From positions 1-46,058 of the forward strand of contig NZ_FOCO01000025.1 in NCBI RefSeq assembly GCF_900110135.1: a stretch of 46,058 nt of DNA. Direction: 5' to 3'. The DNA is from Pseudorhodobacter antarcticus. Its GTDB lineage: Bacteria; Pseudomonadota; Alphaproteobacteria; Rhodobacterales; Rhodobacteraceae. The notes below the pieces were generated by a model. That model worked only from the letters and a program-made list of their open reading frames with translations, was not told where the DNA came from and made no database searches. Numbering within the stretch: position 1 is the stretch's first letter; each line of letters starts with the position of its first letter. Below, in pieces: positions 1 through 46,058 of this stretch. The position numbers were made by a program, and so were the translations under genes.

Positions 1-123
1 GGATTGTTTTCTGATCCGCTGCACTCCCTCAAAACCGATCTTGCCATAAAAAAAGCAGATCGCAGAGGGTCTATGTGATCATCCGGGATGGAACAAGTAG
101 ACGTTTTTGAACTTAGCCCCCCA

Positions 124-1044
124 TCACCCGTGCGGCGTCATGGCTTTCCTCTGCCGTGCCCGTTCCAGCCCCAGCCGGCGTTCGCGCCAGATGATCAAAA
201 CACCTGCGGCGACGACGATGGAGGCGCCCAGTAGCATGGTGCCCGTTGGCACCTCGTCAAACACCCAATAGCCGATGGCGAGGGCGAAGAGCATGGAGGC
301 GTAGTCGAAGGGGGCGACGACGGAGGCGTCCGCCTCTCGGTAGCTTGAGGTCAGTAGGATTTGCCCGACGCCGCCGAGGAGCCCTGCGAGGATGAGGAGC
401 GCCGCATCTTTTGGGGCGGGGATGACCCAGCCGAAGGGGAGGGTGACGAGGGACAGCAGTGTGGCGGTGAGGGAGAAGTAGAACACGATGGCGGCGGTTT
501 TTTCGGTGTTGACCAGTTTGCGCACGAAGACTTGGGCCAATGCCGCGAACACAGCACCCCCCAGCACCAGCATGGCGCCAAGGGTGGCGGCATCATCGCC
601 TGCGCCGGGCAGGGTGGTGAGGCGGGGCGACAGCACGATAAGGACGCCGACAAGGCCGAGGGCCACGGCGGAAATGCGGAACAGGCGCACCTCCTCTCCC
701 AGAAACATCGCGGCGAAAATGACGGTGAGGAGGGGGGCGGCGTAGCCGATGGCCGTCACCTCGGGCAGGGGCAAATAGCCCAAGCCCGCAAAGCCAAGGC
801 CCATGGCCAGCGTGCCGACCACGCCGCGCCAGATGTGGCCCATGGGCTTTTTGACCTTGAGGCCGGTGCGCAATTCGCGGCGCAGCGCGAGCCAGACGAG
901 GATGACGGGCATGGCGAGGAGGGAGCGGAAAAACACGGCTTGACCGGGGGGGACGTGATCGGCGGTGGCCTTTATCAGCGCGGCCATGACGATGAAGGTC
1001 ACGACCGAGGCGAGTTTATAGAGGATGCCGCGCATGGGGCGCAT
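124..1044 (-). CDS. DMT-superfamily permease (EamA type)
   Basis: This is an inner-membrane drug/metabolite exporter-type protein of about 306 residues. It has roughly ten hydrophobic segments arranged as two EamA repeats, with a junction rich in Gly, Leu and Val near residues 140-155. The C-terminus is short and basic (RERRLGLERARQRK), as expected for a cytoplasmic tail. The ATG at 1044 is chosen because GGAGA lies 7 nt upstream; an in-frame ATG at 1077 lacks a comparable site. The gene diverges from ade across a G-rich 128-bp spacer, so a purine or base export role is conceivable, but the substrate cannot be read from sequence. The family assignment is solid. Confidence 0.85.
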   Translation of the reverse strand: MRPMRGILYKLASVVTFIVMAALIKATADHVPPGQAVFFRSLLAMPVILVWLALRRELRTGLKVKKPMGHIWRGVVGTLAMGLGFAGLGYLPLPEVTAIGYAAPLLTVIFAAMFLGEEVRLFRISAVALGLVGVLIVLSPRLTTLPGAGDDAATLGAMLVLGGAVFAALAQVFVRKLVNTEKTAAIVFYFSLTATLLSLVTLPFGWVIPAPKDAALLILAGLLGGVGQILLTSSYREADASVVAPFDYASMLFALAIGYWVFDEVPTGTMLLGASIVVAAGVLIIWRERRLGLERARQRKAMTPHG

Positions 1045-1082
1045 GTTCGTTCTCCGGCGTTTTGGGGAGGGGACCATTGTTT

Positions 1083-1165
1083 GGGGGGGGATGCAAGGGA
1101 TAGGGGTGGACGGCTGGGGGTGGACTGCGGGGGGGCAATGGGGTTTGGTGGGGCAAAGCCAAGGA
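1083..1165 (+). other. G-rich spacer between DMT permease and ade
   Basis: The plus strand carries at least six runs of four or more guanines within about 80 bp (the first is eight G at 1083-1090). This is enough for several alternative G-quadruplexes. The spacer separates two divergent start codons and must hold both promoters, but I see no clear -35/-10 pair. The fold is inferred from the G runs only. Confidence 0.5.
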
Positions 1166-1172
1166 GAGTTTT

Positions 1173-2873
1173 ATGCCGGTATCATCGCTGTCTGCCCGAA
1201 TTTCCCAAGGTACAGGGGCGGTGCCTGCCGATGTGGTTCTGCGGGGGGGGCATGTGTTTGATCTGATCACCGGGGATTTGGTGCAAACGGATGTGGCGAT
1301 CTGTGGCGATACTATTGTGGGGGTGTTTGACGCGTATGAGGGGGGGGAGATTGTTGATGTTACGGGCAAAATCCTTGTGCCCGGATTTATCGACACGCAT
1401 TTGCATATTGAAAGCAGTTTGGTCACGCCGTTTGAATTTGACCGGATGGTGACGCCCTTGGGCGTGACGACGGCGATTTGCGACCCGCATGAGATTGCGA
1501 ATGTCTCCGGGTTGGCGGGGATTGACTATTTCCTGCAAGCGTCGGCGTTGACGCTGATGGATATTCGGGTGCAGCTGTCGTCTTGTGTGCCATCGACGCA
1601 TATGGAGACCAGCGGGGCGGTGTTGGAGGCAGGGGATTTGCTGCCGCTGCGGGACCATCCGCGCACCTTGGGGCTGGCGGAGTTTATGAACTTTCCCGGT
1701 GTTTTGATGCAAGATGCGGGCGTTATGGCCAAGCTGGAGGGGTTTGCGGGGCGTCATATTGATGGGCATTGCCCGTTGCTGTGCGGCCATGCGTTGAACG
1801 GCTATATCGCGGCGGGGATACGCACGGAGCATGAGGCGACGAGTGCGGCGGAGGGGTTGGAAAAGCTGCGCAAGGGGATGCGTTTGTTGATCCGTGAGGG
1901 GTCGGTGTCCAAGGATTTGCACGCGTTGGCGGGGCTGATCACGGAACGCCATTCGCCCTATATCGCGTTTTGCACGGATGACCGGAACCCGCTGGATATA
2001 GGCGAGCATGGGCATTTGGATTACATGATCCGCACGGCGATTGCCCTTGGGGCACCCCCATTGGCGGTGTACCGCGCCGCCAGCCTTTCTGCCGCCGAGG
2101 CGTTTGGGTTGAAAGACCGCGGGTTGATAGCCCCCGGCAAGCGCGCAGATATTGTGGTGATCGACAGCTTGGAGGATTGCCGCGCCAGCATGGTGTTTGC
2201 GGGGGGCGTGCGGGTGACGGATGCGGCGTTTGCCGCGCGGCAAACGGTGGAGCCTGTGGGGCGGCGGTCGGTGCGCGCGCCTGCCATTGCGGTGGCGGAT
2301 TTTCGCACCCCCGGCAACCGGGTGGAAACCCCGGTGATTGGGATTATCCCCGGCAAGATTATCACCCAGCATCTGACCTTTGATATCGCCCCCGTGGATG
2401 GTGACAAAGCGCCGGATCTTGCGCGGGATTTGATTAAAATTGCGGTGATTGAACGGCATGGCAAAAACGGCAACCGCGCCACCGGGTTTGTGCAGGGGTT
2501 TGGGCTGAAACGGGGCGCGATTGCATCGACCGTGTGCCACGACCATCACAACATCGCGGTGGTGGGGGCGGATTACGGCGATATGGCGCGGGCGGTGGCG
2601 CGGTTGGGCGAGATTGAAGGCGGGTTTGTGGTGGTCGCAGATGGCCAAGTGCTGGCGGAACTGGCGCTGCCCGTGGCGGGGTTGATGAGCCTTGAGCCGT
2701 TTGAAGTGGTGCGCGGGGCCTTGGAACGGCTGCGCATGGCGGCGCAAAGTTTGGGCGTGACGCTGGAGGAGCCGTTTTTGCAGCTGGCGTTTTTATGCCT
2801 GCCCGTTATCCCGCATTTGAAAATTACGGACCACGGGATGGTGGATGTGGATAGGTTTGAGGTGATGCCGTAG
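1173..2873 (+). CDS. ade: Adenine deaminase
   Basis: It converts adenine to hypoxanthine and ammonia in cytoplasmic purine salvage. The 566-residue protein has the usual Ade length and two-part layout. The N-terminal amidohydrolase barrel carries the metal motif HxH at residues 76 and 78 (DTHLHIESS), the CDPHEIANV block, and a CTDDRNP segment that supplies further ligands. The C-terminal domain begins near residue 385 and contains the family block [22 protein letters not shown] precedes the ATG with good spacing. deoD lies 2.3 kb downstream on the same strand, giving a salvage theme, but other genes and a terminator intervene, so it is not one operon. The gene is transcribed away from the DMT permease. 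Confidence 0.95.
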
Positions 2874-2907
2874 CGGGCGCGCCTGTGCCGCGCTAGGGCG
2901 GGTTAAA

Positions 2908-2951
2908 CCAAAAGGCCCCCAAAACCAAAAGGCCCCCAAAACCAAAAGGCC
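2908..2951. repeat. 17-bp tandem repeat, about 2.6 copies
   Basis: The unit CCAAAAGGCCCCCAAAA occurs twice exactly and then as a 10-bp partial copy. The partial copy runs into the left arm of the adjacent terminator hairpin. The repeat therefore looks like duplication of the terminator's flank. Confidence 0.85.
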
Positions 2952-2973
2952 GGGCGAGGTGCCCGGCCTTTTT
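2944..2973. terminator. Intrinsic terminator, probably bidirectional
   Basis: The 12-bp stem AAAAGGCCGGGC / GCCCGGCCTTTT closes a 5-nt GAGGT loop. T-rich flanks on both strands let it serve ade (plus) and tRNA-Ala (minus). Confidence 0.85.
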
Positions 2974-2980
2974 GAAAGTT

Positions 2981-3056
<76 letters not shown>

Positions 3057-3187
3057 ATTCGTAGCACGGCCAAGGCCGTATTCGCGCTAATTAGGGGAGC
3101 AGGGCAGGCGCTGCAAGGGGAAAAATCATCCCGATGTGAAAACCCCGATTTGAGGGGGGGTGTACAGCACCGCCTGCGCCTTATCCC

Positions 3188-3529
3188 TTAGCTGTCGTCG
3201 TCTGGAGCGCTGACATCGGCCAGATCATCCAGCGATACGGTGTCATCGCTGTCATCTTCCAGCAGATCATCATCTTCGTCATCCGAATCATCGGTTTCTG
3301 CAACGGCGAGCAGATCCTCATCGGCGTCCAGATCATCAACCAACACTTCATCATCATCTTTGGTCGGTGCGGGACGTGCGGCGGCGGCGGACACGATCTT
3401 GCGGCGTGCGCTTTCGATATCCACCACTTCGCCCGTGTAGGGGCTGATGATTGGCGTTTTTTTTAGGTCGTAAAAGCGTTTGCCAGTGGTTGGGCAAAGA
3501 CGCTTTGTACCCCATTCTTCTTTGGGCAT
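3188..3529 (-). CDS. FYDLN-acid family protein (TIGR02300)
   Basis: A 113-residue protein of unknown function. The N-terminus MPKEEWGTKR-LCPTTGKRFYDL carries the family signature, with FYDL near residues 19-22. It is followed by a conserved SPYTGEVV segment and then an extremely acidic Asp/Glu/Ser tail from about residue 55 to the end. The single CPTTGKRFYD knuckle resembles half of a zinc ribbon. The ATG at 3529 is chosen because the family starts there; AAAGGGAA is a modest ribosome site. The frame stays open upstream to 3919, but that stretch is non-conserved and overlaps the divergent gene. Family membership is clear; the role is not known. Confidence 0.88.
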   Translation of the reverse strand: MPKEEWGTKRLCPTTGKRFYDLKKTPIISPYTGEVVDIESARRKIVSAAAARPAPTKDDDEVLVDDLDADEDLLAVAETDDSDDEDDDLLEDDSDDTVSLDDLADVSAPDDDS

Positions 3530-3728
3530 GGAATTTCCCTTTGTGACATCGACCGGGGGTGGCGGCCCTGATGGGCCAGCCCGGCAAAAGGGTCGCTTGC
3601 CACAGGTGCGCGCGGCTGTCAAAGGCTTTTGCGCAGAAATGCCAGTGATTGGGGGCTGCGGGCGCATGGGGGCTTGCGGCAGGCGCGGCCCACAGGCATC
3701 TTGACCGTCATAAAGGAGCCATGACCCC

Positions 3729-4415
3729 ATGCCCGTTTTGCCCGGATCCCCCCCTGTCGAGGTGACGCTGAAGCGCACGGCGCGCGCGCGGCGCATGTCG
3801 CTGCGGGTGTCGCGGCTGGATGGGCGTGTCACCTTGTCGTTGCCCCCCTTGGCGCGCGAGGCGGAGGCGTTGGCGTTTTTGCGCGCACAAGAAGAGTGGA
3901 TTCGCAAAGCTTTGGCCAATGTGGTGGCCGTGGGGGCGGTGGGTTTGGGTGATGTGATTCCGGTGGAGGGGCGCAGATTGGAATTGCGCGCCGGGCCGGG
4001 GCGGGTGTTGATGCTGACGCCTGATGCGCTGTTGGTGCCGGGCGATGCAGGCCGCGCGGGCGTGCGGGTGGCGGCCTATTTGAAAACCCGCGCGCGCGAT
4101 CGGTTGGCGGCGGCGTCGGACCATTATGCGGCCTTGGTGGGGCGGCGGTATCGCACGCTGACGTTGCGCGATACGCGGTCGCGCTGGGGGTCTTGCACGG
4201 CGGATGCGGGGTTGATGTATTCGTGGCGGTTGATCATGGCCCCGCCGCGCGTGCTGGATTATGTGGCCGCCCATGAGGTCGCGCATTTGGTAGAGATGAA
4301 CCATTCCGACCGGTTTTGGGCCGTGGTTGCCGATTTGATGCCCGATTACGGCACGCAGCGGCGCTGGTTGAAATCTGAAGGCCACGCGCTGCACAGTTAC
4401 CGGTTTGCGGGCTGA
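3729..4415 (+). CDS. YgjP-like zinc metallopeptidase (M48-related, DUF45)
   Basis: A 228-residue cytoplasmic protein with no signal peptide. The zinc site is HEVAH at residues 182-186, with a third ligand probably His192 in MNHSDRFW. It is preceded by the family block SRWGSC at 151-156, and the end has the usual GH-LH pattern. The N-terminal half shows the basic TLKRTARARRMSLRVS strand pattern typical of YgjP. AAGGAG lies 10 nt before the chosen ATG; an ATG at 3721 is out of frame. The stop is one base before the ATG of the GntR gene, so the two are probably translationally coupled. Protease activity is inferred from the motif only. Confidence 0.88.
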   Translation: MPVLPGSPPVEVTLKRTARARRMSLRVSRLDGRVTLSLPPLAREAEALAFLRAQEEWIRKALANVVAVGAVGLGDVIPVEGRRLELRAGPGRVLMLTPDALLVPGDAGRAGVRVAAYLKTRARDRLAAASDHYAALVGRRYRTLTLRDTRSRWGSCTADAGLMYSWRLIMAPPRVLDYVAAHEVAHLVEMNHSDRFWAVVADLMPDYGTQRRWLKSEGHALHSYRFAG

Positions 4416-4416
4416 G

Positions 4417-5082
4417 ATGTTGAGCGGGTTGCCCCCATCGCTGTCGCGCCCGGTGGACCCGAACGCATCGGCGCATGAACGGCTGTACCGCACGTTGCGG
4501 ATGCAGGTGATGCATGGCGAATTGCCGCCGGGCCAAGCGTTGACGCTGCGCGGCCTTGCGCGGACGTTTGGCGTGTCGATGACCCCGGCGCGCGAGGCGG
4601 TGCGGCGGCTGGTGGCCGAAGGGGCGCTGTCGCTGTCATCATCGGGGCGGGTGGCCACGCCGGAATTGACGCCGGAACGGTTGGAGGAGTTGGCCGCAAT
4701 CCGCGCGCTGTTGGAGCCGGAGCTGGCATCGCGCGCGCTGCCCCGCGCGCATTTTGCGTTGATTGACCGGTTGACCGCAATCAATGCCGCCAACAGTGAG
4801 GCGGTGGTGCGGCAAGACGCGGTGGCGTATATTCGCACCAATCTGGAATTTCACCGCACCTTGTATTTGCGCGCGCAGGCCCCGGCGATGTTGGCGCTGA
4901 CCGAAACTGTTTGGCTGCAACTGGGGCCGACCATGCGCGCGCTGTATGGCCGGTTGCGGCGCAATGAACCGCCGCCCTATCACCGTCTGATACTGGCCGC
5001 GTTGAAGGCGGGGGATGAACCGGGGTTGCGGTTGGCGATACGGACCGATGTGACCCAAGGGTTGCGGCATCTGGCCAGTTGA
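4417..5082 (+). CDS. GntR-family regulator, FadR/FCD subgroup
   Basis: A DNA-binding regulator of 221 residues. The winged helix-turn-helix spans about residues 20-75 (GLARTFGVSMTPAREAVRRL is the recognition region). The all-helical FCD ligand domain follows, with metal-binding-type residues around NLEFHRTLY. An in-frame TTG at 4405 overlaps the upstream gene. The ATG at 4417 is preferred because it lies immediately after the upstream TGA. deoD begins 66 bp downstream, so a purine- or nucleoside-related ligand is possible but unproven. I saw no operator in its vicinity resembling the TGTGATCACA palindromes elsewhere in the window. Confidence 0.85.
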   Translation: MLSGLPPSLSRPVDPNASAHERLYRTLRMQVMHGELPPGQALTLRGLARTFGVSMTPAREAVRRLVAEGALSLSSSGRVATPELTPERLEELAAIRALLEPELASRALPRAHFALIDRLTAINAANSEAVVRQDAVAYIRTNLEFHRTLYLRAQAPAMLALTETVWLQLGPTMRALYGRLRRNEPPPYHRLILAALKAGDEPGLRLAIRTDVTQGLRHLAS

Positions 5083-5148
5083 AATCGGGGCTTTTTGTTG
5101 CTGCGGGGGTGGCTTAAGGTGCAGCGACCACAGATTTAGGGGGCTGTC

Positions 5149-5853
5149 ATGACCATTCACATCGGCGCAAAACCAGGCGAAATTGCGGAAACTGTTTTGA
5201 TGCCGGGCGACCCGTACCGCGCGCGCTGGGCCGCCCAGACGTTTTTGACGGATGCAGTTTTGGTGAATGAAGTGCGCGGGATGCTGGGCTACACGGGCAC
5301 TTGGCGCGGGCATAAGGTGACCATTCAGGGGTCGGGGATGGGGATGGCGTCGCTGTCAATCTATGCCAATGAATTGATCCGCGATTATGGCGCGCAGACG
5401 TTGATCCGCATTGGGTCGGCGGGGGCGATGCAGCCGCAGTTGAAAGTGCGCGATATTGTGCTGGCGATGTCGGCTTGCACGCTGTCCACCCCGTCGCGGG
5501 GGATTTTCAGAGAGCTGAACTTTGCGCCGACCGCCGATTTTGGGTTGTTGCACGCGGCGTGGAAGGCCGCGCAAGGGTTGGATGTGGCGACCCATGCGGG
5601 GCAGATTTATTCGTCGGACGTGTTTTACGATGAACGCCCAGATTTGAATGAACAAATGCAGCGCCATGGCGTGTTGTGCGTGGAGATGGAGGCGGCGGAG
5701 TTGTACACGCTGGCCGCCCGTTATGGCCGCCGCGCGTTGGCGGTGTTGACGATTTCGGACCATTTGCTGACGCATGAGGCGCTGCCAAGCGACCAGCGCG
5801 AGCGTAGTTTTGGCGATATGGTTGAGGTGGCGCTGACCGCCGCCTTTGCCTGA
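5149..5853 (+). CDS. deoD: Purine nucleoside phosphorylase, DeoD type
   Basis: It cleaves purine (deoxy)nucleosides with phosphate to free base plus (deoxy)ribose-1-phosphate. The 234-residue length is that of the hexameric bacterial enzyme. Key residues fall at the E. coli positions: Gly20 and Arg24 in [10 protein letters not shown] (phosphate), Arg87 in LIRIGSAG (phosphate), Glu179-Met180-Glu181 (ribose) and Asp204 in ISDHLLTHE (base protonation). A GGGGG run precedes the ATG. The adenine released could feed Ade upstream. The C-terminus abuts the following aldo/keto reductase, whose start lies 10 nt past this stop. Confidence 0.95.
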
Positions 5854-5863
5854 AAGGATGCAG

Positions 5864-6847
5864 ATGCAGCAACGGGAATTGGGGCGGGGTGGGCCGCTGG
5901 TTTCGGCCATTGGGCTGGGGTGCCTAAGTTTTGGCGGCATCTTTGGCACCACTGACCGGGCCGCAAGTTTGGGCGCGCTGGATGCGGCGTGGGAGGCGGG
6001 GATAACGTTTTACGACACGGCCAATATTTATGGCGCGGGGGTGTCGGAAACGATGCTGGGCGATTGGTTGGCAGACCGCGGGCACAGGGCCGTTGTCGCG
6101 ACCAAAGTGGGGATTGTGACAACGCCGCCGCGCGGGTTTAACAATTCCGCAGCCTATATCCGGGCGGAGCTGGAGGCGTCATTGCGGCGGCTGCGGACCG
6201 ATCATGTCGCGCTTTATTACATCCACCGCCGTCAGCCAGAGATTGAGATTGAAGAGGTCGCAGGCACCATGGCGCGGCTGGTGGAGGAGGGCAAAATCGG
6301 TGGTTATGGCCTGTCGGAGGTGGCCCCGTATACCATTCGCCGGGCCCATGCGGTGCATCCGGTGCGCGCGGTGCAGAATGAGTATTCGCTGTGGACGCGG
6401 TTGCCTGAATTGGGTGTGACGCGGGCCTGCGCCGATTTGGGGATTGCCTTTGTGCCGTTTTCGCCGTTGGGGCGGGGGATGTTGTCGGACGCACAGCCAG
6501 ACCCGAGCCTGATGGGTGAAGGCGATATTCGCCGCACCATGCCGCGGTTTATGGCACCGAATTTTGCGGCGAATGTCGCGGCGATTGACGGGTTTCGGGC
6601 GTTTGCGGCGGCGCGCGGCGTGACCACGGCGGCGCTGGCGTTGGCCTGGGTTTTGGACCGGGGCGCGGATATGATCCCCATTCCCGGCACGCGCACGGCG
6701 TCGCATTTGCGTGAGTGGTTGGGGGCGGATGCGCTGGTGTTATCGGACAGCGACCGCGCGGAGATTGACCGCTTGCTGCCGCCCGGATTTGCGCATGGCG
6801 ACCGCTATGACGCGGCGCAAAACGTGGGGCCGGAACGGTTCGCCTAA
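5864..6847 (+). CDS. Aldo/keto reductase
   Basis: An NAD(P)H-dependent (alpha/beta)8 oxidoreductase of about 327 residues. The catalytic tetrad is visible: Asp and Tyr in DTANIYGAG, Lys in VATKVG, and His in ALYYIHRRQP. The late block IPIPGTRTASHLREWLGA is the cofactor phosphate and adenine site. AAAGGA lies 6 nt before the ATG at 5864; a second ATG at 5858 is possible. It starts 10 nt after deoD ends, which suggests co-transcription. The substrate is unknown. Confidence 0.88.
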   Translation: MQQRELGRGGPLVSAIGLGCLSFGGIFGTTDRAASLGALDAAWEAGITFYDTANIYGAGVSETMLGDWLADRGHRAVVATKVGIVTTPPRGFNNSAAYIRAELEASLRRLRTDHVALYYIHRRQPEIEIEEVAGTMARLVEEGKIGGYGLSEVAPYTIRRAHAVHPVRAVQNEYSLWTRLPELGVTRACADLGIAFVPFSPLGRGMLSDAQPDPSLMGEGDIRRTMPRFMAPNFAANVAAIDGFRAFAAARGVTTAALALAWVLDRGADMIPIPGTRTASHLREWLGADALVLSDSDRAEIDRLLPPGFAHGDRYDAAQNVGPERFA

Positions 6848-6851
6848 GCCG

Positions 6852-7067
6852 TTAGGATGCGGGCGGTTTTGGCGGGCGCAAGCAATCGCGGGGCTGTTTG
6901 CCAGGGGCTGTTTCGGTTGTGGCCCCGCAAGCGGCGCAGCGGTAATGGGTGGCCCCGCCCGTGCGGTCAAGCCGCCAGCGACAGGCGCGGGTTAGGGTGG
7001 AATTGCGCCGGGACAGCCACATAAACAGCAGCGTGCCCAGCAGCAAGATGAGCAAAAGAATAGGCAT
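6852..7067 (-). CDS. Small membrane-anchored CxxC protein
   Basis: A 71-residue protein. Residues 1-18 form one hydrophobic helix (MPILLLILLLGTLLFMWL), followed by a basic region and a single CAAC pair near residue 45. Two more Cys nearby (at about 29 and 62) could complete a metal site. AAAAGG sits 5 nt upstream of the ATG. It converges with the aldo/keto reductase with only 4 nt between stops. I do not recognise a named family. The good ribosome site and domain-like layout argue that it is real. Confidence 0.6.
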   Translation of the reverse strand: MPILLLILLLGTLLFMWLSRRNSTLTRACRWRLDRTGGATHYRCAACGATTETAPGKQPRDCLRPPKPPAS

Positions 7068-7092
7068 TTCAACCTTTTGGTGGGTGCGCGGT

Positions 7093-7227
7093 TCAAGCCG
7101 CGCGCAGGTATTCGCAATATTCGGTCACGTCCGCGCGCGCATCGCTTTGGGCGGTGTAATAGGCGTAAGCCTGTTCCAGCACGGCAAGGGCTGCGGCTTG
7201 GGCGGGGGTTGGTTTTGCAGTGTTCAT
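7093..7227 (-). CDS. 44-residue hypothetical protein
   Basis: A short gene starting MNTAKPTPAQ and ending YCEYLRAA. It is alanine-rich, with a Tyr-rich helix (AYAYYTAQ) and one Cys. GAGG lies 5 nt before the ATG, and it precedes the 71-residue gene by 25 nt on the same strand, so they may be one transcript. I recall similar tiny proteins in related genomes but cannot verify this. Its function is unknown. Confidence 0.55.
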   Translation of the reverse strand: MNTAKPTPAQAAALAVLEQAYAYYTAQSDARADVTEYCEYLRAA

Positions 7228-7330
7228 TTGAACCTCGGGTGTGAAATGTTCCTCCCTACCCCTTAGTTAGGTCTGTTGCTGCGTTGCGGCAACGCCCGTT
7301 TGCGCAACGCTGCATTGCGTCGGGCGCATG

Positions 7331-7361
7331 AAAAAGGCGGCCCGTTTGTGGGGCCGCCTTT
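7331..7361 (-). terminator. Intrinsic terminator of the sdh operon
   Basis: The 12-bp stem AAAGGCGGCCC / GGGCCGCCTTT with a 7-nt loop is followed on the minus strand by a T run. It lies 18 nt beyond the sdhB stop. Confidence 0.9.
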
Positions 7362-7378
7362 GTGGCGCGTGAAAGGGA

Positions 7379-8155
7379 TCAAACCACCCGTTCGATCATT
7401 TTCTTTTTAATCGCGGCAATCGCCTTGGCGGGGTTCAACCCTTTGGGGCAGGTTTTGGCGCAGTTCATGATGGTGTGGCAGCGGTACAGCTTGAACGGGT
7501 CCTCAAGATCGTCCAAACGCTCTGGCGTCGCTTCATCCCGGCTGTCGATGATCCAGCGATACGCGTGCAGCAGGGCTGCTGGCCCCAAATAGCGGTCGGA
7601 GTTCCACCAATAGGAGGGGCAGGCTGTGGAGCAGCAGGCGCACATCACACATTCATAAAGCCCGTCGAGTTTTTCGCGGTCTTCAATCGACTGGCGCCAT
7701 TCCTTGGCGGGGGTATTGGTTTTAGTTTCCAACCACGGCATGATCGACGCATGCTGCGCATAAAAATGCGTGAGGTCGGGGATAAGGTCTTTGACCACGG
7801 CCATGTGGGGCAGCGGATAGATTTTTACATCGCCCTTCACCTCATCCAGACCGTAAATGCAGGCCAGCGTGTTGATGCCGCCGATGTTCATGGCGCAAGA
7901 GCCGCAAATTCCTTCGCGGCAGGAGCGGCGGAAGGTGAGCGTGGGGTCGATCTCGTTTTTGATCTTGACCAGCGCGTCTAAAACCATCGGGCCGCAGGTG
8001 TCCATATCGACAAAATACGTGTCGACACGCGGGTTTTCCCCATCATCTGGCGACCAGCGATAGATGCTGAATTTGCGCACATTGGACCCGCTGGGTTTGG
8101 GCCAAGTTTTGCCCGTGCGGATGGTGGAGTTTTTGGGCAGGGTGAATTGAACCAT
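7379..8155 (-). CDS. sdhB: Succinate dehydrogenase iron-sulfur subunit
   Basis: It carries electrons from the FAD subunit to ubiquinone in complex II, on the cytoplasmic face of the inner membrane. The 258 residues show all three cluster motifs: Cys79, Cys84, Cys87 and Cys99 for [2Fe-2S], and Cys169, Cys172, Cys175, Cys179, Cys226, Cys232 and Cys236 for [4Fe-4S] and [3Fe-4S]. AAGGAGAG precedes the ATG. It is the last gene of the operon. Two unrelated genes separate it from sdhA, whereas many bacteria have sdhAB adjacent. Confidence 0.97.
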
Positions 8156-8167
8156 CGGTCCCTCTCC

Positions 8168-8911
8168 TTAAATCGTGGAAATGGTGGGTGCCGGTGTTGG
8201 CCACCGGGTGAACAGAACATCCATCAAGCGCGGGGCGCTGCCGCCCTTGCCATCGCCGGTCATTCGCAACACATCGCGAAATTCAAGACCGGCAGCGGCA
8301 AGGCGGCTGATGATTTGGCTGGGCGGGGTGATACCGTCAAAGCGCTGCACGAGCGACAATTCGAGTATCACAAAGTCTGTGCGTTTCAGGGTTTCAACAG
8401 CACCTTTCAGCACCTCATCTTCAAACCCTTCGGTGTCGATTTTCAGGCCGATGCGGCCTTGCATTTTGGCGGCAAGACGGTCGAGCGTGGTGACCGGCAC
8501 CTGACGGGTTTCCAGCTTGATGAATTTGCTGGCCAAACGGTCGATGCGGGTGCGCAGGCTGGCCATTGCGCCTTCCTCCCCCCGTTCAGAATGAGGGATG
8601 GTGAGGGTCATTGTGCCGGGTGTGGCCCCAAGGGCGGTTTCGAAAAATTCGGCGTCACCGGGGGCATCGGTGGCCGTAAGGGCGGCGGCGGATTCGTGGC
8701 GGGGGTCGACCAGTGCAAAGCGCGCCTCGGGGAAGGCTTGGTAAAGGAAGGGGGTGCCTTGATCAACGCCGATGTCAAAAATCACCTCGGGTAGCAGTTT
8801 GAACGATAGCAAATGTTCGGCGCGCGATTTGTCGACCACGGCCGTAAGCCCCTTGCGCCGCAAAAAGCGGTTCACCTGAATACGGTCAATTTTACCGGAG
8901 TCGGGGGGCAT
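8168..8911 (-). CDS. FkbM-family SAM methyltransferase
   Basis: About 247 residues. The Rossmann methyltransferase motif I is DIGVDQG at about 46-52, followed by FALVDPR (acidic loop for the SAM ribose). The FkbM-type block LKIDTEGFEDEVLKG lies near residue 170, and VILELSLV comes later. FkbM enzymes O-methylate sugars or other small substrates. The target here is unknown, and no glycan genes are nearby. The ATG at 8911 is used; a GTG at 8938 is in frame. It sits 12 nt upstream of sdhB within the sdh operon, so it is probably co-expressed with complex II, which is an odd partnership. Confidence 0.85.
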   Translation of the reverse strand: MPPDSGKIDRIQVNRFLRRKGLTAVVDKSRAEHLLSFKLLPEVIFDIGVDQGTPFLYQAFPEARFALVDPRHESAAALTATDAPGDAEFFETALGATPGTMTLTIPHSERGEEGAMASLRTRIDRLASKFIKLETRQVPVTTLDRLAAKMQGRIGLKIDTEGFEDEVLKGAVETLKRTDFVILELSLVQRFDGITPPSQIISRLAAAGLEFRDVLRMTGDGKGGSAPRLMDVLFTRWPTPAPTISTI

Positions 8912-8968
8912 GTCAGGCGGCCCTATCGCTGCGGGCACAGCCCGTTGAAGGGGGGAAGGGGCGTGTCG

Positions 8969-9286
8969 TCACAGCGCCAACCCCGGCAGGCCCGCGCCCA
9001 GCACGCATTGGATGGTGTTAGGGCGTTGCAGGATGGTGGAAACCGTTTGCACGGTGGTGGTGCCTGCGCGGGTGCCAATGTCGCGCGACAGGCTGAAGAT
9101 TTCATCGGTGTTGGCGTTGTCGATGATGCAAACCGCGACCGCCTCGGCCTGCGGGCCGGGCAGGCGCTGTTGCACGATGGGCAGGACAACGGATTTTGCG
9201 CTGGCCCGTGCCACCGCCTCCACCGGGTTGGTGGTGGTGCAGGCGGCGATTGCCAACACGCAGAGGAGGGGCAGGGCCGCGCGCAT
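8969..9286 (-). CDS. Small predicted lipoprotein
   Basis: A 105-residue protein with a type II signal peptide: the hydrophobic core [14 protein letters not shown] ends in lipobox LAIAAC (Cys16). The mature part contains a repeated Val/Ala pattern and two further Cys (in VAVCIID and IQCVLG) that could form a disulfide. Its ATG shares one base with the sdhA stop (TGATG), so translation is coupled to sdhA. I recognise no domain. Its position in the sdh operon is the only functional clue. Confidence 0.75.
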   Translation of the reverse strand: MRAALPLLCVLAIAACTTTNPVEAVARASAKSVVLPIVQQRLPGPQAEAVAVCIIDNANTDEIFSLSRDIGTRAGTTTVQTVSTILQRPNTIQCVLGAGLPGLAL

Positions 9287-11088
9287 CAATACACCCGCGC
9301 TTTTGGGGCGATCTTTTTCATATCAATCCCACCATCTTCGAACGTGGTCAGCGGGTTTGTGTGCACGGGACGGGTGGACAAAGTCACCTTTGACCCATCG
9401 ACATGCGCCAACGAGTGGACGCGCCAGTTTTTATCGTCGCGGTCTGGGTAATCCTCGTGCGCGTGGGCACCGCGGGATTCCTTGCGTGCCTCGGCCGCCA
9501 CAATGGTTGCCAGCGCGTTTGGCATCAGGTTGCCCAGTTCCAGCGTTTCCATCAGGTCCGAGTTCCAGATCATGGACCGGTCTGTGACCTTGAGATCATC
9601 CATTTTTTTAGCGATCTCGGTCATTTTGGCCACGCCTTCGGCCAGCGTTTTGTTGGTGCGGAACACCGCGGCATCGGCCTGCATGGCGTTTTGCATTTCC
9701 AACCGCAGTTCCGCCGTGGGCACCGACCCTTTGGCATGGCGCACCGCGTCGAAACGGTCCAGGGCCTTGTCCACCTCGGCCTTGTTCACGGGTTCGGCAC
9801 GGTCCTTTGGGTTCACAATTTCACCTGCGCGAATGGCAGCCGCACGGCCAAACACCACAAGGTCGATGAGGGAGTTGGAGCCGAGACGGTTCGCGCCATG
9901 CACGCTTGCGCAGCCAGCCTCACCCACAGCCATCAGGCCGGGGAAAATGGCATCTGGGTTTTGCGCCGTGGGATTCAACACCTCACCAAAATAGTTGGTG
10001 GGGATACCGCCCATATTGTAATGCACGGTTGGCAGCACGGGGATTGGTTCTTTTTGCAAATCCACGCCGGCGAAAATGCGCGCCGATTCTGAAATGCCCG
10101 GCAGGCGCAAATCCAGTGTGGCTTTGGGCAAGTGGTTCAGGTTCAGGTGGATGTGGTCCTTGTTTGGCCCCACGCCGCGCCCTTCGCGAATTTCAATTGT
10201 CATGCAGCGCGACACCACATCGCGCGATGCGAGGTCTTTGTAGGTCGGCGCATAGCGTTCCATGAAACGCTCGCCTTCGGAGTTGGTCAGGTAGCCGCCT
10301 TCGCCGCGCGCCCCTTCGGTGATCAAACAGCCAGAGCCGTAGATGCCTGTGGGGTGAAACTGCACGAATTCCATATCTTGCAGCGGCAGACCAGCGCGGG
10401 CGACCATGCCGTTGCCGTCACCTGTGCAAGTGTGCGCGGATGTCGCGCTGAAATAGGCGCGGCCATAACCGCCCGTGGCCAGCACAACCATTTTGGCGTT
10501 GAACACATGGATGGTGCCATCATCCAATTTCCACGCGACGATACCTGTGCAACGACCATCGGTCATAATCAGGTCCAGCGCGAAATATTCGATGAAAAAC
10601 TCGGCATTGTTTTTCAGGGATTGGCCGTAAAGCGTGTGCAAAATGGCGTGGCCCGTGCGGTCGGCGGCGGCGCAAGTGCGCTGCACGGGCGGGCCTTCGC
10701 CATATTCGGTGGTGTGGCCGCCAAAGGGGCGCTGGTAAATCTTGCCCTCTTCGGTGCGCGAGAATGGCACGCCGTAATGTTCCAGCTCGTACACTGCCTT
10801 GGGTGCTTCGCGCGCAAGGTATTCCATCGCGTCGGTGTCGCCCAGCCAGTCGGACCCTTTGACAGTGTCATACATGTGCCACTGCCAGCTGTCCGGCCCC
10901 ATGTTGGAAAGGCTGGCCGCAATACCGCCTTGGGCGGCAACCGTGTGGCTGCGGGTTGGGAACACCTTGGTCACGCAAGCGGTGCGCAAACCCTGTTCGG
11001 CCATCCCAAGCGTGGCGCGCAGGCCAGCGCCGCCAGCCCCCACCACAACCACGTCGTATTCATGCGTCTCATATTCGTAAGCAGTCAT
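9286..11088 (-). CDS. sdhA: Succinate dehydrogenase flavoprotein subunit
   Basis: It oxidises succinate to fumarate and holds covalent FAD. It is 600 residues long. The dinucleotide-binding motif is [13 protein letters not shown] at 13-25. His48 in [11 protein letters not shown] is the flavinylation site. The catalytic block [21 protein letters not shown] and the [17 protein letters not shown] block are complete. The ATG at 11088 (GAAGGGCTGAAC upstream) is chosen over an open extension to 11148 that overlaps sdhD. It starts 10 nt after sdhD. Confidence 0.98.
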
Positions 11089-11098
11089 GTTCAGCCCT

Positions 11099-11470
11099 TC
11101 AAAGCGCGATACGGACAAGGGCAAACAGCCCTGTCGCGGTGATCGCATAGGAAAGTGTAATCGCCAAAATCACCAGCGCGCGGCGGGCGGACCCTTTGGC
11201 GTAATCTTCGATCATCATGGTGGCACCCTTGGCAAAATGGCCCATCGAGGCGAATAGCACCAAAGCGGTTAGAATGGCGGGAAACGGGCGGGCGAACGTG
11301 GCCACCACTTCGGCTTGCGTGCCGCCCAAAGCGGAGCCGAAAATGTAAACCCAAGTGGGGATCATAAACGCCAAGGCGACGGATGTGACGGTCATATACC
11401 AATGGTGTTCGGTGCCGGACCGGGCGGACCCTTTGCCCATGGCGCGTTTGCGGTCGGTCAAATAACGCAT
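11099..11470 (-). CDS. sdhD: Succinate dehydrogenase membrane anchor subunit
   Basis: A 123-residue three-helix membrane protein. His78 in [16 protein letters not shown], followed by Asp89-Tyr90, reproduces the E. coli spacing of the heme ligand and quinone-site tyrosine (His71, Asp82, Tyr83). The start at 11470 follows a GGGGGCGGAT stretch. An open extension to 11491 would overlap sdhC. The gene lies 10 nt after sdhC and 10 nt before sdhA. Confidence 0.93.
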
Positions 11471-11480
11471 ATCCGCCCCC

Positions 11481-11867
11481 TTATTGCACAAGAATGATGG
11501 TAAGGACGGTCAACACGACCGACCCGATGATGCAGGCCCAGCCCAGTTTTTCGGCGGTGGGGATATCAAGCCCCTTGCCCGAGTCGAAATAGAGGTGCCG
11601 CAGCCCCGCGAGGTAGTGATAGCAGATCGCCCAAAGCGAGGCGGTGAACACCAGATCGCCGAACCAAGAGGTTGCCACAGCGTTTGCAAAGGCGAAATAT
11701 TCGGGCGAGGTGGCAGCGGCCAACAGCCACCAGACCGCTAAAATGGTGCCCACGATCAACCCATTTCCGGTGATGCGCGTCAAGATGGACGTGATCGCGG
11801 TCAACTGCGGGCGATAGATTTGCAGGTGGGGGGACAGGGGGCGGATGATCCGCTTGGTTTCGGCCAT
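11481..11867 (-). CDS. sdhC: Succinate dehydrogenase cytochrome b556 subunit
   Basis: The first gene of the operon, 128 residues with three membrane helices. The N-terminal SPHLQIYRPQLTAITSILTR block is diagnostic. Ser27 and Arg31 match the quinone-site residues of E. coli SdhC by number, and His84 in YHYLAGLRH matches the heme ligand. GAAGGA lies 7 nt before the ATG. A 260-bp leader upstream carries three TGTGATCACA-type palindromes listed separately. Confidence 0.96.
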   Translation of the reverse strand: MAETKRIIRPLSPHLQIYRPQLTAITSILTRITGNGLIVGTILAVWWLLAAATSPEYFAFANAVATSWFGDLVFTASLWAICYHYLAGLRHLYFDSGKGLDIPTAEKLGWACIIGSVVLTVLTIILVQ

Positions 11868-12014
11868 TGTCGTATCCTTCTTTGCTTCGCCCTGCGAGAC
11901 TTCCCCACGCGCGGCTTGCTGCTCTGCCCCTAACTAACGCATTTTCCGCCCGAGTCACGCAAAGAGAACCAAAAAACCTATGGTTTCGCACGGTTCGAGA
12001 TTAAAAAATGCTGC

Positions 12015-12045
12015 ATGTGATCACATTTAAGCGGTGTGTGATCAC
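12015..12045 (-). promoter_or_regulatory. Paired palindromic operator upstream of sdhC
   Basis: Read toward sdhC, the element is GTGATCACAC (12045-12036), ten bases, then TGTGATCACA (12025-12016). The centres are exactly 21 bp apart, so two dimers would sit on the same helix face. The second site extends to a perfect 12-bp palindrome, ATGTGATCACAT. The same layout occurs upstream of sucC. The element ends about 150 nt before the sdhC start. Regulator identity is unknown; the half-sites are contiguous, unlike CRP/FNR sites. Confidence 0.7.
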
Positions 12046-12120
12046 TTAATTTTCGTTATTACATGGGATGGTTTGAATGTCGCGCGGGGTGATGCGGCAG
12101 GGAAGGGGCTTTTTGGCGGG

Positions 12121-12134
12121 TTTGTGATCACAAA
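12121..12134. promoter_or_regulatory. 14-bp palindrome TTTGTGATCACAAA
   Basis: A perfect palindrome sharing the TGTGATCACA core of the sdhC and sucC operators. Its centre is 86 bp upstream of the nearer sdhC site. It overlaps the stop codon of the DUF4344 gene, so it is partly coding. It could be an auxiliary upstream site. Confidence 0.55.
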
Positions 12135-12841
12135 TCATTTGCAATCGCCTGCCGTTCCAAAAATTCGACGTATTCGGTGCAGATTGTTATTGTGACGTTT
12201 TGCGGGTCGTAAAAAGCGTTTTCCTCACCACACGCCGTTAGCATGACCTTAACTGGTTCTGGCGTGGCATAAATCTCATTCAAATCGCGCACTTCATCGG
12301 CCAAAAGCGCGCCCACATCGGTGGAGGTATCGCCATCAAATTCGATGGTGCGCGTGGTGTCATCGATCAACAACGGGTCCAGCACGGCGGCCCAAGAGGC
12401 GGCCGCCAGATCAAATTCCTCTACGCAAGTGGCGGCGCGGGCGGCGGGCAGTTCAAACTCCTCCGCAAAGAACGCGCGGTCTTGGGGGTTCGCGCCGTAA
12501 AACAGGCAAACATGGTTGTAATAGCGCTGCATGTTCAAGCCATGCACGTCCCAATAGGCAGGGTCTTCATCCTCTTGGGCGGCAAGTTCAAAGGAAAGCG
12601 CGGTCAGCGCGACGATGGTTTGCGCGGACTCCTCCTCCCACAGATCATCGAGCAGGACAACGGCAAGGATATCTGCCGCATCCTCCTCTCTGCCCAGTAC
12701 CGAAGCGTCGGTGAGGTGGATCATCGCATGGCCAAATTCGTGATAAAGGGTGGAGATCACGTTGGCGGTGACAAAATCCTGCGCCCCGTTGGCATGGGCG
12801 GGGGAGGCGAGCAGGACGGCGAGCGCGAGGCTGCGGATCAT
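12128..12841 (-). CDS. Periplasmic DUF4344 putative metallopeptidase
   Basis: A 237-residue exported protein. It has a signal peptide of about 17 residues ending SPAHA, then, close to the mature N-terminus, HEFGH at 34-38 and the downstream EEDAAD that would supply the third zinc ligand. This is the arrangement of the DUF4344 family. The C-terminal half contains three Cys likely to form disulfides (LTACGEE, TICTEY). The ATG overlaps the mch stop by four bases (ATGA), which decides the start and implies coupled translation. Its substrate and any link to mch are unknown. Confidence 0.8.
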   Translation of the reverse strand: MIRSLALAVLLASPAHANGAQDFVTANVISTLYHEFGHAMIHLTDASVLGREEDAADILAVVLLDDLWEEESAQTIVALTALSFELAAQEDEDPAYWDVHGLNMQRYYNHVCLFYGANPQDRAFFAEEFELPAARAATCVEEFDLAAASWAAVLDPLLIDDTTRTIEFDGDTSTDVGALLADEVRDLNEIYATPEPVKVMLTACGEENAFYDPQNVTITICTEYVEFLERQAIANDL

Positions 12842-13866
12842 TTTGGTATCAAGGCCCAATAATCAAGGTCCAACAGGACGGATGGATCATATTTGCCATC
12901 ATCGGCGCGCAAAGCAAAGGGTTTTGCGCCATGTTTCACTGCGACCAATCGCAACCGGATGGCCCCCACGCCCGGCGCATCGGTGTCGGCACGGTCGAGC
13001 ACTTGGGACCAAGCGCGCACTGTGTCGCCCGCAAAACAGGGGTTTGCATGCGCGCCCGCGTTCAGCGCCACGATCATTTGGGCATTGGCCAGCCCGTTGA
13101 ACGATAGCGCGCGCGCAAGGCTGATGATGTGACCGCCATAGATCAGGCGGCGACCGTCGTCGCGGTTGGTGGCATCGAAATGCACCTTGGCGGTGTTTTG
13201 CCACAGGCGGGTGGCCAGCATATGCTCTGCCTCAGATATCGTGACACCGTCGATATGGTCGATCTGCTCATTGATTGTGTAATCGGACCAGCGGTGCGGC
13301 TCGCCCGCCAGGGTGAAGTCATATTGGGTGAAATCAAGCCCTTCGGGGATGACCAAGCGGTTGGGGGTGACCACATCGGGCAGGTCGGGGATATGGGTTT
13401 CGGGGGCGGGGGTGTCGCGCAATTTGCGCACCATGACCCAGCGGACATAGTCCAAAACCGCCTCATCCCGCTGGTTAATCCCGGTGGTGCGCACATAAAC
13501 CACGCCCGATTGGCCGTTGGAATTTTGTTTCAGCCCGATCACCGTGCTTTGCGACCTTAAGGTGTCGCCGGGGTACACCGGGGCCAGCCAGCGCCCATCG
13601 GCGTAACCCAGATTGGCGACCGCGTTCAGGGAAATATCCGGCACGGTTTTGCCAAAAACGGTGTGAAACGCGATCAGATCGTCCAAGGGGGAGCCTTCGA
13701 GCCCGCAATGGGTGGCAAAATCATCGGAGGAATAGAGGGCGTGGCGGGCGGGGTAGAGCGCGTGGTACAACGCGCGTTCCCCTTCGGCCAAAGTGCGGGG
13801 GACGGCGTGGTGGATGGTTTGCCCCAGGGTATAATCTTCGAAAAAGCGGCCTAGGTTGGTTTTCAT
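12838..13866 (-). CDS. mch: Mesaconyl-C1-CoA hydratase (beta-methylmalyl-CoA dehydratase)
   Basis: It catalyses reversible hydration of mesaconyl-CoA to beta-methylmalyl-CoA in the ethylmalonyl-CoA pathway. The 342-residue length fits the double-hotdog MaoC-like Mch rather than single-domain enoyl hydratases. The N-terminal half has GRFFEDYTLGQTIHH. The C-terminal half has YGGHIISLARALSFNGL followed by a second hotdog with GDTVRAWSQV. AAGGA precedes the ATG at 13866. An open extension to 13926 would run through the palindromic repeat. The mcl2 gene lies upstream in the same transcript direction, matching the pathway assignment. Confidence 0.92.
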   Translation of the reverse strand: MKTNLGRFFEDYTLGQTIHHAVPRTLAEGERALYHALYPARHALYSSDDFATHCGLEGSPLDDLIAFHTVFGKTVPDISLNAVANLGYADGRWLAPVYPGDTLRSQSTVIGLKQNSNGQSGVVYVRTTGINQRDEAVLDYVRWVMVRKLRDTPAPETHIPDLPDVVTPNRLVIPEGLDFTQYDFTLAGEPHRWSDYTINEQIDHIDGVTISEAEHMLATRLWQNTAKVHFDATNRDDGRRLIYGGHIISLARALSFNGLANAQMIVALNAGAHANPCFAGDTVRAWSQVLDRADTDAPGVGAIRLRLVAVKHGAKPFALRADDGKYDPSVLLDLDYWALIPK

Positions 13867-13908
13867 CGGGGCGTCCTTTTGGCGGGCATGGGCAAGGGCG
13901 GGGGGCAT

Positions 13909-13972
13909 GGGGCGGTGGGTTGGCACCCACCCTACGGTATTGGGGGTAGGGTGGGTGCCAACCCACCGCCCC
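13909..13972. repeat. Perfect 27-bp inverted repeat (GGGTGGG family, copy 1)
   Basis: The arms at 13909-13935 and 13946-13972 are exact complements with a 10-nt loop. Each arm itself contains a small GGGTTGGCACCC palindrome. Related copies occur at 20768 and 25833. It sits between DUF1737 and mch and may attenuate or stabilise the transcript. Confidence 0.9.
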
Positions 13973-13980
13973 TTTGGGCC

Positions 13981-14184
13981 TTAGTGTTGGCCCAGTTTCG
14001 TGTCCGCCGTATAGGTTCCCGGTGCTTCTTTCACCACGGCTTGGCCGCAGCGCATCACGCCTTTGGCGGCGTCCCACGCATAGGTGGGGCTGCCATACAG
14101 CTCCCACCCTTTGTTCAGCGCCTCGGTCACTTTGTGGCAAAAGGCGGAGGTATCTTCCTCGGTCAGCAAACGGTAGAGTTTCAT
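13981..14184 (-). CDS. DUF1737 domain protein
   Basis: A 67-residue cytoplasmic protein. MKLYRLLTEEDTSAFCHKVTEALNKGW, followed by LYGSPTYAWD, is the characteristic DUF1737 pattern; the domain fills most of the protein. Its function is unknown. Its ATG lies 3 nt after the stop of the NnrU-like gene, so it is coupled within the mcl2-to-DUF4344 run. Confidence 0.8.
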   Translation of the reverse strand: MKLYRLLTEEDTSAFCHKVTEALNKGWELYGSPTYAWDAAKGVMRCGQAVVKEAPGTYTADTKLGQH

Positions 14185-14187
14185 GGC

Positions 14188-14730
14188 TTATCCAAACGGG
14201 TTGACGCCAAGCCAGATATGGATGGCGGCGGTGATGGAGAATGCGACAACGGTGGCCACGGCGGCAGTGATTTCCTTTTTCACCGGCACATCGCGGTAAG
14301 GGGCGGGCGGGGCGACGCGGTTCAGCACAATCACCTCGGCCAGCGCCCATGCGAACAGGCCGCCGAACAGCAAAAAGGATGGGGTGTCGCCGTTCACCAG
14401 AATGTGGGAAATCGCCCAGACCTTTACGGCGGTCAGTTGCGGGTTGCGCACCCATTTGGTCACGCGGGTTTTGGCGGCGGATGCGGCGTAAAGGTAGAAG
14501 GCCAGCACCATCAACAGGTTGTTGATGCCTGTCATCGCGGGCGTGCGGCCCCAAAACACGGTTCCCTCGGCGGCGCGGTAGCCGACCACCATTAGAACAA
14601 TCGACAGGACCAAGCCCGCGGCCACGATGCCTTTGCCCTTATCGCCCAACTTTGCGCGACTGCTGGGGCTGACGCGTTTCCAAAAATGCAGACCAGACCA
14701 GAGGAGGAGGCCGAGAAACAGAGTAAACAT
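14188..14730 (-). CDS. NnrU-family membrane protein
   Basis: A 180-residue protein with five or six membrane helices. The conserved block RNPQLTAVKVWAISHILVNGD, followed by a Phe/Leu-rich helix, is the NnrU signature (an isoprenylcysteine methyltransferase-like fold is suspected for the family). NnrU was named from nitric-oxide metabolism clusters, but no denitrification genes are present here. Its place between mcl2 and mch suggests another role. It starts 15 nt after mcl2 ends. Confidence 0.82.
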   Translation of the reverse strand: MFTLFLGLLLWSGLHFWKRVSPSSRAKLGDKGKGIVAAGLVLSIVLMVVGYRAAEGTVFWGRTPAMTGINNLLMVLAFYLYAASAAKTRVTKWVRNPQLTAVKVWAISHILVNGDTPSFLLFGGLFAWALAEVIVLNRVAPPAPYRDVPVKKEITAAVATVVAFSITAAIHIWLGVNPFG

Positions 14731-14745
14731 AAGGTGCCTTTGGGG

Positions 14746-15591
14746 TTAGGAGAGGGCGGCGATGGCCGTAGCTTTGGCCAAGGTCGCGCGTGCGGTGACA
14801 ATATGCAAGTTTTCCACGATTTTACCATCCACAACCGCAACGCCTTGGCCTGCCGCCTGTGCCGCCTCAAACGCGGCGATGAGGCGGGTGGCGAGGTCGG
14901 TTTCTGCCGCGCTGGGCGCAAAGGCCGTGTTGGCGATGTCGAGTTGCGCGGGGTGGATCAGGGTTTTGCCGTCAAAGCCCATATCGCGGCCCATGTCACA
15001 TTCACCGCGCAGACCGTCGTCATCCTTGAAGGCATTATAGACCCCATCCAGAATGACCAGCCCATGCGCCTTTGCCGCCAGCAGGCACAGGCCAAGGCCC
15101 GCCTGCATTGGCAAACGGTCCGCGCGGTGGCGGCTGTTCAGCTCCTTTGCCAGATCATTGGTGCCCATCACCATGCCTTGCAGGCGGGGGTGCACCGCAA
15201 TGGCCGCCGCATTCAACATACCCGCCGCCGTTTCCATCATCGCCCAAAGCGCCACATCGGGAATAAGCGCCGCCACCGCATCCAGATCGGCGGGGTGGGA
15301 CACTTTGGGAACCAGCAGTGCGTCGATATCCGCGCCGCGAAACGCTGCAATATCATCCGCCCCCCACTCCGTATCCAACCCGTTGACGCGCACAATTTTG
15401 GCCCGCGCCCCAAACCCACCTTGCGCCAGCGTTGCCGCCAACAGCGCCCGCGCGGCTGGTTTTTCCTCCGGGGCAACCGCATCCTCCAGGTCAAAGATGA
15501 TCGCGTCACAGGCCAACCCTTTGGCCTTTTCCAGCGCGCGGTCTTTTGATCCGGGGATGTACAGCGCGGAACGATAGGAGCGGTCGGTCAT
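14746..15591 (-). CDS. mcl2: (3S)-malyl-CoA thioesterase, HpcH/HpaI (CitE-like) family
   Basis: It hydrolyses malyl-CoA to malate and CoA, the committing step that lets the ethylmalonyl-CoA pathway release C4 acid. It is a 281-residue CitE-type barrel. RSALYIPGSKDRALEKA is the N-terminal phosphate loop, FDLEDAV carries the Mg ligand Asp/Glu, and METAAGMLNA carries the second Glu. The length (281, against about 318 for the lyase Mcl1) and the neighbourhood of mch and mdh favour Mcl2. A lyase activity cannot be excluded from sequence alone. GGAAGAG precedes the ATG. Confidence 0.82.
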   Translation of the reverse strand: MTDRSYRSALYIPGSKDRALEKAKGLACDAIIFDLEDAVAPEEKPAARALLAATLAQGGFGARAKIVRVNGLDTEWGADDIAAFRGADIDALLVPKVSHPADLDAVAALIPDVALWAMMETAAGMLNAAAIAVHPRLQGMVMGTNDLAKELNSRHRADRLPMQAGLGLCLLAAKAHGLVILDGVYNAFKDDDGLRGECDMGRDMGFDGKTLIHPAQLDIANTAFAPSAAETDLATRLIAAFEAAQAAGQGVAVVDGKIVENLHIVTARATLAKATAIAALS

Positions 15592-15782
15592 GATTCTCTT
15601 CCAAGCAATATTATTACGTTATGGATCACGGTTTTGGCACATTCGGCAAGGTGAAATGCGCCGCAATGCAGCAAAAGGGCCACAAATCTGGCGCGGGCAT
15701 TAACCTTTTTTGCGGGTTTGGGGTGCAGGCTTTCCCCATCACAGCAGGCTCTGCGCTTTGCGCTTGGGAACAGGGGATACCG

Positions 15783-16097
15783 ATGAAACACACACTTTTT
15801 GCACTGTCGCTCGGGTTTGGCGCGCTCATCTTTGTCACGCAGGCAAACGCGCAGCCCGCTCTTCAATGCGGCCCGCGCGCAATGGTTCTGGCGCAACTGG
15901 CCAACACGCACGGCGAAACCCGCCGCTCCATCGGGCTTGCCGAAAACAACATGGTGATGGAGGTGTTTGCCTCCGACACCTCCCAAAGCTGGACCATCAC
16001 GGTAACGACGCCACAAGGCCAAACCTGCCTTGTCGCCTCTGGCACGGGGTTCGAAGGGATGGCAGACGCCCTGCCAGCCAAGGGCCAGCCGGTTTAG
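15783..16097 (+). CDS. Small secreted protein
   Basis: A 104-residue protein. The signal peptide MKHTLFALSLGFGALIFVTQANA is cleaved near residue 23. Two Cys remain in the mature chain (LQCGPRA and QTCLVASG), probably a disulfide. The SQSWTITVTTPQG segment suggests a beta structure. AGGGGAT precedes the ATG; the open frame upstream of 15783 has no such site. It converges on the TauE gene with 3 nt between stops. No family is recognised. Confidence 0.7.
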   Translation: MKHTLFALSLGFGALIFVTQANAQPALQCGPRAMVLAQLANTHGETRRSIGLAENNMVMEVFASDTSQSWTITVTTPQGQTCLVASGTGFEGMADALPAKGQPV

Positions 16098-16100
16098 CCG

Positions 16101-17983
<1,883 letters not shown>

Positions 17984-18004
17984 TCCGGCCTGCGGTGTAA
18001 ATTA

Positions 18005-18033
18005 GGGGCTGTCCTGTGGGGCGGCCCCTTTTT
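18005..18033 (+). terminator. Intrinsic terminator after mdh
   Basis: The 7-bp stem GGGGCTG / CGGCCCC (one G-T pair) is followed by TTTTT, 22 nt after the mdh stop. Confidence 0.7.
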
Positions 18034-18129
18034 CATGGCGATTTCATCACAGGGTTCTCTGCCTGTTCTCTGCGGTGTCTGTGTCGTTTGGCCGCGCCTG
18101 TCGCGCCCGTCTACCCTTTGCGCGCAATT

Positions 18130-18160
18130 TGTGATCACACTTTTCAAACCTGTGATCACA
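18130..18160 (+). promoter_or_regulatory. Paired palindromic operator upstream of sucC
   Basis: GTGATCACAC (18131-18140), ten bases, then TGTGATCACA (18151-18160). This has the same two words, order, orientation and 21-bp centre spacing as the element upstream of sdhC. It ends 104 nt before the sucC start. The surrounding and intervening sequences differ from those at sdhC, so the shared part is not recent duplication. A short hairpin (TCAG-GGAAAAA-CTGA) follows. Confidence 0.7.
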
Positions 18161-18264
18161 AATGTCGAAATTATCAGGGAAAAACTGATTTTACACGAAT
18201 TCCCTTTTGAAATGGCCTGTTCTTGTGGCATGAGGGGCCAAATTCCTTATCTGTGGGACTGCTC

Positions 18265-19458
18265 ATGAACATTCACGAATATCAAGCCAAAGCCCTGCTG
18301 CGCAGCTATGGGGCGCCTGTCTCCGATGGTCGCGCCGTGACGAAGGCGGAAGACGCCAAAACCGCAGCGGGCGAAATGGATGGTCCTTTGTGGGTGGTCA
18401 AGGCGCAGATCCACGCAGGTGGCCGCGGCAAAGGCCATTTCAAGGAGGCTGAAGCCGGTGAAAAAGGCGGCGTGCGCCTTGCCAAATCGGTTGAAGAAGC
18501 GGCCGAGATGGCCAAGCAAATGCTGGGCCGCACTTTGGTGACGCACCAAACCGGGCCTGCGGGCAAGCAAGTGAACCGCATCTATATTGAAGATGGGTCG
18601 GATATTGCGCGCGAACTTTACCTCGCGCTGCTGGTTGATCGTCAATCCAGCCGGATTTCCTTTGTCGCTTCCACCGAAGGCGGGATGGATATTGAAGAAG
18701 TCGCAGCAAACCGCCCCGAAAAAATCGTGTCCTTCTCGGTTGATCCGGCGTCGGGGTTGTCCGATTTCCACGGTCGCCGTGTGGCGTTCTCGCTGGGTCT
18801 GACCGGCGGTCAGGTTAAGCAATGCGTGTCTTTGATCAAGGTGCTTTACAAAGCTTTTGTTGAAAAAGACATGGAGATGCTGGAAATCAACCCGCTGATC
18901 GTGACGCCCGATGGCAACTTGAAATGCCTTGATGCCAAGATGAGCTTTGATGGTAACGCCATGTACCGCCACCCCGATATCGCCACCCTGCGTGATGAGA
19001 CGGAGGAGGACCCGAAGGAATTGGCAGCCTCCAAGTTCGATTTGAACTACATCGCGCTGGACGGTGAAATTGGCTGTATGGTCAATGGTGCGGGCCTTGC
19101 GATGGCGACGATGGATATCATCAAGCTGTATGGCGCGGAACCTGCAAACTTCCTCGACGTTGGTGGCGGTGCGACCAAGGAAAAAGTGACCGAAGCGTTC
19201 AAGATCATCACAAGCGATCCAAACGTAAAGGGCATTTTGGTCAACATCTTTGGTGGTATCATGCGCTGTGATGTGATTGCCGAAGGTGTTATTTCCGCCG
19301 TTAAGGAAGTGGGCCTGAAGGTGCCATTGGTCGTGCGTTTGGAAGGCACCAATGTTGAAGAGGGCAAAGCCATCATCAAGAATTCCGGCCTGAATGTGAT
19401 CGCCGCTGAAAACCTGAAAGATGGTGCGGAAAAAATCGTGAAGGCTGTCAAAGGCTAA
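18265..19458 (+). CDS. sucC: Succinyl-CoA synthetase, beta subunit
   Basis: With SucD it converts succinyl-CoA, NDP and phosphate to succinate, NTP and CoA. The 397 residues show the ATP-grasp layout: [16 protein letters not shown] at the N-terminus, [18 protein letters not shown] (nucleotide lysine and loop), MLEINPLIV, and the C-terminal CoA-ligase module with [16 protein letters not shown] and [15 protein letters not shown]. The ribosome site is weak (GTGGGA). It is the first gene after the paired operator, followed by a small lipoprotein gene and sucD. Confidence 0.97.
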
Positions 19459-19560
19459 GGGATTATGCTGATACTTGGTCGGGGGCTGCATGGCCCCCGG
19501 CAAAAACCGCGAACGGCGTCACGCCAGTGGAGCAGTTCAACAGTGCTGAGAGGGTATATT

Positions 19561-19752
19561 ATGAAAAAAATCGCAATCGGATCGTTGGTTTTGATGATGC
19601 TGGGCGCTTGTGGGGGCGGAACTGGCGCTACTGGCAGTGATGGCATTGAAGAAGTGGTGTGCAACCAGCAGTCCGAATGGGCGCGCAGTGGCAAAGTGGA
19701 CGGGACAGATATTTATATCACCTGCCCAGGCCAAGCCCGCCCCGGTTATTGA
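19561..19752 (+). CDS. Tiny predicted lipoprotein between sucC and sucD
   Basis: 63 residues. The signal MKKIAIGSLVLMMLGAC has a textbook lipobox (LGAC, Cys17). The Gly/Thr-rich linker GGGTGATGS is followed by about 38 residues with two Cys (EVVCNQQ and ITCPGQ), which may form one disulfide. GAGAGGG lies about 7 nt before the ATG. Flanking hairpins (19489-19506 and near 19763) isolate it from sucC and sucD. The function is unknown. It is probably a real gene because all expected signals are in place. Confidence 0.72.
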   Translation: MKKIAIGSLVLMMLGACGGGTGATGSDGIEEVVCNQQSEWARSGKVDGTDIYITCPGQARPGY

Positions 19753-19878
19753 ACAAAACATGCCAATGCGCGGCCCGCTGTCGCATTGGCCTTTGCGGGT
19801 GCCGATTGACTGGCACCTGCGACCAAAATCAAACTTTCGTCTGGCCTGATGCTGGACTGACCCATCAAGGAGGCCCGG

Positions 19879-20763
19879 ATGGCCGTACTCGTCAATAACA
19901 ACACCCGTCTGATCTGTCAGGGTTTCACCGGCAGCCAAGGCACGTTCCATTCGGAACAAGCCATTGCCTATGGCACGAAAATGGTCGGCGGCGTGACCCC
20001 CGGCAAAGGCGGTTCCACCCATCTGGACCTGCCCGTGTTCAATTCGGTGCATGAAGCGCGTGCTGTGACGCAGGCCAATGCCACCGTCATTTATGTGCCG
20101 CCTCCGTTCGCTGCGGACAGTATTTTGGAAGCGATTGACGCCGAGATGGAGTTGATCGTTTGCATCACCGAAGGTATCCCGGTGCTGGACATGATGCGCG
20201 TCAAGCGCGCGCTGGAAGGCACCAAGTCCCGCCTGATCGGGCCAAACTGCCCTGGCGTGATCACGCCTGACGAATGCAAAATCGGCATTATGCCCGGCCA
20301 CATTCACCGTCGCGGTTCGGTCGGTGTTGTGTCGCGGTCCGGCACCCTGACGTATGAGGCGGTCAAGCAGACCACCGATCTGGGTCTGGGCCAGTCCACC
20401 GCTGTGGGCATCGGCGGCGACCCGATCAAAGGGTCAGAACACATTGATATCCTTGAAATGTTCTTGGCCGACCCTGAAACACATTCGATCATCATGATCG
20501 GTGAAATCGGGGGTTCTGCCGAAGAAGAAGCCGCACAGTTTTTGGCGGATGAACGCAAAGCGGGTCGGTGGAAACCCACTGCAGGCTTTATCGCGGGTCG
20601 CACCGCACCCCCCGGCCGCCGCATGGGCCACGCAGGCGCGATTGTCGCGGGTGGCAAAGGCGACGCGGAAAGCAAAATCGAAGCGATGAAGCGCGCCGGT
20701 ATTGTGGTTGCAGAAAGCCCAGCCCACTTGGGTGAGGCGGTAATGCAGGCGATCAAGGCGTAA
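19879..20763 (+). CDS. sucD: Succinyl-CoA synthetase, alpha subunit
   Basis: 294 residues. The N-terminal CoA-binding Rossmann domain has [17 protein letters not shown] and GGVTPGKGG. The middle domain has [10 protein letters not shown]. The phosphohistidine block [17 protein letters not shown] is near residues 253-269. AAGGAGG precedes the ATG. It is separated from sucC by 420 bp that includes the small lipoprotein gene, which is unusual since sucC and sucD normally touch. Confidence 0.97.
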
Positions 20764-20767
20764 ACTT

Positions 20768-20829
20768 GTAGGGTGGGGTTCAACCCCACCTTGCCCAACG
20801 TGTGATTGCCGGGGTGAACCCCGGCCTAC
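20768..20829. repeat. GGGTGGG-family palindromic repeat, copy 2
   Basis: Two nested hairpins, GGTGGGGTT-CAACCCCACC-type and GCCGGGG-TGAA-CCCCGGC, are bracketed by GTAGG and CCTAC. It lies 4 nt after the sucD stop and 10 nt before the DUF805 start, so it interrupts the sucD-sucA transcript. Confidence 0.75.
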
Positions 20830-20839
20830 GGAGCGGATA

Positions 20840-21376
20840 TTGGGACCAGTTCAGGCCATAAAAACTTGTTTTGCCAAGTCCTTCCAGTTCTCTGGCCGCG
20901 CTCGTCGCGCGGAATACTGGTGGTTTTTACCAACTGGTTTGAGCGTTCCCGTCTCGGCGCTATGGCTGCAAAACATGCTTTGGCCAGACCTGCATGGCTT
21001 GCTGCGAATTGCTGTTTTTCTTTTCGCTTTGCTGCCACTGATGGCAGTGACCAGCCGCCGTCTTGTCGATACTGGCGAAGCGGCAATCGGCTTTGAAATA
21101 CCAGCCAAAGCGCTGATCCTTTTTCTTGTGACATGTTGGGGCCTTGGTGCGCTTTCGGATTGGTTTGATACGGCGCTCATAGCGGGGGCCGATGGTCCAA
21201 GTGGCTTTGGCATGATGCTCGTCTTTTTGCTTGGGGCAGTGTTTATTTTGCCCTTTGCTATTGTGCAATTATGTGTCGGCTTCGCGTCGGGTTCTGCCCT
21301 GTTTGGGCAGATGACCGCACCCTCCAACACGTCTTTCTGTCCTACAGAATTCAACCTTAGAGAGGTCCAAAAATGA
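20840..21376 (+). CDS. DUF805 family membrane protein
   Basis: 178 residues starting MGPVQAIKTCFAKSFQFSGRARRAEYWWF, the diagnostic DUF805 N-terminus, followed by four membrane helices with an RRLVDTG block between them. The start is TTG, supported by GGAG 7 nt upstream and by homology of the N-terminus. The stop overlaps the sucA ATG (ATGA), so it is translationally coupled to sucA. The codon choice is less GC-rich than sucA or sucD, hinting at later insertion. DUF805 has no established function. Confidence 0.82.
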   Translation: MGPVQAIKTCFAKSFQFSGRARRAEYWWFLPTGLSVPVSALWLQNMLWPDLHGLLRIAVFLFALLPLMAVTSRRLVDTGEAAIGFEIPAKALILFLVTCWGLGALSDWFDTALIAGADGPSGFGMMLVFLLGAVFILPFAIVQLCVGFASGSALFGQMTAPSNTSFCPTEFNLREVQK

Positions 21377-24333
21377 CCGAACATTCCACCAATTCCCAGT
21401 TTCACGCACAGTCGTTCTTGGATGGCGCAAATGCGGATTACATCGACCAAATGGGTGCGAACTACGCCGCAGACCCGTCATCGGTGGATGAAAGCTGGGC
21501 CGAGTTTTTCAAGGAACTCGCTGAACCTGACCGCGTGGCGCAGGCCGCTGCTGCTGGTCCGTCTTGGGCGCGCGCTGATTGGCCGCCAATGCCCGTCGAT
21601 GATTTGACCGCCGCCTTGACCGGCGAATGGGCTGTGATGCCCGCTAAGGAAGGCCGCGCGGCGGGCGATAAAATTGTCGCCAAAGCAGCGGAGGCGGGGG
21701 TGTCCCTGACGGACGCACAAGTGCAGCGCGCCGTGCTGGACAGCATCCGCGCGTTGATGATCATTCGCGCCTACCGCATCCGGGGCCATTTGGCCGCCGA
21801 TCTTGACCCGCTGAAAATGCAAGACGTCACCACCCATCCCGAGCTGGACCCAAAGGCCTACGGGTTCAACGATGCCGATATGGACCGCCCGATTTTCATC
21901 GACAACGTGTTGGGCCTGCAGATGGCGTCAATGCGCCAGATCATCGACATCGTGAAACGCACTTATTGCGGCACGTTTGCGTTGCAATACATGCATATTT
22001 CCGATGCCGAACAGGCCGCGTGGCTGAAGGAACGGATTGAAGGGTATGGCAAGGAAATCGCCTTTACCCGTGAGGGCCGCAAGGCCATTTTGAACAAGCT
22101 GGTCGAGGCGGAAGGGTTCGAAAAATTCCTGCACGTCAAATATATGGGCACCAAACGGTTTGGCCTTGATGGCGGCGAAAGCTTGATCCCCGCGATGGAA
22201 CAGATCATCAAGCGCGGTGGCGCGCTGGGTGTGCGCGAAATCGTGATCGGCATGCCGCATAGGGGCCGTTTGTCGGTGTTGGCCAACGTGATGCAAAAAC
22301 CCTACCGCGCCATTTTCAACGAATTCCAAGGCGGCAGTTCCAAGCCCGAGGATGTTGATGGCTCCGGCGATGTAAAATACCACCTTGGTGCCTCCAGCGA
22401 CCGCGATTTTGATGGCAATGTCGTTCACCTGTCGCTGACCGCCAACCCCAGCCATTTGGAAGCGGTTGACCCAGTGGTTTTGGGCAAAGTGCGCGCCAAA
22501 CAAGACCAGATGAACGACACCGACCGCGAAAAGGTGCTGCCAATTTTGCTGCACGGCGATGCGGCCTTTGCGGGCCAAGGCGTTGTGGCGGAATGTTTCG
22601 GGTTGTCTGGCCTGCGCGGGCACCGCACCGGCGGCACGCTGCACATCGTGGTGAACAACCAAATCGGCTTTACCACAGCACCCGCGTTCAGCCGGTCTTC
22701 GCCCTATCCCACCGACATCGCGTTGATGGTCGAAGCGCCGATTTTCCATGTGAACGGCGACGACCCCGAGGCGGTGGTGCATGCCGCCCGCGTGGCGATC
22801 GAATTCCGTCAAAAGTTCCACAAAGACGTTGTTTTGGACATTTTCTGCTATCGCCGCTTTGGGCATAATGAGGGGGATGAACCCATGTTCACCAACCCGT
22901 CGATGTACACCCAGATCAAAAAACACAAAACCACCCTGTCGCTTTATACCGAACGTCTGGTCAAGGATGGCCTGATCCCGGAAGGCGAGATTGAGGATAT
23001 GAAGGCCACGTTTCAGGCGCATCTGAACGCGGAGTTTGACGCGGGCAAAGATTACAAACCCAACAAGGCCGATTGGCTGGATGGGCGTTGGAAAAACATG
23101 TCACGCGAAGGCACGGAATATGAGGCGGGCAAAACCGCGATCAGTGCGGAGGCGATGGTTGAAATTGGCGCGGGCCTGACGCGCGTGCCCGATGGGTTTG
23201 ATTTGCACAAAACCGTTGGCCGCCAGCTGGACGCCAAAACCAAGATGTTTGCCGAAGGCAAAGGGTTCGATTGGGCCACCGCCGAAGCGCTCGCCTTTGG
23301 GTCTTTGGTGACCGAAGGGTTCCCCGTGCGCCTGTCGGGCCAGGATGTGACCCGCGGTACCTTCAGCCAGCGCCATTCCGCCTTTGTGAACCAAGCGACC
23401 GAGGAACGGCATTACCCGCTGAACCACATCAAACCGGGCCAAGCACGGTATGAAGTGATCGACAGCATGCTGTCGGAATACGCGGTTTTGGGCTTTGAAT
23501 ACGGCTATTCGCTGTCCGAACCCAACACGCTGACCCTTTGGGAAGCGCAGTTTGGCGATTTTGCCAACGGCGCGCAGATCATGTTCGATCAGTTCGTGTC
23601 GTCGGGGGAGTCGAAGTGGTTGCGCATGTCGGGCCTCGTTTGCCTGCTGCCGCATGGGTACGAAGGGCAGGGGCCGGAACATTCGTCGGCCCGGCCAGAA
23701 CGGTTCTTGCAGCAGTCCGCGAATGACAACTGGATTGTGGCGAACTGTTCCACCCCCGCCAATTATTTCCATATTCTGCGCCGCCAAATTCACCGCGATT
23801 TCCGCAAGCCGTTGATTTTGATGACACCGAAATCGCTGCTGCGCCACCCGATGTGTATTTCTGAGGCGGATGATTTCACCACGGGCTCCAGTTTCCACCG
23901 CGTGTTGTGGGATGACGCGCAAAAGGGCCATTCGGACCTGACGCTGAAATCCGATGATGAAATCAAGCGCGTAGTGACCTGCTCCGGCAAGGTTTATTTC
24001 GATTTGCTGGCGGCCCGCGATGCCCAGGGTCTCGACGATGTGTACCTGCTGCGCTTGGAACAGTTTTATCCGTTCCCGGCCATGTCGATGGTCCAAGAAC
24101 TCAGCCGCTTCAAGGATGCCGAGGTGGTTTGGTGCCAAGAGGAGCCGAAAAACCAAGGCTATTGGGGCTTTGTAGAGCCGAACCTTGAATGGGTTTTGGG
24201 CAAAATCAATGCCAAATCTGCCCGTGCCCGCTATGCCGGCCGCGCCGCCTCTGCATCACCCGCAACGGGGCAGGCCAGCCGCCACAAAACCGAACAAGAG
24301 GCGCTGATCGTTGACGCGCTGACAGGGGGCTAG
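21373..24333 (+). CDS. sucA: 2-oxoglutarate dehydrogenase E1 component
   Basis: A thiamine-diphosphate decarboxylase that starts the 2-oxoglutarate dehydrogenase complex. It is 986 residues long. The N-terminal E2-binding segment [21 protein letters not shown] is followed by [16 protein letters not shown], the catalytic [30 protein letters not shown], the ThDP/Mg motif region [11 protein letters not shown] to NNQIGFTT, and the C-terminal domain with [18 protein letters not shown] and [12 protein letters not shown]. All blocks are intact. sucB begins 5 nt after its stop. Confidence 0.98.
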
Positions 24334-24338
24334 GGCGC

Positions 24339-25832
24339 ATGGCAACCGAAGTAAGGGTTCCTACCCTTGGCGAAAGCGTGACCGAAGCGACCGTGGCGAC
24401 CTGGTATAAAAAGCTGGGCGATGCGGTCGCGGTGGACGAAATGCTGTGCGAATTGGAAACCGACAAAGTCACGGTTGAGGTACCAAGCCCGGTGGCCGGA
24501 ACCCTGACCGAAATCGTCGCGGCCGAAGGGCAGACCGTTGGCGTCGACGCCTTGCTGGCGCAAATTGGCGCGGCATCAGCAACATCTGCGGCGACCGCCA
24601 AAATATCAAATGACAAATCCGCAAAGGCCGAGGCCAGCGTGAAAGAGGGTAAAATGACCGACGTAAATGTACCAACGCTTGGCGAATCCGTGTCCGAGGC
24701 GACCGTCTCTACCTGGTTCAAAAAGGTGGGCGACATGGTCGCGCAAGACGAAATGCTGTGCGAGTTGGAAACCGATAAAGTGTCGGTGGAGGTGCCAAGC
24801 CCCGTCGCAGGTGTGTTGACCGAGATTATCGCGGCCGAAGGCGAAACCGTGTCCGCCAACGCCAAGCTGGCCGTGATTTCCGAAGGGGCGACCGCCCCCG
24901 CCGCCAAAGTGGAAAAGGTCGAGGCCGCCCCCGCCAAATCCGGCAAAGATGTGGAGGATGCCCCATCCGCCAAAAAGGCCATGGCCGAGGCAGGCATCAC
25001 CCGCGATCAGGTCCAAGGGTCGGGCCGCGATGGCCGCGTGATGAAAGAAGACGTGGCAAAAGCCTCCTCTGCCCCCGCCGCAGCCCCCGCGCCAGTATCG
25101 GTGCCCCGCGCGCCTGTGCCCGCCGATGACGCGAGCCGCGAAGAGCGGGTGAAGATGACCAAGCTGCGCCAAACCATCGCGCGCCGCCTGAAGGAAAGCC
25201 AGAACACCGCCGCCATGCTGACCACCTATAACGAGGTGGATATGTCCGGCATCATGGAATTGCGCAACGAATACAAAGACATGTTTGAGAAAAAGCATAA
25301 GGTCAAACTCGGCTTTATGTCCTTTTTCGTCAAGGCTTGCACCCACGCGTTGAAAGAGGTGCCAGAGGTGAACGCCGAAATCGACGGCACCGATGTGGTC
25401 TATAAAAACTACGTCCATATGGGGGTTGCCGTGGGCACGCCGTCCGGTCTTGTGGTGCCTGTGGTGCGTGACGCCGACCAAATGGGCTTTGCCGCGATTG
25501 AGAAAAAGATCACCGAACTGGGCCTGCGCGCGCGCGATGGCAAACTGTCGATGGCCGAAATGCAAGGCGGCAGCTTTACCATTTCCAACGGCGGTGTTTA
25601 CGGCTCGCTCATGTCCTCGCCCATCCTGAACCCGCCGCAATCGGGGATTTTGGGGATGCATAAAATCCAAGACCGCCCGGTGGTGGTAAAGGGGCAAATC
25701 GTCATCCGCCCGATGATGTATCTGGCCTTGTCCTATGACCACCGCGTTGTGGATGGCAAAGGGGCTGTGACCTTCCTTGTGCGCGTGAAAGAGGCGCTGG
25801 AAGATCCACGGCGGTTGCTGATGGATTTGTAA
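24339..25832 (+). CDS. sucB: 2-oxoglutarate dehydrogenase E2 (dihydrolipoyl succinyltransferase), two lipoyl domains
   Basis: 497 residues, longer than the roughly 405-residue E. coli enzyme because the lipoyl domain is duplicated. The first spans about 1-78 (lipoyl-Lys43 in ETDKVTV) and the second about 105-182 (Lys147 in ETDKVSV), with Ala/Lys linkers between. The E3-binding domain is near 208-243 ([11 protein letters not shown] and [12 protein letters not shown]). The catalytic domain ends with SYDHRVVDG (His468, Asp472). Duplicate lipoyl domains in SucB are, as I recall, common in Rhodobacterales. The two domains are strongly similar at the DNA level, including a shared ATGCTGTGCGA stretch. 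Confidence 0.97.
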
Positions 25833-25900
25833 GGGGCGGTGGGTTTCACCCACCCTACGCCGCGACGATGATGTGGCGTAGGGTGGGGTTTTACCCCACC
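25833..25900. repeat. GGGTGGG-family palindromic repeat, copy 3
   Basis: The outer arms CACCCTACGCC (25851-25861) and GGCGTAGGGTG (25875-25885) pair exactly. Smaller palindromes GGTGGGTTTCACCCACC and GGTGGGGTTTTACCCCACC flank them. It begins immediately after the sucB stop codon. Confidence 0.85.
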
Positions 25901-25917
25901 ATTAGGGAGACCGAAAT

Positions 25918-26316
25918 ATGGATCTTATCCAAGGATTGGCAGCGGCGTCAGCCGCTATAGGGATTGCAAAAGACCTTCGTGAAATCGATCGTGGTGTCGA
26001 CGAGGCGAGCTATAAACTTAAAATAGCTGAACTGATAAGCGCTTTGGCTGACACGAAAATCGCCCTTGCCGACGCAAAAGAAAAAATCACGTCTCTCGAG
26101 GCAGAGTTAGACCGAACGACAAAAGGCGATTTGTGCCCCAAGTGTCGGATTGGGCGGCTTTCGTTGGCGTCATCATCCCGAATGAGTATGGGTGGTCTTG
26201 GAAACTATGGTGTTGAAGAATGGAAGTTCACCTGCGGGAATTCAGAATGCGATTTCGAAACGAAAAAAGTAAATGATCCGCAAGGACTTGTCCCAAAGTT
26301 TATAGCAAAACGATGA
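25918..26316 (+). CDS. Coiled-coil protein with C-terminal zinc ribbon
   Basis: 132 residues, no recognised family. Residues 1-25 are Ala/Ile-rich. Residues 30-68 form a heptad-like coiled coil (KLKIAELISALADTKIALAD continuing into KEKITSLEAEL). The C-terminal half has CPKC at about 73-76 and CGNSEC at about 106-111, a four-Cys zinc ribbon with about 30 residues between knuckles. The DNA is visibly AT-richer than sucB or lpd and uses AAA/ATA/GAT codons freely, which suggests acquisition. AGGGAGA precedes the ATG. The stop overlaps the MAPEG ATG (ATGA). Confidence 0.75.
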   Translation: MDLIQGLAAASAAIGIAKDLREIDRGVDEASYKLKIAELISALADTKIALADAKEKITSLEAELDRTTKGDLCPKCRIGRLSLASSSRMSMGGLGNYGVEEWKFTCGNSECDFETKKVNDPQGLVPKFIAKR

Positions 26317-26708
26317 CCCCAGAACTCACAACCCTCGCCCTCGCGGCCCTCCTCCAAGCCGTCCAATTCGCCCTCTTCGCCATTCCGGCGAATATGGAAC
26401 TCGGCACCGGCTACACCTCATCGGCCCGCGACCGCCCGCCAAGCCGCCAAATCAGTGACCGCACGGGTCGGTTGCAACGCGCGATGAACAACCATTTTGA
26501 AGGGCTAATCCTTTTCACCATCGCCGTTCTGGTTGTAACACTTGGCAACCAATCCACCCCCCTCACCCAAACCTGCGCTTGGGTCTACCTCGCCGCCCGC
26601 GTCCTCTATATCCCCGCCTACTTCTACGGCTGGCGGCCGGGCCGTTCCATCATCTGGGCCACAGGCTTTTTCGCCACCTTCACGATGATTATCGCCACCT
26701 TGGTATAA
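26313..26708 (+). CDS. MAPEG-family membrane protein
   Basis: 131 residues with four hydrophobic segments. The segment RLQRAMNNHFEGLILF carries the family's Arg/Asn/His/Glu glutathione-contact pattern, and ARVLYIPAYFYGW follows as expected. MAPEG proteins are membrane-associated eicosanoid/glutathione enzymes; bacterial roles are mostly undefined. The ATG overlaps the preceding stop. It lies 75 bp upstream of lpd, within the 2-oxoglutarate dehydrogenase cluster. Confidence 0.85.
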   Translation: MTPELTTLALAALLQAVQFALFAIPANMELGTGYTSSARDRPPSRQISDRTGRLQRAMNNHFEGLILFTIAVLVVTLGNQSTPLTQTCAWVYLAARVLYIPAYFYGWRPGRSIIWATGFFATFTMIIATLV

Positions 26709-26783
26709 ATCATCCGCTCAAACATATCCTCGGGGGGCGCTTGCACCACCCCCCGCTCCGCACCTAAGAAAAGGACACTCCCC

Positions 26784-28169
26784 ATGGCAAGTTTTGACGT
26801 CATCATCATCGGCGGTGGCCCCGGCGGCTACGTTTGCGCCATTCGCTGCGCGCAACTCGGCCTGAAAGTGGGCGTTGTTGAGGGGCGCGATACCCTTGGC
26901 GGCACCTGCCTGAACGTCGGCTGCATCCCGTCCAAGGCGCTGCTGCACGCCACCCACAGCCTGCATGAGGCAGAGCATAACTTCGCCAAAATGGGCCTGA
27001 AAGGCAAATCCCCTTCGGTCGATTGGGACCAGATGAAGGCCTATAAACAAGAAACCATCGACGGCAACACCAAAGGCATTGAGTTTTTGTTTAAGAAAAA
27101 CAAGGTCACTTGGCTAAAAGGCTGGGGCACCATTCCCGCCGCAGGTCAGGTCAAAGTGGGTGATGAGGTGCATGAGGCGAAAAGCATTGTCATCGCCACC
27201 GGGTCCGAACCCGCAAGCTTGGCCGGTGTGGAGGTCGATGAGAAAACGATTGTCACCTCCACCGGCGCTTTGGTGCTGAACAAAATTCCAAAGTCGATGG
27301 TGGTGATCGGCGCGGGCGTGATCGGGCTGGAAATGGGCTCGGTCTATGCGCGCTTGGGCACTGAGGTGACGGTGGTCGAATATTTGGACGCAATTACGCC
27401 GGGTATGGACGCCGAAGTGGCCAAAGCGTTCCAGAAAATTTTGACCAAACAAGGGATTAAGTTCATTCTTGGCGCTGCCGTTCAAGGGGCAACCGCCAAA
27501 GGCGGCAAGGCCAAAGTCACCTATAAGCTGCGCAAGGATGACAGCGAGGTGACACTCGACACCGATTGCGTGCTGGTTGCCACGGGCCGCAAACCCTATG
27601 TCGACGGGCTGGGGTTGGAGGCGTTGGGCGTTGAAATGGAAAAGCGCGGCCAAGTCAAAACCCACCATTTCGCCACGAATATCAAAGGCGTCTATGCCCT
27701 TGGTGATGCGATTGTCGGCCCGATGCTGGCCCATAAGGCCGAGGATGAAGGCATGGCGCTGGCCGAAATTCTGGCGGGCAAATCCGGCCATGTGAACTAT
27801 GATGTCATCCCCGGCGTGATCTATACCACCCCCGAAGTGGCATCGGTTGGCCAGACCGAGGAGCAGCTGAAAGAGGCCGGGCGCGCCTATAAGGTTGGCA
27901 AATTCTCCTTCATGGGCAACGCGCGGGCCAAGGCGATTTTCCAGGCCGATGGTTTTGTGAAGATTTTGGCGGACAAGGATACCGACCGCATTTTGGGCGC
28001 GCATATCATCGGCCCTATGGCGGGCGATTTGATTCATGAGGTGTGCGTGGCGATGGAGTTTGGCGCATCGGCCCAAGATCTAGCACTTACCTGCCACGCC
28101 CACCCCACCTATTCCGAGGCGGTGCGCGAGGCGGCCCTTGCTTGCGGCGATGGGGCCATTCACGCGTAA
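26784..28169 (+). CDS. lpd: Dihydrolipoyl dehydrogenase (E3)
   Basis: It re-oxidises the lipoyl groups of SucB with NAD. It is 461 residues long. The FAD loop is [13 protein letters not shown] at 7-19. The redox disulfide is Cys42-Cys47 in [12 protein letters not shown]. The NAD motif [20 protein letters not shown] is followed by VALGDAI-type residues ([20 protein letters not shown]). The catalytic dyad is His440/Glu445 in [17 protein letters not shown] precedes the ATG. It is the last gene of the suc/odh run, and a strong terminator follows. Confidence 0.97.
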
Positions 28170-28177
28170 ACCTTGCG

Positions 28178-28204
28178 AAAAGGGGGCGTTAACCGCCCCC
28201 TTTT
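28178..28204. terminator. Bidirectional terminator between lpd and ecm
   Basis: The 11-bp stem AAAAGGGGGCG / CGCCCCCTTTT with a 5-nt loop lies between two convergent stop codons, 8 nt after lpd and 1 nt before ecm. The A and T ends let it work both ways. Confidence 0.9.
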
Positions 28205-28205
28205 G

Positions 28206-30167
28206 TCATTCCGCCGCCACAGGCGTTTGATCGACCAGATGGACAATATCCATCATAATCCGGTTCAGCTCAAAATCTTTGGGGGTGTAAACGGCGGCCA
28301 CACCCAGCGTGCGCAGCCGGACTGCGTCCTCCTCTGGAATAATCCCGCCAACGATCAGCGGCACCTCTGCCAACCCGCGCGCGCGCATAATGTCCAGCGT
28401 TTCTGTGATCAGCGGCAGGTGCGAGCCTGACAGGATGGACAGGCCAATCACATGCGCCTGCTCGTCGATCGCGGCCTGCACAATTTCGGCGGGCGTCAAC
28501 CGGATCCCTTCATAATGGATTTGCATCCCGCAGTCACGGGCGCGGGCGGTGATTTGTTCTGCACCATTGGAATGACCATCAAGGCCCGGTTTGCCCATCA
28601 AAAACGTCAAGGGCCGCCCCAGTTTGGCGGCAACGGCCTGCACCGCTTCACGGATCGGCTCCAGCCCTTCGGTGCGGTTGGATGGGTTGCGCGAGACGCC
28701 TGTGGGCGCGCGGTATTCGCCAAAGGCCGCGCGGATGGTGGCCCCCCATTCGCCCGTTGTCACGCCCGCTTTGGCGCAGGCAATCGACGGGCCCATGATA
28801 TTGGTTCCGTCCTGCGCGGCACTGCGCAGCGCGGCAAGCGCGGCCTCGACGGCCGCCGAGCTGCGGGCGGTTTTCCAATCGGTCAGGCGTGCGATTTGGT
28901 CTGCCTCCGCTTCGGGGTCGGCCACCATAATCGACCCATCGCCTGCGGTCAGCGGGCTGGGCGTGGTTTGCGTCCAACGGTTTACGCCGACCACGGTCGT
29001 TTCCCCCGTTTCAATCTTGCCAATGCGTTCGGCATTCGCCTCGACCAGACGGCCTTTCATATAGGCGATTGCGGCCACAGCGCCGCCCATCGCGTCGATT
29101 TGCGCCAACTCCTCGCGCGCGCCTACCTTCAACGCCTCCACCTTGCGGTCCACCGCCGGGTTGCCATCAAACAGGTCGTCATATTCCAGCAAATCGGATT
29201 CGTAGGCGAGGATTTGCTGCATGCGCAGCGACCATTGCTGGTCCCACGGGCGCGGTAGGCCCAACGCCTCGTTCCAGGCGGGCAATTGCACCGCCCGCGC
29301 CCGGGCCTTTTTGGACAATGTCACGGCCAAGGATTCGATTAAAATGCGGTAGACGTTGTTTTCGGGTTGTTGTTCGGTCAACCCCAGCGAATTCACCTGC
29401 ACCCCATAGCGAAAGCGGCGGTATTTGGCGTCTTGCACGCCGTAGCGGTCCAAACAAATCTCATCCCACAGGTCCACAAACGCGCGCATTTTGCACATCT
29501 CGGTCACAAACCGGATGCCTGCGTTCACGAAAAACGAAATCCGCCCCACCATATTGGGGAAATCATCGGCGGAAACCTTTGCTTTCAAATCATCCAGCAC
29601 GGCGCAGGCGGTGGCCAGCGCAAAGGCCAGCTCTTGTTCCGGGGTCGCCCCCGCCTCTTGCAAATGATAGGAACAGACGTTCATCGGGTTCCATTTGGGC
29701 AGGTGTTTTTGCGTATAGGCCGCGACATCGGTGATCATGCGCAGGCTGGGTGCGGGCGGGCAAATATAGGTGCCGCGCGACAGGTATTCTTTGATAATGT
29801 CATTTTGCACGGTGCCGTTCAGGTCCGCGATGTCCGCGCCTTGCTCCTCGGCCACCGCGATATACAGCGCCAGCAACCACGGCGCGGTGGCATTGATGGT
29901 CATCGACGTGTTCATCTGGTCCAGCGGAATATCCGCAAACAGCGACCGCATATCGCCCAAATGTGCCACGGGCACCCCCACCTTGCCCACCTCGCCCCGC
30001 GCCAATTCATGGTCTGAATCGTAACCGGTCTGGGTCGGCAGATCAAAGGCCACCGACAATCCGGTTTGTCCCTTGGCCAGATTGCCCCGGTACAGCGTGT
30101 TGGACGCGGTGGCGGTGGAATGGCCAGCATAGGTGCGAAACAGCCAAGGCTTATCTTTGGGGGGCAT
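28206..30167 (-). CDS. ecm: Ethylmalonyl-CoA mutase (B12-dependent)
   Basis: It isomerises (2R)-ethylmalonyl-CoA to (2S)-methylsuccinyl-CoA in acetate assimilation. It is a 653-residue single chain with an acyl-CoA mutase barrel (RTYAGHSTATASNTLYR, AFDLPTQTGYDSD, TMINATA-like SMTINATAPW). The C-terminal cobalamin domain has the B12 ligand motif DGHSNG (Asp530, His532) and SILSGSHLPL. The chain is shorter than methylmalonyl-CoA mutase, and ccr is divergent, so Ecm is preferred. The ATG at 30167 has GGAG 6 nt upstream; an ATG at 30182 is in frame but poorly placed. Confidence 0.93.
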   Translation of the reverse strand: MPPKDKPWLFRTYAGHSTATASNTLYRGNLAKGQTGLSVAFDLPTQTGYDSDHELARGEVGKVGVPVAHLGDMRSLFADIPLDQMNTSMTINATAPWLLALYIAVAEEQGADIADLNGTVQNDIIKEYLSRGTYICPPAPSLRMITDVAAYTQKHLPKWNPMNVCSYHLQEAGATPEQELAFALATACAVLDDLKAKVSADDFPNMVGRISFFVNAGIRFVTEMCKMRAFVDLWDEICLDRYGVQDAKYRRFRYGVQVNSLGLTEQQPENNVYRILIESLAVTLSKKARARAVQLPAWNEALGLPRPWDQQWSLRMQQILAYESDLLEYDDLFDGNPAVDRKVEALKVGAREELAQIDAMGGAVAAIAYMKGRLVEANAERIGKIETGETTVVGVNRWTQTTPSPLTAGDGSIMVADPEAEADQIARLTDWKTARSSAAVEAALAALRSAAQDGTNIMGPSIACAKAGVTTGEWGATIRAAFGEYRAPTGVSRNPSNRTEGLEPIREAVQAVAAKLGRPLTFLMGKPGLDGHSNGAEQITARARDCGMQIHYEGIRLTPAEIVQAAIDEQAHVIGLSILSGSHLPLITETLDIMRARGLAEVPLIVGGIIPEEDAVRLRTLGVAAVYTPKDFELNRIMMDIVHLVDQTPVAAE

Positions 30168-30213
30168 GGCATCTCCGTGCATCTGTGCGCAATTTTATTT
30201 CTTTATTTGATTG

Positions 30214-30240
30214 ATAATAGACATTTTATGCCCGTGTCAA
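30214..30240 (-). promoter_or_regulatory. Candidate ecm promoter
   Basis: On the minus strand TTGACA (30240-30235) is followed after 15 bp by TATTAT (30219-30214). A TTATCA with 17-bp spacing overlaps it. The spacing of the better -10 is short, so the exact hexamer is uncertain. The position, about 50 nt before the ecm start, is reasonable. Confidence 0.4.
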
Positions 30241-30303
30241 TTCGCTGCGTTGCAGCAGGCGCAAAATCCTGTCGCGCGGCGTGAACGTGCCGCAGTAGAC
30301 GCG

Positions 30304-30324
30304 AAATGCTGCTATGCAGCAGAA
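30304..30324. other. Small inverted repeat in the ecm-ccr spacer
   Basis: TGCTGC-TAT-GCAGCA forms a compact 6-bp hairpin. It is near the middle of the 274-bp divergent spacer and may be a regulator site or part of a leader fold. No known motif is recognised. Confidence 0.4.
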
Positions 30325-30361
30325 ACAAAGTTACAAAAACGTACACGTAATCCTTGTAATG

Positions 30362-30391
30362 TTGCGCAAATCGCCTTACCTCTTGCGTAAA
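30362..30391 (+). promoter_or_regulatory. Phased direct repeats TTGCGYAAA upstream of ccr
   Basis: TTGCGCAAA at 30362 and TTGCGTAAA at 30383 start exactly 21 bp apart. A weaker CTGCG follows 21 bp later. The words resemble the TTTGCAAA-like sites described for ScfR-family regulators (RamB, PccR) of C2/C3 acyl-CoA pathways, which regulate ccr in relatives. The match is approximate and from memory. Confidence 0.5.
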
Positions 30392-30414
30392 GCCGCATTG
30401 ATTCTGCGATGCGG

Positions 30415-30424
30415 CGTGATCACA
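30415..30424 (+). promoter_or_regulatory. Single GTGATCAC palindrome before ccr
   Basis: GTGATCACAC at 30416-30425 is the same ten-base word that opens the sdhC and sucC operators. Here there is only one copy, 6 nt before the AGGAGG ribosome site and 16 nt before the ccr ATG. Binding here would block initiation or elongation. Confidence 0.45.
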
Positions 30425-30441
30425 CTGAACAGGAGGCCGGC

Positions 30442-31734
30442 ATGGCACTGGATACGCAACCAAACATTGTTGCCTATGATGCACCTGAAAAAGACCTTTA
30501 TGACATTGGGGAAATGCCGCCCTTGGGCCATGTCCCCAGCCAGATGTATGCGTGGGTCATTCGTGCCGCGCGCCACGGCGAACCAGATACCGCAATGCAG
30601 GTGGAGGTGGTGGACACCCCAAAGCTTGACAGCAACGAAGTGCTGGTGATGGTGATGGCGGCGGGTGTCAATTACAACGGCGTTTGGGCCTGTCTGGGGC
30701 AGCCGATGTCGGTGTTTGATGTGCATAAGGCCGATTATGCGGTGCTGGGGTCCGATGCGGCGGGCATCGTTTGGGCCGTGGGCGACAAGGTGAAACGCTG
30801 GAAAGTTGGCGATGAGGTGGTGATCCACTGCAACCAAGACGATGGCGACGATGAGGAATGTAACGGCGGCGACCCGATGTTTTCCACCAGTCAGCGGATT
30901 TGGGGCTATGAAACCGCCGATGGATCCTTTGCGCAGTTCACCCGCGTGCAGGCGCAACAGCTTATGGCGCGGCCAAAGCACCTGACATGGGAGGAATCGG
31001 CCTGTTACACCCTGACGCTTGCGACCGCCTACCGGATGCTGTTCGGCCATGAACCGCATGACCTGAAACCGGGGCAAAACGTGCTGGTGTGGGGCGCATC
31101 GGGTGGCCTTGGTTCCTATGCGATCCAGTTGATCAACACGGCAGGCGCTAACGCGATCGGCGTGATATCGGACGAGGACAAGCGCGCCTTTGTCATGGGC
31201 CTTGGCGCGAAAGGTGTGATCAACCGCAAAGATTTCAAATGCTGGGGGCAATTGCCCACCGTGAACACGCCAGAATATAAGGAGTGGTTCGTTGAGGCGC
31301 GCAAGTTTGGCAAGGCTATTTGGGACATCACCGGCAAAGGCAACAACGTCGATATGGTGTTTGAACATCCGGGCGAGGCGACGTTTCCGGTGTCGACGCT
31401 GGTGTGCAAAAAAGGTGGCATGGTGGTGATTTGCGCCGGAACCACGGGGTTTAACTGCACCTTTGACGTGCGGTATTTGTGGATGCACCAAAAGCGCGTG
31501 CAAGGCAGCCATTTTGCGCATCTAAAACAGGCGTCATCGGCCAACAACCTGATGCTGGAACGCCGCTTGGACCCCTGCATGTCCGAAGTGTTCCCATGGG
31601 CCGATATTCCCGCTGCCCATATGAAAATGCGCCGCAATGAACACAAGCCCGGCAATATGGCCGTGTTGGTCCAAGCGCCGCGCACCGGCCTGCGCACGTT
31701 TGAGGATGCGCTGGAAACCAGCAAGAACCGTTAA
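30442..31734 (+). CDS. ccr: Crotonyl-CoA carboxylase/reductase
   Basis: It reductively carboxylates crotonyl-CoA with CO2 and NADPH to ethylmalonyl-CoA, the key step of the pathway. The 430-residue medium-chain reductase is about 100 residues longer than generic quinone reductases because of an N-terminal region (YDIGEMPPLGHVPSQMYAWV) and an inserted loop (HCNQDDGDDEECNGGDPMFS), both typical of Ccr. NVLVWGASGGLGSYAIQL is the NADPH fold, and a conserved FEHPGEATFPVS follows. AGGAGG sits 5 nt before the ATG. It is divergent from ecm, its partner enzyme. Confidence 0.96.
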   Translation: MALDTQPNIVAYDAPEKDLYDIGEMPPLGHVPSQMYAWVIRAARHGEPDTAMQVEVVDTPKLDSNEVLVMVMAAGVNYNGVWACLGQPMSVFDVHKADYAVLGSDAAGIVWAVGDKVKRWKVGDEVVIHCNQDDGDDEECNGGDPMFSTSQRIWGYETADGSFAQFTRVQAQQLMARPKHLTWEESACYTLTLATAYRMLFGHEPHDLKPGQNVLVWGASGGLGSYAIQLINTAGANAIGVISDEDKRAFVMGLGAKGVINRKDFKCWGQLPTVNTPEYKEWFVEARKFGKAIWDITGKGNNVDMVFEHPGEATFPVSTLVCKKGGMVVICAGTTGFNCTFDVRYLWMHQKRVQGSHFAHLKQASSANNLMLERRLDPCMSEVFPWADIPAAHMKMRRNEHKPGNMAVLVQAPRTGLRTFEDALETSKNR

Positions 31735-31750
31735 TTGGTTAACCCTCCGG

Positions 31751-31772
31751 TTTTGTTAACCTTTTGTTAACC
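31751..31772. repeat. Tandem 11-bp repeat TTTTGTTAACC
   Basis: Two exact tandem copies, plus a GGTTAACC at 31737-31744 beside the ccr stop. They lie between the ccr stop and its terminator. Confidence 0.8.
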
Positions 31773-31777
31773 ATGAT

Positions 31778-31811
31778 AGCCGCCATTTCCCAATCGGAAT
31801 GGCGGCTTTTT
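31778..31811 (+). terminator. Intrinsic terminator of ccr
   Basis: The stem AGCCGCCATT / AATGGCGGCT with a 10-nt loop is followed by TTTTT. Confidence 0.9.
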
Positions 31812-31925
31812 GCTTGCGCAACACTATTTGGATTGTGGTTACTGTTTGTTGACAGATCGCGGGTTAGGCTGTGAGGCACCGCATGATTTTGGGTGTTGGT
31901 TTCAACGATTAAAATTGGGGGCGCA

Positions 31926-32126
31926 ATGCGCCATGACTGGATCTTTGACGTGTTGGCCGATCTGCGGGTCTATGCGGACGAAAACAACCTTCCCGCCTTG
32001 GCGGCGCAGGTGACTACCGCCCTGCAAGTGGCGCGGCTGGAGGCGGGGGCAGCCGCCACCCAATCGCCCCCACCCTTGGATGCGGTGGCCGATGCCATCG
32101 CTGAAAAGCGCAGGCGGGCGCATTAA
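31926..32126 (+). CDS. 66-residue hypothetical protein
   Basis: Short and helical: MRHDWIFDVLADLRVYADEN, then an Ala-rich helix and a Pro-rich linker, ending KRRRAH. GGGGG lies 4 nt before the chosen ATG. An earlier in-frame start at 31893 lacks a ribosome site. I believe similar proteins are widespread in Rhodobacteraceae, but no function is known. It precedes the helicase gene by 77 bp. Confidence 0.6.
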   Translation: MRHDWIFDVLADLRVYADENNLPALAAQVTTALQVARLEAGAAATQSPPPLDAVADAIAEKRRRAH

Positions 32127-32203
32127 CGGGGGCGGGTGGTTTTTGCGGTGAAACTGGGGCTTGCTCGCTGGTCTTGGCGCGGCGGCACCGTTATGGTCGC
32201 TAA

Positions 32204-33727
32204 ATGGCAAACACCGAACACACATTCTCCGACGATCAGGCCGAGGCTTGGGACAGGCTTTCCGATCAACTTCGGGGCATGGGGATTAATTTGGATAACG
32301 CCACCCTGACGCCCGCGATGGAAGGCAAATCCAGCGTGTTGGCGATTGTGGGCAAGGCCGGGTCTGGCAAAACCATGCTGTTGGCCAGCCTGTATAAAGC
32401 GATGGTCGCAGCGGGTGTCGATGTGGTGTCTGGCGATTATGAAGGCAAAAAACGCAAAGATCGCCGGACGTTGGCGATTTTGGCCCCGACAAATAAGGCG
32501 GCATCGGTGCTGCGGTTGCGCGGCGTGCCCGCGACCACCATCCACCGTATTTTGTATACGCCGCTGTATGACCCACAATATGAACAGATCGCGGAATGGT
32601 TGGCGGGCAACGGCCCCCGCCCGCAGGTGGAGGGGTTGAGCGAATTGGCGCTGGACCGCGCGCGCGCGTTTTATGATACCGTGGCGTCCATCCCCGGTGC
32701 CTTGGCTGCGGCGGGCCTGCGCGGATCCGATTTCATCAAAGGCTGGAAACGCCGGGAGGAGCCACTGGATGTTGGGTTTGTCGACGAATCCTCGATGCTT
32801 GATCAGCGCCAGTTTGATGATCTGCGCGAGATTTTTCCAACTTTGGTGCTGTTTGGCGACCCTGCACAGCTGGCACCCGTGGGCAGTTCGGGCGAGATGG
32901 TGTTCAACACGCTTGGCTCCACCCGCAGGCTGGAATTGTCACGCATCCACCGCCAAGCTGAAGGCAATCCGATTTTGGACCTGGCCCATGCGCTGGCCGA
33001 CCCCAGCCTGACGTTTGAACGGTTTGAACGCATGGTGGAGGAGGCTGCGGCGCGCGACCCCCGCGTGGAAATGGCGCAGCGGGTCGACAGTGATTTGATG
33101 GCGCGGTCGCCCGTTCTGGTCTGGCGCAACGCGACCCGGATAAGGTTGATCACCGCCTTTCGCGCCGCCCACGGTGCCCCTGAATTTGAACTGATCCCAG
33201 GGGAGCCGTTGATTTGTGATGGCATCGAATTGCCCGTAAAACACCGCAAAAAACGGATTGACCTAGAGGCGCGGGGCCTGATCAAAGGCGCGCAAGTGAT
33301 CTATATGGGACCGGGCAACCGCGACGGGTTTGCCCGCCTGCATGTGGTGGGCGCCGAGGAGCCGCAAGTGTCTGCGGCCAGCATCATCAAAATTGAAAAA
33401 CCGGATGAGGATGAACCGTTCATCCCGTCTGCCGCGAAAATGGGGGCCGCGTTTTTGCACGGGGCCGCCGTGACCATTCACAAGGCGCAAGGCAGCCAAT
33501 GGGACACGGTGCAGGTGTTTGCGCCCGACCTGTGGGCGGCCGCCCAAGCGGGGCGCAGCGAGGCGGGGATACCGCTGTGGAAACGCCTTGCCTATGTCGC
33601 GATCACCCGCGCCCAAGACCGCCTGCTGTGGGTGGTGCGCAACCGCCTTGCGCGCCCGATCACGGTGCTGGGCGTGTCAGATTTGGTCGCCAAACCCGCG
33701 CCGCTTGCGTTAGAGGTGGAGGAATAG
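32204..33727 (+). CDS. RecD-like superfamily 1 DNA helicase
   Basis: A 507-residue ATPase. Walker A is GKAGSGKT at 50-57. Motif Ia is LAILAPTNKAA. Walker B is VGFVDESSM near residue 190. Motif III is LFGDPAQLAPVG. Motif IV-like is LELSRIHRQ. The C-terminal UvrD_C_2 box GAAVTIHKAQGSQWDTV is followed by YVAITRAQDRLLWVV. This is the RecD2-type single-chain SF1B helicase core without an extended N-terminal domain. A role in repair or recombination is inferred. The small gene upstream and the RAM-domain gene downstream give no further clue. Confidence 0.88.
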   Translation: MANTEHTFSDDQAEAWDRLSDQLRGMGINLDNATLTPAMEGKSSVLAIVGKAGSGKTMLLASLYKAMVAAGVDVVSGDYEGKKRKDRRTLAILAPTNKAASVLRLRGVPATTIHRILYTPLYDPQYEQIAEWLAGNGPRPQVEGLSELALDRARAFYDTVASIPGALAAAGLRGSDFIKGWKRREEPLDVGFVDESSMLDQRQFDDLREIFPTLVLFGDPAQLAPVGSSGEMVFNTLGSTRRLELSRIHRQAEGNPILDLAHALADPSLTFERFERMVEEAAARDPRVEMAQRVDSDLMARSPVLVWRNATRIRLITAFRAAHGAPEFELIPGEPLICDGIELPVKHRKKRIDLEARGLIKGAQVIYMGPGNRDGFARLHVVGAEEPQVSAASIIKIEKPDEDEPFIPSAAKMGAAFLHGAAVTIHKAQGSQWDTVQVFAPDLWAAAQAGRSEAGIPLWKRLAYVAITRAQDRLLWVVRNRLARPITVLGVSDLVAKPAPLALEVEE

Positions 33728-33781
33728 GGCTTTCGTCCCGCCCCGCCGCCGCCTATGACTTTGCCAAATCAGGAGAGTGTC

Positions 33782-34018
33782 ATGACCGCCGTTTTCGTCC
33801 AATTCCGCTGCACCCCCGGCAAAACCTATGAGGTGGCCGATGCGATTTATGACCGGGAGGTGGTGTCCGAACTGTTTTCCACCAGCGGGGAATATGACCT
33901 GATTGCAAAGGTTTATATCCCCGAAGGGCAGGACGTAGGGCATTACCTGTCGTCGTCACTGTTCGACATTCCGGGCATTGTGCGGACCTTGACGACGATG
34001 ACGTTCAAAGCGTTTTAG
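33782..34018 (+). CDS. Stand-alone Lrp/AsnC ligand-binding (RAM) domain protein
   Basis: 78 residues. The whole chain matches the alpha-beta RAM domain (VFVQFRCTPGKTYEVADAI, then SGEYDLIAKVYI, then RTLTTMTFKAF), without the DNA-binding helix-turn-helix. GGAGAG precedes the ATG. Such single-domain proteins can form octamer-like rings that bind amino acids and may modulate full Lrp proteins. The partner is unknown. Confidence 0.85.
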   Translation: MTAVFVQFRCTPGKTYEVADAIYDREVVSELFSTSGEYDLIAKVYIPEGQDVGHYLSSSLFDIPGIVRTLTTMTFKAF

Positions 34019-34039
34019 GCCTGTTTTGGGGCAAGCGCC

Positions 34040-34100
34040 GGGGGGCTGCGCTGCCCCCCCGGACCCCCCGCAGGTATTTTTGCCAAGACGAATGAGAGGG
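34040..34100. repeat. Hairpin plus conserved GGTATTTNNGCCAAGAYGA element, copy 1
   Basis: The hairpin GGGGGGC-TGCGCT-GCCCCCC at 34040-34059 is followed by GGTATTTTTGCCAAGACGA at 34073-34091, just past the pyrD stop. A second copy of the 19-bp word lies at 37354. The hairpin could terminate either convergent gene. Confidence 0.65.
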
Positions 34101-35159
34101 TTAGAGCCACGCGCCGCGTTGGGTTCCGACGGCTTGGGCGACCGTGGTGTAGCCGTCACGTTCCAACAATGAGTCCAGCCCTGCTGCGATATCGCCTGCA
34201 AGGCTGATGCCATGGTAGACCATTGCGGTGTAAAGCTGCACTGCCGATGCGCCGGCGCGAATTTTGGCATAGGCTTGATCGGCTGTGCTGATACCGCCCA
34301 CGCCGACGAGGGGGATTTTGCCATCTGTCAATTGCGACAGTTGTGCCAGAATGCGGGTGGATTTTTCGAACAGCGGCGCGCCAGACAGCCCGCCCGCCTG
34401 ATTTGCGTGGCGGCTTTTCAGCCCATCGCGCGCCAAGGTGGTGTTGGTGGCGATGATACCGGAAACGCCGGTGGCGAGGGCGACTTCGGCGATTTGGGCC
34501 AGCTCTTCGTCGGTCAGATCTGGGGCGATTTTTAGAAAGATCGGGATGGCGGAGGCGAGTTCGTCGCGCACCTCCATCACGCCGGTCAAAAGGCCGGTCA
34601 GGGCGGCGGCCCCTTGCAGGTCGCGCAGTTTTTCAGTGTTGGGCGAGGAGACGTTGACGGTGGCAAAATCCACATGATCGCCGCAATGGGCCAGCACATG
34701 CACAAAATCTGCCGCGCGGTCGGTCGAGGTTTTGTTGGCCCCCAGGTTCAGCCCCACGGGCACGCCGTTTGGGCGTTTGGCGAGGCGGGTTGCAATCGCC
34801 TCCATCCCTTGGTTGTTAAAGCCAAAGCGGTTGATGGCGGCGCGGTCTTTGGTCAAGCGAAACAAGCGCGGTTTGGGGTTGCCGGGTTGGGGCAGGGGGG
34901 TTGCCGCCCCCACCTCGAGCCAGCCAAAGCCGGATTGCATGAGAGCAGGCAGACATTCGGCGTTTTTATCATATCCGGCGGCGAGGCCCACGGGGTTGGG
35001 CAGCGCCATGCCGGCCAATGTGGTGACAAGGCGCGGGGTGGCAAAAGGGCCGGGTGTGGGGGCCAGCCCCAAGCGCAGCGCCAGCACCGACAGCCCATGT
35101 GCGCGTTCCGGATCGATTTGATGCAGCGCCCGCAAGGCCAGACGTTCGGTGACTGTCAT
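34101..35159 (-). CDS. pyrD: Dihydroorotate dehydrogenase (quinone), class 2
   Basis: It oxidises dihydroorotate to orotate with ubiquinone in pyrimidine synthesis. It is 352 residues long. An N-terminal helical membrane-associating domain ([25 protein letters not shown]) marks class 2. The FMN barrel has [50 protein letters not shown] (catalytic serine in the NVSSPNT motif) and VGVGGIST. The ATG overlaps the DUF952 stop (ATGA), so the two are coupled. An open extension to 35303 runs through DUF952 and is rejected. Confidence 0.96.
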
Positions 35160-35524
35160 GCTTTTAGTCCCGCGAACATATGGCCTTCCGGGAAGATATG
35201 GCCCGTGGCGCCCAAAGGCAGCGCCTTGTCCCAAGCCACATCCGACATGCGCAGCATGCGGTAAAGATGGGGGAACAGGGCGCCATCGCGCGACGCCTCC
35301 CACCGCAGATCGCTGCCCAAGTGATCCGCCTCTACCGCGACCAAAACCAGATCGGATTGGTCCGCGAAATAGAGGGCAGCCGTTTTTGCCACCTGTGCGG
35401 CGGTGGAAAAATGGACATACCCATCGGCCACATCAATCGGTGCGCCCGTGGTTTGGCCTGCCTGTTGCAGCTGGTTCCATTCGGAACGGCGAAAGATTTT
35501 GAATATCAACATGGGCTTGTTCAT
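35156..35524 (-). CDS. DUF952 family protein
   Basis: 122 residues. The block [21 protein letters not shown] and a downstream [11 protein letters not shown] are the DUF952 signature; the conserved HFS and HLY histidines suggest an ADP-ribosyl or glycan-type active site, but none is established. The start at 35524 (MNKPMLIF) is tentative; 35512 is also possible. It is the upstream gene of a two-gene unit with pyrD. Farther upstream the frame runs into the 16-bp tandem repeat. Confidence 0.8.
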
Positions 35525-35556
35525 GCACCGAGGGGGGATTTGCGTCAATGGCCCCC

Positions 35557-35646
35557 GTGCGGTTGGACTGCTGTGCGGTTGGACTGCTGCGCGGTTGGAC
35601 TGCTGTGCGGTTGGACTGCTGCGCGTTTGGAATGCTGTGCGGTTGG
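35557..35646. repeat. 16-bp tandem repeat, about 5.6 copies
   Basis: The unit GTGCGGTTGGACTGCT occurs at 35557, 35573, 35589, 35605, 35621 and partially at 35637. Copies 3 and 5 start GC instead of GT, and copy 5 has two further changes. It lies in the 235-bp spacer between DUF952 and the 5'-nucleotidase. It is too short and without spacers, so it is not a CRISPR. Confidence 0.95.
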
Positions 35647-35759
35647 CCCCCCCCTTTCGTTTCACGCCCCGTGCGCCCCCCTCCGTGCCATTCGCGTATC
35701 ATGCTTTGACAGACGCGCGCTGCGGCGCAATGATAGGGCCTTATCCAACAGGAGTATTG

Positions 35760-37280
35760 ATGATGAACAGATTGGCCACAGGTTTTTCCGCAGCCTTGCT
35801 AGGCGCGACCGCCTTGGTGTTGCCCTTGGCGGCGGCGCAGGCAGATACCATCAAACTAACGTTTCTGGGGGTGGGCGACATCTATAATTTCGCGGATGAG
35901 GATGGTCGTGGCGGTTTTGCCCGCCTGAACGCAGTGGCAAAGGCCGAACGCGCCGCCAACCCCAATACGATCTATGTGTTTGATGGCGATATGTTGTCGC
36001 CGTCGATCCTATCGGGGTTTGACAAGGGGCAAAACACGATTGACCTGACCAATCTGGAACCGTTTGATTTGGCGGTGCCCGGCAACCATGAATTCGATTT
36101 TGGGCCGGAAAATTTCCTCGAAAAAGTTGCGGCGTCGAAATATCCTTGGGCCGCGATCAACATCACGCAGGCCGATGGGTCGCCGCTGCCGGGCGTGGGT
36201 GGTGTGATGATGAAAGAGGTGGCGGGGCTGAAAATCGCGCTTATTCCCGTGGCGCAAGACACGTCGCCCACCGTGGCCAACACTGGCGACCTGATCTTTG
36301 GGCCGACGGTTGAGATGGGGATTGCTGCCGCCAAACAAGCGCGCGACGATGGCGCCGATCTGGTCGTGGGTGTGGTGCAAACCGACAAGCGCAATGATGA
36401 GGCGCTGATTGCGTCCAAAGCGTTTGACGTGGTGCTGTCGGGCGATGATCACAGCTATGGTACGTCTTATGATGGGATCACGGCCTATGTCGAAACGTCG
36501 ATTGACGGGAAATTCCTGTCGCCGCTGGATTTGATGGTGGATGTGACCGAGGCGGATGGCAAACGCACGGTGAAATGGACGCCGATGTTTCGCTTTATCG
36601 ACACCGCCAGCGTGACGCCCGACCCCGAATCCCAAGCGATGGTGGACGCGCTGCAAACTCAGTTGGATGTGAGCTTGAATGTCGAAATTGGGGCCACAAC
36701 GGGTATGCTTGATTCGCGCCGCAACGTGATCCGGGCAGAGGAATCGGCCATGGGCAACTTGATCGCCGATGCCATTCGCGATGCGACGGGGGCCGATATT
36801 GGGCTAGCCAATGGCGGCGGTATTCGCGGCGACACCACCTATGACGCGGGGCGGATGCTGACGCGCCGCGATGTGTTGACCGAACTGCCCTTTGGCAACG
36901 CGACCGTTTTGACCGAATTGCCGGGCAGCCAAGTGTTGGCCGCATTGGAAAATGGCGTGTCGCAGGTCGAAAAAGGTGCGGGTCGATTCTTGCAACTTTC
37001 GGGGGCCACCATTGTGTATGACCCAACCGCCCCCGCTGGTGCGCGGATTGTGGAGGCAACGGTGGGCGGTGCGCCGCTGGACGCCGATACGCTGTACAAG
37101 GTTGCCGCGAACGACTTTATCCTTGGGGGCGGCGATGGATTTGGCGCGCTTGGGGGTGGCAACGTGTTGATAAACGGAGGCAACGGCAACTTGATGGCGA
37201 ATGATGTGATGGATTACATCGTCAAAATGGGTGGCGTGACCAGCGTGGTTGAGGGGCGAGTCAAAAAGGTCGGCGAATGA
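35760..37280 (+). CDS. Periplasmic 5'-nucleotidase / 2',3'-cyclic phosphodiesterase type
   Basis: 506 residues. The signal peptide MMNRLATGFSAALLGATALVLPLAAAQA is cleaved near 28. The metallophosphatase domain (about 30-290) has LGVGDIYNF, GNHEFDFG at 108-115, and DDHSYGT as metal blocks. The 5_nucleotid_C domain (about 300-500) has GNLIADAIRDATGADIGLANGGGIRGD. It dephosphorylates nucleotides for salvage, which complements ade and deoD. AGGAG lies 5 nt upstream of the ATG; a second ATG is at 35763. Read-through upstream to 35403 is spacer. Confidence 0.93.
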   Translation: MMNRLATGFSAALLGATALVLPLAAAQADTIKLTFLGVGDIYNFADEDGRGGFARLNAVAKAERAANPNTIYVFDGDMLSPSILSGFDKGQNTIDLTNLEPFDLAVPGNHEFDFGPENFLEKVAASKYPWAAINITQADGSPLPGVGGVMMKEVAGLKIALIPVAQDTSPTVANTGDLIFGPTVEMGIAAAKQARDDGADLVVGVVQTDKRNDEALIASKAFDVVLSGDDHSYGTSYDGITAYVETSIDGKFLSPLDLMVDVTEADGKRTVKWTPMFRFIDTASVTPDPESQAMVDALQTQLDVSLNVEIGATTGMLDSRRNVIRAEESAMGNLIADAIRDATGADIGLANGGGIRGDTTYDAGRMLTRRDVLTELPFGNATVLTELPGSQVLAALENGVSQVEKGAGRFLQLSGATIVYDPTAPAGARIVEATVGGAPLDADTLYKVAANDFILGGGDGFGALGGGNVLINGGNGNLMANDVMDYIVKMGGVTSVVEGRVKKVGE

Positions 37281-37302
37281 CGCTGTAACGGTTTGACCGG
37301 GG

Positions 37303-37339
37303 GCAAAGGCCGCGCAAATGGGTGCGGCCTTTGCTTTTT
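37303..37339 (+). terminator. Intrinsic terminator after the 5'-nucleotidase
   Basis: The 11-bp stem GCAAAGGCCGC / GCGGCCTTTGC with a 10-nt loop is followed by TTTTT. Confidence 0.9.
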
Positions 37340-37352
37340 GGCGCAGGGTTTT

Positions 37353-37376
37353 AGGTATTTAAGCCAAGATGAAGGG
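37353..37376. repeat. GGTATTTNNGCCAAGAYGA element, copy 2
   Basis: GGTATTTAAGCCAAGATGA lies 14 nt after the terminator and differs from the 34073 copy at three positions. It sits between the terminator and the SRAP start. Confidence 0.6.
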
Positions 37377-37388
37377 AAAGGGGGGCAG

Positions 37389-38033
37389 ATGTGCGGGCGG
37401 TTTTTGATGACGCAGCCAAATGATGCGCTGGCCCGGATGTTTGACGCGGTTCCTGACAATGATTTGCCTATGGGGCCGCGGAACAACATTTGCCCGACGC
37501 AAAGCGTGGCCGTGGTGACCGCAGGGCGGCGGTTGCAGGCGATGCGCTGGGGGTTCATCCCAAGCTGGTATGCGGCCCCCGCGCAAGGGCCGCTGATCAT
37601 CAACGCGCGGGCTGATACAATTGCGACCAAGCCTGCGTTTCGGGATGCAGTGCGCGCCCGGCGCTGCATTATTCCGGCGGTTGGGTTTTACGAATGGTCG
37701 GCAGGGGACGGCGGCGCGCGTTTGCCGTGGTTGATCACCCGCAGCGATGGGGCGCTGATGGCCTTTGCGGGAATTTGGCAAGCGTGGCAGGGGGCGGCGA
37801 CCTGTGCGATGGTCACGGTGGACGCGGGGCCGGGGCTGGCCGCAATCCATCACCGCGAACCTGTTATTCTGGACCCCGCCGATTGGGCGCTGTGGTTGGG
37901 CGAGGCGGGGCATGGGGCTGCCCCTTTGATGGTGGCGCAGGGCTTGGGCGTGTTGCAATCACACCGCGTGTCGCCCGCCGTCAATTCCAACCGGGCAGAG
38001 GGGGCCGCGTTGATCGAACCGTTCGAGGGGTGA
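37389..38033 (+). CDS. SRAP (SOS response-associated) peptidase, YedK/HMCES type
   Basis: It forms a covalent bond with abasic sites in single-stranded DNA. The 214 residues start MCGRF, with the catalytic Cys2 exposed after Met removal. Asn72 (IINARADT), Glu102 (FYEW) and His154 (AIHHREP) occupy the known active-site positions. The family usually has RMP after the histidines; here it is REP, a mild variant. GGGGG precedes the ATG. The start is fixed by Cys2. Confidence 0.95.
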   Translation: MCGRFLMTQPNDALARMFDAVPDNDLPMGPRNNICPTQSVAVVTAGRRLQAMRWGFIPSWYAAPAQGPLIINARADTIATKPAFRDAVRARRCIIPAVGFYEWSAGDGGARLPWLITRSDGALMAFAGIWQAWQGAATCAMVTVDAGPGLAAIHHREPVILDPADWALWLGEAGHGAAPLMVAQGLGVLQSHRVSPAVNSNRAEGAALIEPFEG

Positions 38034-38089
38034 ATTTGCCGCCCACGGCGCTTGCACTGGGGGGGCTGTGCGATTATAGGTTCAGAGAC

Positions 38090-38163
38090 GCGGGCGTTGT
38101 GTAATGGTAAGACCTCTGCCTTCCACGCAGAAGACGCGGGTTCGATTCCCGCCGCCCGCTCCA
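38090..38163 (+). tRNA. tRNA-Gly (TCC)
   Basis: A 74-nt cloverleaf. The acceptor arms are GCGGGCG / CGCCCGC with discriminator T and encoded CCA. The anticodon stem-loop TCTGC-CTTCCAC-GCAGA gives anticodon TCC. The T-arm is GCGGG-TTCGATT-CCCGC. Confidence 0.97.
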
Positions 38164-38172
38164 CCTTCACAG

Positions 38173-38574
38173 TCAATTTTGCACGGTTTGGTCCATCCAA
38201 AAGGGTTCAAACACGTTGCCGTCCGGGTCTTGGAACGTGCGCCCATACATAAAGCCGTGATCGGTGGCGGGTTTGGGTTCGGTGCCACCTGCGGCAAGCG
38301 CGGCATCGACCATCGCATCCACCGCCGCGCGGTTGTCACGGTTCAGCGCGATCATAACGGAGGTGGTTTTGTGCGGGTCCGCGCGGGGCAGAGTGGCAAA
38401 GCTGTCGAATTTTGTGTGCGAAAGGACCATCAGGTTGATGTTGTCCGCGATCACCACACAACAGGCCGTTTCATCGGCAAAGTTCAAATTCAGCGTGAAT
38501 CCAATGGCTTGGAAAAACGACTTTGATCGATCCAGATCAGACACGGGGATATTGATGAAAACCATTTGGGTCAT
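38173..38574 (-). CDS. VOC-superfamily (glyoxalase/bleomycin-resistance-like) protein
   Basis: 133 residues. VFINIPVSDLDRSKSFFQAIGF opens the beta-alpha-beta-beta-beta unit, and FQDPDGNVFEPFWM closes the second. The expected metal ligand near the N-terminus (usually His) is replaced by Asn in FINIPV. This suggests a non-glyoxalase VOC role or an altered metal site. The ATG at 38574 has AAGGA 9 nt upstream; the frame is open to 38598. It lies 48 nt downstream of fabI on the same strand. Confidence 0.85.
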   Translation of the reverse strand: MTQMVFINIPVSDLDRSKSFFQAIGFTLNLNFADETACCVVIADNINLMVLSHTKFDSFATLPRADPHKTTSVMIALNRDNRAAVDAMVDAALAAGGTEPKPATDHGFMYGRTFQDPDGNVFEPFWMDQTVQN

Positions 38575-38622
38575 TCGGCGCGTCCTTTGTAAAACCACAG
38601 GATGCGCCGAATGGTGTTTGCG

Positions 38623-39414
38623 TCAACCGATATGTTCGGCGCGGGGCATGCCCAAGACGTGATAGCCGCCATCCACGCGCACAATTTCGCCCGTGGTGTG
38701 CATCCCGTAATCGGAGGCCAAAAATACCGCCGTGCCGCCAACTGATTCCAGACTGGCATTGGTTTGCAGCGGCGCGTTCGCCTCCGTGTGGCGATAGGTT
38801 GCGCGTGCGCCGCCAATCGCCGCCCCGGCAAGGGTTTTCATCGGGCCCGGTGAAATTGCGTTCACCCGAATTTTTTGCGGCCCCAAATCGGCCGCGAGAT
38901 AGCGCACAGCCGATTCCAGCGCCGCCTTGGCCACGCCCATCACGTTGTAATTGGGGGTTACGCGGTTGGACCCGCCATAAGTCATGGTCATCAAACAGCC
39001 GCCATTCGGCATCAATTCCGCCGCACGCCGCGATACGTCGATAAAGCTGAAACAGCTGATATCCATCGAGTTTTTGAAATTGGCGCGGCTGGTGTTGCTG
39101 ATGCGGCCTGTCAGTTCGTTTTTATCCGAAAACGCGATTGCGTGGATCAGAAAATCAATGCTGCCCCATTCATCCTTGATGCGCGCAAACGCCAGATCGA
39201 GCGACGCGTCATCGGTCACATCCACATCCACCATCATGCTGGACCCAACGCTTGCGGCCAGCGGTTCCAACCGTTTGCCAAACGCATCGCCTTGATAGGT
39301 GAACGCCAGTTCTGCCCCCTCGGCCGCTAGCGCGCGCGCGCAGCCCCATGCGATGGACCGTTCATTTGCGACACCCATCACAAGGCCCCGCTTGCCCTTC
39401 ATCAGATCGGCCAT
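38623..39414 (-). CDS. fabI: Enoyl-ACP reductase (NADH)
   Basis: The final reduction of fatty-acid elongation. 263 residues. The N-terminal GVANERSIAWG replaces the usual short-chain dehydrogenase loop, as in FabI. The catalytic residues are at the E. coli numbers: Tyr146, Tyr156 and Lys163 (TYGG and YNVMGVAK). PGPMKTLA and a C-terminal VDGGYHVLGM follow. It begins 3 nt after the fabB stop, with AAGGA inside fabB, so translation is coupled. Confidence 0.96.
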   Translation of the reverse strand: MADLMKGKRGLVMGVANERSIAWGCARALAAEGAELAFTYQGDAFGKRLEPLAASVGSSMMVDVDVTDDASLDLAFARIKDEWGSIDFLIHAIAFSDKNELTGRISNTSRANFKNSMDISCFSFIDVSRRAAELMPNGGCLMTMTYGGSNRVTPNYNVMGVAKAALESAVRYLAADLGPQKIRVNAISPGPMKTLAGAAIGGARATYRHTEANAPLQTNASLESVGGTAVFLASDYGMHTTGEIVRVDGGYHVLGMPRAEHIG

Positions 39415-39417
39415 GGG

Positions 39418-40644
39418 TTAATCCTTGTACTTTGACATCAGCAGCGTGGCGTTGGTGCCACCGAACCCGAAGGAGTTTGAGAGGATGCTGTCGTGATCGG
39501 CGTTTGCAAACTCGGTCGCGATTTCCTCGGGTTTCAATTCGGGGTCCAGCTGCGTGACGTTGGCGGAGGCGGTGATGAAACCGCCCTGCATCATTAACAA
39601 AGAATAAATCGCTTCATGCACGCCGGTTGCGCCCAAGCTGTGGCCGGTCAGCGATTTGGTCGATGAAATTGGCGGCACGGAGCCATCGCCAAACACCCGG
39701 CGAATGGCCTTTACTTCGGTCACATCGCCTGCGGGGGTCGATGTGCCATGCGCGTTGATATAGGTCACTTTGCGCCCTTCGGGCAGGGTGGACATGGCCA
39801 AACGCATGGAGCGTTCGCCACCTTCGCCCGATGGGGCCACCATATCGGCGCCGTCCGATGTGGCGCCGTATCCGGTCACTTCGGCATAAATCTTGGCGCC
39901 GCGGGCAAGGGCGTGGGTCAACTCCTCCAGCACCACAACGCCGCCGCCGCCTGCAATCACGAACCCATCCCGGGTCGCATCAAAGGCACGCGCGGCCAGT
40001 TCGGGGGTGTCGTTATACTTGCTGCTCATCGCGCCCATCGCGTCGAACAGGCAGGACAGGGTCCAGTCGAGTTCTTCGCCGCCGCCTGCAAACACAATAT
40101 CTTGCTTGCCCATCTGAATGAGTTCGGTGCCATTGCCGATGCAATGCGCCGATGTGGAACAGGCGGAGGTGATGGAATAATTCACGCCCTTGATTTTGAA
40201 CGGGGTGGCCAAACAGGCCGAATTTGTGGACGACATGCAGCGCGTGACCATGAACGGGCCCATCCGCTTTGGCGCGCCTTTTTCAATCACCATCTTATGC
40301 GCTTGGAAAAAGTTCGATGTCGACGGCCCGCCCGACCCCATAATCAGGCCCGACCGTTCATTCGACACATCCGACGCATCAAGGCCTGCATCCGCAATCG
40401 CCTGTTCCATCGCGATAAAGTTATAGGCGGCCCCCGGCCCCATAAACCGCAAGTCACGCTTGTCGATGTGATCTTCCAGCACGATCTGCGGCATGCCGTG
40501 AATTTGGCTGCGAAACCCATGTTCGGCATATTCGGGCGCGGCAACGATGCCCGATTTCCCAGCGCGCAGCGACGCCTCCACCTCGGCGGCGTTGTTGCCG
40601 ATGGACGATACAATACCAATACCAGTGATGACGACGCGGCGCAT
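39418..40644 (-). CDS. fabB: 3-oxoacyl-ACP synthase I
   Basis: It elongates acyl-ACP with malonyl-ACP and accepts the cis-3-decenoyl product of FabA, so it is needed for unsaturated fatty acids. 408 residues. The condensing triad is complete: Cys in SACSTSAHC, His in [11 protein letters not shown] and His in [11 protein letters not shown]. The C-terminal [14 protein letters not shown] is standard. The ATG at 40644 has AAGGAG upstream; the open frame to 40671 overlaps the fabA end. It lies 31 nt after fabA. Confidence 0.96.
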
Positions 40645-40675
40645 GGGCGCACTCCTTATTCTTGAACGCAAAAGA

Positions 40676-41185
40676 TCAGCTTTCCGACAGCGCGACCTTC
40701 ATATCCTTGACCAGATAAATCACCTCGCCATCTGCCTCGACGCGGCCATCGGCTACGCCCATTGTCAGGCGGCGGGTTTGAATGGCTTTGGTGAAATCAA
40801 CGTAATACCGCAGCATCTTGCGGTCTGGGCGCACCATGCCTGTCAGCTTTACCTCACCAACCCCCAGCGCATAACCGCGCCCCAGCCAGCCGCGCCAACC
40901 AAGGTTGAAGCCGGTCAACTGCCACAAGCCATCAAGGCCAAGGCAACCGGGCATGATCGGATTGCCGGGAAAATGGCAATCGAAAAACCACAGATCGGGG
41001 GTGATATCAAATTCGGCCACAATATGGCCCTTGCCGTGCAAGCCACCATCGCCCGACACTTCGGTGATGCGGTCCATCATCAACATGGGCGGCGCGGGCA
41101 ATTGCGCATTGCCGGGGCCAAACAATTCGCCGCGCGCGCATTGCAGCAAACCCTCTTTATCGAAACTTGTCGGATACTGCGTCAT
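40676..41185 (-). CDS. fabA: 3-hydroxydecanoyl-ACP dehydratase/isomerase
   Basis: It dehydrates beta-hydroxyacyl-ACP and isomerises the C10 product to cis-3-decenoyl-ACP. 169 residues in a single hotdog fold. The catalytic His71 and Asp85 lie in the blocks [12 protein letters not shown] and [12 protein letters not shown], one residue from the E. coli numbers. GGGAGGGGG is upstream, spaced rather widely. It heads the fabA-fabB-fabI unit and diverges from irr. Confidence 0.96.
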
Positions 41186-41292
41186 GCGGCAATGCCCCCT
41201 CCCTTACGGCTGTCTGGTTTCCAATAGCATCCTGACTTTGACACTGGCAAGGGCGCTGGCACGACCTGACGGCGAACATGCACGCATTCGGG

Positions 41293-41321
41293 TTGAAAAA
41301 CACCTTCGCAGCGCTTTATAT
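41293..41321 (+). promoter_or_regulatory. Candidate irr promoter
   Basis: TTGAAA at 41293 and TTATAT at 41316 are separated by 17 bp. The predicted start would lie near 41328, about 22 nt before the ATG at 41350. It falls inside an open frame that begins at 41278, so it argues against the longer Irr start. Confidence 0.55.
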
Positions 41322-41349
41322 AGAGGAAGGAATAAAGGGCGAATGGCAC

Positions 41350-41769
41350 ATGCTTGATCACGCAGGACAACGCAGCACGGATTGGCTGGCAAAAGGCGGC
41401 TTGCGCCCCACGCGCCAGCGGGTTGCTTTGGCACGCCTTTTGGTGGGCGACGGGGAAAACCGTCACGTCACCGCCGAAAGCTTGTTTGCCGCCTCCTCTG
41501 AAACATCTGAAGGGGTGAGCCTTGCCACCGTCTACAACACCCTGCGCGCGTTTTGCGATGCGGGCCTGATGCAAGAAGTCGTGGTGGACGGATCAAAAAG
41601 CTATTTCGACACCCGCATGGACGATCACCCGCATTTCTACTGGGAGGACAGCGCAGAATTGACCGATGCGCGCTCTGACCAGCTGGAAATCACCCGCCTG
41701 CCCGACCTGCCACCGGGAACCGAGATTTCAAAGGTCGATGTGGTCATCCGCCTGCGCCGCCGCGCCTAA
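41350..41769 (+). CDS. irr: Iron response regulator Irr (Fur family)
   Basis: A heme-responsive Fur-like repressor/activator active under low iron. 139 residues. The winged helix has GLRPTRQRVALARLLVG and SLATVYNTLRAFCDAGLMQEV. The HPH pair (His93, His95) is the Irr heme/metal motif that replaces the Fur zinc site. The C-terminus is short and lacks the CxxC motifs of Fur. The ATG at 41350 is preferred over 41278 because the promoter candidate lies between them. Irr next to fabABI is a common neighbourhood in this order. Confidence 0.9.
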   Translation: MLDHAGQRSTDWLAKGGLRPTRQRVALARLLVGDGENRHVTAESLFAASSETSEGVSLATVYNTLRAFCDAGLMQEVVVDGSKSYFDTRMDDHPHFYWEDSAELTDARSDQLEITRLPDLPPGTEISKVDVVIRLRRRA

Positions 41770-41775
41770 CACCCG

Positions 41776-42432
41776 ATGCGCGAATCCGATCTCTACGCGC
41801 CCCTCAAGGCGTATCTTGAAGGGCAGGGATATGAGGTGAAGGCCGAGATTGGCGATTGCGATATCATGGCCTGCCGCGCGGGCGACCCCCCCGTGATCGT
41901 GGAAATGAAGCTGTCGTTTTCGCTGCAATTGGTGCTGCAAGGTGTGGTGCGCCAAGGCCTGTTTGACCATGTGTATCTGGCAGTGCCCGTGACCAAAGGC
42001 TGGACCCAACGCTACCGCGACATCATTGCGCTGTGCCGCCGCCTGTCGCTGGGCCTGCTGGCCGTCGGCCCAAAGGGCGTGGAGGCGCATCTGGACCCCG
42101 GTCCCTATGCCCCGCGCTTGAAAACCAAACCCGCCGCCCGCCTGCTGCGCGAATTTGCCCGCCGTGTGGGCGACCCAAACGAAGGCGGCATTACGGGCAC
42201 CGCGAAAATGACCCATTACCGCCAAGATGCGGTGCGCTGTGGGCTGTATTTGCAGGCGGGCCCGTGCAAAGCCGCCGTGGTCGCGCGTGCCACAGGTGTC
42301 GCGCGCGCCGCCACACAGATGCGCGACGACCATTACGGCTGGTTTGAACGGGTCGAACGCGGCGTGTACCAACTGACACCCAAAGGTCACGCCGCCCTTG
42401 CGGACCACGCCGCCAGCGGCGTAGCGCGGTAG
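41776..42432 (+). CDS. DUF2161 family (putative PD-(D/E)XK-like) protein
   Basis: 218 residues. The N-terminal half has EIGDCDIMACRAG followed by VIVEMKLSFS, a nuclease-fold pattern (Asp, then ExK: here VEMK). The C-terminal half has helical repeats ending in a wHTH-like GVYQLTPKGHAAL. It starts 6 nt after irr, so it is co-transcribed. NCBI-style labels call it a phosphodiesterase; a true activity is not proven. It is the last housekeeping-looking gene before the accessory region. Confidence 0.82.
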   Translation: MRESDLYAPLKAYLEGQGYEVKAEIGDCDIMACRAGDPPVIVEMKLSFSLQLVLQGVVRQGLFDHVYLAVPVTKGWTQRYRDIIALCRRLSLGLLAVGPKGVEAHLDPGPYAPRLKTKPAARLLREFARRVGDPNEGGITGTAKMTHYRQDAVRCGLYLQAGPCKAAVVARATGVARAATQMRDDHYGWFERVERGVYQLTPKGHAALADHAASGVAR

Positions 42433-42451
42433 GGCCAACAGCCGCGCGCCT

Positions 42452-42667
42452 TTGCCCCCCAAACCTGCGCTGGCATGGCATGGCGGGGAAAGTGACTTCG
42501 GCTGGATTGCACTGGATAACAAGATTGTTCCGATGGATGCGCAGACGGTTTTTGCCTTTGGGCAAGCGGCGGCACGGGTTGAAAGCGAGTTGGTTTTCAT
42601 TGCCAACTGGCTGAAAAAACAAGACCCAATCCCGGCGGATTTTGCGAGTGGCAAATACTGGCCGTGA
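42452..42667 (+). pseudogene. DUF4376-like phage tail fragment
   Basis: About 65 codons from a frame with only TTG near its beginning and no ATG until 42533. The part reading VPMDAQTVFAFGQAAARV and ending DFASGKYWP resembles the C-terminal segment of DUF4376 phage tail proteins (MDA-T pattern, then a terminal WP). The N-terminal body is missing, so this looks like a truncated remnant. Its stop overlaps the next frame's GTG (GTGA), as in an intact phage operon. The family call is from memory. Confidence 0.45.
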
Positions 42668-43042
42668 GCGAGTTCACCGACCTGATCGATTGGACAGAGC
42701 GCCTGTGCGGCATCCAATACCGCACAGCCGCGCCCCTGCGCTGGGAAGTGGCGGTCAAAGGCTCCGGCGCATGGATCACCGTGCCTGTGGGCTTTGTGTT
42801 TGACGTGTCGGTGCCGCACCCGGTGCGTTGGCTGATCTCGCCCCACGATCCGCGCTATCTGCCCGCCGCCTGCCTGCATGATTGGCTGCTGGCAAGGCTG
42901 GGACCGCGTCCGCGCCGCCGCTGAATTTGCCCTCGCGCTGGAGGCCAAAGGCGTGCCCCCCGCGCGCCGGTTGGTGATGTTTTTATGCGTCGCCGTTTAC
43001 AAGTGGTTCGCGGTGCCAAGGGCGTTCGCGATGCCGAGTTGA
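42664..43042 (+). pseudogene. DUF1353 phage-associated gene, frameshifted
   Basis: The first 80 codons (GTG start) give a DUF1353-type protein: VPVGFVFDVSVPHPV, then PRYLPAACLHDWLLA. Translation then stops early at 42924. From 42899 the +1 frame continues naturally with WDRVRAAAEFALALEAKG and VMFLCVAVYKWF, typical of the family's C-terminus, up to TGA at 43040-43042. Removing one C of the ctggg near 42898 would join the halves. This is either a decayed phage gene or a sequencing error. Confidence 0.7.
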
Positions 43043-43188
43043 CCAGCTTCGACTAGGAGGCCGGAGGGTGCGCTAACACCCCCCGACACGGGGCAAGTTT
43101 GGACACCAACCCCGCCGACCAGCGCAACGCTTAATGGCCGCTCCTCCCCCTTCGAAGGGACCGGCATCATGAGGCGATTCTATACATT

Positions 43189-44001
43189 ATGACAATGCAC
43201 GAAATCACACCCATTCAACCCGTCGCACCTTGGCTCGGCGGTAAACGCAATCTGGCCAAGCGGATTACAGGCCTCATCGATGCCGATAGCCACCACACCT
43301 ATGCCGAGCCGTTTGTCGGCATGGGCGGCATCTTCCTCCGCCGATCCATGCGCCCAAGGGCCGAAGTGATCAATGATCGTGGCCGCGATGTCAGCAACTT
43401 GTTTCGCATCCTGCAGCGCCACTACCCCCAGTTTCTGGAGGTGCTGCGGTTCCAGCTGACAACGCGTGCCGAGTTCAACCGGTTGGTTGACACCAACCCA
43501 GAAACCCTGACCGATCTGGAGCGCGCTGCGCGCTTCCTATACCTGCAACGCACGGTCTTTGGTGGCAAGGTTTCTGGGCGGAATTTTGGGGTCGCAAAGG
43601 ATCGCCCAGGGCGGTTCAACCTAACCACGCTAGAGCCGATGCTGGAAGACCTGCACAGCCGGTTGGCAGGCGTGGTGATCGAGTGTCTGGACTGGTCCGA
43701 ATTCGTCACCCGCTATGACGGGCCGGGGACGCTGTTCTACCTCGATCCACCGTACTGGGGTTGCGAGAACGACTATGGCAAGGCGATGTTCAGCAGGGAT
43801 GATTTCACCGCGATGGCGGGCGTTTTAAGGGGCGTTAAAGGGCGGTTTATCCTGTCGATAAACGACGTCCCCGAGATCAGGGAGACCTTCGCCGGGTTCG
43901 CGATGCGTGAGGTCAAAACGACCTATACCATCGGGACGGCCGTCGGCGGCAGGCCAGAGCGTGCGGAGCTGTTGATCAGCAACTTCGCGCTGGAGGATTG
44001 A
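43189..44001 (+). CDS. D12-class DNA adenine N6-methyltransferase (Dam-like), orphan
   Basis: 270 residues. The SAM motif is WLGGKRNLAKRI at 15-26 together with EPFVGMGG at 40-47. The catalytic DPPY is at 186-189 (YLDPPYWG). The order matches the alpha-class D12 Dam family, often carried by phages. No restriction endonuclease gene is adjacent. ATG codons at 43189 and 43195 are both possible and the ribosome site is weak. Codons are GC-rich like the core. The target could be GATC but cannot be determined here. Confidence 0.88.
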   Translation: MTMHEITPIQPVAPWLGGKRNLAKRITGLIDADSHHTYAEPFVGMGGIFLRRSMRPRAEVINDRGRDVSNLFRILQRHYPQFLEVLRFQLTTRAEFNRLVDTNPETLTDLERAARFLYLQRTVFGGKVSGRNFGVAKDRPGRFNLTTLEPMLEDLHSRLAGVVIECLDWSEFVTRYDGPGTLFYLDPPYWGCENDYGKAMFSRDDFTAMAGVLRGVKGRFILSINDVPEIRETFAGFAMREVKTTYTIGTAVGGRPERAELLISNFALED

Positions 44002-44352
44002 TGTCTGGGCGGGATGGGGTGATCTGACGGCGCTTCGTTAAGCAATGATCGGTGATTATCCTGATAGCACGCGGATTGGCGGCCCAGATCAGCTTGGGCC
44101 GCTTCTTCGGTTTAATGGCTGACGGATAAGGTCGACGGCGGCCCTATTGTTGAAGTGGCCGGGCGGCGGTTGCAGTAAAGCGTGGCCGTGTTGCCGGGGG
44201 AGGACGCGGGCGGGTTGTGGCGGCGGGCGCTGGGACCGTTGGGCGCGCGGTTGTTGGTCGAGGGGGCGGGGGTAAGTTAGGTTGGCTATTGGGATTGATT
44301 TATCATCGACTGTAGGCGATAGGGGCGATGTAGAAAATGTGGGTGCATCTCG
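44002..44352. other. 351-bp gap with decayed coding remnants
   Basis: No intact gene. On the plus strand, 44179-44280 reads as an uninterrupted end of a protein (SVAVLPGEDAGGLWRRALG, then LLVEGAGVS, stop TAG at 44278). It begins just after a TAA, so it looks like the tail of a truncated gene, perhaps phage-derived. The part around 44060-44150 on the minus strand is also open for a stretch rich in Lys/Arg/Pro. The last 70 bp are AT-richer and lead into the next gene. Confidence 0.5.
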
Positions 44353-45789
44353 GTGGATTTTTCGTGGCTGATTCCGGGCTTTAGATCGTGGAAGTCTGCC
44401 AAGCCCAGCTTGCCGACCGACGCACGACGCAAGTTGGCTGAAATCTATCGTGCGACATATCGCAAACCCCTAAGTTCACTTCCCCGGAGTATAAAAGTTT
44501 CTACTTTGGGTTGGAACAAACATGTGAATTCGCGGGCGCGCCTGATCCTCAAGGGGCAACACAAGCGCAAGGTAATCCTTGAAAAATTAGATTTGAGAAC
44601 CAAAACCGCTGTCATGACAGCGAGATTATCTAAGTCCATTTTACTTGACGGGTTGGTACCTAACAGAACCGAGCGTTGGATGTCGCCTAGCGCACGCCTA
44701 AAATCTCCTGACCATAGGTCGTTGGAAGTTGAAAATTTTTCGTTCTTTGCCGCGCCTAAGTCGACTATGACGTCGCTGGCCGCTATTGCAAAGGCGGACG
44801 CTGAGTGTGTGTCTGGCCGGATTAATTTTCTAGACCATGACTGCTTAGATATCGGACCATGGTTGGTGCTTGCGGTAATGCGGCAAGAAATGCTTCCCAT
44901 TTTTAATGGCGGTGCTATCGGGGATCAGTTGTCGGCCGTTATTAAAGCGTTGCGCCTGAACGGCCCTTTAAGGTTTGGATTGGGCCAAACTTACTCTGAT
45001 CCTAATGAAATTTGGGCTTTTCCTTTGCGGAGCAGGCGCCCGGCGGGAACATCGCGGTCACCGACGATGCATCTCGACCCACAATCAAGTGAAGAGGTGG
45101 CCTTTGAGCTTTGCGACCAAATAGACAACTGGCTCCAACAAAGTTCATCCCTTGAGTTGTCTCCTGAAGGAAGACGTATAGTTGGGAAGATCGTTGGCGA
45201 GACTTTGGATAATGCCCAGCGGCATAGCCGCCCTGACTTCCCAAATGATGGTGATTGGTCGATTTCTGGTTACATGCGTCGTCAAGGCACCGGCGAAGGG
45301 CAGACATTTATCTGTCAGATGGCTTTCCTGAGTGTTGGCGCGCCGATTTCCACCACAGTAAATGGGTGCGTCGCGGCCACTAAACGTCAGATGGACGAAT
45401 ACGTTGCGAGTCACCTTAGCTCTTTCCCGAATCAGCTATATGCCGATGAACACTTGCGAACCATTTACGCCTTGCAAGACCGTGTGTCAGGTGACGCAAA
45501 CGCCGTGGAAAATGGTCGAGGGGGGACTGGGTTTAGGGATATAATCACCTTTTTTGGAGATCTTGCGGCCGCCACCTCAACGGGTGTCGGCGCTAAACTT
45601 GCTATAGTCTCTGGTCGGACATGCCTACATATAGATGCAAACTATTGCGAGGTATCAAGGCCCGCACGTGGACAAGAGTTCAATATTTGGATGAATGCGC
45701 AAAATCTTAAGGGCACCTCGATTTTTGACTGTTTTCGCGGCAACGGGATAGCAGGTTCCGCCCAAAGCGCGTCAGCGACCTTCAACTGA
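44353..45789 (+). CDS. STAS-like plus GHKL-ATPase fusion protein, unknown function
   Basis: 478 residues. Residues 1-130 are basic with no known domain. Residues about 155-215 (NFLDHDCLDIGPWLVLAVMR, then LRLNGPLRFGLG) look like a STAS-like fold. Residues about 245-450 look like a GHKL ATPase: N-box ETLDNAQRHSR at 283-293 (Glu283, Asp286, Asn287) and G2-type lid GRGGTGF at 388-394. No kinase dimerisation or receiver domain is present. The start is GTG at 44353; upstream frames close at 44320. Codons are clearly AT-richer than the core genes, so it was probably transferred. A defence or conflict role is an inference from domain type and context. Confidence 0.7.
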   Translation: MDFSWLIPGFRSWKSAKPSLPTDARRKLAEIYRATYRKPLSSLPRSIKVSTLGWNKHVNSRARLILKGQHKRKVILEKLDLRTKTAVMTARLSKSILLDGLVPNRTERWMSPSARLKSPDHRSLEVENFSFFAAPKSTMTSLAAIAKADAECVSGRINFLDHDCLDIGPWLVLAVMRQEMLPIFNGGAIGDQLSAVIKALRLNGPLRFGLGQTYSDPNEIWAFPLRSRRPAGTSRSPTMHLDPQSSEEVAFELCDQIDNWLQQSSSLELSPEGRRIVGKIVGETLDNAQRHSRPDFPNDGDWSISGYMRRQGTGEGQTFICQMAFLSVGAPISTTVNGCVAATKRQMDEYVASHLSSFPNQLYADEHLRTIYALQDRVSGDANAVENGRGGTGFRDIITFFGDLAAATSTGVGAKLAIVSGRTCLHIDANYCEVSRPARGQEFNIWMNAQNLKGTSIFDCFRGNGIAGSAQSASATFN

Positions 45790-46058
45790 CAGAGTGTTGC
45801 CTTGGGTTTGATGATGTGCTGCCCATTTCGCTTCGCGGACCTTCGGTTCAGGGCCGTTTTTGGCGATGCGCAGCATGATCTGCGTCTGTGTTCGCCCGTG
45901 TTTCAGGCTGGGTGAGGGTTGATGCGACCCAGTTGGGCGAGACGGCGCATGTTGTAGGTGAGATTCTTCATCCCGATTTTGGCCTTGGCCCGAACCAGAC
46001 CGATCGTGCGCACGAGGGTGCCGCCCATGTCGTTGGCTTGCGCGCCAAAAATATGCTC
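45790..46058 (-). mobile_element. 3' end of an IS5-family insertion sequence
   Basis: The transposase tail at 45903-46058 and about 113 bp beyond it probably form the IS end. I could not recognise the terminal inverted repeat or target duplication, so the boundary near 45790 is arbitrary. The rest lies outside the window. Confidence 0.55.
45903..46058 (-). CDS. IS5-type transposase, C-terminal part (cut by the window edge)
   Basis: The last 51 codons: EHIFGAQANDMGGTLVRTIG, LVRAKAKIGMKNLTYNMRRL and a terminal INPHPA. This is the DDE transposase C-terminus with the catalytic-Glu region followed by the R-x-K-helix and NLTYNMRR block of the IS5 family. The 5' part is outside the window, so intactness is unknown. 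Confidence 0.8.
   Translation of the reverse strand, partial: EHIFGAQANDMGGTLVRTIGLVRAKAKIGMKNLTYNMRRLAQLGRINPHPA

Follow-up and report, generated by a model that had tools for sequence, protein, structure and literature searches.

The sdh and suc operons of Pseudorhodobacter antarcticus are each preceded by a paired operator made of two GTGATCAC palindromes, which keeps an almost constant distance to the predicted promoter. We consider it highly likely that these pairs serve AkgR, a regulator of the GntR-FCD type, two dimers of which would bind on one face of the DNA and activate both operons. Table 1 compiles the features of the window, which denotes the whole stretch of 46,058 nucleotides that was analysed; sucC is followed there by sucD and sucA.

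Table 1. Positions of the operators, target genes, regulator gene and predicted promoter elements in the window.
Feature	Position	Strand	Description
akgR orthologue	4417..5082	plus	GntR-FCD regulator, 221 aa; Pfam FCD and GntR
sdhC	11481..11867	minus	heads the sdh operon (target); Pfam Sdh_cyt
predicted sdhC promoter	11931..11958	minus	-35 GTGACT (11953-11958), 16-bp spacer, -10 TAGTTA (11931-11936)
A/T-phased stretch, sdhC operator to predicted -35	11959..12016	minus	about 10-bp periodicity in aligned sdhC leaders
sdhC paired operator	12016..12046	minus	two GTGATCAC palindromes, 12038-12045 and 12017-12024 toward sdhC
third single perfect site, TTGTGATCACAA	12122-12133	.	overlaps the DUF4344 stop codon
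sucC paired operator	18130..18160	plus	two GTGATCAC palindromes, 18131-18138 and 18152-18159
A/T-phased stretch, sucC operator to predicted -35	18160..18206	plus	about 10-bp periodicity in aligned sucC leaders
predicted sucC promoter	18207..18234	plus	-35 TTGAAA (18207-18212), 16-bp spacer, -10 CATGAG (18229-18234); hexamers assigned by eye
sucC	18265..19458	plus	first gene of the suc operon, target; Pfam ATP-grasp_2 and Ligase_CoA

The paired operator in the genome and across the family

Both operators have the form GTGATCAC-N13-GTGATCAC, with palindrome centres 21 bp apart, and a scan of the whole 3.8-Mb genome finds this exact pattern at two places only, the operators of sdhC and sucC. The original prediction had described an identical 30-bp element with two palindromes 5' of both genes; this 30-mer occurs with 0 mismatches at 12016-12045 (minus strand) and 18131-18160 (plus strand), and the equal centre distance that had been claimed holds as well. 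The prediction had also seen two 10-mers in the same order at both genes. These words are present, but their order reflects the flanking bases, and the core consists of symmetric 8-bp palindromes. With up to 3 mismatches allowed, the 30-mer has a mean count of 0.00 in 100 dinucleotide shuffles. The N13 pair with up to 3 mismatches is found 74 times in the whole genome, compared with once for the reversed control pattern; these looser matches are not taken as evidence because words resembling GTGATCAC are frequent inside genes.

The conservation of the pair was studied in 295 genomes, one per genus, with the pattern GTGATCAC-N{3,33}-GTGATCAC; judging from the named relatives, the family is Rhodobacteraceae in the broad sense. 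At least one exact pair is present in 268 of the 295 genomes (239/260 among the good assemblies), and the reversed control pattern in 1/295. We read 72 sites, comprising 30 loci from the scan, 40 taken by coordinate and the two of the window; they are the first listed and not a random sample. Thirty of them lie before sdhC and 36 before sucC. In these 66 pairs the spacer is 13 bp in 61 cases and 12 bp in five, and the centres are 20-21 bp apart in 66/66, although spacers of 3-33 bp were allowed, which points to a dedicated regulator, as originally proposed. The start codon follows the second palindrome after 107-191 bp in the sdhC leaders and after 96-154 bp in the sucC leaders. Spacers of 12-13 bp occur in 68 of the 72 read pairs, all 68 before sdhC, sucC, sucA or fumC: a spacer-13 pair precedes sucA in one locus, with mdh on the opposite side of the pair (L072), and one spacer-13 pair with centres 21 bp apart precedes fumC (L127/L194; 1994-2022 in L194). 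The four read pairs with other spacers (5, 10, 19 and 23 bp) have no sdhC or sucC match in their locus. The scan of relatives proposed with the original prediction finds the pair in their sdhC and sucC leaders, and among the pairs read nothing was seen of an equal spread over genes and random spacers, the other outcome that would have spoken against it.

Beyond the family, a class-wide scan for pairs with 12-13 bp spacers gave 5/5 family genomes versus 2/380 genomes of other families. A second set consisted of the named akgR loci, 80 out of 468 relatives, from which R. sphaeroides is absent. Eleven of the 13 testable sdhC or sucC leaders among these 80 loci carry an exact pair, with a spacer of 13 bp in ten and of 18 bp in one (L260); the sdhC leader of Szabonella alba has a degraded pair (L222), and no pair was found in the sucC leader of Rhodobacter sp. 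KR11 (L289). In three further leaders the flank is too short for the test. One sdhC palindrome is degraded in G026, from another genus.

Some genomes depart from the simple arrangement. Three palindromes in a row, each 21 bp apart, precede sucC in G135. The 2.6-Mb genome G265 has 11 pairs of varied spacings and clusters of at least three palindromes (L189, 1120-1201; L190, 1177-1319), and one of its pairs, with centres 22 bp apart, lies before a fumarase-type gene (L192, 1139-1168). Together with the fumC pair of L127/L194, this places fumarase-type genes behind pairs in two genera other than that of the window, so the regulon may include further steps of the TCA cycle.

Two explanations need no GntR-type regulator. 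The core of the palindrome holds GATC and the 8-mer is self-complementary, as would suit a methylation feature without a dedicated regulator, or plain chance; the shuffles, the genus counts and the fixed spacing contradict this explanation, which we reject as having next to no probability, in agreement with the original view that chance is unlikely. The TGTGA and TCACA half-sites recall CRP/FNR. Sites of that type, however, have TGTGA/TTGAT half-sites with a 4-6 bp spacer, and no bases separate the half-sites in any of the four copies in the window, a contiguity that the original prediction had pointed out; a CRP/FNR-type site is accordingly rejected as extremely improbable.

A third, single palindrome that the original prediction did not mention lies near the sdhC pair. 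Measured from the nearer palindrome of the sdhC pair, its centre lies 86 bp upstream, and it is the only exact copy of the 12-mer TTGTGATCACAA in the genome. Of five stretches from the same genus, four contain sdhC, all four with the 21-bp pair and a third single site upstream; the fifth (L206, 15.9 kb) has no sdhC inside. These third sites are TTTGTGATCACAAA-like palindromes (L203 10314, L204 7342, L205 13158, L207 7305), located 129 to 733 bp from the sdhC pair; two of them share with the window site the position at the DUF4344 gene end. The distances in the window and the four loci (86, 129, 129, 145 and 733 bp) show no helical phasing. With up to 1 mismatch, TTGTGATCACAA occurs at nine other places of the genome outside the window, for which ten loci were inspected (L017-L025 and L028); by a crude test, all nine lie within some ORF of at least 80 codons, and therefore no further target is proposed.

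AkgR as the probable regulator of the pairs

The regulator of both pairs is very probably AkgR, because the reported motif and targets, the gene order, the co-occurrence of gene and pair, and the GTGATCAC sites that some relatives have where akgR begins all point to it; AkgR had been named originally as the first candidate. In the window, akgR lies directly 3' of a YgjP-like metallopeptidase gene, and the GntR winged-helix (PF00392) and FCD (PF07729) domains are both over the cut-off in its protein. A regulator gene immediately 5' of sdhC was considered and rejected, the neighbour being a DUF4344 putative metallopeptidase.

For comparison we used the genome G051, which is probably R. sphaeroides: it matches 111 residues of the malyl-CoA lyase in PDB 4l9y, the R. 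sphaeroides enzyme, at 100% identity. The window AkgR is 89% identical over 210 residues to the G051 GntR protein encoded at the position of RSP_0981, a locus that we assume to be AkgR. The best named relative of this GntR protein is from Cereibacter ovatus (96%), and exact 21-bp pairs precede sucC and sdhC in G051. The genes follow the order lpd, sucB, sucA, sucD, sucC, mdh, ..., sdhC, sdhA, sdhB, gntR, matching the order from RSP_0962 to RSP_0981 in the excerpted text of PMC4344238, where the GntR-family RSP_0981 is predicted to regulate the genes of succinyl-CoA synthetase (sucCD), succinate dehydrogenase and 2-oxoglutarate dehydrogenase. GTGATCAC is found among the AkgR sites of R. sphaeroides in a portion of PMC6365646. 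The window combines the same features, with GTGATCAC 5' of the target operons, sdh, sucCD and 2-oxoglutarate dehydrogenase as predicted targets, and an AkgR orthologue in the same gene order. An ORF of the FkbM methyltransferase type lies between sdhB and sdhA in the window (8171-8938); it has no tblastn match in the stretch of G051.

The co-occurrence of pair and regulator was determined in 83 genomes, made up of all 27 pair-negative genomes and 56 of the 268 pair-positive ones; 32 of these 56 were chosen for having one pair only, a choice that works against the hypothesis. A close homologue of AkgR, defined by a best E of 1e-75 or lower, is present in 54/56 pair-positive versus 4/27 pair-negative genomes (Fisher 2.5e-14, an optimistic value given that the genomes are related). 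The two pair-positive exceptions are G019, a 91% complete assembly with a pair between mdh and sucC and a best homologue of 36% identity, and G033, whose best homologue is 50% identical. The four pair-negative genomes with a close homologue are G040, G147, G155 and G291. Degraded pairs are found before sucC in G040 and G291 and also before sdhC in G291, and G040 has a second degraded pair after mch, where sdhC would be expected and is missing from the stretch examined. In G147 (73% complete) no pair was found, degraded ones included, and in G155 no convincing pair, in both cases despite a close AkgR homologue. Intermediate homologues are seen in G122 (53%) and G281 (48%), and G021 has a short 82% fragment.

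The start of akgR itself was surveyed from -200 to +30 in 108 loci with at least 260 bp upstream. GTGATCAC is present in 23 of them, whereas its frequency elsewhere in these loci would predict 1.05, and in 19 of the 23 it lies within 7 bases of the aligned akgR start; in this region it is found neither in the other 85 relatives nor at the akgR of the window. In a genome of another alphaproteobacterial family (G448, L146 992-1020), the gene immediately behind a 21-bp pair encodes a GntR-FCD protein 31% identical to AkgR, and thus the same paired site accompanies a distant AkgR relative; on its other side is a gene with a signal-peptide-like start. The other out-of-family pair (G503) overlaps an inositol-monophosphatase gene.

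A rival possibility is that the pairs are bound by another GntR-FCD paralogue whose recognition helix resembles that of AkgR, either in its place or in addition to it. The genome holds 14 FCD proteins over the cut-off, many relatives have a second homologue of about 35-42% identity, and the G448 regulator may use the same palindrome too. According to the excerpted text of PMC6365646, PS417_07240, a GntR protein of the deoxyribonate cluster of Pseudomonas simiae that is 32% identical to AkgR, is likewise proposed to bind GTGATCAC; it differs in serving another pathway and in having no pair, since the gene for this regulator carries one palindrome, at -47 to -40. Against a paralogue stand the location of akgR at the RSP_0981 position, the GTGATCAC sites at its own start, and the tracking of the pair by the close AkgR homologue, the one homologue that the comparison covered. 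We judge a paralogue unlikely and retain AkgR as the regulator.

Distance to the predicted promoter and A/T-phased DNA

An unsupervised two-block motif search in 31 sdhC leaders (30 and that of G051) yielded GTGACA-N16-TAnnnA, which starts 57-60 bp past the second palindrome in 24/31. Four well-scoring exceptions, at 48, 69, 78 and 79 bp, are about one or two helical turns off, and the remaining three (L048, L064 and L133) have the lowest scores of all 31. For sucC, a gapless alignment of 37 leaders shows T at columns 47 and 48 in 33 and 31 of them, with weaker columns at 70 and 72; columns 47/48 likely mark the start of the -35 element, about one turn closer than in sdhC. An unconstrained motif search in the same 37 leaders returned a block that is not promoter-like, at offsets from 8 to 61. 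Runs seeded near offset 44-53 gave CGTTTA as the best block, mostly at 44-45 and with 18-19 bp spacing, and in the best-scoring run the first block lies 2-3 bases before the hexamer assigned by eye. Because the seeded runs converged on CGTTTA instead, the hexamers given for sucC carry less certainty than the sdhC ones. The word "sdh" is absent from the main text of the R. sphaeroides start-site paper PMC7471390.

Between operator and promoter, the A/T content of the 36 sucC and 30 sdhC leaders varies with a period of about 10 bp, and 0/2000 within-sequence shuffles reach the observed power at 10.5 bp. When only the N13 rows are taken (32 sucC and 29 sdhC, the rows being related), the periodicity power is 0.74 and 0.78 downstream of the pair, versus 0.04-0.05 and 0.004-0.02 in two upstream flanks of equal length. 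The scores per sequence are above those of control regions 5' of neighbouring genes from the same loci (p 1e-5 and 3e-8); this control set is small, with 71 regions in total, some of which lie within operons. The A/T periodicity may be a general property of the strong promoters of the family.

According to the mechanism that we propose, two AkgR dimers would bind the GTGATCAC palindromes two helical turns apart on the same face of the DNA, as had been suggested originally, with their centres at about -86 and -107 for sucC and at about -97 and -118 for sdhC relative to the predicted start. From these positions AkgR would activate the sdh and suc operons, while the A/T-rich DNA at each turn probably bends or offers landing places for the C-terminal domains of the RNA polymerase alpha subunits. 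Binding by AkgR, activation in Pseudorhodobacter antarcticus, DNA bending and any effector are inferred.

AkgR could also bind and repress, as a roadblock or by exclusion. The direction of regulation is unreadable from sequence, and autorepression would fit those relatives in which a site overlaps the start of akgR. On the other hand, about 47-60 bp separate the sdhC and sucC pairs from the predicted -35 downstream of them, an activator-like position, and AkgR is termed a transcriptional activator in the excerpted text of PMC6365646, which cites Imam et al. 2015. Repression thus seems improbable, and activation by AkgR is the preferred reading. We further suggest, tentatively, that the control regions of sdh and suc may constitute one conserved device, formed by paired dimers, four to five turns of A/T-phased DNA and the promoter, in which activation would need curvature or alpha contacts. 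It is possible, as part of the same proposal, that changes in the length between operator and promoter survive mainly as whole helical turns.

Relation to known systems and meaning for the family

The closest solved GntR-FCD structure by sequence is that of E. coli McbR (PDB 4p9f), a weak match (E 5e-20) to a protein that regulates other genes. CceR, presumably RSP_1663, was considered as the regulator and rejected, its motif being [A/G/T]GTT N6-8 AAC in contrast to the palindrome GTGATCAC. The motif of RSP_1663 is taken from the excerpted text of PMC4344238. CceR is a LacI-family protein, and its reported or predicted targets in R. sphaeroides likewise include succinate dehydrogenase along with other genes of central metabolism. 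The AkgR regulon of R. sphaeroides, as far as the excerpted sources describe it, has the same GTGATCAC, the same sdh, sucCD and 2-oxoglutarate dehydrogenase targets, and an orthologous GntR in the same neighbourhood. The kind of regulator, its targets and the palindrome are already known, and the addition made here is the architecture. Neither the 21-bp pairing nor the phased stretch was found described in the literature searched; the primary AkgR paper (Imam et al. 2015), outside that search, may have the pair. A text search for TGTGATCACA, covering titles and the beginnings of abstracts, returned nothing pointing to an sdhC/sucC operator.

For the main operons of the TCA cycle, these results provide a concrete regulator, an operator geometry and a predicted location of the promoter in most of the sampled genera of the family. 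The pair is a usable signature to predict AkgR targets, for example fumC in two genera, and its strict spacing and promoter distance make it a clean test bed for a GntR-FCD activator that acts at a distance. If the device proposed above is true, the family would possess an unusually rigid activation architecture for a far-upstream activator of the GntR type.
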